A DNA stretch of 64,000 nt from Hallella bergensis DSM 17361. Its GTDB lineage: Bacteria > Bacteroidota > Bacteroidia > Bacteroidales > Bacteroidaceae. A program made the translations under genes and the position numbers. The stretch is taken from contig NZ_GG704781.1 of NCBI RefSeq assembly GCF_000160535.1, forward strand, positions 1,035,158 to 1,099,157. The letters are read 5' to 3'. Below are positions 1 to 64,000 of the stretch, piece after piece. The notes beneath the pieces are model-generated. The model did not search any database, was not told the origin of the DNA, and was given only the letters and a program-made list of their open reading frames with translations. Numbering within the stretch: position 1 is the first letter of the stretch; the number at the start of each line of letters is the position of its first letter.

Positions 1-99
1 ATTACCAGAAAGTATCTTTACAACTTCCCGTTCCAACTACGCGACTATTTAATAAATCCTGAATTGGAAATAAATCCGGGATATGTATATCAAAATTGA
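1..99 (+). CDS. C-terminal end of a probable SusD/RagB-like outer-membrane lipoprotein (partial)
   Basis: Frame 1 is open from the window edge and ends at TGA 97-99, giving the last 32 residues of a protein that begins outside the window. The tail reads ...FPFQLRDYLINPELEINPGY.... An aromatic-Pro stretch followed by an acidic/Asn-Pro-x-Leu segment and a closing N-P-G-Y resembles the C-terminal end of SusD-family glycan-binding lipoproteins, which usually finish near QNPGY. That family partners a SusC porin at the cell surface to capture oligosaccharides. Only 32 residues are visible, so the assignment rests on this tail and on the small lipoprotein gene that follows closely. It could be another secreted protein. 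Confidence 0.45.
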   Translation: MTRKYLYNFPFQLRDYLINPELEINPGYVYQN

Positions 100-124
100 C
101 AGACCATTCAAAAAGGAAACGAAC

Positions 125-376
125 ATGAGATTTTTACATTGCATTTACACTTTTTCCAGCATCCTTATTTTGGCTGCCATGTCATGCACCAGCATAGAAG
201 AAGGTGTCGCACCAGATGGACTAACTGAGGCTCACGACAAGGGGATGGGAAATATCTACATCAAACAAGACCCTCTGTCTGAGGAAGATAAAGATTCCAT
301 AGAACGGCTCAAGCTACAATATGAAAAATTTGAACAACAGGGGCCACATGCCATCATAGATATCAATCAACGATAA
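125..376 (+). CDS. Small lipoprotein of unknown function (83 aa)
   Basis: The predicted protein has a basic N-terminus, a hydrophobic stretch (SSILILAAMSC) and a cysteine at residue 21 that fits a relaxed Bacteroidetes lipobox, so export and lipidation are likely. The mature part is short, charged and probably helical, with no recognised domain. An ATG at 83 in the same frame overlaps the stop of the preceding gene. The ATG at 125 is preferred because it sits directly before the signal peptide and has AAGGAAAC upstream. It probably shares a transcript with the SusD-like gene 25 bp upstream, which suggests an accessory surface role in a glycan-uptake locus. I do not recognise the family. Confidence 0.6.
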   Translation: MRFLHCIYTFSSILILAAMSCTSIEEGVAPDGLTEAHDKGMGNIYIKQDPLSEEDKDSIERLKLQYEKFEQQGPHAIIDINQR

Positions 377-381
377 CGGCC

Positions 382-1392
382 ATGATAGGCCCCCAACTCT
401 ATCCTCCTTGTTTAAGGTTTGTTGGTCATCGTCAGATCAAACAGACCTTTTTCTCTCAACTCGATCAGCCAATCGATTGGAATCCCATCTGTGGACTATT
501 TGAGATTGCTTATACCAAAGATGACCGTCCCACCGGTCGCCCGAGCTATGACAGCCTTGTGTTATTCAAGACCGAACTCCTTCGTACATGGTACAGCCTG
601 AGTGACGGCGGGGGCGAGGAGCAAGTCAATGCCCGCTTGTCTTTCAGTTGATTTGTCGACTTAGGATTGGACGACTGCGCTCCAGATAGTACGACGGTGT
701 GTCGTTTCCGCAACATTCTACTTGAAACCGACCTTTACGACGATGTGCTGGAAGAGATTAATCGCCAGTTAGAGTCGGCCGGTGTTTTGGTTAAGCGTGG
801 CACCATAGTTGACGCCAGTATCATGGACATCTCTCGTCGTCCCCGCGGGCGTAAGGAATACGAAGTAGTCGAGGAACGCAATGAGGAGGCAGGTATGGAT
901 ATAGCAGGAAAGGCTATGTTTAAAGGCCTTGTCAAGTCTAATGTTGACGGCGAAGTATATTGGGTAAAGAAGATGGGCAAGTTACACTTCGGATACAAGC
1001 GACATTTGGTTACGGGCGAGAAGGGTTTGGTGATTGCCTAGGAAACTACATCGGCTAACAAAGTGACATCAAACATTTGGAAGGGCCGTTAGCAAAAGCC
1101 AAACTTCCGCAGGGTACACCTGTTTGTGCCGACAAGGGACATGACTCTGCGGGGAACAAGGGTGTACTTAAACGTGTGAAGTTCAAGAGTCGTATCATGC
1201 ACAAAGGAGTAAGAGGATGCAAGCTGACTTGAAAGAGAGCAGCGTATCAATGTAGCCACCAGCAAGACAAAATACAAAACGAAACGTACCTTTGGCTCTA
1301 TTCGCAGGCGGTTTCATGGTGGCATTGCCAGATATGTAGGTCTGGCTAAGAGTCACGCACAGCACATCATGGAGACTATTGCTTACAACTAA
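382..1392 (+). pseudogene. Decayed IS5-family transposase
   Basis: Fragments of one DDE transposase run through all three frames. The N-terminal part (382-651) carries a GRPSYDSLVLFKTELLRTWY-type segment. The middle (667-1041) carries TTVCRFRN and the first catalytic Asp in TIVDASI. The last part carries CADKGHDSAGN with the second Asp and ends RYVGLAKSHAQHIMETIAYN before TAA 1390-1392. At least three frameshifts or stops interrupt it (near 650, 1041 and 1230), so no active enzyme can be made. IS5-family proteins of this layout are about 330-350 residues, which matches the summed length. I could not identify terminal inverted repeats or a target duplication by eye. The insertion lies directly behind the small lipoprotein gene. 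Confidence 0.75.
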
Positions 1393-1465
1393 TATAGTGT
1401 TCGCTGAATTAATAAATTGCCATGACTGCAAAGCAGCGGACTCTAAACTTTGCAATAGCATCTGC

Positions 1466-1665
1466 TCATAAATTGAGCTTAATTTCGAAAAGGGCAAGAC
1501 AAAGTTCCCAGAGGAACTTTATCACGTTCTTGACAAAGTAGCACATTCCTGTCCAGCATTCCTGCTGTTTCTGGAAGCTTGGCTCTGATGTTGTTGGCTC
1601 GATAGACTCTCTTGCCTGTGCCGAAAGAGCATTCGACTTCGTTTCGTTCTCAGACGGCCTTGGCC
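1466..1665 (-). pseudogene. C-terminal remnant of an IS1182/IS5-type transposase
   Basis: Reading the minus strand gives ERNEVECSFGTGKRVYRANN followed by IRAKLPETAGMLD. This resembles the R-N-x-[VI]-E-x-x-F-G-x-[AG]-K-R-x-Y block that carries the catalytic Glu near the C-terminus of IS1182/IS5-like transposases. A frameshift separates it from a hydrophobic tail (YFVKNVIKFLWELCLALFEI) that ends at TGA (complement of 1466-1468). A stop codon precedes the motif and no N-terminal half is visible upstream. The fragment is therefore dead, and it belongs to a different, oppositely oriented element from the transposase remnant to its left. Confidence 0.55.
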
Positions 1666-1789
1666 ATCTTCTTGAGATATTAGAGGAGTTGGAGATATTA
1701 AGTTCTTTATGTATAGACTGGCAAAACTTTATGCTTAATACATAACCTTACCAACTGGAAAAATCCGCTGACCCAGAATCTATAGCTTC

Positions 1790-3772
1790 TTATGGCTTTA
1801 TATGGTGTGCCATAAGTTTCTTTTTCAGGTAAGTAAGGAAGGGACGCATGACGGTTTGAGATGGTTCGGCACCGATGTAGCTTAGTTTGATGTCATCGCC
1901 CATACCCTGCAGTATGCTGAATTTGTACTTGCCATTGTGATCCAGACCTTGCTCCATTGAGATGATCTTGGATGTGATGACGTCCGGATGCGCCTGCTGT
2001 GCACGCTCTCCATGTATGGCTTGGAGCAACTGATGAGTGATATATGCCATATCGCTTACCTTCTCTACCCAAGGCATGATGTCCGTACTAAACAACTCTA
2101 GTTCGGGATGCTGCTGATCTTTCAGTTCCATCATCTCGTTACACTCACGCATCACTGTCTCCATTTCAGCTATCAGTGGTTTAGGGTCACCATTATACTT
2201 GTAATTGTCGATAAGCGTTTTCATCGGTTCGCCGTCATAATAGCGTAAGTAATGGGACAGATGGTCAAAACTCTTTGCATAATCAGCTCCCACTACAGCC
2301 TTCAACGAAGCCTGATAGCTTGGCTCGTTGTCAAATGCGGCATGATTCCAGGCATGATCGGCCACACCGAAGAGTGCTATCTTGGAGGCCGTGCCTTGCT
2401 GCATGGGGTTGGAGATGATGGCACTGGCCCCGGTCAATGTCGCATCTAGCTTGGCACCATTGTCAATCCATTTCTCATCGGCAAAATTAGTATAAGTGTC
2501 GCGCACAAAGAGTTTGCTGATGTCATTGTCATTGCAGGGATAGTTCCACCACCATGCCAACGGACGTCCGAAGCTCCGGGCTACTACCTGGAGATCGTGC
2601 GAATTGGGTACGCTCCACACATTGGCTCCAGTGATATACACCACCACATTATGAGGAATATGGCTTAAAGCCTTGAAGAATTTGTGGCGCACCTTAGCGT
2701 TCACCCATGAATAGGCATAAAGCTGTGGTACAAAATTGATAGGCTTCACGGTATCGGCAGCTGTCTTATAGTTTTTGTTCCATCGTGCTTCCACGGCTCG
2801 CTGCGCCTCTGTCAGTCGTTTGGCATTGAGGGCCAGACTGATACTGTCGTCGGGAACACCTACGTCATCGACAAAGATACCAAACTGGCGCACGCCCAGA
2901 TCATACATCTTTTCAAATTTCTGCATGATCTTATCCACCACATGATTGTCTTTGTTCTCCGTAAACGCTCCTCCCGGATGTATCGCCCAGATGAAGTTCA
3001 CCTTATTCTGATGCGCAGTCTGGGTAATATCCCTGAGCATGGGAGAGGAGAGAAAGCCTATGGCTTCCTGCTCTGCCGTGATCGAATCGGGGTAGGCTTC
3101 CTGCCATTTTTGCGAATGGTAAGGATCGCTCTTAGCTCCGTACATATAACTGTTCATTTTGTAGCGTGCCATAAAAGCGAAGAGATCCTTGGTGGCCTTA
3201 GCCGAATAAGGCACGCCATAATAGCCTTCGATCACACCACGATACTGCACGTCGGCATAGTCTTCTATGCACACGCAAGGCAAATTCCGGGTGCCACGGT
3301 CGAAGATCTGCTCCAGCGAAGCAAGACCGTAAAAGGTGGCATCGGTGTTCTCGCCCAAGATCACTACCTGCGCCTTACCTGCCTCGACAGACAGACATAG
3401 CAGATGCTTGTCAAACTTATCTTTCTTGTCAAAGGCATGATGCCTAATCTTCCATTGTTTCAGTTTGTTGCTGGCTATCCCCTTTTGCCCGTTCACGCCG
3501 AGGTAGATATTAGAGCAACGTTTGTCGGCACGTCTGCTAACCTGTGTCGAGCCACCTTTCTGATCTATGATTTGCTTGGCACGTGCAATGGTTACCTCAT
3601 CGATACCTGCATCAGCCACAATGTTTACCGTATGGGTAAAGGTAGCCTTGCCTGCTAATGAATGTTGATTATGAGGCACCGGGTAGATGGTGTAGACATC
3701 ATTCTGGGCATAGCTGTGTAGTGCTATCAGGCTCATCAGCACTATCCCAAATAGTTTTTTGATGTGAATCAT
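1790..3772 (-). CDS. Secreted GH84 beta-N-acetylglucosaminidase (O-GlcNAcase-like)
   Basis: This is a 660-residue exported glycoside hydrolase expected to remove terminal beta-linked GlcNAc from host or dietary glycans by substrate-assisted catalysis. After a signal peptide ending near SYAQN come an N-terminal alpha/beta domain (about residues 25-165), then the TIM-barrel with RGVIEGYYG at about 178-186. The paired catalytic aspartates lie in FGIFVDDVGVP, at about 302-303. The remainder is a helical post-catalytic region. The frame is open upstream to an ATG at 3842-3844, but a TATCTTTG promoter element lies at 3809-3816, inside that extension. I therefore chose the ATG at 3772, which directly begins the signal peptide. 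Transposase remnants lie on both sides, and no SusC/D pair adjoins it. The length is somewhat shorter than characterised gut GH84 enzymes (about 737 residues), so the extreme C-terminus may be reduced. Confidence 0.88.
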   Translation of the reverse strand: MIHIKKLFGIVLMSLIALHSYAQNDVYTIYPVPHNQHSLAGKATFTHTVNIVADAGIDEVTIARAKQIIDQKGGSTQVSRRADKRCSNIYLGVNGQKGIASNKLKQWKIRHHAFDKKDKFDKHLLCLSVEAGKAQVVILGENTDATFYGLASLEQIFDRGTRNLPCVCIEDYADVQYRGVIEGYYGVPYSAKATKDLFAFMARYKMNSYMYGAKSDPYHSQKWQEAYPDSITAEQEAIGFLSSPMLRDITQTAHQNKVNFIWAIHPGGAFTENKDNHVVDKIMQKFEKMYDLGVRQFGIFVDDVGVPDDSISLALNAKRLTEAQRAVEARWNKNYKTAADTVKPINFVPQLYAYSWVNAKVRHKFFKALSHIPHNVVVYITGANVWSVPNSHDLQVVARSFGRPLAWWWNYPCNDNDISKLFVRDTYTNFADEKWIDNGAKLDATLTGASAIISNPMQQGTASKIALFGVADHAWNHAAFDNEPSYQASLKAVVGADYAKSFDHLSHYLRYYDGEPMKTLIDNYKYNGDPKPLIAEMETVMRECNEMMELKDQQHPELELFSTDIMPWVEKVSDMAYITHQLLQAIHGERAQQAHPDVITSKIISMEQGLDHNGKYKFSILQGMGDDIKLSYIGAEPSQTVMRPFLTYLKKKLMAHHIKP

Positions 3773-3808
3773 TGGTTGTATGATTAAGTTGATTGAAATT
3801 ATTGACAG

Positions 3809-3816
3809 CAAAGATA
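3809..3816 (-). promoter_or_regulatory. Promoter -7 element for the GH84 gene
   Basis: The minus strand reads TATCTTTG, an exact fit to the Bacteroidetes housekeeping -7 consensus TAnnTTTG. It lies 37 bp before the chosen ATG, which leaves a leader of about 30 nt. It decides between the two possible starts of the gene. Confidence 0.6.
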
Positions 3817-3966
3817 AGTATTTTTTATATTTTAGCTCTATCAATACTCCGTTAATTCTAATATAATCGCTTGAATATGAGAGAGTTAGTTGACTGTCTA
3901 TAACTAATAAAATTTAGTCAAGTGGCTGATTGTCAGTAACTTTATAGTAGAGTAAACATCAAGTAA

Positions 3967-4425
3967 ATGACATCAGAACCACTCGACCAATATACGGAAA
4001 TCTGCAGAGATGCCATCAAAAGCTCATCTGCAAAATTAGGCAAAACTTTTGAGAATCTACTCCTGGAAAGACGCTTATTGTACATGGCGATACAATGAAA
4101 GATAAATTTCACTCAGAAGTAGCGTTACAGAACCCATTGCGAGCAGACCTACAGAACGAAGCAGTATACCGGACTCGCGCATTGTTAGGCAAGGCACAAG
4201 AATCAGCTGGACTTCTCCTACAACGCATCATTCGCATCACAGAATGTGGCAAAGGTGATGATGAAGGAAAATGGGCTACCGTATTCCATGGCTTCTTTCA
4301 AGGAGCTCATGGCGAACACATACATTGCAAAATTAATTTTCGACAGGTGTCGGAGCATACCGAACCGAAAGTTTATTAGTCATACCATCAAAGAACTCTT
4401 TGGCTGGCAGAGGAAAGCTGCGTAG
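3967..4425 (+). pseudogene. Internally deleted transposase remnant (IS4-like layout)
   Basis: An ATG at 3967 opens a 43-codon piece containing SAKLGKTFENLLLERRLLYM, which resembles the N-terminal helix of IS4-type transposases that starts before the first beta strand. It stops at TGA 4096-4098. After scrambled sequence, a second piece in another frame reads ASFKELMANTYIAKLIFDRC and ends IKELFGWQRKAA at TAG 4423-4425, which looks like the C-terminal end of the same kind of protein. The catalytic core is missing. An open frame at 4095-4379 across this region is not a gene; it is an out-of-frame reading of the remnant. Confidence 0.5.
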
Positions 4426-4541
4426 CCATTATCTCAAATTTTAACAAACTATTGATGTAAGGGTATGGGGTGATATCAAATAGCTTCATCACACAAAGAA
4501 ACTCAATGACATACATTTTGCTCATGCCGAGCGTACAAACA

Positions 4542-4574
4542 GATTCGGGTGAGACCTCACGTCCCGCCCGAATC
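4542..4574. other. Hairpin downstream of the 60-residue acidic protein gene
   Basis: GATTCGGG (4542-4549) and CCCGAATC (4567-4574) form a perfect 8-bp stem, with a small nested stem GTGAG/CTCAC in the loop. It lies 34 bp beyond the stop of the minus-strand small gene and could end that transcript, but no T-run follows on the minus strand. Its role as a terminator is therefore uncertain. Confidence 0.3.
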
Positions 4575-4607
4575 ATCCTTACCTAACTCTAAAACAGTGA
4601 GGAGAGA

Positions 4608-4790
4608 TTAGTATTCTTCATCCCAAACATTGTGTTGGGGTCTATAGAGTTGTTCTTCGAATAAATCTTCGTTTTCCACTTCAAAGTCATACTTTTTGCT
4701 GTCTGCATGATCCAGGTCTGATCCTATCATAAGGTCTCCGCAATCAGCCTTGATGATTTCCGTATTTGGAATTATATATTGTTTTTTCAT
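4608..4790 (-). CDS. Small acidic protein paired with a secreted cargo (60 aa)
   Basis: I do not recognise a named family. The protein starts MKKQYIIPNTEIIKADCGD, has a central Ser/Asp-rich stretch and ends in a very acidic tail, FEEQLY...NVWDEEY. There is no signal peptide or membrane segment. Translation starts 17 bp after the stop of the 1060-residue secreted protein on the same strand, so the two are almost certainly co-transcribed. A second protein of nearly the same size at 39010-39189 shares the M-x-K-K-x-Y-x-x-P opening, a Gly-Asp about 18 residues in, and a Trp followed by acidic residues at the end. It also adjoins a large secreted protein. Possible roles (chaperone, secretion adaptor, peptide precursor) are speculation. 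Confidence 0.65.
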   Translation of the reverse strand: MKKQYIIPNTEIIKADCGDLMIGSDLDHADSKKYDFEVENEDLFEEQLYRPQHNVWDEEY

Positions 4791-4807
4791 GACTCAATCC
4801 TCCACTG

Positions 4808-7800
4808 TTATTTGACGATAATTTTCTTTCCGTTCACTACATATACACCTGCTGCCAGGGGAACCGTCGCTGTTTCGCCGGCATTCATCTGCAAGCGGTT
4901 CAGGGTCATGCCGTTTATGGCAACGATTTCCACTACCGTGCTCTCGTTGGCTCTGACTTGAAGGGCTCCACGAAGAGCGTTCAGCGTCATGACCCGATCG
5001 CCGGCTTCCACTTCCCTAATGCCGGTAATGCTGTTGTCCTTCTCGCCAAAGCAGACATCGAACGCTGTCATTGTCTTGGCACCGGCTCCGCCGTTAAAGC
5101 TGTAATAAGAGCGGAACGGATAAACATAGAGATATTCATGTTCAGGACGAAGATTCTTGGAATTCAAGAACATATTACGGGCGAAGTAGAAGTTCTTCAG
5201 GTTCTTATTCAGTTTCCTGCCGGAATATGAACCATGGTTGGTGAAGGTGTAGCTTGTGCCGAGAATCTTTCCCGATGCCGTTTCTCCCTCAAACTCATAG
5301 GATGCAGCATCCATCGCACTACCCTTGGTAGCCATGATATCGGAACCATATTGGGTTGCGACGAACGAAACTTCTCCGTCTTCAGGCGCTTGGGTCACCT
5401 CGACCATATAGGGAACATTAGCCGTGGTGCTGCCTTCGGTCAGCGGAGTGAAGTAGGCCTTGCCCCGATAATCCTCCGGCGAATTGTATTCGTCGTCCAG
5501 TTCCAAGCAGTTGCCAGCTGTCATTTGGGCCACTTTGAAAGCACATTTACCGTCTTTGTTGGTATGGATGCCTTGAGCATCGACTGTCAAGGTAAATGGC
5601 AGAACCACTGTGGCGTGAGCCACCTTTCCGTTCTTTGGAACTGTGATCTTACGGGTGTACGTCGCATAGTTCTCTGCCGACACGGTGATCTTGTAGGGTG
5701 CGTAGAACGGTTGCTTGTCGGTGATCACGATATTCTTGCATGCGCGGTAGTCGCCGCTGGCAGTCTTTTGAATATAGTTATCTTCGCAGTAGGTAGTACG
5801 CTCGGGGAAATAGATCAGACAGTTGGGGTTGAGCAAAGCCTTCATCTCGTTGATCTCGTTCTTATTTGGAATGTGGATGGAATAGAGATTGGTGTAGTCG
5901 AGCCAGAGCACTTGTTGCCCTGTGGCACCAACTCCGGCAATTCCTTTCTCTGCGTTTCCATACAGTTCATCTATGAGTGCCTGCTTCATCATCGGTACGG
6001 TGAGATAAGCGTTGCCACTCGGAATTTCCTCTTGGGTTTCTGCATCCAAGGCTTTGAACACACCACCATACATGGGTAGTTCGGCATCCTGTCCGTCTTT
6101 TTCGTAGCAGGTGGCATCGTAGAGCTTGGTCAGATCACACTTGGCGACATAGTCTTTCATGACCAAGGTCAGATGCATCAGATAATAGGCAAAGTAACGG
6201 TGTTCCATGGCCGTGGTGGGCGCTACGTTCCATCGTGTCTCATCGCCGGTGAACAGGTAGCAAGGTTTCGATTCGTTAACTGCAAGTACGATGTTGTCTG
6301 TGAAAGTACCGCCCTGCGAATCATATAATGCATCGGAATAAGGATATTCTTCCAGGGTGGTGGGTGCAGCGCTTGTGTTGGTGTTGCTCAGCTGGTCGAT
6401 GTTGCTGAATCTGAAGGCTTGTTTGCCACAGTGGGCCGTATGGTTCTTATCGCTTTCAAGCTCATTTCCGATAGTTTGATATTGTTTGCCATCCCCAAAA
6501 CTGAGATTATACGGAGACTTCACGAAGAAGTAGCGTGCGTTACCATCGCCGTTGGTGTAGCCGTTATCCCCATACTTGCTATAAAGTCCTTCAAACGTAA
6601 ACCGACATTTCTCCTCACCTCCGCCAAAGAAGTCTCTTGGAACATAGAAGGTGAATGCTCCTCCCGATACCTGGAAGTCGTTGCTGGTGAATTGCTGCAT
6701 CAGGGTGGGACCATTATCGATGAGAGAATGACAGATGATATCCATCGTGTTGATATAGGGGTTTAGACATTCGAGTGTCAACTCGAACGTAACGCGTGCT
6801 CTCGCATTGCCTTCCAATCCCTCAACTGTGAATTTGATGGCATCGTTGTTCAGATTTTCCAACACAACTTCTCCTCTTCCGCCATCGGCAACGTTTACTG
6901 TCTTGTATACGGTGTTCTTATCCGTGCTATAAACCTTTAAGGTATAACCATCATTGCCGATTGAGACCCCAGTGCTGTATTTCAATTTTGCTCCAACAAT
7001 TCTGTATCCCAATGGAATTACCTTTCCGTTTTGCGTTGTTGCAGATGTAGGTGTTTCTACATAATAGGTGTTGTTTCCCAAGATATATTGATTTTGTGAA
7101 GCCCGAATAGAACCCGCACCGGCGGTTTCAGGTAGTTTGCCGTCTGTGACAGCATCTTCCTGATACAAATAGTTCATGGCGGTCAGATCCTTTACATTAT
7201 TGTAGTCGTAGCTATAATAGGTTTTCCCATTTTTCGGATTGGGCTGGATGGGACCCAAATCGAGTCGGCTGGTTGCAAAACTTGAACCCACCATATTCAC
7301 GGGACTTGTAATGGAAGCATTCGGTGCGACCTGTGCATTAAAATCGCCCTCAGCCGTGAAGTAGAGCTCACACGACTTGATGGTGGCGGCATAATAACCG
7401 TCGTTTTTACGATAGAAATAGAAGTATAGATTGTTGCCCATGTCTGTCGCATTTTTACTGGTGCGCCCAATGACATATTCTTTAGTGTCATCTGTTCCGG
7501 GCATCAAGTCCGTTTTTGCCTTCGGGGAACTGTAATTAAAATTACGGTCTGTTTCATACAGCTGTTTGGGGTTGCTTTTAATCTCCATACCGTGGAAAGT
7601 CATGCTGTTTTTGTTGTTCAGCAAAACCATGCGGTAACCGGTAAAGCGATAACCCTTGGGCAATGAGATGTTCAGGCGTGTTGTAACTGAGCTTCCTCCA
7701 CAAATAACATAACGGTTGGGCGTTTCATCCAAAATAATGTTACCTGCAGGCTCTTTTAACATACCACCGTTGGTCAGATCAGCATAATCTGAAACGACCA

Positions 7801-7990
7801 GAGACAGGGGCAGTTGGTTGTGTCGCCACAGTGAACTCCAACCTCGCTCATAACCCACCTCATTTTCTCCGGTGAGTCCGGCAACCAACTTGCCCGATTG
7901 CGGACTGATGGTTACATTCTGGGCAACCACTCCCGTTACGAATAATTGACATATCAGAATGCCAATCATGTTTAATAAAATTCTCCTCAT
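4808..7990 (-). CDS. Large secreted protein with a type IX secretion-like C-terminal tail (1060 aa)
   Basis: The N-terminus is a clear signal peptide (MRRILLNMIGILICQLFVTG, cleavage near VVAQN). The first 450 residues look like beta-rich repeats of unknown type. Residues about 700-900 contain NPNCLIYFPERTT and ITDKQPFYAPYKITV, motifs I associate with the C-terminal regions of large Bacteroidetes surface proteins. The last 75 residues end AAGVYVVNGKKIIVK, which fits a type A T9SS sorting domain (G-V-Y-x-[VL]...K-[IV]-x-[VI]). The protein is therefore expected to cross the outer membrane and be anchored or released. No catalytic motif is recognised, so binding or adhesion is the likeliest role. 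It lies between the hybrid sensor/AraC regulator upstream and the small acidic protein downstream, and the upstream DNA carries direct repeats suited to AraC-type binding. Confidence 0.75.
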   Translation of the reverse strand: MRRILLNMIGILICQLFVTGVVAQNVTISPQSGKLVAGLTGENEVGYERGWSSLWRHNQLPLSLVVSDYADLTNGGMLKEPAGNIILDETPNRYVICGGSSVTTRLNISLPKGYRFTGYRMVLLNNKNSMTFHGMEIKSNPKQLYETDRNFNYSSPKAKTDLMPGTDDTKEYVIGRTSKNATDMGNNLYFYFYRKNDGYYAATIKSCELYFTAEGDFNAQVAPNASITSPVNMVGSSFATSRLDLGPIQPNPKNGKTYYSYDYNNVKDLTAMNYLYQEDAVTDGKLPETAGAGSIRASQNQYILGNNTYYVETPTSATTQNGKVIPLGYRIVGAKLKYSTGVSIGNDGYTLKVYSTDKNTVYKTVNVADGGRGEVVLENLNNDAIKFTVEGLEGNARARVTFELTLECLNPYINTMDIICHSLIDNGPTLMQQFTSNDFQVSGGAFTFYVPRDFFGGGEEKCRFTFEGLYSKYGDNGYTNGDGNARYFFVKSPYNLSFGDGKQYQTIGNELESDKNHTAHCGKQAFRFSNIDQLSNTNTSAAPTTLEEYPYSDALYDSQGGTFTDNIVLAVNESKPCYLFTGDETRWNVAPTTAMEHRYFAYYLMHLTLVMKDYVAKCDLTKLYDATCYEKDGQDAELPMYGGVFKALDAETQEEIPSGNAYLTVPMMKQALIDELYGNAEKGIAGVGATGQQVLWLDYTNLYSIHIPNKNEINEMKALLNPNCLIYFPERTTYCEDNYIQKTASGDYRACKNIVITDKQPFYAPYKITVSAENYATYTRKITVPKNGKVAHATVVLPFTLTVDAQGIHTNKDGKCAFKVAQMTAGNCLELDDEYNSPEDYRGKAYFTPLTEGSTTANVPYMVEVTQAPEDGEVSFVATQYGSDIMATKGSAMDAASYEFEGETASGKILGTSYTFTNHGSYSGRKLNKNLKNFYFARNMFLNSKNLRPEHEYLYVYPFRSYYSFNGGAGAKTMTAFDVCFGEKDNSITGIREVEAGDRVMTLNALRGALQVRANESTVVEIVAINGMTLNRLQMNAGETATVPLAAGVYVVNGKKIIVK

Positions 7991-8081
7991 AATTTTTAGT
8001 TGTTTTACAGCCTGACGACTGTGCGTTATTCAATGTTATTATATAAGATTGATGTGTTGTTGCGCAGAAAATTCTCTGTTG

Positions 8082-8089
8082 CAAAATTA
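8082..8089 (-). promoter_or_regulatory. Promoter -7 element for the 1060-residue secreted protein
   Basis: The minus strand reads TAATTTTG, matching TAnnTTTG, 92 bp before the ATG at 7990. It implies a leader of about 85 nt. The direct repeats at 8131-8181 lie about 42 bp upstream of it, where an activator would be expected. Confidence 0.5.
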
Positions 8090-8130
8090 AATTGAATACG
8101 AACACAGGGTCAGGACATTTCGTCCTAAAA

Positions 8131-8181
8131 ATAGGATTTACACGACAAAATGAAAGGAGAGAATAGGACTTTTATGACAAA
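8131..8181. promoter_or_regulatory. Pair of 19-bp direct repeats, probable AraC-type operator
   Basis: ATAGGATTTACACGACAAA (8131-8149) and ATAGGACTTTTATGACAAA (8163-8181) agree at 15 of 19 positions and start 32 bp apart, about three helical turns. A small inverted repeat AGGAC/GTCCT follows at 8112-8126. The repeats lie between the end of the hybrid sensor gene, whose last domain is an AraC-type DNA-binding domain, and the promoter of the secreted-protein gene. AraC-type activators commonly bind direct repeats upstream of -35, so regulation by the neighbour is a reasonable inference. Confidence 0.5.
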
Positions 8182-8233
8182 TCAAAAGTTTAACCTCCTG
8201 TTATTCAGGAAAATAAAAATCCTAATCAACTAA

Positions 8234-8260
8234 AAACGCATCTCCTGACGAGATGCGTTT
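8234..8260 (-). terminator. Terminator of the hybrid sensor gene
   Basis: AAACGCATCTC (8234-8244), loop CTGAC, GAGATGCGTTT (8250-8260): a perfect 11-bp stem. On the minus strand it is followed by a short T-run. It lies 33 bp past the sensor's stop codon, so the secreted-protein gene downstream needs its own promoter. Confidence 0.75.
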
Positions 8261-8292
8261 GACGGGGTGTGTCTGCAATATACGGGCAGCGG

Positions 8293-11172
8293 TTATAGGG
8301 GTTGTCTGCGATGTTGTGAGGGTGTGATGCCATACAATTTTTTGAATGCGCGTGAGAAGTAGGACACATCCTCGAAGCCGCATTTCATGGCTATATCCCC
8401 GATAGAGGAGTTCTGTTCGGACTTCAACAAGCGCTTGGCCTTCTCCATTCTTATTTTCTGAATATAAACCGATGTGTTATCTCCTGTAATGGCATAGATT
8501 TTCGTTCTCAGTTGCTTGGAAGTCATGCACAGGTCGGAGGCAATACTTTCGGCATCGGTAGTGCGGTCGGCCATGTGAGCATAAACCACATCTATAAATT
8601 TGTGGAGGAAGGCTTGATTTACGGTTGAGAGGTCGGACATGTTATTAATGTCGGTCTGTGATGACAGGGCGTATTTTCGAGACAAGTTCTCATTTCGCTC
8701 TATCAGGTTTTTGATTCTCACCTTCAGCTCGTCTGCACTGAAAGGTTTTTCTAAGTAAGCATCTGCTCCGGCCTCCAGTCCGCTCAACTTGTCTGCATCG
8801 TTGCAGCGGGCGGTAATCATGATGACAGGAATATGGTTCAGCACATCGGACGATTTGATATCCCGGCACAGCGCCAACCCGTCTTTGACTGGCATCATCA
8901 TGTCGGTCAGGATAATATCCGGCATGAGGTCTTTTGCCTTGTCCAGACCCTCAGCCCCATCGTGGGCAAAGAACAGGTTGTAGTCGCGGTTGAGCTGCAT
9001 GCCGATATAATGGGCCACATCCGTATTGTCCTCGACGATCAAAACCGAGGCACGTTCTTCATTCACCTCTGTGTCGACGTTTTCCTCGACCGGCTCTGTA
9101 CAAGGCAGAGCTGGGTTGTGCTCTTCCGGAGCATTGGTGGGCGATACCTGCTTCACTGTTTTTAATGGCAACCTGACGGTAAAGGTAGAACCTTTGCCGA
9201 CCTCGCTTTCTACGGTGAGGGTTCCGTCCATCATGTCCACCAATTGTTTGATCATGGCCAGCCCTACCCCATTGCCAACCTCAGCGGAGGAACGACCTGC
9301 CTGATAAAACAAATCGAAGATATACGGCAAGTCTTCCGCCGGTATTCCTTTGCCATTGTCGACAACCTGTAATTGAAAGAAGTTGTGTTCAACCTGGGTG
9401 ATAACTTTGATGCGGCCATTTTTCGGTGTGAACTTAATGGCATTGGATATCAGATTTCGCACGACCTTGATGACATAGTTAGGTACGAAATCCATCATCA
9501 GCGTTGTCTGATCCGGCATATACATGAGTTCTACATGCTTGGCTTTGGCCAACGCCTGATGACTTTCCGTTATCATCCGGATGTAGGCGATGATGTCTTG
9601 ATGGTGATAGTCGAGTTGGACGGTACCTGATTTCAGTTTGGCAATCTCAAGCAGTTGGTTAATCAGATCGAGCAGTCCGCTGCCTTGCCTGTGCATGAGT
9701 TCTCCAGCTTTTTTGAGTTCGTCTCGGTCGACGAGGCTACCGTCGGCTATCTGCTTGCTGAAACCAAGGATAATGGTTAATGGTGTGCGGAATTCATGAG
9801 TAAGGTTGGTATAGAAACTATCTTTAATTCGCTCTATCTGAACCATCATCTTGTGGTTTTTCGAGCGTATCCGTATGACATACCATAAGAAGCCAATAAC
9901 TGCGATGCAGAACAGGAGAATGCAGATACTACTGATCAGCACGAGGGTCCCGAAGGTCTTTTCCTGTTTCATCTTCTGTCTGACGGCCATCATTTCGCGC
10001 TGTTTGTTCTTACGTTCGTATTCCAGGCGTAAATTCTGAATACGTCGCGTTTTGGTCTCGCCCATCAGACTGTCCTTATACATCTGGCTCTTGACATAGC
10101 TTTCCAACGCCCGGCGACTGTCTCCCTGCTTTTGGCTGAGCATGTATTCTGCGTGATAGAGTCTTGTCAGATATTCAAACGACCCCAGTTGTTTCACAAC
10201 TGGTTTGGCTTCGGCAATATATTGTCCGGCTTGGGCATAATTGTCTTGGGAAATGTAAAAATCGATTAAGGCGAATACGGCATTAAGCCAATGCCAACTG
10301 TCGTCAATGTTTTTCAAGATCTGATAGGCCTTCTCATATCGCCGGACGGCCTGGTCCCATGCCTGGTCTTTTTCTTCCAGCTCTCCCAAGTCAAGCTGGC
10401 ATAAAGCCTCTCCGAGTTCAGAACCAGCCTCGCGGTTCAGCTTCAGAGATTTTTTAAAATACAGTCGTGCGGAATCTATCTTGTTCTCTTTTTCCAGCAA
10501 TGAGCCTAAATTGGCATAGTTAATGGCTTGCCCCAATTTGCTGCCCAACTGCTCTTCTCCCTTTAAAGCCAGTCGGAAAGCACTGTCGGCCACTTCTGTG
10601 TTGCCCAAAGTGAGGTGCACATTGCCGAGTCCGTTTAATGAAATAACCCTGTTCTTACGGGCAACAAAGCTGGAGTCACCCTGGTACTGATCACTGAGCA
10701 TCAGTGCTTTATAATGGTAGGTAGAGGCTTCGTCCAAGGCACCCACGCGCCTGAAATTTGTTCCGATGTTGTTCAGAGCTATGACCAACTCGACGGTATC
10801 TTTCAGTTCCACCGCCAGATTGTACTCTTCCCTATGTGCTTGTATCGCCTCGTCAAATTGGGTTGAATTACGATATGCCAGACCCAAATAGCGGTAGCCT
10901 ATCATCATACCCAGTTTGTTGTCTTGCAGCTTGTATTGTTGGAATCTTTTCTCCCGGTCACTGATAGCTTCTAATGATTTCATCTCATTTTCTATCTTAT
11001 CTTTCTGCGCTTGTGTGTAGGAGACTTTCGGCGCTTTCCGACAGGAGACAATGATGACAGAAAACAGCAACAAGAAAGATACAACTCGCCATTTTAACCT
11101 CTCCGAGATTATGTTTTTGTTAGAAAAAGAGGTCGTGGGTGATTTCATGTCATGATCTGTTGCTTTCATCAT
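8293..11172 (-). CDS. Hybrid two-component system: TPR sensor, histidine kinase, receiver and AraC-type regulator in one protein
   Basis: The protein has 959 residues. After a hydrophobic segment ending in a lipobox-like IIVSC (Cys44) come TPR-like helical repeats (about 85-370), a coiled segment, a membrane span (about 409-433), and HisKA with phospho-acceptor His459 in LTHEFRTPL. The ATPase domain follows (N-box NLISNAIKF about 573-581, DNGKGIP 605-611, GNGVGLAM 633-640). A receiver domain comes next with phospho-acceptor Asp757 in ILTDMMMPVKDG and Lys809. The end is an AraC-type domain (about 855-955, ending ...KKLYGITPSQHRR). It should sense a periplasmic signal and bind DNA while membrane-held. 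Unlike most Bacteroides hybrid regulators it has TPRs instead of a beta-propeller sensor. An alternative start is Met9. The next gene on the strand, the 1060-residue secreted protein, is the likely target. Confidence 0.9.
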   Translation of the reverse strand: MMKATDHDMKSPTTSFSNKNIISERLKWRVVSFLLLFSVIIVSCRKAPKVSYTQAQKDKIENEMKSLEAISDREKRFQQYKLQDNKLGMMIGYRYLGLAYRNSTQFDEAIQAHREEYNLAVELKDTVELVIALNNIGTNFRRVGALDEASTYHYKALMLSDQYQGDSSFVARKNRVISLNGLGNVHLTLGNTEVADSAFRLALKGEEQLGSKLGQAINYANLGSLLEKENKIDSARLYFKKSLKLNREAGSELGEALCQLDLGELEEKDQAWDQAVRRYEKAYQILKNIDDSWHWLNAVFALIDFYISQDNYAQAGQYIAEAKPVVKQLGSFEYLTRLYHAEYMLSQKQGDSRRALESYVKSQMYKDSLMGETKTRRIQNLRLEYERKNKQREMMAVRQKMKQEKTFGTLVLISSICILLFCIAVIGFLWYVIRIRSKNHKMMVQIERIKDSFYTNLTHEFRTPLTIILGFSKQIADGSLVDRDELKKAGELMHRQGSGLLDLINQLLEIAKLKSGTVQLDYHHQDIIAYIRMITESHQALAKAKHVELMYMPDQTTLMMDFVPNYVIKVVRNLISNAIKFTPKNGRIKVITQVEHNFFQLQVVDNGKGIPAEDLPYIFDLFYQAGRSSAEVGNGVGLAMIKQLVDMMDGTLTVESEVGKGSTFTVRLPLKTVKQVSPTNAPEEHNPALPCTEPVEENVDTEVNEERASVLIVEDNTDVAHYIGMQLNRDYNLFFAHDGAEGLDKAKDLMPDIILTDMMMPVKDGLALCRDIKSSDVLNHIPVIMITARCNDADKLSGLEAGADAYLEKPFSADELKVRIKNLIERNENLSRKYALSSQTDINNMSDLSTVNQAFLHKFIDVVYAHMADRTTDAESIASDLCMTSKQLRTKIYAITGDNTSVYIQKIRMEKAKRLLKSEQNSSIGDIAMKCGFEDVSYFSRAFKKLYGITPSQHRRQPL

Positions 11173-11289
11173 GAGTTAGGTTATCAAACGTGAATAGCGT
11201 TGCAGAAACAAAGGATCTTATGTTTTGCCTGCTTTTACAACTCTTACCTGCTGATTCGGAATGATCAGGCTAAGTCGCTTATCTACTTG

Positions 11290-11297
11290 CAAAAATA
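11290..11297 (-). promoter_or_regulatory. Possible promoter -7 element of the hybrid sensor gene
   Basis: The minus strand reads TATTTTTG (TAnnTTTG), 118 bp before the ATG at 11172. The match is in AT-rich DNA and could be chance. Confidence 0.3.
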
Positions 11298-11391
11298 GGT
11301 AAAATCAATAACAATCAAAAGAAAAACGATTAAAAACTTTAATCTTTGTTATGAATTGTAAGTATGAGGATGTAATCATACGTAACAAAAA

Positions 11392-11415
11392 TGCGCCGAC
11401 TGTTTTGTCGACGCA
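11392..11415 (-). terminator. Terminator at the end of the ribosomal protein block
   Basis: TGCGCCGAC (11392-11400) pairs with GTCGACGCA (11407-11415) with one G-U-type mismatch. On the minus strand the stem is followed by TTTTTG. It lies 26 bp after the rplQ stop codon and marks the end of the long ribosomal operon. Confidence 0.7.
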
Positions 11416-11440
11416 CTCTTGATTGTTAGCTAAAAATAAC

Positions 11441-12046
11441 TTATTCTGCCTTTTCAGCCTTATCTTTTCCATCTGTAGTTTCGGCTGCTGCAGCTTCCTT
11501 GGCTTCCTTTTTAGGCTTGGCTTGAGTCTTTTTTGGAGTTTTTGCCTCAGTAGAAGTTTTCTCTGCAACTTCTTCAACAGCCTTTTCGGTATCTGTAGAA
11601 GTAGCTTGCTCTACATCGTTCTGCTTGGAACGTGAGCGACGGCTACGACGAGTCTTTTTCTCAGCCTTTGGTGTTTTGGCCATGTTCTCATCGAAGTCTA
11701 CCAATTCTATGAAAGCCATCTCTGCAGCGTCACCTAAACGTGTACCCAATTTGATAACACGAGTATAACCTCCGGGACGGTCAGCAACCTTGTTTGCAAC
11801 CTCTCCGAAAAGTTCCTTCACTGCATACTTGTCCTGCAAGTAACGGAAAACCACACGGCGGTTTGTTGTCGTATCATTCTTGGAACGTGTAATCAGGGGC
11901 TCAACATATTTCTTAAGAGCCTTTGCCTTTGCGAGAGTCGTAGTGATTCTTTTGTGCATAATCAAGCTGACAGACATGTTGGATAACATGCTGGCACGAT
12001 GAGATGCAGTACGACCCAGATGGTTGAATTTTTTATTATGTCTCAT
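11441..12046 (-). CDS. rplQ: 50S ribosomal protein L17 with long charged C-terminal extension
   Basis: L17 sits near the exit tunnel of the large subunit. Residues 1-120 form the standard L17 domain, opening [17 protein letters not shown] and containing the conserved [10 protein letters not shown] and GGYTRVIKL segments. Residues about 125-201 are a low-complexity tail of Lys, Ala, Glu and Thr ([20 protein letters not shown] and similar). The bacterial norm is about 116-130 residues, so the tail nearly doubles the protein. Related Bacteroidetes have comparable extensions, which makes it a lineage feature, not a fusion. It is the last gene of the block, 74 bp after rpoA and just before a terminator. 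Confidence 0.96.
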
Positions 12047-12120
12047 TTTAATTTTTACTTGTTGTGAACAAGGGTTTATATTTTGCGATAGGTTTATCGT
12101 TGTAACCTATTGCTGACTTT

Positions 12121-13113
12121 TTACTCCTTATCCAGTTTATACTTTGAAATGTCGGTTCCAAACGAAAGATTCAGACTCTCTAGCAAATCATCAAGCTCTG
12201 AGAGCGATTTCTTACCAAAGTTGCGGAACTTCAAGAGGTCGGTCTTGTTGTACTGTACAAGGTCGCCCAGGGTCTCCACATCAGCAGCTTTCAAGCAGTT
12301 GAGTGCGCGAACACTGAGGTTGAGATCAAGCAACTTGGTCTTGAGCAGCTGACGCATGCGGAGCACTTCCTCATCAAACTCCTGGTTGCCGTCCTTGTTA
12401 GGATCCTCGAGTGTGATCTTTTCGTCAGAGAACAGCATGAAGTGGTAAATGAGGATTTTAGCTGCTTCGTTCAGCGCATCCTTTGGATGAATGGAGCCAT
12501 CCGTAGTGATTTCGATACAGAGCTTATCGTAGTCGGTCTTCTGCTCGACACGAGTAGGCTCGACGCTGTACTTTACATTACGGATAGGGGTATAGATAGA
12601 ATCGATGGGAAGCACGTTGACATCGGTGCAGAACTGACGGTTTTCGTCAGCAGGAACATATCCCCTACCCTTATTAACAGTAAGGTCTATTTGCATGGAT
12701 GCCTTGGAGTCCAAATGACAAATCACCAAATCAGGATTTAACACTTCAAATCCAGTCAGGTACTTACCAATATCACCTGCTTTGAATTCGGTGGAATTCT
12801 CTACGGTGATACTAACTTTCTCATTCTCGAATTCTTCTACTACTTGCTTGAATCGAACTTGCTTGAGATTCAAGATGATGTTGGTTACATCTTCCCTTAC
12901 ACCTGGAACTGAAGAGAATTCATGCTCAACACCATCAATGCGGACAGTGTTGATGGCATAGCCCTCCAGCGATGAAAGGAGGATGCGTCGCAAGGCATTA
13001 CCAATGGTAACGCCAAAGCCAGGCTCGAGAGGGGAAAATTCAAATTTTCCGAAACTCTCAGATGCCTCCAGCATCACAACTTTATCAGGTTTTTGAAATG
13101 CTAATATCGCCAT
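12121..13113 (-). CDS. rpoA: RNA polymerase alpha subunit
   Basis: The alpha dimer scaffolds assembly of beta and beta' and its C-terminal domain contacts upstream DNA and activators. The N-terminal domain is recognised by [19 protein letters not shown]-like sequence (here [19 protein letters not shown], about residues 33-51). The C-terminal domain (about 245-320) contains [19 protein letters not shown] and [17 protein letters not shown], the helix-hairpin-helix-like region that binds DNA. At 330 residues it is full length. It lies 12 bp after rpsD and before rplQ, the classical alpha-operon order, and no internal frameshift is seen. Confidence 0.98.
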
Positions 13114-13125
13114 TAATTTAATGAT

Positions 13126-13731
13126 TTATTTAGAGTACAACTCAACGATTAACTGTTCCTTAATATTCTCGGGGATGTCCTCGCGTTCAGGAGTGTGCAA
13201 GAACTTGCCACTCTTTGTGTGCTCGTCCCATTCCAGCCAAGGATACTTGCTGTGATTGAATCCAGCAAGCGCTGCATCAATTGCCTCGAGAGACTTTGAA
13301 CGCTCGCGTACACCAACAATCTGACCGGCCTTTACGGAATAAGAAGGAATGTTAACTACTTGTCCATCTACAGTAATATGCTTGTGACTTACCAACTGAC
13401 GTGCAGCTGCACGCGTGGGAGCAATACCCAAGCGGTAAACCACATTGTCCAAACGGCATTCGAGCAACTGGAGCAATACCTCACCGGTAATACCTCCGCT
13501 CTTGGCTGCCTTCACGAACAGATTGCGGAACTGGCGCTCTAAAACACCATACGTGTACTTGGCCTTCTGCTTCTCAGCGAGCTGTATGCCGTACTCCGAC
13601 TGCTTGCGACGGCGGTTATTGCCATGCTGCCCTGGAGGAAAATTACGCTTTGCCAGAACCTTATCTGCACCAAAAATGGGTTCACCGAAACGGCGTGAAA
13701 TTCGAGATTTAGGACCTATATATCTTGCCAT
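13126..13731 (-). CDS. rpsD: 30S ribosomal protein S4
   Basis: S4 is a primary 16S rRNA-binding protein that starts assembly of the 30S body and, in many bacteria, represses its own operon. The N-terminus [20 protein letters not shown] has none of the zinc-binding cysteines of the C+ form, so this is the zinc-free type. The S4 RNA-binding fold is at about residues 93-155 ([20 protein letters not shown], then [10 protein letters not shown]). Length 201 is normal. It is the third gene of the rpsM-rpsK-rpsD-rpoA-rplQ group. Confidence 0.98.
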
Positions 13732-13776
13732 AATTTTTTAAATGCTTTTAATCTATTGTATATTCAAACTCACTAA

Positions 13777-14166
13777 TTACACACGACGACGCTTTGGAGG
13801 GCGACAGCCATTGTGTGGAAGTGGTGTAACGTCAACAATCTCGGTAACCTCAATCCCTGCACCATGAATGGCGCGGATAGCACTTTCACGACCATTACCC
13901 GGTCCTTTGACATACGCCTTTACCTTACGAAGGCCAAGGCCGAATGCTACTTTTGCACAATCCTCTGCAGCCACCTGGGCAGCATAAGGAGTGCTCTTTT
14001 TAGAACCGCGGAATCCCATCTTACCAGCTGAAGACCAAGAAATGACCTGACCCTCGCTGTTTGCAAGCGATACAATAATATTGTTGAACGAGCTATGAAC
14101 ATGAAGCTGTCCCATAGCGTCCACTCTTACATTTCTTTTCTTAGATGTTGCTTTTGTTTTTGCCAT
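13777..14166 (-). CDS. rpsK: 30S ribosomal protein S11
   Basis: S11 forms part of the small-subunit platform next to the Shine-Dalgarno cleft and helps select the start codon. The 129-residue product has the conserved core [15 protein letters not shown] and ends with [17 protein letters not shown]-like sequence (here [18 protein letters not shown]). The family-typical segments [14 protein letters not shown] and [15 protein letters not shown] are intact. It is 20 bp from rpsM upstream and 45 bp from rpsD downstream, in the same transcript. Confidence 0.98.
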
Positions 14167-14186
14167 AATTAATTTCCCCCTATAAA

Positions 14187-14567
14187 TTACTTAGTAGCCT
14201 TTTTCTTGTTAGCAACAGTCTTCTTTCTACCCTTGCGGGTACGAGCATTGTTCTTAGTGCTTTGACCGCGAACTGGAAGACCATTACGATGACGAACACC
14301 ACGATAGCAGCCTATGTCCATCAGACGCTTGATACTCATCTGAACCTCCGAACGGAGATCACCTTCTACTTTGAATTCAGCGCCGATAATTTCGCGGATT
14401 TTAGCTGCCTGGTCGTCTGACCATTCGTTGACCTTCAGATCACGGCTCACGCCGGCCTTATCCAATATCTTTGCTGAACTACTTCGACCTATACCATAGA
14501 TATAAGTCAATGCGATTTCGCCACGCTTATTCTGGGGCAAATCTACTCCAACAATTCTTATTGCCAT
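14187..14567 (-). CDS. rpsM: 30S ribosomal protein S13
   Basis: S13 sits at the head of the 30S subunit and contacts the P-site tRNA and the large subunit through bridge B1. The start [20 protein letters not shown] and the later [18 protein letters not shown] block are characteristic. The basic tail ([12 protein letters not shown]) reaches toward the tRNA. At 126 residues it is normal length. A gap of 111 bp separates it from rpmJ, and a promoter element lies in that gap, so it may head a separately started alpha-operon transcript. Confidence 0.98.
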
Positions 14568-14627
14568 TTGTTGATTAAATAAATAATTTTAATAAAAAAT
14601 TAAACGTTTCTTTTGTCAAAATTCATG

Positions 14628-14635
14628 CAAAGATA
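14628..14635 (-). promoter_or_regulatory. Internal promoter -7 element ahead of rpsM
   Basis: The minus strand reads TATCTTTG, an exact TAnnTTTG match, 61 bp before the rpsM ATG. A TTGACAC stretch lies about 22 bp further upstream. It falls in one of the few long gaps of the block (rpmJ-rpsM, 111 bp), which supports a real start for rpsM-rpsK-rpsD-rpoA-rplQ. Confidence 0.6.
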
Positions 14636-14678
14636 CTAATTATAATATGTAATTTGTGTCAATTGCAGATTTTTAACA

Positions 14679-14795
14679 TTAACCCTGACGTTGTTTAAAC
14701 TTAGGGTTCTTCTTGTTGATAACAAACAGACGACCTTTGCGACGTACGATCTTACAGTCGGCTGAACGTTTCTTTATTGATGTCCTTGTCTTCAT
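14679..14795 (-). CDS. rpmJ: 50S ribosomal protein L36 (zinc-free form)
   Basis: This 38-codon gene starts [20 protein letters not shown] and ends [10 protein letters not shown]36 is the smallest large-subunit protein and organises 23S rRNA near the GTPase-associated region. In the zinc-binding form residues 11, 14, 27 and 33 are Cys, Cys, Cys and His. Here they are Ser, Cys, Asn and Phe, so it cannot bind zinc in the usual way. The gene is 24 bp after infA, as in many bacteria, and ends before the promoter gap ahead of rpsM. Confidence 0.95.
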
Positions 14796-14819
14796 ATCCT
14801 AAGATGTCTTATATGATTA

Positions 14820-15038
14820 TTATTTGTATCTGAATTCAATCCTGCCTTTGGTGAGGTCGTATGGACTCATGGCCACCTTGACTTTATCACCCGGAAGGAT
14901 CTTGATGTAGTGCATACGCATCTTACCTGAGATGTTTGCTATGATCTGTACTCCATTTTCGAGTTCAACACGGAACATGGCGTTAGAAAGATTCTCTATC
15001 ACTGTTCCATCTTGTTCTATTGCAGACTGTTTTGACAT
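14820..15038 (-). CDS. infA: Translation initiation factor IF-1
   Basis: IF-1 blocks the ribosomal A site during initiation and stimulates IF-2 and IF-3. The 72-residue protein is a single OB fold, starting [20 protein letters not shown] and including the RNA-binding [16 protein letters not shown] and the ending [11 protein letters not shown]. Length and motifs match the family exactly. It lies 2 bp after map and 24 bp before rpmJ, the order found in many spc operons. Confidence 0.98.
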
Positions 15039-15040
15039 AA

Positions 15041-15841
15041 TTAATTTAAATCCTTTTCTTGTTGTTCTATTTCTTCAAACGTTGATAAAATATCAGCCTT
15101 ACCTCTTCGGATAGCTATGGTATGTTCAAAATGTGCCGCAGGCTTTCCATCACGTGTAACGATGCCCCACTTGTCCTGTAACATCCAAATGCTACGGTTT
15201 CCCATGGTAATCATCGGCTCGATGGCTATACACATTCCTGATTTGAGCATTAAGCCATTACCTCGAGAACCATAGTTGGGGATTGGCGGATCTTCGTGCA
15301 TCTCGCGTCCTATACCATGCCCGGTTAGTTCTCTGACGACTCCATAGCCCTCTGCCTCGCAATAATCCTGAACAGCTGCACCAATATCACCCACATGTTT
15401 TCCCATTTGGGCTTGTTCGATACCTTTGTACAGGCTTTCCTTGGTTGTCTTCAGAAGTTTTCTCACTTCATCACTCACCTCACCTATACAAAAGGTATAA
15501 CAGCTGTCTCCATTGAATCCATCAAGCAAAACGCCACAGTCGACAGAGATGATATCACCTTCTTTTAAGATTGTCCGGTCACTGGGTATTCCATGTGCTA
15601 CAACTTCGTTCACCGAGGTACAGATGGACCCTGTGAAAGGGTCTCCGTATGGATTAGGAAAGTTCTTAAACGTCGGAACGGCACCATTGTCTCGGATAAA
15701 TTCCTCTGCGATCCTATCCAGCGAAAGGGTTGTTACACCTGGCTTGATACGCCTGCCTATTTCTGCGAGAGTTGCACCAACAAGTTGGTTGGCTCTGCGC
15801 ATGAGTTCAATTTCATCTTCCGTCTTCAGAAATACCTTCAT
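15041..15841 (-). CDS. map: Methionine aminopeptidase (type I, M24)
   Basis: The enzyme removes the initiator methionine from nascent proteins with small second residues, using a dinuclear metal site. The metal ligands are visible in order: Asp in [19 protein letters not shown] (two Asp), His in [14 protein letters not shown], Glu in [12 protein letters not shown] and Glu in [10 protein letters not shown]. There is no N-terminal extension, so it is the short type Ia form (266 residues). It sits 14 bp after secY and 2 bp before infA and is co-transcribed with the ribosomal genes, whose products are among its main substrates. Confidence 0.97.
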
Positions 15842-15855
15842 CCCAAAAGGCCCAA

Positions 15856-17196
15856 TTAGTATGCGCTTACAGCGCCATTGCCACGGGTACGGCCGGAATT
15901 TAACAAGCCATCGTAATGACGCATGAGCAGATAGCTCTCAATCTGCTGAAGGGTATCAATAACCACTCCTACGGTAATCAGCAGCGAGGTGCCACCAAAG
16001 AATTGAGAGAATGCGCTTTGAACGTCCAAGAGACCTGCCAGTGCAGGCATTACTGCAATAAATGCAATAAACAGTGAACCTGGAAGAGTAATACGGGACA
16101 TAACGGTGTCGATGTATTCGGCAGTGTCACGACCTGGCTTAACGCCTGGAATGAAACCATTATTGCGCTTCATATCTTCTGCCATCTGTGTTGGATTCAA
16201 CGTAATAGCAGTATAAAAATAGGTAAACGCGATAATCAGGATAACATAAACCACGTTATAGAGCAGGCTACGGTTGTTCATCATATCCTGTACCCACCAC
16301 GATGCACCTTCACTCTGGTATTGTACAATTGCCAAAGGTATGAACATCAATGCCTGTGCAAAGATGATAGGCATCACGTTGGCTGCAAACAGCTTGAGCG
16401 GAATATACTGGCGAGCACCACCATACTGCTTGTTGCCTACCACACGCTTCGCATATTGCACGGGCACCTTTCGAGTTCCTTGAACCAGAAGAATTGCTGC
16501 GCATACCACTGCATAGAGAATGAGAATCTCTATAATGAACATCACCAATCCACCGCCAGAGATAGCAGTGAATCTTGAAGTCATCTCCTGCACGAATGCC
16601 TGAGGCAAGCGAGCGATGATACCAAGCATAATGATGAGCGAGATACCATTCCCCACTCCTTTGTCCGTAATGCGTTCACCCAACCAAAGGATAAACATAC
16701 TTCCTGCTGCCAGAATGATTGTAGCCGGAATCATAAATACACTCCAGGAGATGCCACTGGCAAGCGCAGAGCTTGCCTGCATCTTCAGGTTAATCAAGTA
16801 ACTCGGAGCCTGGAACAATAAGATAGCTACTGTAAGGATTCGAGTATACCATTGTATTTTCTTACGACCACTCTCGCCTTCACGCTGCATCTTCTGAAAA
16901 TAAGGTACAGCCACAGCAAGAAGTTGCATAACAATGGAAGCAGAGATATAAGGCATGATTCCAAGCGCAAAGATCGATGCATTGGAAAATGCTCCACCAG
17001 AGAACATGTCAAGCAGTGACATCAAGCCACCCGCAGTTTGCGACTGAAGTTGGTCAAGTTTGGCCGGGTCTATACCTGGCAATACTACAAATGATCCAAA
17101 ACGGTAAATAGCCGTAAACAGAAGAGTGACGAGGAGTCGCTGACGCAAATCCTCCACTCTCCAACAGTTCTTTAGTGTCTCTATTAACTTTTTCAT
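15856..17196 (-). CDS. secY: Protein translocase subunit SecY
   Basis: SecY forms the protein-conducting channel of the inner membrane, with SecE (encoded at 53064-53255) and SecG. The 446-residue protein has about ten hydrophobic spans. The family signatures are present: FGSFVVLPGIDPAKL early, GGLMSLLDMFSGGAFSNASI in the plug region and MPYISASIVMQLL after it. The cytoplasmic loop GARQYIPLKLFAANVMPIIF and the C-terminal HYDGLLNSGRTRG are typical. It begins 2 bp after rplO, the standard spc-operon position, which ties channel synthesis to ribosome synthesis. Confidence 0.98.
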   Translation of the reverse strand: MKKLIETLKNCWRVEDLRQRLLVTLLFTAIYRFGSFVVLPGIDPAKLDQLQSQTAGGLMSLLDMFSGGAFSNASIFALGIMPYISASIVMQLLAVAVPYFQKMQREGESGRKKIQWYTRILTVAILLFQAPSYLINLKMQASSALASGISWSVFMIPATIILAAGSMFILWLGERITDKGVGNGISLIIMLGIIARLPQAFVQEMTSRFTAISGGGLVMFIIEILILYAVVCAAILLVQGTRKVPVQYAKRVVGNKQYGGARQYIPLKLFAANVMPIIFAQALMFIPLAIVQYQSEGASWWVQDMMNNRSLLYNVVYVILIIAFTYFYTAITLNPTQMAEDMKRNNGFIPGVKPGRDTAEYIDTVMSRITLPGSLFIAFIAVMPALAGLLDVQSAFSQFFGGTSLLITVGVVIDTLQQIESYLLMRHYDGLLNSGRTRGNGAVSAY

Positions 17197-17198
17197 TG

Positions 17199-17645
17199 TT
17201 AGATTATCGTTGTGTTACCACCAACGGCCTTGATAGCCTCTTCTGCTGTTTTTGAAAATGCATTCGCTTCAACCTCAAGCTTAGCCTTCAGCTCACCATT
17301 GCCAAGAATCTTCACAAGTTTCTTGCCATTGGTATAACCAGCTGCAACAAGGTCGGAAATCGCAATCTTTGTGAGAGACTTCTCATCAGCCAGCTTCTGA
17401 AGATCAGAAAGGTTAACTGCATAATATTCCTTGCGGTTAATGTTCTTAAAACCGAATTTAGGAACGCGACGCTGCAAAGGCATCTGACCTCCTTCAAAAC
17501 CGATTTTTCTTTTATAGCCGGAACGAGACTTTGCTCCTTTGTGGCCGCGAGTGGAAGTTCCGCCCAAGCCAGAGCCTGAACCACGACCAATGCGACGACG
17601 AGAATGTGTTGAGCCTTGTGCGGGCTTCAAATTATTTAATTTCAT
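17199..17645 (-). CDS. rplO: 50S ribosomal protein L15
   Basis: L15 is a late-assembling large-subunit protein whose long basic N-terminal arm threads through 23S rRNA. That arm is seen as [20 protein letters not shown] followed by a Gly/Arg/Ser-rich stretch ([20 protein letters not shown]). The globular C-terminal part contains [19 protein letters not shown]. Length 148 is normal. It lies 23 bp after rpmD and 2 bp before secY. Codon use and spacing match its neighbours. Confidence 0.98.
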
Positions 17646-17668
17646 GTTACGTCTGAGTTTAAAAGTTA

Positions 17669-17845
17669 CTACTTAACTATCTCAACAAGGTGATGTACCT
17701 TACGTACCATACCCATGTTGCCAGGAGTGTCTTCAATCTCAACAACCTGAGAAATCTTACGGAGTCCCAGAGAAAGAAGTGTTCTCTTCTGATCTTTAGG
17801 AGAACCGATAGAGCTCCTTACTTGTTTTACTTTAATTGTTGCCAT
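17669..17845 (-). CDS. rpmD: 50S ribosomal protein L30
   Basis: A 58-residue gene starting [20 protein letters not shown] and ending [13 protein letters not shown], the classic short bacterial L30. It lies on the solvent side of the large subunit near L7Ae-like partners in other lineages. The position between rpsE (17 bp upstream) and rplO (23 bp downstream) is the conserved spc-operon order. The stop codon is TAG, which shows that UAG is an ordinary stop in this genome. Confidence 0.96.
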
Positions 17846-17862
17846 TGTTGTATATCTCCTAA

Positions 17863-18375
17863 TTAACCGTTAAATACTCTTTCCATAGCTATGCCACGAT
17901 CACCAGCAACCTGATAGGCATCGCGCATCTCAGAAAGTGCCTTGATTGTAGCTTTCACCAAGTTGTGTGCATTGGTAGAGCCTTGTGACTTTGCTATCAC
18001 ATCAGTAATGCCGGCACTCACCAGCACAGCACGCATAGCACCACCGGCCTTCAGACCAGTACCTGCAGCAGCTGGCTTCAGTAAAACTTTGGCACCACCA
18101 TATTTAACTTCAACTTCGTGAGGTACAGTACCCTTGAGAACGGGAACCTTAACCAGATTCTTCTTTGCTGTCTCGGTACCCTTTGCAATGGCTGCAGCAA
18201 CTTCGCCTGCCTTGCCCAGACCGTATCCGATGACACCTTTGCCATCACCAACTACAACGATGGCAGCGAATGTGAATGTGCGGCCACCCTTTGTCACCTT
18301 AGTTACACGGTTGATAGCAACCAAGCGATCCTTCAGTTCAGCGTCACTATTGATATTTACTTTATTCATTGCCAT
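17863..18375 (-). CDS. rpsE: 30S ribosomal protein S5
   Basis: S5 lies at the mRNA entry site of the small subunit and helps unwind mRNA and maintain accuracy. The N-terminal double-stranded RNA-binding-like domain contains [20 protein letters not shown], and the C-terminal domain contains [20 protein letters not shown] and [14 protein letters not shown]. Length 170 is normal. Translation could start at residue 1 or 3 (MAMNKVN). It lies 6 bp after rplR. No spectinomycin-type alteration can be judged confidently without an alignment. Confidence 0.97.
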
Positions 18376-18381
18376 AATCGT

Positions 18382-18726
18382 TTAAAATTTAAGACCACCC
18401 TTACGAGCTGCATCAGCCAAAGCCTGCACACGACCATGGTAAAGATAACCATTGCGGTCGAATACCACAGCCTCTACTCCTGCAGCCTTTGCTTTCTCTG
18501 CTACTAATTCACCAACTTTTTCTGCCTGCTGAATTTTAGGAAGCTTTTCAAGTCCTAAAGAAGAAGCAGAAGCCAAGGTTTTTCCTTCCAAGTCGTTGAT
18601 AATCTGAGCATATATCTGCTTGTTAGAGCGGAAAACGCTGAGACGGGGACGTTCAGCCGTTCCTGTTACATTCTTACGAATGCGAAACTTTATCTTAATT
18701 CGTCTTTGTTCTTTCTTTGTTGTCAT
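18382..18726 (-). CDS. rplR: 50S ribosomal protein L18
   Basis: L18 binds 5S rRNA together with L5 and L25 and helps dock the central protuberance. The 114-residue product has the family motifs [20 protein letters not shown], the central [19 protein letters not shown] and the ending [20 protein letters not shown]. The Arg-rich N-terminus is the rRNA-binding part. It lies between rplF (21 bp) and rpsE (6 bp). Confidence 0.98.
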
Positions 18727-18747
18727 AATCGTAAATCCTAATTAAAA

Positions 18748-19320
18748 TTACTTAGCTGCAGCAGTCTTACCAGACTTTCTGCGGATGACCTCGCCCTTAA
18801 ACAGGATACCCTTACCCTTGTAAGGTTCAGGCTTGCGGAAAGAACGAATTTTAGCACAAATGAGTCCCAGCAACTGCTTGTCAGCACTTTCAAGCGTAAT
18901 GACAGGAGCCTGGTTTCTTTCAGACTTTGTCTCTACCTTAACTTCCTTCGGCAACTCCATGAAGATGGGGTGTGTATAGCCAAGTGAGAACTCAATTAGG
19001 TTGCCTTGGTTGGAAACGCGGAAACCCACGCCAATAAGTTCAAGCACCTTGGTAAAGCCTTCGCTCACACCAACAACCATATTATTAACCAAAGAGCGGT
19101 ACAAACCATGGTATGCCTGCTTCTGCTTGTAATCTACAGGGCTGGCTTCGTCTACCTCCATGGTTATCTCGCCATCTTTGTTGACGAATTTGATAGAAGG
19201 ATCTACTTTCTGAGTAAGTTCCCCCTTGGGACCTTTTACAGTAACAACATGTGATTTCTCATCGTAATTTACAGTAACTCCCGATGGAATGCTAATTGGC
19301 ATTTTTCCTATTCTTGACAT
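18748..19320 (-). CDS. rplF: 50S ribosomal protein L6
   Basis: L6 sits at the base of the stalk near the sarcin-ricin loop and supports factor binding. The true start is the ATG at 19320 giving MSRIGKMPISIPSGVTV. An in-frame ATG ten codons upstream lies in the rpsH-rplF gap and is not conserved in the family. Two tandem L6 repeats are present, the second closing with SADKQLLGLICAKIRSFRKP and the signature EPYKGKGILFKGEVIRRKSG. The length is 190 residues. It starts 14 bp after rpsH. Confidence 0.97.
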   Translation of the reverse strand: MSRIGKMPISIPSGVTVNYDEKSHVVTVKGPKGELTQKVDPSIKFVNKDGEITMEVDEASPVDYKQKQAYHGLYRSLVNNMVVGVSEGFTKVLELIGVGFRVSNQGNLIEFSLGYTHPIFMELPKEVKVETKSERNQAPVITLESADKQLLGLICAKIRSFRKPEPYKGKGILFKGEVIRRKSGKTAAAK

Positions 19321-19334
19321 ATAAAATCCTCCAA

Positions 19335-19730
19335 TTAATATATGTAGCAAAGAACTTCACCACCAATTTTCAGGTCTGAAGCCTCTTTGTTAGTCATTAC
19401 ACCTTGAGACGTAGATAAAATCGCGATACCCAGTCCGTTAATTACTCTCGGCATGTCTTTATAACCAGTATACATACGAAGTCCTGGTGTTGACACTCGC
19501 TTCAATTTCTTGATCGCGTTTTGTTTGGTTACAGGGTCATACTTCAAGGCAACCTTGATAGTACCCTGGGGGCCATCCTCAATAAATTTGTAGTTCAGGA
19601 TGTAACCCTTCTCGAAGAGAATCTTTGTGATTGACTTCTTCAAGTTTGATGCAGGCACCTCCACAACACGGTGATGAGCCATGATTGCGTTTCTGAGTCT
19701 TGTCAGATAATCTGCTATTGGATCTGTCAT
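19335..19730 (-). CDS. rpsH: 30S ribosomal protein S8
   Basis: S8 is a primary binder of 16S rRNA helix 21 and in enterobacteria represses the spc operon by binding its mRNA. The 131-residue protein starts MTDPIADYLTRLRNAIMAHH and ends GVMTNKEASDLKIGGEVLCY, with the C-terminal GIAILSTSQGVMT block that forms the RNA-binding site. A 121-bp gap separates it from rpsN, longer than most gaps here, and nothing else recognisable lies in it. Confidence 0.98.
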   Translation of the reverse strand: MTDPIADYLTRLRNAIMAHHRVVEVPASNLKKSITKILFEKGYILNYKFIEDGPQGTIKVALKYDPVTKQNAIKKLKRVSTPGLRMYTGYKDMPRVINGLGIAILSTSQGVMTNKEASDLKIGGEVLCYIY

Positions 19731-19851
19731 AAAATATAAATGTTTAATTAATCGGGACTATCCCGACAATATTAAAAATGTCTTTGAATGAGAGTCGAAT
19801 CTGTCAGCCGTCCCACATGCCAACTCATTCGATTCCACATCAGGAACGTCG

Positions 19852-20154
19852 TTACCAACTTGCCTTCTTCACTCCGGGTATCAAACCCTTCGAAGCCATT
19901 TCGCGGAATTGGATACGCGAGATTCCAAACTGGCGCATATAACCTCTTGGACGTCCGGTAATCTTGCAACGATTGTGCAAGCGAATGGGATTAGCATTCT
20001 TTGGGATGGCTTGAAGTTTGCGGGCAGCCTCGTACACCTCAGCAGGATCCTCAGACGTAGCGACGATCTTTTTCAGCGCAGCACGTTTATCGGCGTAACG
20101 AGCAACAAGTTTTGCACGCTTAACCTCACGAGCCTTCATTGATTCTTTTGCCAT
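19852..20154 (-). CDS. rpsN: 30S ribosomal protein S14 (zinc-free type)
   Basis: S14 is a late-binding protein in the head of the small subunit. The protein has 100 residues and starts [16 protein letters not shown]. The C-terminal core [20 protein letters not shown] and [16 protein letters not shown] is diagnostic. Only one cysteine remains in the region where the zinc form carries four, so this is the long C-minus form. It begins 2 bp after rplE. Like L36 in the same block, it shows a low zinc requirement for these ribosomes. Confidence 0.97.
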
Positions 20155-20156
20155 AT

Positions 20157-20714
20157 TTATTTATCGTTTTTTGCGTTCTTAAATGGAAGACCAAAAGCCT
20201 TGAGCAGGGCATAACCTTCTTCGTCTGTCTTAGCGGTAGTAACGAAAGTAATGTTCATTCCCTGAATGCGGTCGATTTGGTCAATATTTATTTCCGGGAA
20301 AATAATTTGTTCAGCAATGCCAAGCGTATAGTTACCACGGCCATCAAGCTTGCTGTTCACACCCTTGAAGTCACGGATACGAGGCAGAGCCACACGAACC
20401 AGCTTCTCCAAGAACTCGTACATACGCTCACCACGCAATGTTACCATCACGCCAATAGGCATTTTCTTACGAAGCTTGAAGTTGGCAATATCCTTTTTAG
20501 AATAGGTCGTCACCGCTTTCTGTCCTGTGATAGCACTAACTTCATTAACTGCCACATCAATAATCTTCTTGTCTTGGGTAGCATCTCCAAGTCCCTGATT
20601 GATAACAATCTTCTTCAGGACAGGAGTTTGCATTGGTGAAGAATAGTTAAACTGCTTCTGCAATGCAGGCGCAATCACTTCTTTATACTGTTTCTTTAAC
20701 TGTGCTGTATCCAT
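20157..20714 (-). CDS. rplE: 50S ribosomal protein L5
   Basis: L5 binds 5S rRNA and contacts the P-site tRNA and the small-subunit head. It has 185 residues. Conserved parts are [20 protein letters not shown], the central [22 protein letters not shown]-type strand region, the [20 protein letters not shown] loop and the C-terminal [20 protein letters not shown]. Its start codon overlaps the rplX stop by one base, which implies translational coupling. Confidence 0.98.
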
Positions 20715-21031
20715 TATTTAATCTCCTCCCCTGACTTTTTAGAAACGCGGATAACATTTTTCCCATCACGCTTTGTAGCCACACGGGTAGGTTTTCCACT
20801 TTTAGGATCAATCAGACTCAAATTCGAGATGTGAATTGGGGCCTCCTGCTTCACGATACCTCCCTGAGGGAACTTAGCTGAAGGCTTTGTGCTCTTGGAC
20901 ACCATGTTGATTCCTTCAACAATGGCACGGTTGTCGTCTACAATCACCTTGAGCACTTTACCGCTTTTGCCCTTGTCTGCACCGGCAAGAACAATTACGG
21001 TATCGTTTTTCTTAATATGTAATTTACTCAT
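20714..21031 (-). CDS. rplX: 50S ribosomal protein L24
   Basis: L24 is one of the two proteins that start large-subunit assembly. The KOW motif is clear at residues about 8-32 ([20 protein letters not shown]), followed by [20 protein letters not shown] and [20 protein letters not shown]. At 105 residues it is normal length. It lies 19 bp after rplN and overlaps rplE by one base (TAATG arrangement). Confidence 0.98.
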
Positions 21032-21050
21032 TACCTTAAATTTAATTGAA

Positions 21051-21416
21051 TTAAAGAACCTCAGGTGCCAAGGAAACGACCTTCATGTTGATAGCACGCA
21101 GTTCACGTGCTACCGGGCCGAAGATACGACTTCCACGGAGTTCACCTGCATTGTTCAGCAACACACAAGCGTTGTCGTCAAAGCGGATGTAAGAGCCATC
21201 CTGGCGGCGAATCTCCTTTTTGGTACGAACAACCAAAGCTTTAGATACTGCACCCTTCTTCAAGTCACTCGTCGGAATAACGCTCTTGACAGAAACCACA
21301 ATAACGTCACCGATACTTGCATAACGGCGGCCGGTACCTCCAAGTACACGGATGCACATTACCTCACGTGCGCCGCTGTTATCACATACTGTAAGTTTTG
21401 TTAATGCCTGTATCAT
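21051..21416 (-). CDS. rplN: 50S ribosomal protein L14
   Basis: L14 is at the subunit interface and forms bridges B5 and B8; in many bacteria it is also the target of the silencing factor RsfS. The protein has 121 residues and starts [20 protein letters not shown]. It contains the signature [20 protein letters not shown] and [20 protein letters not shown] and ends [19 protein letters not shown]. It is separated from rpsQ by only 2 bp and is followed by rplX. Confidence 0.98.
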
Positions 21417-21418
21417 AA

Positions 21419-21685
21419 TTACTTAGCTTTTTCTACAATTTGTACTAATCTCCATCTCTTGGTGCGTGACAAAGGACGGGTCTCCATAATCTGCACGGTA
21501 TCACCTACATGAGCTTCATTCTTCTCGTCATGTGCATGGTATTTCTTTGTCTTCTGGACAAATTTACCATAAATAGGGTGTTTTTCCTTAAACTTCGATG
21601 CAACTACAATGGTTTTATCCATCTTGTCACTGATCACAACACCCTGTCTTACTTTTCTTAAATTTCTTGTTTCCATCTGGGTCAT
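21419..21685 (-). CDS. rpsQ: 30S ribosomal protein S17
   Basis: S17 is an OB-fold primary assembly protein that binds helices 7 and 11 of 16S rRNA. The sequence contains [20 protein letters not shown] and the ending [20 protein letters not shown]. Two starts are possible: the ATG at 21685, which overlaps the rpmC stop by one base, and the ATG at 21676 (METRNLRK), which fits the family N-terminus better. The outer start is listed because of the overlap. Length is 88 or 85 residues. Confidence 0.96.
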
Positions 21686-21879
21686 TACTTAACAAGTTCT
21701 CTCTGACGAAGTTCTGTCTTCATGCGTGCGATATCACGACGAACAGCTTTAATCTGCATCGGATTCTCAAGCGGAGTGACCTGATGGTTAAGCTTCATAT
21801 TGTGCAAAGCTGCCTCTGTCTGCTCCAGCTTCTCGCGCAAGTCCTTGTCGGCGAGTTGTTTAATTTCATTAATCTTCAT
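21685..21879 (-). CDS. rpmC: 50S ribosomal protein L29
   Basis: L29 is a small two-helix protein at the tunnel exit and forms part of the docking site for trigger factor and SRP. The 64 residues start [20 protein letters not shown] and contain the conserved [20 protein letters not shown] and [16 protein letters not shown]. It lies 5 bp after rplP, and its stop overlaps the start of rpsQ. Confidence 0.98.
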
Positions 21880-21884
21880 ACTAC

Positions 21885-22313
21885 TTAAGCGTTTTTATCG
21901 TAATCACGTCTTACAATAAACTTTGTTTTAACAGGAAGCTTCTGTGCTGCAAGGCGAAGTGCCTCTTTAGCAACATCAAAGCTAACTCCTTCTACTTCAA
22001 AGAGGATGCGACCCGGTGTAACCGGTGCTACCCATCCTGCAGGATCTCCCTTTCCTTTACCCATACGGACATCTGCAGGCTTGCGAGTGATTGGTTTGTC
22101 AGGGAAAATGCGAATCCACACCTGTCCCTCACGGTTCATGTAACGATTGACAGCAACACGAGCTGCCTCTATCTGGCGGCTGTCGAGCCATTTGGCTTCA
22201 AGAGTCTTGATGCCAAATGATCCGAAGACCAGTTGTGTACCTCTATGAGCGTTGCCCTTCTTGCCACGCCCATCCTGAGGCCTTCTGTATTTTACTCTTT
22301 TTGGCTGTAACAT
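21885..22313 (-). CDS. rplP: 50S ribosomal protein L16
   Basis: L16 contacts the A-site tRNA elbow and shapes the peptidyl-transferase and factor-binding regions. The 142-residue protein starts [20 protein letters not shown] and contains [40 protein letters not shown] and [20 protein letters not shown], all strongly conserved. The Arg that is hydroxylated in E. coli lies in the second segment. It sits 14 bp after rpsC and 5 bp before rpmC. Confidence 0.98.
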
Positions 22314-22327
22314 TGTAGCTTCTTCTT

Positions 22328-23053
22328 TTAACGGTTATTACTTCTTCTACGACCACCGCGTCCCTGACGGCCGCTGCTACGGTTGCCACCCTTGTTCTCC
22401 TGTGTGAAGTTTGGTGACAAATCACGCTTTCCGTAAACCTCACCACGGCAAATCCACACCTTGATGCCCAGAAGACCTACCTTAGTCAGAGCCTCTGTCT
22501 GACAATAGTCGATGTCTGCGCGGAATGTATGCAGAGGTGTACGTCCTTCCTTGAACATCTCCGTACGGGCCATCTCGGCACCGTTCAGACGACCGGAAAT
22601 CTGCACTTTAATACCCTCGGCACCAGCACGCATGGTGTTCTGAACGGCCATCTTGATTGCACGGCGATAAGCCATCATGTGCTCAATTTGACTGGCAATG
22701 TTTTTAGCTACGATTGTAGCGTCAAGCTCCGGCTTTTTCACCTCGAAGATGTTGATTTGAATATCCTTCTTAAAAAGGTTCTTCAACTCTTCCTTGAGCC
22801 TGTCTACATCTTGGCCACCTTTACCAATGACGATACCCGGACGGGCAGTGCAAATAGTGATGGTTACCAGTTTCAAGGTGCGTTCGATGACAATACGAGA
22901 AACGCTGGCTTTCTCCAAGCGTTTGTTCAGATACTTGCGGATTTTCTTGTCCTCCACGAGGTTATCTCCGAAGTCCTTGCCACCAAACCAATTTGAATCC
23001 CATCCACGAATAATTCCGAGACGGTTGCTTATTGGATTAACTTTCTGTCCCAT
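22328..23053 (-). CDS. rpsC: 30S ribosomal protein S3
   Basis: S3 lines the mRNA entry channel and has helicase-like activity with S4 and S5. The 241-residue protein begins [20 protein letters not shown]. The type II KH domain carries the [19 protein letters not shown] loop. The C-terminal domain contains [20 protein letters not shown], and the protein ends in an Arg/Gly/Ser-rich tail ([14 protein letters not shown]). It is 5 bp downstream of rplV in the standard S10-operon order. Confidence 0.98.
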
Positions 23054-23058
23054 TCTAT

Positions 23059-23466
23059 TTAATCTTTTACGTCATTAGTTTTGGCATCAACAAACAGCGT
23101 CACATGGTTAGAACGCTTGCGGATTCTGTAACCACGTCCCTGAGGTGCCGGCCTCATGCGTTTCATCGTTACGCCTTCATCTACGAAGACCTTACTTATA
23201 AAGAGTTCTCCATCTTCTGCCTTGCGTTCGTTCTTGGTTTCCCAGTTTGCAATGGCCGAGCGCAGCAGCTTCTCTACGTCAGCAGCAGCATGCTTCTTGG
23301 AGAATCTCAACACTCCAAGCGCACGGTTAACCTCCATTCCACGAATCATGTCTACAACGTAGCGCATCTTGCGTGGGGAGGAGGGAACGCCTTTCAGCTT
23401 GGCAAAGTATTGATTTTTGCGGGCTTCCTTTAACTTTTCAGCCGCGATATGTTTTCTTGCTCCCAT
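23059..23466 (-). CDS. rplV: 50S ribosomal protein L22
   Basis: L22 lines the exit tunnel; its beta-hairpin forms part of the constriction where macrolides and stalling peptides act. The 135 residues include [20 protein letters not shown], the central [20 protein letters not shown] segment and the hairpin/tail [20 protein letters not shown], which looks intact. It is 40 bp after rpsS and 5 bp before rpsC. Confidence 0.98.
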
Positions 23467-23506
23467 TATTGAATTTGCTTGTTTTAAATGGATTCTCCCC
23501 TGTTAC

Positions 23507-23773
23507 TTATTTATTGTTACCGGAGTGACCACCGAAGCGACGTGTTGGAGAAAATTCTCCAAGTTTGTGCCCCACCATGTTCTCGGTAATGTAAACAGGG
23601 ATAAATTTATTTCCGTTATGAACTGCAACAGTGTGACCCACAAAATCTGGGGATATCACCGATGCCCTGGCCCAAGTTTTAACAACACTCTTCTTTCCAC
23701 TTTCGTTCATGGCAAGAATTTTCTTCTCGAGCGATACGTTGATATATGGACCTTTTTTAAGTGAACGACTCAT
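23507..23773 (-). CDS. rpsS: 30S ribosomal protein S19
   Basis: S19 forms a head complex with S13 and contacts the A-site tRNA. The 88 residues start [20 protein letters not shown], contain [20 protein letters not shown] and [20 protein letters not shown], and end [16 protein letters not shown]. All conserved parts are present. It lies 21 bp after rplB and 40 bp before rplV. Confidence 0.98.
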
Positions 23774-23794
23774 AATTTACTCTGATTAACTTAA

Positions 23795-24622
23795 TTACTT
23801 CTTATTAGCTCTCTCAATGATATACTTGTTTGAAAGCTTCTTAGGCCTGCGAGTCTTGAGACCCTTTGAATACAAGCCCTTGCGTGAGCGTGGGTGTCCA
23901 CCAGACTGGCGACCTTCACCACCACCCATTGGGTGATCAACAGGGTTCATAGACACACCACGGTTGTGTGGACGACGACCCAACCAACGTGAACGACCGG
24001 CCTTACCCGAACGCTCCAATCCATGGTCTGAGTTGCCTACACTACCTATAGTAGCCTTACAAGCAGAGAGTATCAGACGAGTCTCTCCGGAAGGAAGCTT
24101 GATAACGCAGTAAGCGCCATCACGCGAAGTTAACTGAGCAAAGTTACCAGCCGAACGAACGAGCAAAGCACCCTGACCCGGACGTAATTCAATGTTGTGA
24201 ATTACAGTACCTACAGGAATGTTAGACAAGGGGAGGGAATTACCAACCTCGGGGGCTGCCTCAGCACCCGACATCACGGTCATACCCACCTGAAGTCCGT
24301 TAGGAGCAATGATGTAACGTTTCTCACCATCTGCATAGTACAACAGAGCAATGCGGGCAGACCGGTTAGGGTCATACTCGATTGTCTTGACTACAGCAGG
24401 AACACCATCTTTCTCTCGTTTGAAGTCGATGAAACGAAACTTTTGCTTGTGACCACCACCAATGTAGCGAACGGTCATCTTGCCTGTATTGTTTCGACCA
24501 CCGGACTTACGTTTGCCGTAAACGAGAGACTTTTCTGGCACGGATGCAGTAATTTCTTCGAACGTGCCAATAACTTTGTGTCTTTGTCCCGGTGTAACCG
24601 GTTTAAATTTACGTACTGCCAT
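23795..24622 (-). CDS. rplB: 50S ribosomal protein L2
   Basis: L2 is essential for subunit association and peptidyl transfer. The 275 residues start [20 protein letters not shown]. The RNA-binding OB and SH3-like domains carry [20 protein letters not shown] and [20 protein letters not shown]. The signature [20 protein letters not shown] contains the histidine needed for full activity in E. coli (His229 equivalent). It lies 7 bp after rplW. Confidence 0.98.
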
Positions 24623-24629
24623 TTCTTAT

Positions 24630-24923
24630 TTATATATTGCTGTAAAAATCAATTGTCTCACCTTCTTTCAGGGTGACGATAGCTTTTTTGAACGCACTCT
24701 TCTGGCCTTTCACAAGACCGGCCTTCGTATAGCGGCTCGAGCGCTTTCCTGCATAGCTCGCAGTGTTCACGTCTACTACAGTAACATGATACAGATCTTC
24801 GACCTCTTTCTTAATCTCGAGTTTATTAGCCTCCGGGCGAACAACGAAGCCATAACGGTTGGGTTGCTTCTCTGTAATCTTGGTCATCTTCTCAGTGACC
24901 AGGGGCTTGATGATAAATGCCAT
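24630..24923 (-). CDS. rplW: 50S ribosomal protein L23
   Basis: L23 lies at the tunnel exit and is the main anchor for trigger factor and SRP. The 97-residue protein starts MAFIIKPLVTEKMTKITEKQ and includes RYGFVVRPEANKLEIKKEVE and VVDVNTASYAGKRSSRYTKA, then a basic loop and the ending VTLKEGETIDFYSNI. It lies 18 bp after rplD and 7 bp before rplB. Confidence 0.98.
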   Translation of the reverse strand: MAFIIKPLVTEKMTKITEKQPNRYGFVVRPEANKLEIKKEVEDLYHVTVVDVNTASYAGKRSSRYTKAGLVKGQKSAFKKAIVTLKEGETIDFYSNI

Positions 24924-24941
24924 AATTCTAATCTCCTCTTA

Positions 24942-25571
24942 TTATTTGTTTAAGATGTCGTCGATGGTCTTCAAGGAGCCCTCTGTTATAACAAGAACAT
25001 CTGCATTCAAAACCTTGTAGGTATTGATTGCATTTGCTGTCATAACTTCAGCTTTCTGAATATTACGAGCTGACAAATATACATTTTTATTTACTTCTGG
25101 CAAAACAACAAGTGTCTTCTTGCCATCAACTTTAAGATTTTTAGTAATATTTACGAAATCTTTTGTCTTCGGAGCCTCAATATCGATATCTTCTACAATG
25201 ATAATTGCGTTATCCTTAGCCTTATAAGACAATGCTGATTTGCGGGCAAGAGCTTTTACCTTCTTGTTGAGCTTGAAACTATAGTCGTGGGGCTGAGGGC
25301 CAAATACGCGACCACCACCTACGAGCACCGGTGAGTTGATATCACCACGACGTGCACCGCCACTTCCCTTCTGACGAATCAGCTTGCGGGTAGAGCCGGC
25401 ACGCTCACTTCTCTCTTTTGTTTTGGCAGTTCCCTGGCGTTGAGCTGCAAGATAGTGCTTTACATCCAAGTAAATTACATGATCGTTAGGCTCTATTCCA
25501 AAGATAGCATCATTCAAGGTTGCCTTTCTTCCGGTCTCCTGACCGTTGATATTTAAAACACTAACTTCCAT
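24942..25571 (-). CDS. rplD: 50S ribosomal protein L4
   Basis: L4 reaches into the exit tunnel opposite L22 and, in E. coli, represses the S10 operon. The 209-residue protein begins [20 protein letters not shown]. The extended loop contains [20 protein letters not shown] and [20 protein letters not shown], with the tunnel-lining tip ([15 protein letters not shown]) intact. Its start overlaps the rplC stop by one base, which suggests coupling. Whether autogenous control by L4 exists in this lineage cannot be read from the sequence. Confidence 0.98.
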
Positions 25572-26185
25572 TACTTCTCAATTAAAACAGTTGAACCTTT
25601 GCAACCGGCGAAAGAACCCTTAACAATAAGGAGATTCTGCTCCGGAATTACCTTTAACACCTTGAGATTCCGTGTCTTTACACGGTCACCTCCCATTTGG
25701 CCACCCATGCGCATACCTTTGAACACTTTGGCAGGGTAAGAACAGGCACCAATAGATCCCGGCTTGCGGGCACGGTCATCCTGTCCGTGGGTCCTCTGAC
25801 CTACACCGGCAAAACCGTGACGTTTAACAACGCCCTGAAAACCTTTTCCTTTCGATGTACCTACCACGTTCACGAAGTCTGCATCAGCAAACAGTTCTAC
25901 CGTGATGGCATCACCGAGGTTGTAATCCTCTTCAAACTTGAACTCGGCCAAGTGCTTCTTTGGTGTTGTACCGGCTTTCTTGAAAATTCCAGCCATAGGC
26001 TTTGTGGTACGGCTTTTCTTAGCTTCACCAAAACCTATCTGCACGGCTTCATAACCATCATTCTCAACGGTTTTTACCTGAGTAACAACACAAGGGCCAG
26101 CTTCGATAACAGTGCACGGTACATTCTTACCGTCGGCACTGAAAACGGATGTCATTCCGATTTTTCTTCCAATTAATCCTGGCAT
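25571..26185 (-). CDS. rplC: 50S ribosomal protein L3
   Basis: L3 is an early assembly protein whose finger reaches the peptidyl-transferase centre. The 204 residues start [20 protein letters not shown]. The family signature is present as [20 protein letters not shown] and [20 protein letters not shown], followed by [20 protein letters not shown]. It includes the glutamine-methylation region (GQMGGD). It begins 61 bp after rpsJ and overlaps rplD by one base. Confidence 0.98.
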
Positions 26186-26246
26186 TTCAATAAATGTTTA
26201 TAATGAAATATAAATTATTAATATTGGTAACTCGTAATTCTAATTA

Positions 26247-26552
26247 CTATACCTTGATTTCAACTTCTACTCCTGAAGGCAATTCCAACTTCATCAAAGA
26301 GTCCACGGTCTTGCCCGTTGCACTGTAGATGTCGATCAGACGCTTGAAGTCTGACAGCTGAAACTGCTCACGGGCCTTTTTGTTAACAAAGGTAGAGCGG
26401 TTAACAGTGTAAATGCGTTTGCGTGTTGGCAATGGAATAGGACCGCTGACGATAGCGCCGGTAGCCTTGACAGCCTTGACGATTTGCTCAGCCGACTTGT
26501 CAACCAATTGATGATCATAGCTCTTCAGCTTGATACGAATTTTCTGACTCAT
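26247..26552 (-). CDS. rpsJ: 30S ribosomal protein S10
   Basis: S10 is a head protein of the small subunit and, as NusE, links RNA polymerase with the ribosome through NusB and NusG. The 101-residue product starts [20 protein letters not shown] and has the conserved [20 protein letters not shown]. The tetracycline-associated loop (around the V-x-x-S-T-F-V-N region) appears normal, but resistance cannot be judged without an alignment. It starts the S10 segment, 91 bp after fusA with a hairpin between them. Confidence 0.98.
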
Positions 26553-26597
26553 ATTATGTACTTTAATTAAAATGTTATAGTATACAGCTGAAAGGTA

Positions 26598-26627
26598 TGC
26601 TGCTTAAGAGTCGTTCGCTAAGCAGCA
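26598..26627 (-). other. Hairpin between fusA and rpsJ
   Basis: TGCTGCTTA (26598-26606) and TAAGCAGCA (26619-26627) form a perfect 9-bp stem with a 12-base loop. It lies in the 91-bp gap after fusA. No T-run follows on the minus strand, so RNA processing or a weak attenuator is likelier than a full terminator. Confidence 0.4.
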
Positions 26628-26643
26628 CCTTTTCAACCTCATC

Positions 26644-28749
26644 TTATTTCTTCATTTCCTCCAACACAGCATCTGCCAGCGACTGAGACAGCGGAGCGTG
26701 GTGATCATATTCCATAGAACTGGTAGCACGACCAGAAGTAATCGTACGCAACGCGGTTACGTAGCCAAACATTTCCGAAAGTGGAACCATGGCCTTCACG
26801 ATGCGTGCACCGCTACGTCCCTCGTCCATACCTTGTACCATACCGCGACGCTTGTTCAAGTCACCAATCACATCACCCATGTTCTCTTCAGGCGTAACAA
26901 CCTCTACCTTCATGATTGGCTCCATCAAAACGGGGCCTGCCTTCTGACAGCAGTTCCTGAATGCAGCATGAGCAGCGAGTTCGAATGAAATTTGGTCTGA
27001 GTCAACCGGGTGGAAGCTACCGTCCACGAGGGTTACCTTCATATCGGTCATTGGGAATCCGCCAAGCACACCGGCCTTCATGCAGTCCTTGAAACCTTTT
27101 TCTACTGAAGGAATAAACTCCTTAGGCACATTTCCACCCTTCACCTCGTTCACAAACTGCAAGTCGCCCTCTGTGTAATCGGGATCCTTCGGGCCGATGT
27201 TTACGATAATATCGGCGAACTTACCACGACCACCACTCTGCTTCTTGTAAACTTCACGCCAGCCATCAACATTCTTGGTAATAGCCTCCTTGTAGTTCAC
27301 CTGGGGCTTGCCCTGGTTACATTCTACCTTAAATTCACGCTTCAGACGGTCAACGATAATGTCTAAGTGAAGCTCACCCATACCCGAGATAATGGTCTGT
27401 CCACTCTGCTCGTCAGTATGAACGGTGAATGTCGGGTCTTCCTCAGAGAGCTTGGCCAACCCGTTGTCGAGTTTGGCAATGTCAGCCTGGCTCTTGGGCT
27501 CTACGGCAATGGAAATCACGGTGTCCGGGAATGTCATGGACTCGAGTACAATTGGATTGGCCTCGTCACACAGGGTGTCACCCGTACGGATATCCTTGAA
27601 TCCTACACCTGCACCAATATCGCCGGCGTCAATGCTCTCCATGGAAATCTCCTCATGAGAGTTCATCTGGAACAGACGGCTGATGCGCTCGCGCTTGCCG
27701 GTGCGGGGGTTGTAGACATACGAACCGGCAACTACCTTACCGGAATAAACGCGGAAGTATACCAAGCGTCCCATGAAGGGGTCTGTGGCAATCTTGAAGG
27801 CCAGTGCCGACGTAGGAGCGTCCTCGCTCGGCTTGCGATCTTCTTCTTCACCGCTGTCGGGGTTTGTTCCCACAATGTTGTCTGTATCAGCTGGAGAAGG
27901 CAGGAAAGCGCAGATATAGTCGAGCAGTGGCTGTACACCCTTGTTCTTATAAGAAGAACCGAGCAACACAGGCGTGCACTCCATCGTCAAACATCCCTTG
28001 CGCAGTGTCTTCAGCACTTCTTCCTCTGTAATGGTAGAAGGATCCTCAAGATACTTCTCCATCAAGTCGTCGTCATAGCTGGCAGCACTCTCGAGCATCT
28101 TGTCGCGCCATTCCTCGGCTTCGTCAACGAGCTCAGCAGGAATATCCTCCTCGTCATACGCTGCACCCATTGTTTCATCGTGCCACAGAATAGCCTTCAT
28201 CTTGATCAGGTCTACTACACCCCTGAAGTTCTCTTCTGCGCCGATAGGAATCTGCACGGGAATCGGATTAGCACCCAATACATCCTTCATCTGCTGAACC
28301 GTCTCGAAGAAATCAGCTCCTGAGCGGTCCATCTTGTTCACATATCCTATACGGGGAACATTATACTTGTCTGCCTGACGCCACACCGTCTCACTCTGTG
28401 GCTGAACACCATCAGCGGCCGAGTATGTAGCTACGGCACCATCGAGTACACGCAGTGAACGCTCCACCTCAGCGGTGAAGTCAACGTGTCCCGGAGTGTC
28501 AATCAGGTTGATTTTGAAAGCCTTACCATTCCAGTTCCAGTTACATGTCGTAGCAGCAGAAGTAATGGTGATACCACGCTCTTGCTCCTGCGCCATCCAG
28601 TCCATTGTGGCTGCACCATCATGTACCTCACCTATTTTATGAGTCTTTCCTGTATAGAACAGAATACGCTCTGATGTCGTTGTCTTACCGGCATCGATGT
28701 GAGCCATAATACCGATGTTGCGAGTCAAATGTAAATCGCGAATTGCCAT
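26644..28749 (-). CDS. fusA: Elongation factor G
   Basis: EF-G drives ribosomal translocation and, with RRF, ribosome recycling using GTP. The 701-residue protein has the G1 motif [13 protein letters not shown] at about residues 16-28, the switch [18 protein letters not shown], and [10 protein letters not shown]. Domains II-V follow, with [20 protein letters not shown] in domain IV and ending [20 protein letters not shown]. It lies 32 bp after rpsG, the str-operon order. No second elongation-factor G copy is present in this window. Confidence 0.98.
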
Positions 28750-28781
28750 TGTCTTATTATCCTTTTTTGAAATGTCTGAAA

Positions 28782-29258
28782 TTAGAATCTGAAGTGAGCA
28801 AACGCACGGTTGGCCTCAGCCATACGGTGCATGTCCTCCTTACGTTTGTATGCGCCACCCTGATTGTTGTAGGCATCCATAATCTCTGCGGCCAACTTCT
28901 CGGCCATGCTCTTGCCACCACGCTTACGGGCAAAGGCAATCATGTTCTTCATTGAAACACTCTCTTTACGGCTCGAACGGATTTCCGTAGGAACCTGGAA
29001 TGTAGCACCGCCGATACGACGACTCTTCACCTCCACCATAGGTGTGATGTTATCAAGAGCCTGCTTCCATATCTCCAAGGGAGTCTTCTCTTCCTTCTCC
29101 ATCTTGGTCTTGACGATATCAAGAGCTTGGTAGAAAATGCTGTACGATACATTCTTTTTACCATCGTACATCAAGTGATTAACGAACTTGGAAACCTTCT
29201 GGTCGCCGAACACTGGATCCGGAAGGACCACGTGCTTTTTTGGTTTTGCTTTTCTCAT
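28782..29258 (-). CDS. rpsG: 30S ribosomal protein S7
   Basis: S7 nucleates assembly of the small-subunit head and contacts the E-site tRNA. The 158 residues start [20 protein letters not shown], include [20 protein letters not shown], the characteristic [20 protein letters not shown], and the [20 protein letters not shown] helix, and end [12 protein letters not shown]-like (here [12 protein letters not shown]). It is 182 bp after rpsL, the longest internal gap of the str part, in which no further gene is visible. Confidence 0.98.
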
Positions 29259-29440
29259 TTTGTAATCAAATAAATTCTGTCTGGGGCTGTCATTGCATGA
29301 TCTTCAACACTCACTCCTGAGTATTTACTCAACCGGAACTAACTTCTCCAGCAAAACTAAAATAAAAATAATTTTAAAAAGCCTTGAGCCCCTGGCCTGA
29401 AGCATTTGCTTGCGACCCTCGGCTCTCGGCAGAGATGTTT

Positions 29441-29821
29441 TTACTTCTTCGCCTTCGGACGTTTGGCTCCATACTTGGAACGACGCTGGGTGCGGTTAGC
29501 CACACCGGCTGTATCCAAAGAACCGCGAACGATGTGATAGCGCACACCGGGAAGATCTTTCACACGGCCACCACGTACCAAGACAATTGAGTGCTCCTGA
29601 AGATTATGTCCCTCTCCGGGAATGTAGGAGTTCACTTCCTTCTGATTTGTCAAGCGCACACGGGCAACCTTACGCATTGCCGAATTAGGCTTCTTGGGCG
29701 TAGTGGTGTACACACGTACACAAACACCACGTCGCTGCGGACATCCGTCCAGGGCAGGCGACTTGCTCTTTTCCTTCAGAACACTTCTGCCCTTACGTAC
29801 CAACTGTTGAATTGTAGGCAT
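29441..29821 (-). CDS. rpsL: 30S ribosomal protein S12
   Basis: S12 sits at the decoding centre and controls accuracy. The 126-residue protein starts [20 protein letters not shown]. The [18 protein letters not shown] and [18 protein letters not shown] segments keep the wild-type lysines where streptomycin-resistance changes occur. It begins the long minus-strand ribosomal block and has a promoter about 110 bp upstream. Confidence 0.98.
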
Positions 29822-29932
29822 AATTTTAAATTTTAATTTTATATATTATTTTATTCGAAATCAATGCATTACGGGCAAAGAGACACCATACCCACTTCAT
29901 AGGTATGCATACAATACACCCGTTTCGGGGTG

Positions 29933-29940
29933 CAAAGGTA
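29933..29940 (-). promoter_or_regulatory. Promoter -7 element for the rpsL operon
   Basis: The minus strand reads TACCTTTG followed by CACC, fitting TAnnTTTG. It lies 112 bp before the rpsL ATG and implies a leader of about 105 nt. AT-rich sequence upstream is typical of strong promoters in this phylum. This is the most likely start of the roughly 18-kb ribosomal transcript. Confidence 0.65.
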
Positions 29941-30032
29941 CAAATATTCCACGAAAACACCTACTTAAAAGAAAATAAAACAACAAGCAGTTTTTTATTT
30001 TACACTTATTTAACTTTCGTTTAAAAAGATTT

Positions 30033-30065
30033 AAGGGGCCGTCGGTAATGTATCGATGGCCCCTT
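30033..30065 (-). terminator. Terminator of the GH35 gene
   Basis: AAGGGGCC (30033-30040) pairs perfectly with GGCCCCTT (30058-30065). On the minus strand the stem is followed by AATCTTTTTAAAC. It lies 26 bp past the stop of the beta-galactosidase gene. Confidence 0.7.
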
Positions 30066-30091
30066 GAAGTTCGGTAATGAATCCGAGTTGT

Positions 30092-32461
30092 TTAATACAT
30101 GAAAATCCGCACATCCTTGATGCTACCCGGGGCACCCTGTTCAGCACGTGGCAAATAGTCGAGGGCCGAGACGGTTTGCTGACTGCCAAGATCGATAACG
30201 AGCAAATGGGGGAAGCCGCTACCCGGAATGGTCTGCCAGTAGGTCGACTCCTGCAAGTCAAACACTTTGTCTCCCGTGTGGTTGCCCATATCGCTCTCAC
30301 TGTCAGCATACTTCGTCGTCCATGGCTCACGGCTGATGCGTTGGCCGTCAGTGTTCTGCAAATAAAGCTCGGCAACGGCAGAAACATCCTTGCCGTCCTG
30401 GTTACTCGTAATCTCGATGGCGAAATAACGACCCCGCGCGGACATGTCAAACTTGACCGTCTGCCATCCGTTGCCACCTTTCATGGCACCTGCAAACACA
30501 GGCGTCATGGAGTTGAGGTCGGGTTTGTCGCCGATGTTGTTGTGCTTGTTGCTCTTCTCCAACTGCAACTTATCGAGCTCTGGACGATCCTGCCCCCAAA
30601 GCGTGGGGTTATCGGTGCCCACAACATCGAGCACCACAATCTCATTCTTACCCTTCTTCAGCCATGCGCCGGGGCAGTAAAGTGTCTGCTGCGGGCCGAT
30701 GCGCCAAAAACGGCCGAGGGCATGACCATTGACATAAACCTGGCCCTTGCCGAAGTTCTCCATATTAATAAAGGTGTCGCCCACTTTCCTGAGGTTGAAC
30801 GTGCCGACGTATGCGCCGGGATAGCGCGACCCGTTCTTCACGTCGGTAGCAAAGGCTATATCGTTGTGAGGCAACTTGAGACGTGAGAGAATGGTGTCTG
30901 CCTCGTCGGGCACGAGGTCAATGGTCCAGTCTTTGAGGTCGTAGGTCAGCTCATGACCTCCGGACTGTGTGCTGATCGTCACGTTTCGCGTAATGCCCTT
31001 AAAATCCTTGATAGCTCTGCCGAAATTGATGCGCCCCATGGCCTCCACGAGAATCGTAAGCTGCGAACCGACCTTCACAGCGGGCAGCATAAGTGTTTTC
31101 TCATTTCTCACACGGTCTATCTTACCGATATATTCGCTGTTGATAAAAATCTGTGCATAGTCGTGGGCATCGTTCAGCGTGAGCAGACTGGGCTGGGAAA
31201 TCTCCGGAAGAGTCGTGGTGTAGAATGCCGAGCCCCACCCCATATCCATTTCCTCAAAAGTCTTCACGTCGCGACTCTTCACCTGGCGAGTGGCCAGCTG
31301 CCGCATCGTCTTGGCCTGGGTGAGCGTCACCTTGGAGAAGCTCACGAGAGGCATCGGAGCCTTGGGCACAGCAGGCATGCGCTTGCCGTCGTTGTATTTC
31401 TCCATCATTTTGCGCAGCTCCCAGAATTTCGGCGTCACCTGTCCGTACTCATTGATAGGTGCGTCGTAGTCATAAGAGGTGACGTCCGGGGCAAATCCGG
31501 GCGAATTGGCGCCTGCCCAATGGCCAAACGAGGTACCACCGTGGGTCATATAGAGCGAAAACGATATGCCCTTGGACAGCATCTCGTCGATACCGGCCAC
31601 CATGTCCTTGGCAGGTCGCGTTTCATGGCGCGCACCCCACTTGTCAAACCATCCGCTCCAAAACTCCGAACACATTTTCGGCGCGTCGGGACGGAGTTCT
31701 CCCAGACGCATGAACTGGGCATCAATATTCGCTCCGGTGCCAAAATTCATCGTCCAGATAAGGTCTTCCAGCCCATTTTTCTCAAAATTGGAAGCCCAGT
31801 CACATTGGAACAATGCCGGCCCCCTGCCGTTGGTGTACCAGTATTTTCTGAGCACATCACGAATCTGCCCAACATATTTCTTATCCTCCCCGTAAGAGCC
31901 ATACTCATTCTCCACCTGAACCATGATAATAGGCCCTCCGTTCTGTATGGTCAGCGGTGCCAGCTGTTCAGCAACCTTCTGCTCAAAGATTTCCACACGT
32001 TCCATAAAATAGGGATCCGACTCGCGCAGTCTGATGTCCTTCTTCTTCAGCAGCCACCAAGGCAGTCCGCCCATTTCCCACTCGGCACACACGTATGGCC
32101 CGGGGCGCACAATGATATACATGCCGTTCTTCTGCGTCAGGCGGCAGAATGCAGCCACGTCGCTGTTGCCACTGAAATCGAACTCGCCTTCTCGTTGCTC
32201 GTGGATATTCCAAAACACATACAGGCATATCGTGTTCATACCGAGTGCCTTGCACATCTTGATGCGGTGATCCCAGTAGGCACGCGGTATGCGCGGGTAG
32301 TGCAACTCAGCAGCTTTGACCACAAACGGCCTGTTGTTGAGCAAGAACGTGCCCTTGCCCACGGTGAAATCGCCGGGGGCAGCAGTTGTTTTACCCGTTA
32401 TGGGACACAAAGTCAATAACAGGAAGAATAATAAGGTAGAAATACGTTTAAGAAGCTTCAT
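30092..32461 (-). CDS. Secreted GH35 beta-galactosidase with C-terminal discoidin-like domain
   Basis: This 789-residue exported enzyme should release terminal beta-galactose from glycans or oligosaccharides. A signal peptide (residues 1-23, LLFFLLLTLCPITGKTTAAP) precedes the catalytic barrel. The acid/base is Glu186 in VQVENEYGSY and the nucleophile Glu266 in CSEFWSGWFDKWG. RGPYVCAEW-like sequence (RPGPYVCAEWEMGGLPWW, 119-136) is typical of the family. Beta-sandwich domains follow, with MENFGKGQVYVNGHALGRFW and GPQQTLYCPGAWLKKGKNEI as in the jelly-roll regions. The last 120 residues look like an F5/8 type C carbohydrate-binding domain that ends abruptly at KDVRIFMY. No SusC/D pair or sulfatase is adjacent. 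It stands alone with its own promoter and terminator. Confidence 0.92.
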   Translation of the reverse strand: MKLLKRISTLLFFLLLTLCPITGKTTAAPGDFTVGKGTFLLNNRPFVVKAAELHYPRIPRAYWDHRIKMCKALGMNTICLYVFWNIHEQREGEFDFSGNSDVAAFCRLTQKNGMYIIVRPGPYVCAEWEMGGLPWWLLKKKDIRLRESDPYFMERVEIFEQKVAEQLAPLTIQNGGPIIMVQVENEYGSYGEDKKYVGQIRDVLRKYWYTNGRGPALFQCDWASNFEKNGLEDLIWTMNFGTGANIDAQFMRLGELRPDAPKMCSEFWSGWFDKWGARHETRPAKDMVAGIDEMLSKGISFSLYMTHGGTSFGHWAGANSPGFAPDVTSYDYDAPINEYGQVTPKFWELRKMMEKYNDGKRMPAVPKAPMPLVSFSKVTLTQAKTMRQLATRQVKSRDVKTFEEMDMGWGSAFYTTTLPEISQPSLLTLNDAHDYAQIFINSEYIGKIDRVRNEKTLMLPAVKVGSQLTILVEAMGRINFGRAIKDFKGITRNVTISTQSGGHELTYDLKDWTIDLVPDEADTILSRLKLPHNDIAFATDVKNGSRYPGAYVGTFNLRKVGDTFINMENFGKGQVYVNGHALGRFWRIGPQQTLYCPGAWLKKGKNEIVVLDVVGTDNPTLWGQDRPELDKLQLEKSNKHNNIGDKPDLNSMTPVFAGAMKGGNGWQTVKFDMSARGRYFAIEITSNQDGKDVSAVAELYLQNTDGQRISREPWTTKYADSESDMGNHTGDKVFDLQESTYWQTIPGSGFPHLLVIDLGSQQTVSALDYLPRAEQGAPGSIKDVRIFMY

Positions 32462-32486
32462 GATTCGATATTATTGTTTCGTGTCA

Positions 32487-32494
32487 CAAAGATA
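32487..32494 (-). promoter_or_regulatory. Promoter -7 element for the GH35 gene
   Basis: The minus strand reads TATCTTTG, an exact TAnnTTTG match, 26 bp before the ATG at 32461. Confidence 0.6.
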
Positions 32495-32530
32495 ATCATT
32501 TATTTGCATTTAAGTACCTCCACCCCCATA

Positions 32531-32868
32531 AAAAACTCCTCCGCACCGCTCTGCGGTATCTTAGAATATCCGAAGAATATATTTCATGGACAAAAGGCTC
32601 ATCGCAAAAAATCTCACATTCTTGCTTCGCAAGATTAATCTCAGAATATCTCCTAAACCCACGCGCAGCAAAATAATAAGTGAAGAAAGAAGAGTGAAGA
32701 AAGAAGAAGCATCGCGCACAGCCTAATTGTGAATTATAAATTTTGACGAGTTGATGAGCTTGCGAATAATTGTGAATTGATACGCGCAGCCCAATTATGA
32801 ATTGTGAATTGTGAATTGCAAACGCGCAGCCTAATTTTGAATTGTGAATTGTGAATTTTGAATTAAAA
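32531..32868. repeat. Dispersed intergenic repeat block, copy 1 (direct)
   Basis: The left part (32531-32720) is nearly the same as 41154-41300: CTCCTCCGC, then TTAGAATATCCGAAGAATAT, AAAAGGCTCATCGCA, CTTGCTTCGCAAGATTAATC and GCGCAGCAAAAT. The right part (32720-32868) is built from copies of AATTGTGAATT spaced by ACGCGCAGCCTAATT. It includes TTTTGACGAGTTGATGAGCT followed by TGCGAATAATT, which returns inverted at 40481-40690. Several small hairpins (CTTGC/GCAAG, CCGC/GCGG) are embedded. No ORF is supported. The block fills the gap between the beta-galactosidase promoter and the terminator of the large T9SS cargo gene. Confidence 0.8.
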
Positions 32869-32870
32869 AA

Positions 32871-32899
32871 CCGCAGGCCTTCTTCTCGAAAACCTGCGG
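32871..32899 (-). terminator. Terminator of the large T9SS cargo gene
   Basis: CCGCAGG (32871-32877) and CCTGCGG (32893-32899) form a perfect stem, followed on the minus strand by TTTTTTAATTC. It lies 33 bp past the cargo stop codon. Confidence 0.75.
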
Positions 32900-32931
32900 G
32901 AGCATTGTTATTGTTGATTATTCAATCGAGT

Positions 32932-35900
32932 TTAGTCGATGACAATCTTAGAGGTCTGAACGTTGGTGCCGTCAGTGGCCTTGATGAGGTAAACACCTGC
33001 GGGAACACGTCCCTTCAGCTTCTCTGCGTCGAGCGGCAGGCTAAAGGTGCCCATCTTGATGCCAGAGAGATCGTAAACCTCAGCTTGACCCTTGGTCAGC
33101 GTGGTGGTCAATCCCTCGATACCGGTTACAGAACCAAGAATCTTAGCGTAATCCGTCTCAGGAGTGTCCACGAATACGAAGCGGTTTGCCTGTACGCCAT
33201 CCACCTCTCCGGTGAAGAAGTACTTGGCCTTGTTGTCAACAAACGGAGTAACCGTCTCGTTCTTCAAGTCAACCAACTTCAGATTCTGATAGTCCAGACT
33301 CCATGCGTTCAGCTCCATGTTATAGGTGTCACCCTTGGTGGTTTCAACACTGAACGTGCTTCCTATCAACGAAGGCAAACTGGAAATCTGTACATTCTTA
33401 CCGTCAGAGGTTGTAGCAAATACAGAAGGTTCGCCCATGTTCAGCTTCTCACTCTCCAATTGCGAGTCGTAGGCTGGTGTGGCGTCCTCTTCCTGGTATG
33501 TCCAGAACTTGTCAACCACCTTGCCATTATCCATTGCCACCATGATACTACCACGGTTAAAGTCATCTTCCATGACAAATGACTTGGCGCGTAGTGGTGC
33601 AGCCTCAGACTTCAATCCCTTGTAAGGAATGGTGAGTGTACCTGTATTCGTACTGTACACAGGGTTGTTGTATTTCACCATGAACCCTTGCATAGGTGCC
33701 AGTGTACTGGTAACACCATTCTCACCAGCCTTGTCAATGTTCACAGCTTCATAGCCACCCTTTACTTTTACAGACTGTCCATTCTGGTTCTTCCATTCAT
33801 CCCAGCTACCTGTGGTGTAGATGTAAACCGTGTTGTCCATCTTAACACCATCTTCACCAGATGCTAACTTAATGCTCTTGATGTCCACGCCAGCCATGAA
33901 CGAGTTACCAACGATGTTGTAACCCAGTCCGTAACGCTTGGCATTATCATCTGCAGCAGTTGATTTAGTAACGATGTCTGCTTGTCGTGTCAGGGTGATT
34001 TCCTGATTACAGAGGTTCAGCTCACCTTGTATCTGACGAACACCATTACTGCCATCCAATACAGGAGCAATTTCGTAGCCCTTGAAGGCGGTCATGTCGT
34101 CTGTAGGCATCACATCGATCCACTTCTGATAGTAGTGATTGGGATCGTTCTTCTTCTCATCGTAGAGACGAACCTTCACACCCTTGAACACAGGACTCTT
34201 CTTTACTTCCTTCACAGGAATACCAATGTACTGCCAGTCAAACTCAGCCCATATATCCTTTCCATGGTCCGGTGAGGTGGCGTCCTTATCGTCCGTTGTC
34301 TTGTTGTCCGGGCGATACTTGCCTAATGGCTTGAACTCTACAGAGGCAAACACTTTAGTGTTGCATGCATTTTCATTGTTCAAGATGAACGTACCCACCT
34401 TCTTGCCGTCGGTAGATGTCTTCATCACAAGTTTGTCCTTGTCAGCGTCTGTGCCGAAGCCTTCCACGCTCTTCACGGTCAAGCCACCATCAGCGGGAAC
34501 AACTACAGCTGGGTGACCAGGTGTCTTTTCAGTAGCACCTTCCACAAACTTCTTGTCCGGCGCGTTATTCACCAACTTGTTTGCAGAGATAAACTTACCA
34601 GCAGGCAAGTGCAGGTCGCGCTCTGCCTCCTTCTTCTCACCCTTTATGTCGGGCTGGTTATTGGCAAAGATGATGTCCTGTCCATCCTTAGGAACATCTT
34701 TGGTCCAGTTCTCTTTGTTATTGAAGTCGTTGTCCACGCCACCAATCCAATAGTTATAGCCGCAGGCATTCACTTCGGGGTCGTAAGCAGAACCAGCACC
34801 TTGTCCACCCTTGGCAGCCTTTGGTACACCGTTTTCATCTACTTCACCCTTGATGACACCGTCCTCAACCATGTCCTCAGTGATGTCTTTGTTATCACCT
34901 TCAACTGCATCAGGACAGCCGTCGCCGTCACTGTCGGCATCAAAGAAGTTAGGAATACCGTCCATATCATCATCGCATGGCAGCATAATCGTTACCACAG
35001 TGTTCACCATACCCGTTTGGTCAGGAGACTGTGTAAACGCAAAGTACTTCTTGCCGGGTTCAGTGTTCAAGTACGACAATGCTACATCATTAGTAAGATT
35101 TACGTCCTTGTTATTTATCAGCACTTTCTTGGTGCCTTGATTCTCATAGACGGTGTAACGGTCATCGTCCATTTTGGTATACAACGCGGTCTGCGACAAC
35201 GCATGCTCATTGGTGAGAACGTTGATACCAAACTGGTTGTCCTGGTGGAACGATGAAACTGGTGTGCTTTGCATCAACACGTACGGATGCATGGTTCCTC
35301 CAATTTCCCAAGTGGTTACAGTTCTGTCGTTATTGGTTCTAAAGCGATCTCTATCCACAGAATAGTTTTGAACCGTTACGACTACTCTACCCGTGCCAGC
35401 TTCGTATCCAAACTTATCGGAGAGGTCTACAGTATAAGCCTCGTCACCCGTTGCTGCTTTTGCACCAATCACAGTAGGCAACAAGGTAAGCACCCTACCA
35501 GTCTTAGGATTAGGATTGAGATAGTTCTCATCCTTCACAATATTAGCGAAGAGTTGCTGAGTCTTCACATCGTCTCTATAACGTATCCACTTGCTTTCAC
35601 CTAAGCCGCTTTTGTCAACCGTCGGTGTGAGGTTGGATTCTGCAATGTCTGCACACTCCACAGTATTCAATATACCGTCATCGTCCCAGTCAAGATCACC
35701 AGGAGCCACAACGCATGGCTTGAAGAATATCTGCGCACCGGTGCTCTGTGCGTACTGGCGTGTCTCGTCATAGGCACCCACGCAATCGTATGTATACTCA
35801 GTCTTGTCGCCATCGGTCATGCTCTTCACGATGATGGTGTAGAGATAACCCTCTTCAACCTTGTTAGATGGGAAGAGTTTGTCGCCCTTGATGATAACAT

Positions 35901-38900
35901 TGTCTGGGAATTCCTCGACCGTTACCTTCTTGGTGCCGTTCTGTACATAGCCGGTGATATTTCCGTCTTTATCGTAAACAGGTTCCAAGTTGGGAATTTC
36001 TTTTTCAATAGGAACTCTTTCTTTTAGCGTTTCCGCTACGGCGCCTTCTACAATTCTTTCGGTGCTGTGTCCTTTCTGTTTCCATACATCGTAGGTAAAG
36101 GTGAACGGACCCTCTCCACCAATACTTTGGAACTTAGCCCAATATTCTGTATTGCCGGCACAGTAGGATGCGTACGTTCTGCTCACGCCTGGCTTGTCAC
36201 TGTCGTTGGTGATGATGTCGGCATGTGGTTTCAGCACGTCAACCTCTGGACGAAGTTCAATTGGCTTACAGTCTACCTTCACACCTTGCCCTTTGTCGCC
36301 TATCTCAGCGTCGGTGGGGGAGGTGTAACCCTGATCAGCCGCTACGTTTGGCTCGGTAGGAACCTTAGGGTCGGTAGCGTAACCTTCATTGTCACCCTTA
36401 TCATTCAGCCTTAAATTGGTAGTATAGGAATTATAGACTAATTGCAACTTGGTGTTGGATATCGTGATAGGATTAAAGCCCTTCTTACCTGAGGGAACAG
36501 CGATGTCTGCACCCCAAACAGCAGCACTCAGCTTTTTGCTGGTACTCATTCCTTGGTTGCCATAGAACACACAGCCATCCAACTTGTCGATGACATCTTT
36601 TGCAAATACTCCACCAAGACCACTACGTGTATAAACATAAATGGCACCACCGCTTCCGTCTGCTCCATAATCACCATCAGCAATGTTATTCACAAACTTA
36701 GCATTGACAATCTCACAATTTCTTTCCTGTGCTATATAAAGGTGTAAAGCACCTCCTTGACCATTGTTGTTACCTTGCTTTCCACCATTCAGCTCAAGTG
36801 TGGCTTGGTTTTGGTAGAATACATCATTCGTAGACCAGAAACCACTTGACCAGTCGGAACCTGAGTCGTCCTTGAGACGAATGGCACCACCTTCTACAGC
36901 TTTGTTGCCATAATATTTATTGTTGGCTGACTTCACATAAGCGTTATTAAAACTGTAGATGGCTCCACCCATACCATTGGCAGTGTTGCCATTGAAAATA
37001 CTATTCTTCACATCGGTACCAATGCAAGCATTGTCTACAAAAATGGCACCACCGCCAGACCATCCAGAGGCTGAGTTTTCCTTGAAGATACAATTGTTGA
37101 TAAATACCGGGAAGTTAGCGCCAACCTGTGCGATGGCACCACCGTTTTCAGCTTTATTGCTTTCGAACAGACAGTTGGTGAAATTAAATTTACCATCTTT
37201 TACACTGTAACCAGAGCCAGCAAGGAATACTGCACCACCTTGCTTTGTACTTGTGTTGCTCACAAACTTACAGTTGGTGAAGTCACCATAGCCGCTCTCC
37301 ACATTCACGGCACCACCGTTGTCGCTACCAACGGAACTTGTGGTATGATTGTGGATGAACATACAGTTCTTCACGTCGAACTTGCCCTGCTGTATACCGA
37401 TTGACAAGGCATTGGCTTGTGCATCGCAACTGTTGTTCTCGAAATAACAGCCTTCCACCAACAGGCTTTTTGCATTGTTCGCTATACGGAAGGCACCGCC
37501 GTATTTAGAGCCACTGTTGTTACAGAACACAGTGTTGGTAACCTTGACATTGCCGTCTTGGTTTGCGATATAGAGTGCACCACCTTGATTCTTCGATTTA
37601 TTGCCTTTGAAGTTACAGTTGTCTATTGTTACATCCACCGGAGCTGATGCATCTTCATCTTGAATCTGAAGCGCACCACCAGCATTGGTCGCAATATTGC
37701 CCTCGAACTCATTGTTGATGAAGGTAATTGTGCGGCGACCAGTTCCTGTTGGGATGTAGGCAGCTTTTCCTCCGCTCTGAACAGTAACAGCACCACCGGC
37801 GTCACCTGATATACATTTGTGGAACTGGTTGTTCTTGAACACTACCTCATGACATGACTGAACTCTGAAAGCTCCACCAATTCCTGATGTGGTATTGCGG
37901 AAGATAGAATTGGTGACACTTACTTTCTTAAAGCTTTGCAAAGAGATGGTTGTGATTTGCTGTCCAGCCGTACCACCAAGGTTGCGGTTCACCTGCACAT
38001 GGTCGAGATTGACATAGGAATTGTCTTCTCCATCGGATGGTTTGTAGTTTCTCGCACCAATCACCGCATATTTCTGGTCTGGTCCCAAGTGGTTGATGTC
38101 ATGAAACGTAACATATTTCATGTCAATCTGTATGTTCGTCGGCTTATATATAGTATTCTCGTTGAACACCAAGAAGCCACCACCTGTTGCACCTACGCGA
38201 TCGCCTTGTAACACCTCTACACGTTCTATCTTAATCTTGGGATTTTTCATATTACCGAAGAAATAAATAGCTCCGCACAGAGACGACTTGTAATATTTAA
38301 TGGAACAGTCGATCATCTCCAAATAAGGATTGTCATACCCATTGTTATCAAAGGTAATCAATGCGCCATCACCAGAGCCACCCACAAAGTTTTTAGAGTC
38401 GAACGTAATACCGTGCATAATCAACCCCTGATTGTGGTTGTTGGTTCGGAATACAGATGTTTTGATCACATCTTTCGATACAAATTTAGTCACATGCCGC
38501 TGAGGGTTGCTGTTACATGTATCTTGAGGCAGCGTTTGTGAGCCTGGCGTGGGATATCCACCCATGAGCCACAACGTCTGTCCTTCTTTTGACAAGACGT
38601 AAAAGCCTTTGTTTCTTTTGTTGCCATCGGAATACTTAATCGCATCTGTCTCACTCACGTCATACTCACCCTCTGCCAAATAAATTTTGACCTGTGTGTT
38701 TGCATTGTTCTCAGCTGTATTCAATGCTTGCTTGAGGGTTTTGTATGCATCGTTCCACGAAGAGCCATTACGCTAGTCGTTACCTGTCTTGGCAGACACG
38801 AAAAGCTCCAACGGCGGCTCTGTTTTCTGCTGTGCTTGTGCCCCAAGTGCCATGAAGCACGCGAGCAGCATCGTCAGCATATACCTTGCTGGTAATAAAT

Positions 38901-38907
38901 GTTTCAT
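32932..38907 (-). pseudogene. Giant beta-helix T9SS cargo interrupted by one in-frame TAG
   Basis: The signal peptide MKHLLPARYMLTMLLACFMA opens at 38907. After GAQAQQKTEPPLELFVSAKTG and ND the frame meets TAG at 38773-38775, then continues in the same frame as RNGSSWNDAYKTLKQALNTA for 1944 more codons. The join matches the usual G-N-D...G-S-S-W-x-x-A-Y-x-T-L start of Bacteroidetes beta-helix proteins, so the gene was one unit. The first ~750 residues after the stop are right-handed beta-helix repeats (GGA[IL]/FxNN). Two Asp-rich calcium-type segments follow (WDDDGILN near 1010, DSDGDGCPDAVEGD near 1260). The tail GVYLIKATDGTNVQTSKIVI fits a T9SS sorting domain. It could be an adhesin or glycan binder. 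Either the gene is inactivated, the base is a sequence error, or the stop is read through. Confidence 0.8.
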
Positions 38908-39009
38908 GTTGTTTGTTGTATTTTTTGTTTTACTTTTAACTTCTCTCTCTTCCATACTACGCATCGACAGCCATGTTTTGCAGGCAGATGCGTTATGTTT
39001 CAGTAGACT

Positions 39010-39189
39010 TTATCTATCTCCCCAAGGAGAATCAGAATATTCAAAGTCCTCAAAATCATCAAATTCTCCACGCTTGGCACCTAAGGAGGGATCGTTGTTT
39101 GGATCATAAGGACTTGTAGCTGCTCCTGGGTCGCCACCATTTGCTGCCAATAACATCATGCTTGGACTTACATACGTTTTTTTTGCCAT
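39010..39189 (-). CDS. Small acidic protein paired with the giant T9SS cargo (59 aa)
   Basis: The frame begins MAKKTYVSPSMMLLAANGGD and ends with a tail rich in Asp, Glu and Phe (FDDFEDFEYSDSPWGDR). There is no signal peptide. Like the 60-residue protein at 4608-4790 it has a K-K-x-Y-x-x-P opening, Gly-Asp at about residues 19-20 and a terminal Trp followed by acidic residues. The rest is not alignable by eye. It lies 102 bp upstream of the cargo's signal peptide on the same strand, in the same likely transcript. I do not recognise a family. Because it is only 59 codons, the strongest evidence that it is real is the resemblance to the other small protein and the shared genomic position. Confidence 0.6.
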   Translation of the reverse strand: MAKKTYVSPSMMLLAANGGDPGAATSPYDPNNDPSLGAKRGEFDDFEDFEYSDSPWGDR

Positions 39190-39316
39190 GTTAAATTTTT
39201 GTTTTATAAATTATTGTAGTATATATCTTTTTATGAATCGCTGTAGATGAACATTATCCAAGGGCTCAACAACACACTGGTCTATCCAGCTTGCATAACC
39301 CCTCACCATGTTGCGT

Positions 39317-39332
39317 ATAGCGCTGTCGCTAT
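39317..39332. promoter_or_regulatory. Inverted repeat in the gap between the araC-type gene and the T9SS unit
   Basis: ATAGCG (39317-39322), CTGT, CGCTAT (39327-39332) is a perfect 6-bp palindrome in the 443-bp divergent gap 39190-39632. It could be an operator or a hairpin in the leader of the small-protein/cargo transcript. Apart from this and the promoter at 39424-39431, I see no gene in the gap. Confidence 0.35.
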
Positions 39333-39423
39333 TTCAAAGGTTTACGGGTTATATATATAGCAAAATGGAATGATATACGCATACCATCACCACGTCGTCA
39401 AAAAGCCCGTATGACGAACAATG

Positions 39424-39431
39424 CAAAATTA
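39424..39431 (-). promoter_or_regulatory. Promoter -7 element for the small-protein/T9SS cargo unit
   Basis: The minus strand reads TAATTTTG (TAnnTTTG), 235 bp before the small-protein ATG. It implies a long leader of about 225 nt that includes the palindrome at 39317-39332. Confidence 0.45.
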
Positions 39432-39632
39432 CGCATTACGAATGGCGTAAATGAACGATTAAATATCAAAACGATAAATACTTCTATCTTACCCCCCTCT
39501 AATTTGTTAACACTTATTAATTAAAACGCTTTAGGGTTAATATTTGTATAAGCAAGCCTTGTGCATACTTTATTTTTAATATTTTTACAAAAATTAAAGC
39601 TGCTGTGCTATAGACTTGTAAACTTTTAGACC

Positions 39633-40475
39633 ATGAAATTTTACAATTTGAACAAACACCGCCAGTGTCCCAATTTCATTGGGTCCAAGCCCATGGGCTT
39701 TGCCTTGTTCACCGGCATTCATGGTGAGCGTATAGACGATATTCTACCCGTACCTGTGATGCTATTTGTGATCAGTGGCAAACTCAAGCTATGCTATCCA
39801 AAGAACGTGGAAATTGTGGTCAATGCCGGTGAAATGGTGACTGCCGTGTTCGCAAAGGACTCGTATGTCACGACAATGGAAGACAGTGTATGTATGCGGC
39901 TCTACCTGCAGGGCGACGGACTGGACTTTTGTCACCGCATTGTGAACTCGGATTTGTTGGTGAAGCGAAGCGAACAATCCAGAGAGCACGGCAGGACGTT
40001 ACCCATGATCCCCGAGATACAAGCCATCATACGACAGATGACGGGATATATCACCGATGGTCTGATGTGCTGCGAAGTGCATGCCATGAAGCAGCAAGAG
40101 TTGGCTGCTGTGCTGCAAGCCTATTACAGCCCATCGGATTTGTTGCCGTTTATCGCGCCTATCTACGACCCCAACGCAGGATTCTACAACGATGTGATGA
40201 GACTGGCCAACGATTATCTGCCCGTGAAAGAGATGGCTTCGCTGCTGAACATGAGCTATCCCACGTTTATCAGGCGTTTCCGCAAGGTATTCAAAGAGAC
40301 GCCGTTGGAGTGGCAGTCGAAACATCGCATGAAACAACTCACAGACATGTTGCGCAACACGGCACACACGGAACAGGAGATTGCCGACGAACTAAAATTC
40401 TCTACGGTGCAGAACATGCGGGTTTTCTGCAAGTCCAGATGCGGGCAGACGCCGGCGCAGGTTAGAAATTCATAA
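39633..40475 (+). CDS. AraC-family transcriptional regulator
   Basis: The 280-residue protein has an N-terminal cupin-like sensing region (about 1-130, with VMLFVISGKLKLCYPKNVEI) and a C-terminal AraC domain. The first helix-turn-helix is MASLLNMSYPTFIRRFRKVF near residues 200-219, followed by KETPLEWQSKHRMKQLTDML and the second helix-turn-helix EIADELKFSTVQNMRVFCKS, ending CGQTPAQVRN. It should bind DNA in response to a small ligand. It is transcribed away from the small-protein/T9SS cargo pair, so control of that pair is the natural hypothesis. A repeat block starts 6 bp after its stop. Confidence 0.88.
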   Translation: MKFYNLNKHRQCPNFIGSKPMGFALFTGIHGERIDDILPVPVMLFVISGKLKLCYPKNVEIVVNAGEMVTAVFAKDSYVTTMEDSVCMRLYLQGDGLDFCHRIVNSDLLVKRSEQSREHGRTLPMIPEIQAIIRQMTGYITDGLMCCEVHAMKQQELAAVLQAYYSPSDLLPFIAPIYDPNAGFYNDVMRLANDYLPVKEMASLLNMSYPTFIRRFRKVFKETPLEWQSKHRMKQLTDMLRNTAHTEQEIADELKFSTVQNMRVFCKSRCGQTPAQVRNS

Positions 40476-40480
40476 TCCTT

Positions 40481-40690
40481 TGCAATTCAAAATTCACAAT
40501 TCATAATTCATAATTGGGCTGGCGCTTAGTAATTCAAAATTATTCGCAAGCTCATCAACTCGTCACAATTCATAATTCAAAATTAGGCTGCGCGATGCTT
40601 CTTTGTTCTTCACTCTTCCCTCTTCATTCTTCACTCTTCCCTCTTCATTTTTCACTCTTCACTCTCCTTTCTTCACTTTTCTTTCTTCAG
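40481..40690. repeat. Dispersed intergenic repeat block, copy 2 (inverted)
   Basis: This stretch carries AATTCATAATT/AATTCACAATT units and ATTATTCGCAAGCTCATCAA followed by CTCGTCACAATTCATAATTC. It is the reverse complement of the 32720-32790 segment of copy 1 (GACGAGTTGATGAGCTTGCG). Then come runs of TTCTTCACTCTTCCC, the complement of the GAAGAAAGAAGAGTGAAG runs in copies 1 and 3. Copies 1 and 2 therefore form an inverted pair around the T9SS cargo, small protein and AraC gene. Confidence 0.75.
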
Positions 40691-41075
40691 TTTCTTATAT
40701 TTTTACCGTTTTTTGATCATTGTTTTCGAGTCATCCAGCGCAAAAAGAGCCATCTTTTTTCGTCTAAAACGGCCCGTGCAATGCCAAAAATCGTAAGGCT
40801 GCCGCGATTGAGACCTTCTCACGGTATGGTTAGGACTTATCAGCAACGCAAAAGAGCATTAGTCACACTGTGGTTAAAGCCTTGTCGTCACACCGTTTGA
40901 TACTCAATCGCAGGTGGCAAAATGGGGAAACAAAGGGAGTTTTTGAAAAGAAGCTGACTGTCAGGCATTTACAAGCCGTCGCAATTTTTGCGTATTTCAG
41001 ACGAAGACAAACTTATTTTTAAATAAGCGAATTTGAGAGGGGTGTTTGTTCACATATTTTACCTTTTCTAAATTT
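40691..41075. other. Non-coding stretch between repeat blocks
   Basis: No ORF with recognisable features, RNA gene or promoter is visible on either strand. The open frame at 40514-40900 begins inside the repeat and its predicted product has no family resemblance, so I do not call it. Confidence 0.4.
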
Positions 41076-41509
41076 AGCTTGCGAATAATTGTGAATTACA
41101 AACGCGCAGCCTAATTGTAAATTGTGAATTTTGAATTTTGAATTTTGAATTGAAAAAACTCCTCCGCTCGGCTTCGCCGAATCTTAGAATATCCGAAGAA
41201 TATCTTTCATGGGCAAAAGGCTCATCGCAGAATATCTCACATTCTTGCTTCGCAAGATTAATCTCAGAATATCACCTAACACCGCGCGCAGCAAAATGAT
41301 AAATGAAGAAAGGAGAGGGAAGAAAGAAGAGGGAAGAGGGAAGAGGGAAGAAAGAAGAATCATTGCGAAGCAAAATGATAAATGAAGAAAGAAGAGTGAA
41401 GAAAGAAGAATCATTGCGAAGCAAAATGATAAATGAAGAAAGAAGAGTGAAGAACGAAGAATCATCGCGCCAGCAAAATTGTGAATTGAAAATTGTGAAT
41501 TGTGAATTA
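41076..41509. repeat. Dispersed intergenic repeat block, copy 3 (direct)
   Basis: The order is AGCTTGCGAATAATTGTGAA, GCGCAGCCTAATTG, CTCCTCCGC, then TTAGAATATCCGAAGAATAT, AAAAGGCTCATCGCA and CTTGCTTCGCAAGATTAATC. These are the same elements as in copy 1 with few changes, about 8.5 kb away. The right part contains the 51-bp tandem repeat, and the block ends in AATTGTGAATTG units directly against the DUF3467 promoter. Confidence 0.8.
41296..41480 (+). repeat. 51-bp tandem repeat
   Basis: Units begin AATCATTGCGAAGCAAAATG and continue ATAAATGAAGAAAGAAGAGT, then GAAGAA. Copies start at 41358 and 41409, and a partial copy at 41460 shows the same 51-bp period. A further diverged copy precedes 41358. 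The period is a multiple of three, so frames through it stay open, but no gene is supported. Confidence 0.75.
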
Positions 41510-41515
41510 TTTCCA

Positions 41516-41523
41516 TACCTTTG
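41516..41523 (+). promoter_or_regulatory. Promoter -7 element for the DUF3467 gene
   Basis: TACCTTTG followed by CAGC, fitting TAnnTTTG, 56 bp before the ATG at 41579. The sequence upstream is repeat DNA (AATTGTGAATT units), so the promoter's -33 region falls inside the repeat block. Confidence 0.55.
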
Positions 41524-41578
41524 CAGCAACACGAAAGAACGCTTAAACATTTTAGAACACAAAAAAACGTATTGAACA

Positions 41579-41890
41579 ATGGAAGACAACAACCAACAAG
41601 TGAAAATAGAACTGAATCCGGAGGTGGCTTCAGGTGAGTATTCCAATTTAGCTATGATCAATCACTCCTCCAGTGAGTTTGTTATTGATTTTGCTCACAT
41701 GCTCCCGATTGCTCCACCACAGATTTTCAGTCGTGTCATCATGGCACCAGAGCACACCAAGCGCCTGCTCTTTGCCCTGCAAGAGAACATTGCTCGCTAT
41801 GAAAAGGAGTTTGGCGAAATTAAGTTGCCACAGGCACCCATGCCAAGCAATGGCGACACCATCGCACCGTTCGGAACGGGCAAGGCATAG
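41579..41890 (+). CDS. DUF3467 domain protein (103 aa)
   Basis: The protein starts MEDNNQQVKIELNPEVASGE and contains YSNLAMINHSSSEFVIDFAH, MLPIAPPQIFSRVIMAPEHT and KRLLFALQENIARYEKEFGE, which match the DUF3467 family. Its function is not known. It is soluble, with no signal peptide or membrane segment, and ends with a Pro/Gly-rich tail. It converges on rpoC, sharing a strong terminator. I recall the same neighbourhood (DUF3467 next to rpoC) in other Bacteroidetes, which hints at a transcription-related role, but that is inference. Confidence 0.85.
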   Translation: MEDNNQQVKIELNPEVASGEYSNLAMINHSSSEFVIDFAHMLPIAPPQIFSRVIMAPEHTKRLLFALQENIARYEKEFGEIKLPQAPMPSNGDTIAPFGTGKA

Positions 41891-41918
41891 TATGTTGCCA
41901 GCGTAACCATTCGAAAAC

Positions 41919-41949
41919 GGGGGAGCGAACCATTGCGGTTCGCTCCCCC
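41919..41949. terminator. Bidirectional terminator between DUF3467 and rpoC
   Basis: GGGGGAGCGAACC (41919-41931), loop ATTGC, GGTTCGCTCCCCC (41937-41949): a perfect 13-bp stem. On the plus strand it is followed by TTCTCTG and on the minus strand by GTTTTCG. It separates two convergent genes. Confidence 0.85.
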
Positions 41950-41977
41950 TTCTCTGTATGTACCTGAAAGAAATGTT

Positions 41978-44900
41978 TTACTCAGCTGCTACCGGATCGG
42001 CGAAGTCGAGAACATTTTTCTTGTTAGCTTCCATACGTTCGTATTCTTCCTTGGAACCTACGATCATTTTGCTCCAATCACGGAGACCAGTACCTGCAGG
42101 AATGAGGTGACCACAGATCACGTTTTCTTTCATTCCCTCCAGCTCGTCAACCTTGCCACGGATAGCAGCTTCGTTGAGCACCTTGGTGGTTTCCTGGAAC
42201 GAGGCCGCACTCATGAAGCTCTTCGTGCCAAGAGCAGCACGGGTGATGCCCTGCAGCACCTGGACTGACGTGGCCGGTACTGCCTCGCGAACCTGAACAG
42301 GACGAAGATCGCGCCGCTTGAGACTTGAATTTTCATCGCGCAACTTGCGGGCTGAAACGATCTGGCCCTTCTGCATGTTGTCAGAATCGCCGGCATCGAT
42401 AACAACCTTCTTGCCCCAAATACGGTCGTTCTCCTCGGCAAAGTCGAGTTTGTCGACCAATTCCTGCTCGAGGAATGTCGTGTCTCCCGGGTCTTCGATA
42501 CGAACCTTACGCATCATCTGACGAACGATGATCTCAAAGTGCTTGTCGTTGATCTTCACACCCTGCAGACGATATACATTCTGAACTTCGTTCACAATAT
42601 ATTCCTGTACGGCAGTCGGACCCTTGATGGCCAGAATGTCGCTCGGTGTAATCTCTCCGTCGGACAGTGCTGTTCCTGCTCGAACAGCATCGTGCTCCTG
42701 AACAAGAATCTGACGTGACAGAGGCACAAGGTATTTGCGTTGCTCGCCTGTCTTGGAAGTGATGATGACCTCACGGTTGCCACGCTTGAGCTTACCCATG
42801 GTTACCTCGCCATCGATTTCTGAAACGACAGCCGGATTAGACGGGTTGCGAGCCTCGAAAAGCTCGGTCACACGTGGGAGACCACCGGTAATACCTCCGG
42901 CGCTAAACACCGAACGCGACATACGGACAAGGGTCACACCCGTGGATATGGTTTGTCCGTCCTCGATATTGGCAATGTGTCCGCCTACAGGGAAGGTATA
43001 TGTACCCAACACTTCACCCTTGGCGTCGACAATGTCGACCATAGGAACGGTGCTGTGGTCACGTGAGTCGGTAATGATACGCTCGGTTATACCCGAAGTT
43101 TCATCGGTCTCGGCCTTATAGGTCAAGCCCTCTGTCACATTGCGGAAACGAATTGTACCGGCAAATTCACTGACGATAACAGCATTGAAGGGGTCCCACT
43201 TACAAATGACATCACCCTTCTTCACGGTGTCTCCATCTTTGAAGAAAAGCGAGCTTCCGTATGGTACATTCAAGGTTACCAACACGATGTCGGTATTTGG
43301 GTCGATGAACTGTACCTCAGCAAGACGGCTAACCACCATCTGGCATTCTCTCTCAGCGTCGCCAGTCTTATCAACAAAGGGGACTGTACGAAGTCCGTCA
43401 AACTTCAATTTGGCATCATACTTAGCCTTTATGCTGGCGTTGGCGGCAACGTTCTCGGCCACACCACCAGAGTGGAACGTACGAAGCGTGAGCTGCGTAC
43501 CCGGCTCACCAATGGCCTGAGCGGCAATCACACCGACTGCCTCGCCTTTTTGAACCATGCGGGAAGAAGCCAAGTTGCGTCCGTAGCACTTGCGGCATAC
43601 GCCCTTCTTGCTCTCGCAGGTGAGCACCGAGCGAATCTCTACCATTTCGACCTGTGCGTCTTCGATAGCCTTGGCCTTATCTTCGGTAATCTCTTCACCG
43701 GCCTCGACAATCACCTCGTTTGTATGAGGATTGATGACATCGTGAACGGAAACGCGACCCAAGATGCGTTCGGACAAGGAAGAAATCACCTCGTCGCCAT
43801 CCTTCAGAGCCCGACACTCAAGACCACGGAGCGTTCCGCAGTCGTCTTCGTTGACGATCACATCGTGTGAGACGTCGACCAAACGACGGGTGAGGTATCC
43901 GGCATCGGCCGTCTTCATGGCCGTATCGGCAAGACCCTTACGCGCACCGTGAGAAGCGATAAAGTATTCCTGAACGGACATTCCCTCCTTCAAGTTGTTC
44001 AGGATAGGATTCTCGATAATAGAGTTGCCTTCGGCACCTGCTTTCTGGGGTTTGGCCATCAAGCCACGCATACCGGCAAGCTGGGCAATCTGGTCGGCAG
44101 AACCACGCGCTCCGGAGTCGAGCATCATATACACGGCATTGAAGCCCTGGTCATCTTCTGTCATGTGTTTCATCACCGCCTTCTTCAGGTTGTCGTTCAC
44201 GTGTGTCCAAGCATCGATGACCTGGTTGTAACGCTCCTTGTCGGTGATAAGACCCATGTCGAAGTGTGAGGTCACCTCTGTTACTTCGTCCTGTCCTTTC
44301 TTCACGATATCAGCCTTTTCGGCTGGTACGATGATGTCGTCGAGGTTAAAAGAGAGTCCGGCCGTATACGACATGTGGTAACCCAAGTTCTTCACTCCGT
44401 CGAGGAACACGCAGGCGCGTGCCATACCCACCGTGGTAATAACCTTGGATATGAGTTCGCGGAGAGATTTCTTGGAAATAATGCCATTGAAAAATCCGAT
44501 TTCCTTGGGGATAATCTCATTGACAATCACGCGACCTACTGTGGTTTCCACCATTCGGCGCACAGGTTTGCCATCCACCACATCATCTACATAACATTTG
44601 ACGAGGGCGTGCTCGTCGCAGCATCCTTCGTTGTGGGCGATGATTGCCTCCTCTGTATCATAGAATGTAAAGCCCTCGCCCTTGGCTCCCGGACGCGCCT
44701 TGGTGATGTAGTACAAACCGAGCACCATGTCCTGTGAAGGAACGGTAACCGGTGCACCGTTGGCAGGGTTAAGGATGTTGTGGCTCTGAAGCATCAAGAT
44801 CTGTGTCTCGAGGATTGCTTCGTTGCTCAAGGGGAGGTGGACTGCCATTTGGTCACCATCGAAGTCAGCATTAAACGGCGTACAAGCCAATGGGTGCAGC

Positions 44901-46312
44901 TGAATAGCCTTACCCTCGATAAGTTTGGGTTGGAATGCCATGACCGAAAGACGGTGCAGCGTAGGCGCACGGTTCAGGAGTACGGGATGACCCTTCATCA
45001 CGTTCTCAAGGATGTCCCAGATCACTGGCTCACGACGGTCTACTATCTTCTTGGCACTCTTGACGGTCTTCACGATACCGCGCTCGATGAGCTTGCGGAT
45101 GATGAACGGCTTGTAGAGCTCGGCTGCCATCAGCTTGGGCAGACCGCATTCGCCCATCTTCAACTCTGGGCCAACGACAATTACTGAACGTGCGGAATAG
45201 TCGACACGCTTACCAAGAAGATTCTGGCGGAAACGTCCCTGCTTACCCTTGAGTGAGTCGGACAACGACTTCAACGGGCGATTGGACTCACTCTTCACTG
45301 CACTGGCCTTGCGGCTGTTGTCGAAGAGGGAATCAACGGCCTCCTGCAACATTCGCTTCTCGTTGCGTAAAATCACCTCTGGTGCCTTAATTTCCATCAA
45401 GCGCTTCAAACGATTGTTACGAATGATGACACGACGATAGAGGTCGTTCAGGTCGGATGTGGCAAAACGTCCACCATCCAACGGCACAAGCGGACGAAGC
45501 TCCGGTGGAATCACAGGAACAATCTTCAGGATCATCCACTCGGGACGATTGATAACGGAAGAGCTGCGGAAAGCTTCCACAACCTGCAACCGCTTCAAAG
45601 CCTCCGTTTTGCGCATCTGACTCGTGTCATTGTTAGCACGGTCGCGAAGCTCGTAGCTGAGTTTGTCAAGGTCGAGGTTGCGCAACAAATCGAGCACAGC
45701 CTCTGCCCCCATCTTAGCAATGAACTTGTTGGGATCAGAATCTTCCAGCAGATCATTGTTGGGGTCGAGTTTATTGTCAATAATATCGAGGTATTCCTCC
45801 TCAGAGAGAAGATCCATCTCGTGGGATCCGTTGAGTTCTTCAACACCTTCTGCATCCTTGGCACCGGCTAATACACCCGGCTGAATGACAATATACTTCT
45901 CATAATAGATGACCGAATCAAGTTTCTTGGTGGGTAGTCCAAGAAGGTAACCCATCTTGTTGGGCAATGATCTGAAATACCAGATGTGAGCCACCGGTAC
46001 AACAAGTTCGATATGTCCACTACGCTCACGGCGTACTTTCTTTTCGGTTACCTCTACCCCGCATCGATCACAGACTATACCCTTATAACGGATACGCTTG
46101 TATTTACCGCAGGCACATTCATAGTCCTTGGTTGGGCCAAAAATCTTTTCACAGAAAAGGCCGTCGCGTTCCGGTTTGTATGTGCGATAATTAATGGTTT
46201 CAGGCTTGGTAACCTCACCGTACGAATTTTCCTTGATCTCTTCGGGAGAAGCGAGACTAATGGTTATCTTCGTGAAATTAGTCTTTACCTTTGTATCTTT
46301 TTTGAAAGCCAT
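41978..46312 (-). CDS. rpoC: RNA polymerase beta' subunit
   Basis: The 1444-residue subunit carries the catalytic magnesium site. The active-site motif [13 protein letters not shown] is at about residues 479-491. The N-terminal zinc finger is [20 protein letters not shown] (about 66-85). The clamp, bridge helix (near [20 protein letters not shown]) and second zinc site ([17 protein letters not shown]) are intact. Lineage-typical insertions extend the C-terminus, which ends [12 protein letters not shown]. It starts 24 bp after rpoB and ends at the shared terminator. It is the last gene of the tRNA-tuf-secE-nusG-rpl-rpo transcript. Confidence 0.98.
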
Positions 46313-46336
46313 ATTTCTAACTAATCAATATTCTTA

Positions 46337-49300
46337 TTAATCCATCTTCACGCTCAGTCCAAGGCCGCGAAGCTCATGGAGGAGCACATTCAAAGACTCG
46401 GGAATGCCTGGATTAGGCATGGGATCTCCCTTCACAATGGCCTCGTATGCCTTTGAGCGTCCGACAACATCATCACTCTTGATGGTCAGCATCTCCTGAA
46501 GTACATGGCTGGCTCCGAAGCCCTCAAGGGCCCAGACCTCCATCTCTCCAAAACGCTGTCCTCCAAACTGCGCCTTACCTCCCAGAGGTTGCTGAGTGAT
46601 AAGCGAGTACGGACCGATAGAACGGGCATGCATCTTGTCCTCAACCATGTGGCCCAACTTCAGGAAGTAGGTGATACCCACGGTTGCCTTCTGGTCGAAT
46701 GGCTCTCCCGTCTCACCATCATATACGGTTGTCGAGCAGAGGTTAGGAAGACCTGCCTTCTCAGTCCATTCGCGAAGGTCATCAAGTTTGGCACCATCGA
46801 AAATAGGGGTGGCAAACTTCTTACCCAGCTTCCTACCGGCAGCACCAAGAATGGCCTCAAAAATCTGTCCCAAGTTCATACGAGACGGCACACCCATTGG
46901 GTTGAGTACCAAATCCACAGGACGGCCGTCCTCAAGGAACGGCATATCCTCGGCGCGCACAATCTTGGAAACAATACCCTTGTTTCCATGTCGGCCTGCC
47001 AGCTTGTCGCCCACTTGAATCTTACGTTTCTTCGCTACGTAAACCTTAGCCATCTTGATCACACCAGAGGGAAGCTCATCGCCGATAGAAATAGCAAACT
47101 TGCGACGATTCTGCTCGGCCATGAGTTGCTTGGCTTTACGGATATAATTCATGATGAGTTTCTGAATCATACCATTGATGTGCTCGTCATCCGTCCAGTC
47201 ATTGCTTTGAATACCATCGTATTCCATATTCTTCAAGACTGCAACAGAGAACTTACTGCCCTTGGTGATGATTTCTGCACCTGTAAAGTCTTTCACACCC
47301 TGAGATGTTTTATTCTCAGTGAGCGTCATCAGCTTGTCTACAAGCATGTTCTTAAGGTCATCACACTTTGCCTCATACTCCCCATCTATCTTCTGAAGCA
47401 GAATCTTATCCTGCTTTCTCGACTCACGGGTTTTCTCCGCACGGGAGAACAATTTCTTGTCAATGACAACACCACTCAAAGATGGATTAGCCTTGAGTGA
47501 GGAATCCTTCACATCACCGGCCTTGTCACCAAAGATGGCACGAAGCAACTTCTCTTCCGGAGACGGGTCACTCTCACCCTTTGGCGAGATTTTACCAATC
47601 ATGATATCGCCTGGCTCCACACGAGCACCGACGCGGATCACTCCATTCTCGTCCAAATCCTTCGTGGCTTCCTCACTAACATTGGGAATGTCGTTCGTAA
47701 AGACTTCCACACCACGCTTGGTTTCGCGCACGTCAAGAGAATACTCATCTACGTGAACAGAGGTGAGCACGTCTTCACGCACCATGCGCTCTGAAATCAC
47801 CACAGCATCCTCATAGTTGTAGCCTTTCCAGGGCATATAAGCCACCAAAAGGTTACGACCCAGAGCCAACTCGCCATTCTCCGTGGCGTATCCCTCGGTA
47901 AGGATGTCACCCTTCTTCACACGCTGTCCCTTCACGCAGATAGGACGCAGGTCGATAATCATGTTTTGGTTGGTACGACGGAATTTGGGAATACAGTATT
48001 CCTTGATAGCAGGTTCGAAGCTTACAAATTCTTCGTCCTCTGTGCGGTCGTAGAGAATGCGGATCGTGGTTGCATCAACATATTCTATCACGCCCTCACC
48101 TTCAGCCGTTATCATCGTACGACTGTCTTCACATACCTGCTTCTCCAAACCGGTACCTACAATCGGTGCATCGTTGTGAAGCAACGGAACAGCCTGACGC
48201 ATCATGTTACAGCCCATCAGCGCACGGTGACCGTCATCGTGTTCCAAGAATGGAATCAAAGCTGCACTCACAGATGCAATCTGCTGAGGAGACACGTCCA
48301 TTAATGTAACATCATCGGGGTCAACAACGGGGAAGTCGGCTGCATAGCGACAGTGAACAAAGTCACGAATAAAGGTTCCGTCAGGATTCAAAGGCGCGTT
48401 GCCCTGAGCTACCATCAAGCCCTCTTCTTCCTCGGCTGTTAAATATTCTACATCATGATTGTCCAAATCTACCTTCTTGTCCGTCACCTTACGATAAGGT
48501 GTCTCAATGAACCCGAGTTCATTTATCGTTGCGTAGACACAAAGTGAGGAGATCAGACCAATGTTTGGTCCTTCAGGAGACTCAATAGGGCACAGACGAC
48601 CATAGTGAGTGTAGTGAACGTCGCGAACCTCGAAGCCGGCACGCTCACGTGAAAGTCCACCAGGTCCCAGAGCCGACAAACGACGCTTGTGTGTAACCTC
48701 TGCAAGCGGGTTGGTTTGGTCCATAAACTGGCTCAAGGGATTCGTGCCGAAGAATGAATTGATAACACTTGATATAGTCTTGGCATTGATCAGGTCGGTC
48801 GGAGTGAACACCTCGTTATCGCGGACGTTCATACGCTCGCGGATGGTGCGGCTCATGCGTGCCAAGCCTATGGAAAACTGATTGGACAACTGCTCGCCTA
48901 CCGTACGCACACGACGGTTAGACAAGTGGTCAATATCGTCGACCACGGCGTTGGAATGAATCAGCTTAATCATATACCTGATAATCTCGATAATGTCTTC
49001 TTTCGTCAACACCCGAGTATCCATGCTGATATCCTCGCCCAGCTTCTTGTTAATACGGTAACGTCCTACCTCACCCAAATCATATCTCTTGTCAGAGAAG
49101 AACAGGTTTTGGAAAACTTCACGTGCACTGGCTTCATCGACCGGCTCTGCATTTCGCAGCTGGCGATATATGTAATTAACGGCCTCCTTTTCTGAGTTGC
49201 TGGTATCCTTTTTGAGCGTTTCGAATATAATGGCATATTTGCTTGCCGCTTCTGCATCTTTGTGAATCAACACCGTAGATGCACCACTCTCCAGAATGTC

Positions 49301-50146
49301 ATCATAATTATCTTTCGTGATTTCCGTCTCACGCTCCAAAATAACCTCATTGCGTTCCACGGTTACCACCTCGCCAGTATCCTCGTCTACGAAATCTTCA
49401 TTCCAGCTCCTCAGCACACGGGCTGCGAGCTTGCGACCAAGCAACTGCTTACGATTGCGCTTGTTCACCTTCACTTCCTCTGCCAGATCAAAAATCTGGA
49501 GGATGTCCTTGTCACTCTCGTAGCCAATGGCACGCAGAAGCGTGGTTACAGGTAATTTCTTCTTACGATCGATGTAAGCATACATCACGTTATTAATATC
49601 GGTAGCAAATTCAATCCAAGAACCCTTGAACGGAATAATACGAGCACTGTAAAGAACCGTACCATTGGCGTGCACACCCTGACCAAAGAAAACACCGGGT
49701 GAACGGTGCAGCTGGGAAACAACAACCCGCTCTGCTCCATTGATAATAAACGTACCGTTGTCCGTCATGTAAGGTATGGTACCCAAGAAAACATCCTGAA
49801 TGAACGTACCAAAATCCTCATGATCAGGGTCTGTACAGTACAGTTTCATCTTGGCCTTCAAAGGGACACTATACGTCAATCCGCGTTCCAAGCACTCGCT
49901 AATAGAGTAGCGGGGCGGATCGATGAAATAGTCCAAAAACTCAAGGACAAAATTATTACGGGTGTCGGTGATAGGGAAATTCTCTGCAAACACCTTATAC
50001 AGGCCATCATTCTTTCTCTCCTCAGGAGGAGTGTCCAACTGCAGGAAATCTTTAAACGATTTCAACTGAACGTCGAGGAAATCCGGATATGGGAACGGAT
50101 TCTGAACTTTGGCAAAGTTTACTCTGTTATTAATAACGTTTGTCAT
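46337..50146 (-). CDS. rpoB: RNA polymerase beta subunit
   Basis: The 1269-residue subunit forms one claw of RNA polymerase. The rifampicin-binding cluster near residues 470-493 ([20 protein letters not shown]) keeps the standard Gln, Asp and His residues, so a common resistance change is not visible there. Other conserved parts are [20 protein letters not shown], the [16 protein letters not shown] segment and [20 protein letters not shown]. The end is [16 protein letters not shown]. It follows rplL across a 173-bp structured gap and is 24 bp before rpoC. Confidence 0.98.
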
Positions 50147-50217
50147 AAATATTATATTGATCTAATACCTAAAGCCCAGCGGGCTTAGAAGAGAATGTGT
50201 CGTGAGAGACACAAAAA

Positions 50218-50248
50218 GGTTAGGACTTACCGACTGGGCAAATCCTAA
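50218..50248 (-). other. First hairpin between rplL and rpoB
   Basis: GTTAGGA (50218-50224) and TCCTAAC (50242-50248) form a perfect 7-bp stem with a 17-base loop, about 70 bp upstream of the rpoB start on the minus strand. Confidence 0.45.
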
Positions 50249-50269
50249 CCATATTTAGTACGTATGATA

Positions 50270-50306
50270 AAACACGCTGTTTCCGACTCATCGGAACAGT
50301 GTGTTT
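50270..50306 (-). terminator. Second hairpin between rplL and rpoB (partial terminator or processing site)
   Basis: AAACACGCTGTTTCCGA (50270-50286), loop CTCA, TCGGAACAGTGTGTTT (50291-50306) pair over about 15 bp with one mismatch and one bulge. On the minus strand TTTTATC follows. It lies 14 bp past the rplL stop. In E. coli an attenuator and an RNase III site occupy the same gap, so partial termination that lowers rpoBC expression relative to rplJL is likely. Confidence 0.55.
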
Positions 50307-50319
50307 ATAATCATTGAGT

Positions 50320-50700
50320 TTACTTCAACTCAACCTTGGCACCGGCTTCTTCGATAGCCTTCTTCAGGTTTTCAGCCTCGTCCTTAGAAAGACCTTCCTT
50401 GATAGCGGCGGGAGCACCTTCTACGAGAGCCTTAGCTTCCTTCAAACCAAGACCGCAAGCTTCCTTAACAGCCTTTACAACCTGGAGCTTCGTTGCACCG
50501 ATGTCAGTCAGAACTACATCGAAAGAACTCTTCTCCTCAGCTGCAGCATCAGCTGCACCACCGGCTGCAGGGCCAGCAACTGCAACAGCTGCAGCAGCAG
50601 GCTCAATACCATACTCGTCCTTCAGGACAGTTGCCAACTCATTAACTTCCTTAACAGTAAGATTTACTAACTCTTCTGCAATAGCTTTTACGTCTGCCAT
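50320..50700 (-). CDS. rplL: 50S ribosomal protein L7/L12
   Basis: L7/L12 forms the flexible stalk that recruits translation GTPases. The 126 residues comprise the N-terminal dimer helix ([20 protein letters not shown]), an Ala/Gly-rich hinge ([20 protein letters not shown]) and the C-terminal domain with [40 protein letters not shown] and the ending [10 protein letters not shown]. It follows rplJ by 51 bp. The hairpins after it probably adjust the ratio of ribosomal to polymerase proteins. Confidence 0.98.
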
Positions 50701-50751
50701 TTTATTCTAAAATTTATTGTTTTCGTTAATTTATTTTGACTATACTATAAT

Positions 50752-51276
50752 TTATTCAGGACGCTCGCCTAAAGTCTTAAGCACACCATGAATAGTGTTT
50801 GCACCTGATTGGAGTGCAGAAACAACGTTCTTTGCAGGAGACTGCAACAGGGATACAATTTCTGCAATAACTTCGTTCTTGCTCTTCAATGCTGCCAGCT
50901 CGTCAAGTTTATCAGCTCCTACATAGAAGCCCTCTTCAGCGTATGCAGCCTTTAAGGCAGGAATTCCGTCTTTTACTACATCCTTACTCTTCAGGAGCTT
51001 TGCGGGTACATTAGCTGTCTCTGTGAAGAAGACGGCCGTTGTGCCTTTCAAAGCACCATAAAGCTCAGAAAAATCTACATCAGAAGCTTCAAAAGCCTTG
51101 TTGAGAAGCGTGTTCTTCACAACAACCATTTTAATCTTCTGCTCAAAGCACTTGCGACGAAGCGAGCTTGTACGCTCTGCATTCAACCCGGAAACATCCA
51201 CCAGGTAGAAATGAGGATACTGCTTCAACTTCTCGCCAAGCTCTACTATAATCGTATCTTTTACTTCTTTCTTCAT
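50752..51276 (-). CDS. rplJ: 50S ribosomal protein L10
   Basis: L10 anchors the L7/L12 dimers to the large subunit and, with L12, can repress its own operon. The 174-residue protein starts MKKEVKDTIIVELGEKLKQY, contains the VSGLNAERTSSLRRKCFEQK and VVKNTLLNKAFEASDVDFSE regions and ends with the stalk-binding helix region (SGANTIHGVLKTLGERPE). It is 18 bp after rplA and 51 bp before rplL. Confidence 0.98.
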   Translation of the reverse strand: MKKEVKDTIIVELGEKLKQYPHFYLVDVSGLNAERTSSLRRKCFEQKIKMVVVKNTLLNKAFEASDVDFSELYGALKGTTAVFFTETANVPAKLLKSKDVVKDGIPALKAAYAEEGFYVGADKLDELAALKSKNEVIAEIVSLLQSPAKNVVSALQSGANTIHGVLKTLGERPE

Positions 51277-51294
51277 TTTACAAAACTTTTAGGA

Positions 51295-51987
51295 TTATTC
51301 AACTGATTTAGGATCAATCTTGATACCCTGACTCATTGTGCTTGAAATAAAGATACTCTTAATGTATGTACCCTTGGTAGCAGCGGGTTTCAAACGAATG
51401 ATTGTCTTCAGGAACTCCTTGGCATTGCCACAAATCTGTTCTGGAGTCATCGTGGTTTTACCAATGGAAGTGTGGATGATACCAGACTTATCCACCTTAA
51501 AGTCAATCTTACCCTGCTTAACCTCGGCTACAGCCTTGGCAACGTCCATAGTCACCGTTCCGCTCTTGGGGTTTGGCATCAAACCGCGAGGGCCGAGGAA
51601 ACGACCCAAGGGACCTACCTTACCCATGCAGGACGGCATCGTAATAATAACGTCAACGTCCAGCCAACCACCCTTGATCTTTTCGATATACTCATCGAGA
51701 CCAGCATAATCAGCACCGGCAGCCTTAGCAGCCTCCTCCTGGTCAGGTGTACACAGGCAGAGAACACGGACAGTCTTTCCCGTTCCGTTTGGCAACGTAA
51801 CCACGCCACGAACCATCTGGCTTGCCTTGCGCGGGTCTACGTTCAGGCGTACATCCATATCGATCGATGCATCAAACTTGGTCGTGGTAATCTCCTTGAC
51901 CAACTTAGAAGCCTCTTCCAATGTGTATGCCTTCCCTGCTTCAACCTTCTCAGCTACTGATTTCTGATTTTTTGTCAGTTTACTCAT
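51295..51987 (-). CDS. rplA: 50S ribosomal protein L1
   Basis: L1 forms the mobile stalk that guides the E-site tRNA and can repress the rplK-rplA messenger. The start is taken at 51987 ([20 protein letters not shown]). An in-frame ATG 26 codons upstream overlaps rplK and is not conserved. The product has 230 residues. Diagnostic segments are [40 protein letters not shown] and [20 protein letters not shown]. It is 22 bp after rplK. Confidence 0.97.
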
Positions 51988-52009
51988 TTTACTTAATTGA
52001 AGTTTAATA

Positions 52010-52447
52010 TTATCCAGGGAAGTCTCCCTTAACAGTGATACCCATACTACGTGCAGTGCCAGCAACGAGTTTCATAGCACTCTCAACCGTGAAGCAATTT
52101 AAGTCAGACATCTTGTCTTCGGCAATCGCCCTTACCTGATCCCAGGTCACGCTGCCCACTTTGCTTCGGTTAGGCTGACTTGATGCAGTCTTTACCTTGG
52201 CGGCCTCCTTCAACTGTACTGCTGCAGGGGGAGTCTTGATAACGAAACTGAATGACTTGTCTTTATAGTATGTGATAACAACTGGCAAAATCTTACCAGC
52301 CTTATCCTGGGTACGGGCGTTGAACTCCTTACAGAATCCCATGATATTGATACCCTTCGAACCCAAAGCAGGTCCTACGGGAGGGGAAGGATTTGCAGCG
52401 CCACCTTTAATCTGTAATTTGATTAATCCAGCAACTTCTTTAGCCAT
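52010..52447 (-). CDS. rplK: 50S ribosomal protein L11
   Basis: L11 belongs to the GTPase-associated centre and is the thiostrepton-binding partner of 23S rRNA. The 145 residues start [20 protein letters not shown], with the conserved [40 protein letters not shown] and ending [16 protein letters not shown]. The Pro residues of the antibiotic site look standard. It is 55 bp after nusG and 22 bp before rplA. Confidence 0.98.
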
Positions 52448-52502
52448 TTCTTTTTCTTATTAAAATAATGAAATATATAAAGTCACTTGTAGTCCGTAAC
52501 AA

Positions 52503-53051
52503 CTATTCCGTGACCTTCTCAACTTGCATAAAACTTAGTTCCAACGGAGTCTTACGTCCGAAAATCTTGACCATTACCTTCAGTTTACGCTTCTCGGTAT
52601 TTACCTCTTCGATAATCCCCTCAAAGCCTGAGAACGGACCATCCACAACTTTTACTGTCTCATCAAGAACGTATGGTATTGATACTTCATTATCCATGTC
52701 GCTCTCTTCTGCAGCACCAAGCATGCGGTTGATTTGTGATTGCGGAACCGGACTGGGGTTATCCAAGCCACCAATGAAACCCAAGCAGTTAGGCATGAAG
52801 CGCAGTGCTGCAGCCACATCACCGTTCAGCTCGGCTTCCACGAAGATGTATCCCGGCATAGAGGTCTTATCTTTTTCAACCCTTTTGCCATTACGGATAG
52901 CAACATGCTTCTCCATCGGAATCAATACCTGAGAAACATGATCAGCAAGCTGCGTGCTATGCTTCATTTCAGCCTCGATATATTCTTTTACCTTAGCTTC
53001 TTTTCCGCTGACAACACGTAGCACATACCAATTCTTTCCTGTTACTGCCAT
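52503..53051 (-). CDS. nusG: Transcription elongation and termination factor NusG
   Basis: NusG binds the RNA polymerase clamp and joins it to the ribosome (through S10) or to Rho. The 182-residue protein has the NGN domain, starting KNWYVLRVVSGKEAKVKEYI and containing RVEKDKTSMPGYIFVEAELN, and a C-terminal KOW domain (DETVKVVDGPFSGFEGIIEE). Another KOW-adjacent segment, EVNTEKRKLKVMVKIFGRKT, follows. It lies 12 bp after secE and 55 bp before rplK. Confidence 0.97.
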   Translation of the reverse strand: MAVTGKNWYVLRVVSGKEAKVKEYIEAEMKHSTQLADHVSQVLIPMEKHVAIRNGKRVEKDKTSMPGYIFVEAELNGDVAAALRFMPNCLGFIGGLDNPSPVPQSQINRMLGAAEESDMDNEVSIPYVLDETVKVVDGPFSGFEGIIEEVNTEKRKLKVMVKIFGRKTPLELSFMQVEKVTE

Positions 53052-53063
53052 CTTCTTGAATGA

Positions 53064-53255
53064 TTAACCCGGATAAATTACGCCCATAAGGTTCTTGAAC
53101 ACAAAGTCCATGGCGAACACCACCAATGCAATGACAAGGGAAGCAGATAATACAATCACTGCACTGTGTGTAAGTTCGGCACGTGTGGGCCAAGTCGTTT
53201 TATGCGCAAGTTCATCGTAACAAGCCTTGCAATAATTTACAATCTTATGAAACAT
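53064..53255 (-). CDS. secE: Protein translocase subunit SecE
   Basis: SecE clamps the SecY channel in the inner membrane. The 63-residue protein has an amphipathic helix with HKTTWPTRAELTHSAVIVLS, the family core being W-P-[ST]-R-x-E-L, followed by one membrane span (ASLVIALVVFAMDFVFKNLM). This is the minimal single-span form of most bacteria. It lies between tRNA-Trp (16 bp upstream) and nusG. Confidence 0.95.
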   Translation of the reverse strand: MFHKIVNYCKACYDELAHKTTWPTRAELTHSAVIVLSASLVIALVVFAMDFVFKNLMGVIYPG

Positions 53256-53271
53256 ATTATCTTCTGTTTTG

Positions 53272-53344
53272 CACGGGTTGAAAGACTCGAACTCTCGACA
53301 CCTGGTTTTGGAGACCAGTGCTCTACCAACTGAGCTAAACCCGT
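53272..53344 (-). tRNA. tRNA-Trp (anticodon CCA)
   Basis: The minus strand folds with acceptor ACGGGTT/AACCCGT, D arm AGCTCAGTTGGTAGAGC, anticodon stem CTGGT/ACCAG with loop CTCCAAA (anticodon CCA) and a T arm with TTCGAGT. The discriminator is G. CCA is not encoded. It lies between tuf and secE, the conserved place for this tRNA in many bacteria. Confidence 0.95.
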
Positions 53345-53349
53345 AAGTA

Positions 53350-53379
53350 AAGTCTCCGTAACCGCAGTTGCGGAGACTT
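53350..53379 (-). terminator. Hairpin after tuf
   Basis: AAGTCTCCG (53350-53358) and CGGAGACTT (53371-53379) form a perfect 9-bp stem with a 12-base loop. It lies between the tuf stop and tRNA-Trp. The T-run after it on the minus strand is weak (TTACTTA), so partial termination or processing is possible. Confidence 0.5.
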
Positions 53380-53405
53380 AATATTTATTTTAAGCTTTTG
53401 CCTAA

Positions 53406-54611
53406 TTATGCCTCCTTAACATCAGGAAGGATAGCAGTGATCTGACCGGAACCTACCGTACGACCACCCTCGCGGATAGCGAAACGAAGACCCTCGTTCA
53501 AAGCAACACGATAAATCAGAGTTACCTCGATTTCAACGTTGTCACCAGGCATCACCATGTCTACACCTTCAGGGAGAGTAATCTCACCGGTGCAGTCCAT
53601 CGTGCGAAGATAGAACTGAGGACGATACTTGTTGCCGAATGGAGTGTGACGACCGCCTTCTTCCTTCTTCAGCACGTATACAGAAGCCTTGAAGTGATCG
53701 TGAGGAGTGATGGCACCGGGGTGCACAACAACCATACCACGCTTAATCTCTGACTTCTCAATACCACGGAGCAGCAAACCTACGTTGTCACCAGCTTCAC
53801 CTTCCTCAAGAATCTTGCGGAACATCTCAACACCGGTAATGGTAGACTTCTTATCCTCACCAAGACCAAGCAGCTGAACCTCATCACCGATCTTGCAACG
53901 ACCAGTCTCAATACGACCAGTGGCTACTGTACCACGACCAGTAATAGAGAACACGTCCTCAACAGGCATCAAGAAAGGCTTGTCTACCTCACGCTCGGGC
54001 TCCTGGATCCATGTATCAACAGCATCCATCAGCTCCATAACAGAATCCTGCCATTTCTCAACACCGTTCAATGCGCCAAGAGCAGAACCGCGGATGATAG
54101 GAGTATCCTCCTCATAGCCGTAAGAAGTCAGCAGATCCTGAACGTCCATTGTAACGAGCTCAAGCATCTCTTCGTCAACTTCAGGGTCGTCGCACTTGTT
54201 CAGGAAAACCACCAAGCGGGGAACGTTTACCTGACGGGCGAGCAATACGTGCTCACGAGTCTGAGGCATAGGACCGTCGGTTGCAGCACAAACGAGGATA
54301 GCACCGTCCATCTGAGCAGCACCAGTAACCATGTTCTTCACATAGTCGGCGTGACCCGGACAGTCAACGTGTGCATAGTGACGGTTTGCAGTTTCATACT
54401 CAATGTGTGAAGAGTTGATGGTGATACCACGCTCTTTCTCCTCAGGAGCATTGTCAATCTGATCGAAAGACCTTGCTTCCTCGCTACCGAAACCCTTCTC
54501 GTGAAGAGTCTTGGAGATAGCAGCCGTCAAAGTGGTCTTACCGTGGTCAACGTGACCAATTGTACCAATGTTAACATGCGGTTTGGTGCGCACGTACGTT
54601 TCTTTAGCCAT
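53406..54611 (-). CDS. tuf: Elongation factor Tu
   Basis: EF-Tu brings aminoacyl-tRNA to the ribosome as a GTP complex. The 401-residue protein has G1 [11 protein letters not shown] (about 18-28), [12 protein letters not shown] (switch II), NKCDDP and the domain II/III segments [20 protein letters not shown] and [20 protein letters not shown], ending [16 protein letters not shown]. It lies between tRNA-Thr(GGT) and tRNA-Trp. It is the only tuf copy in the window; the str cluster at 26.6-29.8 kb lacks one. Confidence 0.98.
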
Positions 54612-54689
54612 AGCTTTACTTTTTTATTATAATAAATTAAATTTTAATTTGAACAGTAACCTTCTTCCATTCTATTCAATCCAAGGATG

Positions 54690-54761
<72 letters not shown>

Positions 54762-54771
54762 AAACCTTTTG

Positions 54772-54844
54772 AGCGGAAAACGGGGCTCAAACCCGCGACC
54801 CCCAGCTTGGAAGGCTAGTGCTCTATCAACTGAGCTATTTCCGC
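54772..54844 (-). tRNA. tRNA-Gly (anticodon TCC)
   Basis: Acceptor GCGGAAA/TTTCCGC, D arm AGCTCAGTTGATAGAGC, anticodon stem CTAGC/GCTGG with loop CTTCCAA, T arm with TTTGAGC, discriminator T. It is 24 bp from tRNA-Tyr. Confidence 0.93.
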
Positions 54845-54868
54845 AAAAACAGTCATCGACTGAAAGTG

Positions 54869-54951
54869 TGGGTGGTGATGGATTCGAACCACCGTAGGCA
54901 AGAGCCAGCAGATTTACAGTCTGCCCCATTTGGCCACTCTGGTAACCACCC
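54869..54951 (-). tRNA. tRNA-Tyr (anticodon GTA)
   Basis: This is an 83-nt class II tRNA with acceptor GGGTGGT/ACCACCC, anticodon stem CAGA/TCTG with loop CTGTAAA, a long variable arm (CTGGCTCTTGCCTACGG), T arm with TTCGAAT and discriminator A. Confidence 0.93.
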
Positions 54952-55015
54952 TAATTACTATTCAACCCCTCTTTATTCGAGCTGGCATGAAAATCCTTAA
55001 TCTTCTTTTCAGAAG

Positions 55016-55089
55016 AGCCTCTTGTCGGATTCGAACCAACGACCCCGAGATTACAAATCACGTGCTCTGGCCAACTGAGCTAAAGAGGC
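55016..55089 (-). tRNA. tRNA-Thr (anticodon TGT)
   Basis: Acceptor GCCTCTT/AAGAGGC, D arm GCTCAGTTGGCCAGAGC, anticodon stem CGTGA/TCTCG with loop TTTGTAA, T arm with TTCGAAT, discriminator T. The third anticodon-stem pair is T-T, a mismatch. It is first in the tRNA cluster. Confidence 0.9.
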
Positions 55090-55142
55090 ATTCCCCACAG
55101 CCGCCACAAGACGCCGATATAGGATTCGTTGTAAAACGGCTG

Positions 55143-55150
55143 CAAAGATA
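55143..55150 (-). promoter_or_regulatory. Promoter -7 element of the tRNA-tuf transcript
   Basis: The minus strand reads TATCTTTG, an exact TAnnTTTG match, 54 bp before the first tRNA-Thr nucleotide. An AT-rich upstream region fits a strong promoter. Confidence 0.65.
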
Positions 55151-55190
55151 ACGTTTATTTTTTAATCCCCAAAACTTTTCGGAGGATTTT

Positions 55191-55493
55191 TCAATGATTT
55201 CTCATTTTTTCCTTGAATTTTTCAAGCTTCACCCTCAGGGCGTCGACACATTGATCTACACCCTCCTCAAAGGTGTCGCAGGTCTTTTCCACATACAAAG
55301 GCCCCCCGCCCGGAACTGTCACCGTCATGCTGGTTTCCTTATTCAATGCTGTTGCTGGTTTTACAACCTTGAGCATCACGTCAACCTTCTTGATATCCTC
55401 AAAAGATTTTTCTAACTTGGCGACTTTCTTTTCAATGAACGCCTGTAGCTTCTCAGTAGTGTCGAAATGTCTCGACTGAATCATTACTTCCAT
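55191..55493 (-). CDS. hpf: Ribosome hibernation-promoting factor (short form)
   Basis: The protein belongs to the S30AE family, which binds the small subunit at the tRNA/mRNA sites in stationary phase and dimerises or inactivates ribosomes. The start at 55493 (MEVMIQSRHFDTTEKL) is chosen because GGAGGT lies 5-6 bp before it; in-frame ATGs upstream at 55505 and 55538 are less likely. The 100-residue length is the short HPF/RaiA type without a dimerisation domain. It follows the tyrosine recombinase gene by 25 bp. Confidence 0.85.
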   Translation of the reverse strand: MEVMIQSRHFDTTEKLQAFIEKKVAKLEKSFEDIKKVDVMLKVVKPATALNKETSMTVTVPGGGPLYVEKTCDTFEEGVDQCVDALRVKLEKFKEKMRNH

Positions 55494-55518
55494 GGTTACC
55501 TCCATTTTTAGGTTATAC

Positions 55519-56400
55519 TCATGCCCGCGGATGGGCATCTTTGTATGCTTGTTTTAATTGTTCAAATGTGGTATGAGTATAGATTTCTGTCGTAGAAACA
55601 CTTTCATGCCCCAACAATCGCTTCACACTTTCCAGTCCGGCACCGTGGTTCAGCATGGTCGTGGCAAACGTATGACGGAGCACATGAGGGGTCAACTTTT
55701 TCAAGGTGCAAACTTGTGCGAGACGGGCCTTTACCTCCTGACGCACCTGTTGGCTTGTCATCCGCACTCCCTCCTCAGTCACAAACAAGGCATTGCCAGT
55801 TCGTTCCACCTCCCGATTTCTCGTCTCAACAAACCATCTCAACGTCTTCTCAAGCTCATCGCCAAACGGAATGATGCGTTGTTTGTTGCCCTTACCCGTG
55901 ACTTTGAGTTGGTGATTGTGAAAATCCGCGGATTCATCATCGAGCCCCACGAGTTCCGACAGTCGTATGCCCGTTTCGTAAAACGTCGTTATGATGGTTT
56001 TCGCTCGAACATCCTTGTATCCACTGCCCCATTCCATGTCATCAAGCAGCCTGTCCATCTCATTCTCTTTCAAGAACTGGGGCAGCGGCTTCTGTTTCTT
56101 GGGGCCATCTATACAACGAGCAGGGTCACGTGCAACCAACTGATGAGAGAGGGCAAAACGGTATAGGGAACGCAACGCGGAAAGTCTTCTATTAACACTT
56201 GCTGCATTGTTTCCTCTATCCATCATACCCTCCATCCAGTCGCGAATCACGTCGGAGTCTACCGACTCCCATGAGAGCTGGCCGTTCAGATTCCTGAAGA
56301 AGACCTCAAAAGCCTGGAGATCCCGCCGATAGCTCTCTACAGTTAATGGGGAGCGACATAGTTCGAATTGTAGATAGTTTAAAAACTTCTCGATCATCAC
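55519..56400 (-). CDS. Tyrosine recombinase (XerC/XerD type)
   Basis: The 293-residue recombinase has an N-terminal SAM-like DNA-binding region (about 1-95, starting MIEKFLNYLQFEL) and a catalytic domain with Arg146 (TGIRLSEL), Lys170, His239-x-x-Arg242 (HVLRHTFAT), His265 (LLGHESVSTT) and Tyr274 (EIYTH). All catalytic residues are intact. Its length and its place between the housekeeping genes rpsU and hpf suggest a Xer chromosome-dimer resolvase and not an integrase of a mobile element, but XerC or XerD identity cannot be set without comparison. Translation may start at Met1 or Met2. Confidence 0.88.
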   Translation of the reverse strand: MMIEKFLNYLQFELCRSPLTVESYRRDLQAFEVFFRNLNGQLSWESVDSDVIRDWMEGMMDRGNNAASVNRRLSALRSLYRFALSHQLVARDPARCIDGPKKQKPLPQFLKENEMDRLLDDMEWGSGYKDVRAKTIITTFYETGIRLSELVGLDDESADFHNHQLKVTGKGNKQRIIPFGDELEKTLRWFVETRNREVERTGNALFVTEEGVRMTSQQVRQEVKARLAQVCTLKKLTPHVLRHTFATTMLNHGAGLESVKRLLGHESVSTTEIYTHTTFEQLKQAYKDAHPRA

Positions 56401-56487
56401 CTGACGTTGCTTCTATATCAATTCCACAATGTATTCGGCAACGAATATACAGAAATTAATTTAAACTACCAAAAAAACGAAGAATTT

Positions 56488-56679
56488 TTACTCTTCTGCG
56501 TCGCGCAATTTCTGTATATAAGTCGCACGCTGCATCTTGAGACGCTTCAAAACAGACGGCTTATCAAACTGCTGACGAGTGCGAAGCTCCTTCAGCACGC
56601 CTGTTCTTTCAAACTTTCTCTTGAACCTCTTGAGAGCTCTTTCGATGTTCTCACCATCTTTAACGGGTACAATAATCAT
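56488..56679 (-). CDS. rpsU: 30S ribosomal protein S21
   Basis: S21 binds the platform of the small subunit near the anti-Shine-Dalgarno region. The 63-residue protein begins MIIVPVKDGENIERALKRFK and contains FERTGVLKELRTRQQFDKPS and KRLKMQRATYIQKLRDAEE. The family motif R-A-L-K-R-F-K-R-K is present. It heads a small group with the tyrosine recombinase (87 bp downstream) and hpf. It has its own promoter. Confidence 0.95.
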   Translation of the reverse strand: MIIVPVKDGENIERALKRFKRKFERTGVLKELRTRQQFDKPSVLKRLKMQRATYIQKLRDAEE

Positions 56680-56754
56680 TTTGTCTGGTTTTTATTTTAT
56701 TATTATAATATGTAACATAGCAAAAATTGGGCATAGTGCCACGAAATGCGGGTG

Positions 56755-56762
56755 CAAAATTA
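56755..56762 (-). promoter_or_regulatory. Promoter -7 element for rpsU
   Basis: The minus strand reads TAATTTTG followed by CACC, fitting TAnnTTTG, 76 bp before the rpsU ATG. Confidence 0.55.
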
Positions 56763-57343
56763 CAGCTTATTTTTCTAATGGCCAAACAATTAGCCAAAAA
56801 AAACTTACAAGGAGCTTTCATCATGTCACTTGGTCTATGAAAAATGCAATTTTTCTTGACAAAGCCGCCCGCATGCTTGGCTTATTTTAAAACAAAGTTG
56901 TTCTCTCCCGGAATTTGAGAAATATACGAAAATTTGCAATCCTTTGTTTATCAGCCTATTGCAAACAACCATTGTCGTGAGGCAAATTCAACCGTCTGCG
57001 CTTGCATATCTAACGGCAGTGCAACTAAGTCTCAACCGCCACATGATTGGGGCGCTTTCGCCTGTCCACTAAGGCCAAACCGCAGGACGATTGGATTGCA
57101 ACGGCATCGTCGATTGAATTTTTAAGTCATTTGGACCGAAAACGATGACCGAAACATGGCGCATTTTTCTCTAAAAGACACGAAAACCACAGTCGCGAAA
57201 ATAGTCATTCTCTTTTACATGTTTTCTACGCCCCGCTTCGTCTTAGGCGAGCGGAGCAAAAGCTTAGTACCCCAACCGCATGCAACAAGGTTTTGGCAAC
57301 TGCTGTATAGTTACAAGGTAAACATAAAATGGTTAAAAAACGA
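56763..57343. other. Non-coding stretch between rpsU and the aminopeptidase gene
   Basis: No ORF of recognisable family, RNA gene or clear repeat is visible on either strand. The short open frames at 56934-57125 and 57156-57428 have no features of a gene. Confidence 0.4.
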
Positions 57344-59151
57344 TCAAATGGCTTTCGTATGCTCTCTTAACCATTCTTTCTCATCCTCGTCGAGATGGGA
57401 AGCGAGTGCTGCATATACCTTTTGGTGATACGCATTGAGCCAATCAATTTCCTCCTGCAGCATTTCGTCGCGGATGATGGGCGCAGTGTCTATGGGACAG
57501 AGCGTAAGCGATTCGAATTGCAGGAACTTTCCGAACTCGGTTTCCTGATATGGAGTGATGAGTAGTGTATTTTCTATGCGCACGCCGAAGCGGTCGGGAA
57601 GATAAAGACCCGGCTCGTCGGTCACCGTCATACCGGCTACCAATGGCGCTGGCACATATTCCATCCGAATCTGATGGGGTCCTTCGTGCACGTTAAGATA
57701 GGAGCCCACACCATGTCCTGTGCCATGCATATAGTTCATGCCCTCGCGCCACATGGCCTGGCGAGCCAGCGCGTCGAGTTGCGTGCCGCTCGCTCCCTGT
57801 GGAAACTTGCAGAGTTCCAGTTGTATATGCCCCTTCAGCACCAAAGTGTACACACGCCTCTCCTCCTCAGTCAGCTCGCCAAGGGCAATGGTTCGCGTAA
57901 TGTCAGTCGTACCGTCCTGATATTGCGCGCCGCTATCCAGGAGCAGGAAGCCCCGTGGCTGCAGTGGCACGTCAGTATCGGGCGTGGCCTCATAGTGCAC
58001 GATGGCTCCATGCGGGCCGTAACCAGCTATGGTGTCGAAGCTGATGTCGCGAAACAAAGGTTGCTCGGCGCGCAGTGCAGTGAGTTTTCGGTCTATAGAC
58101 ATCTCGGTCTGTCCACCGGCTTCGACGGCAGGTCTAAGCCAATGCAGAAATTTTACTATGGCAATGCCATCTTTAATCATAGCGTTGCGAAAGCCGTCTA
58201 TCTCCGTTTGGTTTTTCACCGCTTTCATGGCCGGAATGGGCGACGTTTGCCTCACTATCTCCTTGGCGCCAGACAGCTTAGCCAGGGTATAGCTTGTTTC
58301 CTTGGGGTCCAAGAGAATGTTGTATTCGAAATAGTCTTTCAGTCCTTTTCCAACCTCGGCATATTCTGCCGTTGTCACTCCTTGTTCCTCAAGGTACGCC
58401 GTCACATCAACTGAGAGTTTCTCCTGATTGCAATATAGCGTGGCATGCTGACTGTCAATGAGAAGATAGGCCACAAACACAGGATTGCACCGCACGTCAG
58501 TGCCACGCAAATTGAGCGTCCAGGCCACGTCGTCCAATGCCGACACCAACATGCCATCAGCATGTACCTGGCGCAAAGCCTGTCTGATGCGTGTCAATTT
58601 ACTTTGAGCTGTCTCGCCCGCATATATCATGGGATGTATCGTTACCTTGTTGTCAGGAATGGCCGGGCGATCTGTCCATATTGTGTCGAGAATATCAAAG
58701 TTGGTACGCACAGTGATGCCTCCCTCGCGCCGTAGGGCAGCTATGAGCATCTCCGTGTCGCCCACGGCAGTCACCATACCGTCCACGCCCACTGCCGTAC
58801 CGTCAACTTCCGCAACTCCTCCCCTATCCATTGCGTGATGGTGGGTGTGCCTGGCATCTTAAGCTTCATCAGCTGAAACTCCGTACCAGCCAGCTGCTCG
58901 GCTGCCGACAGGAAATAGCGACTATCCGTCCACAGCGCCGCTGAATTCAGCGTTACAACAGCAGTGCCTGCCGAACCGGAAAAGCCGCTGATCCATTGGC
59001 GTCCTTTCCATCGTTCGGGCACATATTCACTGTTATGGGGATCGGTACTCGGGAAGATAAAGGCATCGAGCTTCTCGCGCCGCATCACCTCTCTTAATTC
59101 GGATAATCGTTCTTGAATTTTCACAGCACTATCAATTTGTAAAACAGACAT
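57344..59151 (-). pseudogene. Xaa-Pro aminopeptidase (M24B) with a frameshift
   Basis: The gene starts at 59151 with MSVLQIDSAVKIQERLSELR and FIFPSTDPHNSEYVPERW, the typical creatinase-like N-terminal domain of aminopeptidase P. The frame runs into a stop just after EELRKLTVRQWAW. The adjoining frame continues with DGTAVGVDGMVTAVGDTEML and carries the rest. The shift lies near 58805-58830, within GGGGAGGAGTTGCGGAAGTT. The metal ligands remain: Asp-Gly-Thr-Thr-Asp in QYQDGTTDITRTIALG, His in MHGTGHGVGSYLNVHEGP and Glu in VTDEPGLYLPDRFG. Together the halves give about 600 residues, which is normal. Either the gene is broken or one base is wrong in this assembly. It is convergent with nothing nearby and divergent from mdh. 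Confidence 0.85.
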
Positions 59152-59153
59152 GA

Positions 59154-59161
59154 CAAAGATA
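59154..59161 (-). promoter_or_regulatory. Promoter -7 element directly before the aminopeptidase start codon
   Basis: The minus strand reads TATCTTTG, ending 2 bp before the ATG at 59151. Transcription would begin at or next to the start codon, so a leaderless message is possible. Confidence 0.5.
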
Positions 59162-59225
59162 GCTTTTTTAAGAATAAACAACAAATTAAAAAGCAAATAA
59201 ATGCCTGTTTGCCTTTATTTTTTGC

Positions 59226-59233
59226 TAACTTTG
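59226..59233 (+). promoter_or_regulatory. Promoter -7 element for mdh
   Basis: TAACTTTG followed by CATT fits TAnnTTTG, 90 bp before the ATG at 59323. It implies a leader of about 85 nt. Confidence 0.55.
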
Positions 59234-59322
59234 CATTCGGTCAGCTGGGATAGCATACACGTGATTCCCTGAAAAGACACACCAAACCCTTTGACATTTT
59301 AACATATTAAATCATTATAGTT

Positions 59323-60315
59323 ATGAACTTTTTAACAAACGAAAAACTTGTTATCGTCGGTGCCGGCGGTATGATCGGCTCTAACATGGTGCAGAGCGCA
59401 TTGATGCTCAAGCTCACTCCTAACATCTGCTTGTATGATATCTACGAGCCGGGCGTACACGGCGTGTACGACGAAATGCAGCAGTGTGCATTCCCCGGTG
59501 CAAACATCACTTACACCGTAGACCCCAAAGAGGCTTTCACCGGTGCCAAATACATCATCTCTTCAGGCGGTGCTCCCCGTAAGGAAGGCATGACCCGTGA
59601 GGATCTGCTCAAGGGCAACTGCAAGATTGCCGCTGAGTTTGGTGAAAACATCAAGAAGTATTGCCCCGATGTGAAGTTTGTGGTTGTTATCTTCAACCCG
59701 GCCGACGTTACCGCTCTGACCGCTCTGATTCACTCCGGTCTGAAACCCAACCAGCTCACCTCGCTGGCTGCCCTCGACTCTACCCGTTTGCAGCAGGCTC
59801 TCGCTTTGGAGTTCGGCGTACAGCAGGACAAGGTGACCGGTGCACACACCTATGGTGGTCACGGCGAACAGATGGCTGTTTTCGCATCGCAGGTTAAGGT
59901 AGACGGCAAGCCGCTGTCAGAAATGGGACTCTCCGACGAGCGCTGGGCAGAAATTAAGCACCACACCGTTCAGGGTGGCTCAAACATCATCAAGCTACGT
60001 GGCCGCAGCTCTTTCCAGAGCCCTGCCTACAATGCTGTGAAGATGATCGAAGCTGCTATGGGTGGTGAGAAGTTCACCCTGCCCGCAGGTTGCTATGTAA
60101 ACGATGAAAAACTGGGCTTCAAGAACGTGATGATGGCCATGCCGACAACGATCGACACCACTGGCGTTCACTACACCGAGCCAAAGGGCACAGACGAAGA
60201 AATGGCTTCGCTGAAGGCTTCCTACGAGCATCTCTGCAAGATGCGTGACGAGATTGTCAGCCTTGACATTGTACCTGCCGTAGCAGATTGGAAGAAAGAC
60301 AATGCCAACCTTTAA
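59323..60315 (+). CDS. mdh: Malate dehydrogenase
   Basis: The enzyme interconverts malate and oxaloacetate with NAD(H), a central step in succinate and propionate formation in these anaerobes. The 330-residue protein has the Rossmann motif KLVIVGAGGMIGSNMV (about 8-23), the NAD-contacting FNPADVTALTALI, AALDSTRLQQALALEFG with a substrate Arg, and the catalytic His in GAHTYGGHGEQMAVF. The C-terminal part contains GGSNIIKLRGRSSFQSPAYN. The start follows a promoter and a long leader, and the gene ends before a strong terminator. The lactate dehydrogenase alternative is less likely because of this layout and the Bacteroidetes-type insertions. Confidence 0.9.
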   Translation: MNFLTNEKLVIVGAGGMIGSNMVQSALMLKLTPNICLYDIYEPGVHGVYDEMQQCAFPGANITYTVDPKEAFTGAKYIISSGGAPRKEGMTREDLLKGNCKIAAEFGENIKKYCPDVKFVVVIFNPADVTALTALIHSGLKPNQLTSLAALDSTRLQQALALEFGVQQDKVTGAHTYGGHGEQMAVFASQVKVDGKPLSEMGLSDERWAEIKHHTVQGGSNIIKLRGRSSFQSPAYNAVKMIEAAMGGEKFTLPAGCYVNDEKLGFKNVMMAMPTTIDTTGVHYTEPKGTDEEMASLKASYEHLCKMRDEIVSLDIVPAVADWKKDNANL

Positions 60316-60373
60316 AGATTAAGGGGCGGCGGCAATTGACCACGCCGTCCTTGATCAAATAAACAATCCTTAT

Positions 60374-60411
60374 AAAACGAGGGGGTGTCTATGATGACAC
60401 CCCCTCGTTTT
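60374..60411. terminator. Bidirectional terminator between mdh and the anti-sigma gene
   Basis: AAAACGAGGGGGTGTC (60374-60389), loop TATGAT, GACACCCCCTCGTTTT (60396-60411): a perfect 16-bp stem with A-run and T-run on each side. It separates mdh from the convergent FecR-type gene. Confidence 0.9.
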
Positions 60412-60470
60412 GCTTTTCTTGCCTGACGATAAAGATTCAGAATCCTGCACCGATAGTGGAAAGTCAACAG

Positions 60471-61577
60471 TTATTCCACAACCAGCATGTTACCTTTTCT
60501 GCTTACGCTGATACGCGTAATCTTGTTAAGCTGTGCTATGATTTCATCTATATCGAGCTTCCGCTCCGCAATGAAATGAATCCTGTAATCTTTCATTTCA
60601 GCATTTTGAAAACTGACGGACATGTTGTAATGTTGTCCCAATGTAGTCAGAATTTCTTCCAAAACAAGATTGTCGAAATAGAAGTATCCGTCACGCCAAT
60701 AGGTATATACATCGGTGTCGACCTGAGCTATTGTAGCAGCGCCCTTGTTCGACATTTCGATCTGTTCCCCCGGCTTGATTCTCACATCCGTTTTCTTCGC
60801 ACTCACTTCCACACTTCCTTCCACCAAAGTAACAACCGTCTTGTCGTTGTGTGCACTCACGTTGAACTGTGTGCCCAGCACCGTTGTGGTAACATCGGGG
60901 GTTTTTATTTTAAACGGGTGGTTTGTGTCACGAGCCACTTCAAAGTAAGCCTCTCCCTCAAGCCCCACAATGCGTTCCTTTCCGGTGAATTTAGTTGGGA
61001 AGATGAGTTTGCTGTCAGGATGTAGGTAAACTTTTGACCCATCTGCGAGAATAAACGAATAGGTTTCTCCCTTGGGTATGGTGACTGTAATAACATCGGT
61101 GGCCATATCAGCCATCTCTGTCACATCGAGCACCCGCTGAGGGTTTGACACATATTTCTCGTAATACTTACTTTTCACTCCCGACATCGTGATGGGTTTC
61201 TTGACATCATCGCCCTTGTAGGTTAATTCTGTGCGGTCCGCTTTTGGGGGTGTGGATTTTCTTTGGTATGTCAAAAGCAAGACGCATGCTATCATCGCGG
61301 CCACAGCAATCCATTTGAGACTTTGGGTATAATCCTTGCTTGTTTGAGGGTTAAATCTTTTGAGGAATTTACGATACTGTTCTTCCTCATTGATGTGACA
61401 TTCCTGTTCGTTAATCACTTTCTTAGTAGCAAAGACATCCTGGCAGGCAGCAAGCAAATCGGGGTCTGATGTGATTTCATCCAAATCCCTATCGTTGATG
61501 TTTGCAATGCTGTCGGCTATTTGTAATGCCCTTTCTGTACACTCCTCCTTGGAGACTTTTTTACGTTTTTCTGTCAT
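60471..61577 (-). CDS. FecR-family anti-sigma factor
   Basis: The 368-residue membrane protein has a cytoplasmic N-terminal region that should hold the sigma factor, one membrane span (about 86-104, WIAVAAMIACVLLLTYQ), the periplasmic FecR domain (about 165-275, with ADGSKVYLHPDSKLIFPTKF and GTQFNVSAHNDKTVVTLVEG) and a C-terminal DUF4974-like region (RDGYFYFDNLVLEEILTTLG). It passes a signal from the TonB-dependent receptor to the sigma factor. It starts 16 bp after the sigma gene, and the receptor begins 198 bp away on the other strand. Its substrate cannot be deduced. Confidence 0.93.
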   Translation of the reverse strand: MTEKRKKVSKEECTERALQIADSIANINDRDLDEITSDPDLLAACQDVFATKKVINEQECHINEEEQYRKFLKRFNPQTSKDYTQSLKWIAVAAMIACVLLLTYQRKSTPPKADRTELTYKGDDVKKPITMSGVKSKYYEKYVSNPQRVLDVTEMADMATDVITVTIPKGETYSFILADGSKVYLHPDSKLIFPTKFTGKERIVGLEGEAYFEVARDTNHPFKIKTPDVTTTVLGTQFNVSAHNDKTVVTLVEGSVEVSAKKTDVRIKPGEQIEMSNKGAATIAQVDTDVYTYWRDGYFYFDNLVLEEILTTLGQHYNMSVSFQNAEMKDYRIHFIAERKLDIDEIIAQLNKITRISVSRKGNMLVVE

Positions 61578-61593
61578 ACCAATCTGTATAATA

Positions 61594-62121
61594 CTACAAT
61601 TGTGTCAGAATGAAAGTTCCGGTTTTAAACTTTTTTAGTACACTTTCCTTGATAATCGCCATCGCCTTAACCATGTGTTTCTTGACCAAACTCAGGCTTA
61701 TTCCCATGTCGTCTGCCACCTCTCTGTATTTCTTTCCATCGATGAGGCACGCCTTTACAATATCCCTGACGAGCGGTTGCATCTCCTCGATTACCTCGCG
61801 TATGATTCTTTCTTTCTCTATCATTTCTGCCAGTTCTTCATTGTTGGCATAAGGCTCGGTCACCTTAATATAGTATTCGATATATTGCCGACGAATCAGG
61901 CTACGTCTTAAATTGTTAATGCATTTGTTTCTCACGCAGGCATAAAGATAAGCCCTTGCCGTTTCCATATGGATATTCTCCCTGTTGCGCCACATATTCT
62001 CGTATGCCTCGCTCACAATATCGTGACATTCTTCCTCATCATTTATCATTTGCCTCGCAAAACAAAACAACTGTGTATAGTATGCCTTGAAAATATGTTC
62101 GAACTCTGACGGTTTGTCCAT
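61594..62121 (-). CDS. ECF RNA polymerase sigma factor
   Basis: The 175-residue protein has region 2 (FEHIFKAYYTQLFCFARQMI and DIVSEAYENMWRN) and region 4 (REVADDMGISLSLVKKHMVK), the minimal sigma-70 ECF layout without an extended C-terminus. It is co-transcribed with the FecR-type gene downstream. When released it should activate the divergent SusC-type receptor gene and its operon. A TAnnTTTG promoter lies 25 bp upstream. Confidence 0.93.
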   Translation of the reverse strand: MDKPSEFEHIFKAYYTQLFCFARQMINDEEECHDIVSEAYENMWRNRENIHMETARAYLYACVRNKCINNLRRSLIRRQYIEYYIKVTEPYANNEELAEMIEKERIIREVIEEMQPLVRDIVKACLIDGKKYREVADDMGISLSLVKKHMVKAMAIIKESVLKKFKTGTFILTQL

Positions 62122-62145
62122 GATTCATCGTGTATGATTCGCTCA

Positions 62146-62153
62146 CAAAGATA
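62146..62153 (-). promoter_or_regulatory. Promoter -7 element for the ECF sigma/anti-sigma pair
   Basis: The minus strand reads TATCTTTG, an exact TAnnTTTG match, 25 bp before the sigma ATG at 62121. The housekeeping-type motif means the pair is probably not dependent on its own sigma factor. Confidence 0.6.
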
Positions 62154-62318
62154 GGGAAAAAAAGGCAACGCAACGCCATAAAACCTACGTTTTGGGATAA
62201 TATGCATGAAAAACAAAGTTTTTCTTATCTTTCCGTAACTTTTTCTTAACAAATGTGTATTAATAGTAATATATGACATATGTTGTAATTTCTAATCATA
62301 ATTTAACTGTGGTATTTT

Positions 62319-64000
62319 ATGAAAATATATCGCTTGGTTTTTGTTGTGTTATTGGGTGTTTTGACGCAAATGGCTTACGCCGCGTCAAGTGAGCCGCTAA
62401 CAATTACTTTTAAGAATGAGGAGCTGTCTTCTGTTTTCAAACGACTTGAAAAGCAGACCTCTTACATGTTCCTCTTTGCCTACGACGACGTGTCGGGCTA
62501 CAAAGTGGAAGGAAAGCTCCGCGATGCTTCCTTCAAACAGGTCATGGATTACATCCTGAAGAACACGCCACTGACCTACACGGTGGAAGGCAAGATGGTC
62601 AATATTTTCCTGAAAAAAACTTCGCAAAACAAGCAGGCGCAGAAGTCTATCAGCGGACGGGTTATTGCCAGAGATGACGGCGAGCCGGTTGTGGGGGCTA
62701 CCGTGATGATCGTGGGGACAAAACTGGGTACCATTACCGATGTTAATGGGCATTTTCAGCTGGAACAGTCGCCGGAAGGAGTACGGCTAAGGATAACCTA
62801 TCTGGGCATGAAACCGGAAATTGTAAGTGCATCTGCCGGCGGAGACATATACCTGACGCCAACAAGCAAAGCGCTCGACAATGTGGTCGTTACCGGTATA
62901 TTCCGCAAAAATAGGGAAAGTTTTACAGGTGCCGTTTCGGTAATCGACCAAAAACAGTTGAAAGATTTCAAAGGCAGGGATATCATCTCGACCCTCAAGA
63001 ATATCGACCCGACGTTCAATGTGTTGGAGAACAATAATTTCGGAGGCGACCCCAACCACCTGGCGACAGTACAAATAAGGGGTACGTCAAGTTTGCCCAC
63101 AGTGGAAGATCTGAAAAATGAATCGCGCGTGGACTTGAACACGCCGCTGATCATCTTGGACGGTGTGGAAATCTCGCTGTCGCGGATGCGCGACCTGAAC
63201 GATGAGGATGTCAATTCTGTGACCATTCTCAAAGATGGCTCGGCCACAGCCATTTATGGTTCAAGGGGTGCAAACGGGGTGGTCGTGATAGAATCAAGAA
63301 GACCCGAAGTGGGCAAGCTGCGTTTATCTTATCGCGGCGGTCTCAACATTGAGGCACCCGACCTAACAGGATATGACGTGCTCAATGCACGTGAAAAGCT
63401 GCAGTTGGAAAAAGATGCCGGTCTCTATAACAACATCTTTTCCAATGCTGAGATGGCACTGCGAGAACGATATAATAAGGTGTTGGAAAATGTGGAACGT
63501 GGCGTTGACACCTATTGGCTATCCAAACCGTTGCATACCGGTGTGGGAAGTCGTCACAATGTCAGGCTCGAAGGGGGAAGCGAGGACGGATTCCGATATG
63601 CAGTGTCTTTGCAAAGCAACGATGTCAGAGGTGTGATGAAAGGTTCCAAGCGACAAAACTTCACAGGAGGCATTGACCTGATGTATGAGCATAAGAACCT
63701 GATGTTTACCAACAATCTGAACATCAGCAATACCGTTTCAAACGAATCGCCGTATGGCTCGTTCAGCGATTATGTAAACTTAAACCCCTATTGGACAGGT
63801 CGCGATGAAAATGGCCAGTTGGTACAAGAGTTGGAGCCGAGGAATGAACAATTCTTCAATCCGGCTCCTGAAAATCCCTTATACAATGCAGCATTGGATG
63901 TGGTGAACAAGCAAAAGAGCTTTGTGGTTTTCAACAACTTCAATATGGAATGGCGCCCGCTCCGTGATTTTATCGCCAGAGCAAGGTTTGGCGTGTCCAA
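62319..64000 (+). CDS. SusC/RagA-type TonB-dependent receptor with STN signalling domain (N-terminal 560 residues)
   Basis: The gene is open from the ATG at 62319 to the window edge. A signal peptide (residues 1-22, VVLLGVLTQMAYA) precedes the STN domain (about 27-100) that contacts the anti-sigma factor. Then come a carboxypeptidase-regulatory-like domain (about 110-190, ISGRVIARDDGEPVVGATVM) and the plug (about 195-330, with the hallmark SATAIYGSRGANGVVVI at 308-324). The start of the barrel follows. It should import an oligosaccharide or glycopeptide across the outer membrane with a SusD partner, whose gene would lie beyond the window. The STN domain and the divergent sigma/FecR pair fit trans-envelope signalling. 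The gap ahead of it (62154-62318) has no clear TAnnTTTG element, consistent with control by the ECF sigma factor. Confidence 0.92.
   Translation, partial: MKIYRLVFVVLLGVLTQMAYAASSEPLTITFKNEELSSVFKRLEKQTSYMFLFAYDDVSGYKVEGKLRDASFKQVMDYILKNTPLTYTVEGKMVNIFLKKTSQNKQAQKSISGRVIARDDGEPVVGATVMIVGTKLGTITDVNGHFQLEQSPEGVRLRITYLGMKPEIVSASAGGDIYLTPTSKALDNVVVTGIFRKNRESFTGAVSVIDQKQLKDFKGRDIISTLKNIDPTFNVLENNNFGGDPNHLATVQIRGTSSLPTVEDLKNESRVDLNTPLIILDGVEISLSRMRDLNDEDVNSVTILKDGSATAIYGSRGANGVVVIESRRPEVGKLRLSYRGGLNIEAPDLTGYDVLNAREKLQLEKDAGLYNNIFSNAEMALRERYNKVLENVERGVDTYWLSKPLHTGVGSRHNVRLEGGSEDGFRYAVSLQSNDVRGVMKGSKRQNFTGGIDLMYEHKNLMFTNNLNISNTVSNESPYGSFSDYVNLNPYWTGRDENGQLVQELEPRNEQFFNPAPENPLYNAALDVVNKQKSFVVFNNFNMEWRPLRDFIARARFGVS

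Follow-up and report, generated by a model that had tools for sequence, protein, structure and literature searches.

Precursor-like small proteins beside exported-protein genes in the Prevotella group point to a probable LPP-like RiPP system of Bacteroidota

Sequence-based computation on the window (the whole stretch of 64,000 nucleotides that was analysed) and on related genomes revealed a family of small proteins with a conserved leader and a conserved serine, a kinase-peptidase-RRE operon that co-occurs with this family and is in places linked to it, adjacency of the small genes to genes encoding exported proteins, and covariation between the C-terminal part of the small proteins and their neighbours. 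We consider it probable that these elements belong to an LPP-like RiPP system of Bacteroidota, in which dispersed leader-core precursors are situated beside exported-protein genes and the core acts together with the neighbouring product. More tentatively, we propose a genome-wide peptide-partner system in which one operon would mature many precursors into phosphopeptides, each dedicated to the adjacent secreted or surface protein, so that the RiPP pathway would serve surface-protein assembly, anchoring, or regulation and not the production of a natural product.

Table 1. Features of the window and the enzyme operon situated elsewhere in the same genome (G000).
Feature	Position	Strand	Basis or composition
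Precursor-like small protein, 60 aa, ATG start	4608..4790	-	ORF, family alignments, selection analysis
Putative core of the 60-aa protein, residues 22-60	within 4608..4790	-	
Putative phosphorylation site, Ser24 codon (Tyr+19) in ...LMIGS	4719..4721	-	Family serine conservation; phosphorylation proposed by inference
Putative YxxP leader, M1-M21 (Tyr5, Pro8)	4728..4790	-	Sequence and family statistics
First cargo, 1060 aa, signal-peptide-like N-terminus, T9SS-type C-terminal tail ...AGVYVVNGKKIIVK	4808..7990	-	
Sorting-tail region of the first cargo, last 75 aa	4811..5035	-	Tail alignment
Hybrid two-component regulator (TPR, HisKA, HATPase, response regulator, AraC HTH)	8293..11172	-	Domain composition
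Second cargo, large protein of surface type, rich in repeats; sorting tail with a weak match (E 0.005)	32932..38907	-	
Second precursor-like small protein, 59 aa, MAKKTYVSP..., Ser26 at Tyr+20	39010..39189	-	
Enzyme operon	G000:C30 ~294-296 kb (L065: 11149-9414)	-	Kinase 299 aa, peptidase 169 aa, RRE 95 aa

The 60-residue protein is encoded by an intact reading frame that begins 17 bp past the stop codon of the first cargo, as the sequence-only reading had described, and the traits named there were all seen again: the K-K-x-Y-x-x-P opening (the N-terminus reads MKKQYIIP), Gly18-Asp19, an acidic tail with a tryptophan, and the lack of an export signal, with no hydrophobic N-terminus seen. The division into leader and core in Table 1 was drawn by analogy with the LPP (linear polyphosphorylated peptide) RiPPs. 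For the second pair, the shared pattern and the contact with a cargo held, while the arrangement proved to be reversed, with the small gene situated 102 bp upstream of its cargo's ATG at 38907 and not downstream of the cargo. The geometry of these pairs varies, and the pairs themselves are real.

The tail of the first cargo matched the tail profile with an E value of 1.2e-9, the same sequence being a row of that profile, and was not recognised by TIGR04183 (type A sorting domain), which matched 2 of 40 cargo tails at E<=0.01. The cargo tails form an alignable set of their own, with 28 matches to the tail profile in the genome of the window, where the PorU sortase was also identified (NF033707, E 2e-270). 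In a Pfam scan of ten cargos, matches were obtained in only three (CARDB, DUF6359, and Fn3_assoc/CHB_HEX_C_1), so a function common to all cargos is not evident. The frame of the second cargo has a signal-peptide-like start at its ATG and an in-frame TAG at codon 45 (38773-38775, minus strand); this stop could be a nonsense change, an assembly error, or a sign of decay, and the listed ORF starts downstream of it.

A single-sequence search of its own genome with the 60-residue protein clearly retrieved the query alone (next match E 1.06), and profiles were therefore used. When the protein served as sole query against 100 genomes of the genus (the Prevotella group; named kinase relatives are largely Prevotellaceae among the best 80 of 531), 36 genomes gave matches at E<=1, few of them strong, and most of these loci contained a small ORF of like length and opening directly 3' of a large ORF with a ...GLYIVNGKKVVIK-like tail. 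With a 28-member profile, 8 members were detected in the genome of the window; a later profile gave 10 matches there at E<=1, including 9 at E<=0.01, and matched 92 of the 100 genus genomes at E<=0.01, with up to 24 copies per genome.

The genus set comprised 107 copies from 44 genomes (27 best-per-genome loci and 80 places, among the matches listed), which for the motif statistics became 106 after a 134-aa ORF (L198) was dropped, near-duplicates being kept. The N-terminal pattern consists of KKxYxxP, a hydrophobic stretch, and then LMAGS or LLAGS. Among the matches listed, YxxP was present in 103 of the 106 members and absent from 3. Within those 103, again among the matches listed, a serine was found at Tyr+18 to +21 in 95, mostly at +19 or +20 (background windows, 28%), and was lacking there in 8; the putative cores were net acidic in all 103, and a tryptophan was located within the last 20 residues in 94. 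Close pairs of members exhibited dN/dS values of 0.07-0.42 where computable, and pooled independent pairs had a pS of 0.43 and a pN of 0.15; the small proteins are a fast-evolving protein-coding family under purifying selection. Pfam and NCBIfam scans of 50 members returned scattered weak matches, the most frequent being DUF6929 (four members, best E 0.0091), and the scanned members are without a convincing family in either collection.

The comparison with other short genes that the sequence-only reading had proposed for profile matches showed enrichment beside T9SS-tail genes. Among the matches listed, 85 of the 107 copies start within 500 bp after a same-strand gene with a T9SS-type tail (two overlap it; median gap of the 85, 22 bp), against 1 of 117 small intergenic ORFs situated downstream of a tail gene in 20 arbitrarily placed 20-kb stretches from six genus genomes (Fisher p 1e-39), a comparison in which T9SS-type neighbours may be over-represented because the profile that yielded the 107 copies, all of them high-scoring, was seeded from the window protein, and in which 3 of the 20 control stretches came from G010, a genome without a PorU match. 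The tail pattern was fitted by 6 of 279 genes in the control stretches, and on inspection two of the six were doubtful. Of the 22 listed copies that missed, six can by eye also be assigned such a tail (L197, L236, L245, L273, L300, L306). Ten of the 22 have an exported-type gene just downstream; with the 85, these bring to 95 of the 107 listed copies those with one or the other kind of neighbour.

The neighbours are not restricted to proteins with sorting tails. Of the nine members at E<=0.01 in the genome of the window, three are encoded downstream of a tail gene and one, the second window protein, upstream of such a gene. A fifth member lies upstream of a large frame that bears a tail, from which it is separated by a stretch of N. 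Lipoprotein-like genes begin shortly downstream of three members, and the remaining one lies downstream of an ORF that shares its C-terminus with a lipoprotein-like protein of G010. A tail gene also adjoins a tenth match, which is weak (E 0.044) and for which no ATG start was seen. Lipoprotein-like genes also adjoin family copies in other genomes, and G010, which is nearly complete and gave no PorU match, bears the kinase and nine members, both of the two examined adjoining lipoprotein-like genes. The partner therefore need not be a T9SS cargo. Conversely, all eight family-free genus genomes keep the PorU sortase, so that the T9SS itself, around which the pairing had been framed, is not the defining link.

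In the genome of the window, the enzyme operon occurs as a single copy unlinked to the window's small genes. Its last gene encodes the only PqqD/RRE match of this genome at E<=0.1, a discrete PqqD-like protein that matched PF05402 above its cut-off. The RRE profile matches TfuB1 (4.7e-8) and TbiB1 (7.4e-7), which we take to be lasso RREs. A Pfam scan of the P-loop kinase gave no match; sequence comparison revealed the P-loop together with other invariant positions. For structure modelling the relatives in L312 were used, the kinase there being 80% identical. The kinase model (pLDDT 95) matched PEPCK and, lower down, HPr kinase 1knx (E 5.5e-6, TM 0.33) in Foldseek; the HPr kinase appeared in the Foldseek list only, all 50 rows of the VIA-align comparison being PEPCKs. 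On this model, the kinase has a predicted PEPCK/HPr kinase fold and is HprK-like. The peptidase carries invariant GxSMxP, HR, and GDGN motifs, and Pfam S24 fell just below its cut-off; against its model (pLDDT 86), LexA-type S24 domains ranked first, with a best E of 1.3e-3 that is short of E 0.001. It is classified as a putative S24/SipW-like peptidase of the Ser/His type, the likeness to SipW being suggested by the motifs. Neither the kinase nor the peptidase profile found a relative of solved structure by sequence. In 101 of 109 kinase loci the three genes lie on one strand in the order kinase-peptidase-RRE, the 109 loci having been obtained by joining sets of 29 and 80 in which some genomes are possibly counted twice. 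Within 19.5 kb around the operon of the window's genome, neither an NTP transferase nor an ABC transporter of the cluster type was found.

The presence of PqqD was rejected as a co-occurrence test, being too common (145 of 199 genomes of the order), and for this reason the kinase was used. Among the 199 genomes, the kinase (E<1e-15, with a gap in the values from 9e-18 to 8e-11, some matches below 1e-15 being partial, and a profile built partly from precursor-bearing genomes) was present in 29 and the small-protein family (E<0.01) in 16, after removal of the kinase-negative G292, whose match (E 0.0096) lay inside a 619-aa frame. Every one of the 16 also has the kinase (hypergeometric 4e-16; counted by genus code, 14 within 25 of 141, 6e-13). 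Because part of the later profile came from enzyme clusters, the comparison was repeated with a genus-only profile: all eight family-positive genomes other than the window's own (E<0.01) have the kinase (7 genus codes within 24 of 140, p 2e-6), G141 (E 0.085, 18-aa frame) lying above the cut with this profile. Weak family matches (0.01<E<=1) were present in 8 of 13 kinase-positive versus 13 of 170 kinase-negative genomes; G198, without the kinase and with the strongest of these 13 matches, in a 57-aa frame (E 0.013), just misses the cut and is a near counterexample. Thirteen of the 29 kinase-positive genomes of the order gave no family match at E<0.01. Within the genus, the family was detected in 84 of 84 kinase-positive genomes, and the kinase was absent from all eight family-free genomes. 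Eight of the 16 kinase-negative genomes still have members, and seven of these eight are at most 88% complete; G032, kinase-negative and 97% complete, has one member. When placed on a PorU tree that covers 40 of the 100 genus genomes, the co-loss amounts to about four events, with three of four independent contrasts in agreement and none opposed (p 0.25). With so few events, the genus result is supportive and not decisive on its own.

Physical linkage was also observed. A precursor lies within 1 kb of the kinase or the RRE gene in the distant genomes G171, G113, G211, G286, and G278, and with weak E values in G120 and G123. The cluster of G171 reads RRE-precursor-kinase-peptidase-ABC, its RRE frame being preceded at a distance of 4 bp by the gene for a secreted-type protein of 1600 aa that has a sorting-like tail; that of G113 reads precursor-kinase-peptidase-RRE-NTP_transf_5-ABC. 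In G211 the order is RRE-precursor-kinase, and in G286 the precursor is situated between the peptidase and the RRE. A genus genome, G013, bears precursor, NTP_transf_5, kinase, peptidase, RRE, and ABC transporter in a row (L208). Pfam identified NTP_transf_5 in L103, L104, L106, and L208 and the ABC transporter in L102, L104, and L106, the others being assigned by similarity. Such linkage is the exception: in the stretches examined, a precursor match was found in 4 of the 109 kinase loci and none in 105. By eye, the precursor-bearing cluster L103 (G287:C2:85000-104000) is located amid glycosyltransferase and polysaccharide-export-like genes, surroundings also described for Bacillota LPP clusters in PMC13381572.

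According to PMC13381572, LPP RiPPs are restricted to Bacillota, their leader YxxPxVLxHQxIxFETxxS is bound by the RRE, core Ser3 is the residue that the kinase phosphorylates, and cleavage after T-1 is carried out by a SipW-like peptidase. With cleavage after T-1 and the serine as core residue 3, the modified serine would stand at Tyr+18 if the T and S of the motif are those meant. The two systems have in common a YxxP leader, a conserved N-terminus with a variable C-terminus, a serine at nearly the same distance from the tyrosine, a discrete RRE, and an HprK-like kinase. The putative Ser/His peptidase with signal-peptidase-type motifs may be a further likeness, as may NTP_transf_5 and an ABC transporter, here in complete clusters only. 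In contrast to the LPP systems described there, the host is a member of the Bacteroidota, the precursors are mostly unlinked to the enzymes and mostly located beside an exported-protein gene, the cores are acidic, mostly with a C-terminal tryptophan, and matched to cargo families, and many operons are without an NTP transferase and a transporter nearby. The full LPP consensus YxxPxVLxHQxIxFETxxS was not matched, the agreement being limited to the tyrosine, the proline, the hydrophobic pattern, and a serine mostly at +19/+20 and not +18, and the precursors of the window's genome are not in the enzyme cluster. On these two grounds the system is filed as LPP-like, not as LPP.

Two further groups of peptides were compared. 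Paeninodin-type lasso peptides share an RRE-bound aromatic-xxP leader, an HprK-like kinase, and an NTP transferase, with WxxP reported there and YxxP here (PMC13381572). A lasso peptide reading was rejected, as no macrolactam cyclase or B2 protease was seen by eye beside the window genome's operon (ORF list, five proteins scanned). Bacteroidales GG-leader peptides with C39 (PCAT) transporters come from the same order and have a short leader ending in a small-residue motif; their clusters mostly pair a precursor with a PCAT, whereas here the conserved partners are the RRE, the kinase, and the S24-type peptidase (PMC10352776). Among the titles and opening lines of abstracts searched, which covered few subscription papers, none described the pairing of small protein and cargo or an LPP-like system in Prevotella, and the main texts of RRE-Finder (PMC7470986) and PMC12710340 contain none of the terms 'Bacteroid', 'Prevotella', or 'kinase'.

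By analogy with LPP biochemistry, from which binding of YxxP by the RRE, phosphorylation of the serine, and cleavage about two residues before it are all drawn, the shared KKxYxxP... leader would dock on the discrete PqqD-like RRE, which would present the peptide to the HprK-like kinase for phosphorylation of the conserved serine of the LMAGS motif. The S24/SipW-like Ser/His peptidase may then cut about two residues before this serine and free an acidic core of approximately 35-40 aa, usually with a tryptophan near its end. The enzymes would be provided in trans from a single locus to dispersed precursors, encoded mostly beside a T9SS-type cargo and otherwise often beside a lipoprotein. The mature core would act with its neighbour; it may be exported and serve as a ligand or subunit, or it may accompany the neighbour in the cytoplasm until export.

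The relation between precursor and neighbour was evaluated in 84 of the 85 precursor-cargo pairs (one cargo was too short), with cargo bodies minus the tail compared by BLASTP and permutations that take no account of shared ancestry. In pairs from different genomes, core similarity was 0.194 for homologous versus 0.144 for other cargos (z about 10, 0/2000 permutations), while leader similarity did not track cargo homology (z -0.7). The core effect persisted when near-identical precursors were removed (z 9.7) and when the largest cargo cluster (37 of 84) was removed (core z 5.2, 0/2000; leader z 0.06). Since the core tracks cargo homology and the leader does not, the leader seems to be shared throughout the family and the core to belong to the individual cargo. 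Together with the adjacency, this covariation suggests that the mature peptide acts with the product of the neighbouring gene. It also bears on the strongest rival, that the scattered small genes encode precursors of RiPPs secreted as antimicrobials or signals, with an adjacency that reflects no more than convenient co-expression or shared mobile modules. The RiPP-like enzymes and leader, the variable cores in as many as 24 copies per genome, and the ABC transporter of the complete clusters would all fit such peptides; free peptides, however, need no match to the family of the neighbouring cargo, and we regard this explanation as rather unlikely. Core motif classes such as YGGVDE and NDHADSK (e.g., L190, L194, L232, L240; L176, L185, L192) appear to follow cargo families.

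Somewhat less probable still is a role in the cytoplasm as a chaperone or adaptor dedicated to T9SS preproteins, in which the protein would work unprocessed and its resemblance to a RiPP leader would be incidental. The missing export signal, the position directly downstream of a tail-bearing gene in most of the listed copies, and a C-terminal part that tracks the cargo family are what such a protein would exhibit. However, the presence of the family follows the kinase operon and not the T9SS, as the PorU-bearing genomes without the family and the reverse case of G010 indicate, members adjoin lipoprotein-like genes elsewhere, some are situated inside RRE/kinase/peptidase clusters, and the leader is shared while the core varies with the cargo. 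The earlier suggestion of a dedicated partner of secreted proteins thus gains ground beyond the two original pairs, while the chaperone or adaptor role offered with it loses to a processed peptide, which is favoured by the YxxP leader, the conserved serine, and the co-occurrence and cluster linkage with the RRE, kinase, and peptidase. A regulatory short ORF acting by translational coupling or mRNA protection, its peptide functionless, would suit the very short gaps and is nevertheless highly improbable given the purifying selection on the protein, the conserved Tyr, Pro, Ser, and Trp, members both upstream and downstream of the partner, and the co-occurrence with a peptide-modification operon.

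Read in this way, as precursors of RiPP type served by a defined set of enzymes, many small proteins that lacked a characterisation become parts of a pathway open to experiment, and LPP-type chemistry would no longer be confined to Bacillota but would include Bacteroidota. Should the association of core and cargo be borne out, peptide modification in the Prevotella group would be directly connected to protein secretion and surface display, and these bacteria would have a new way to equip secreted proteins with a processed and, by analogy, probably phosphorylated peptide.

Some further observations concern the surroundings of these genes. The hybrid two-component regulator is the next large same-strand gene upstream of the first cargo, and it possibly controls the first cargo-peptide pair. 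The second precursor and its nearly 2000-residue cargo are situated, by eye, amid ribosomal protein, EF-G, and RNA polymerase-like genes (~11441-50146), which look like an odd site for a surface-protein module. At positions 382-1232 of the window, fragments resembling a broken insertion-sequence transposase were seen by eye. Finally, the kinase gene is present as a tandem pair in some genomes of the genus (G097:C39, G081:C75, G095:C71, G074:C98), which suggests two phosphorylation steps or two precursor classes.
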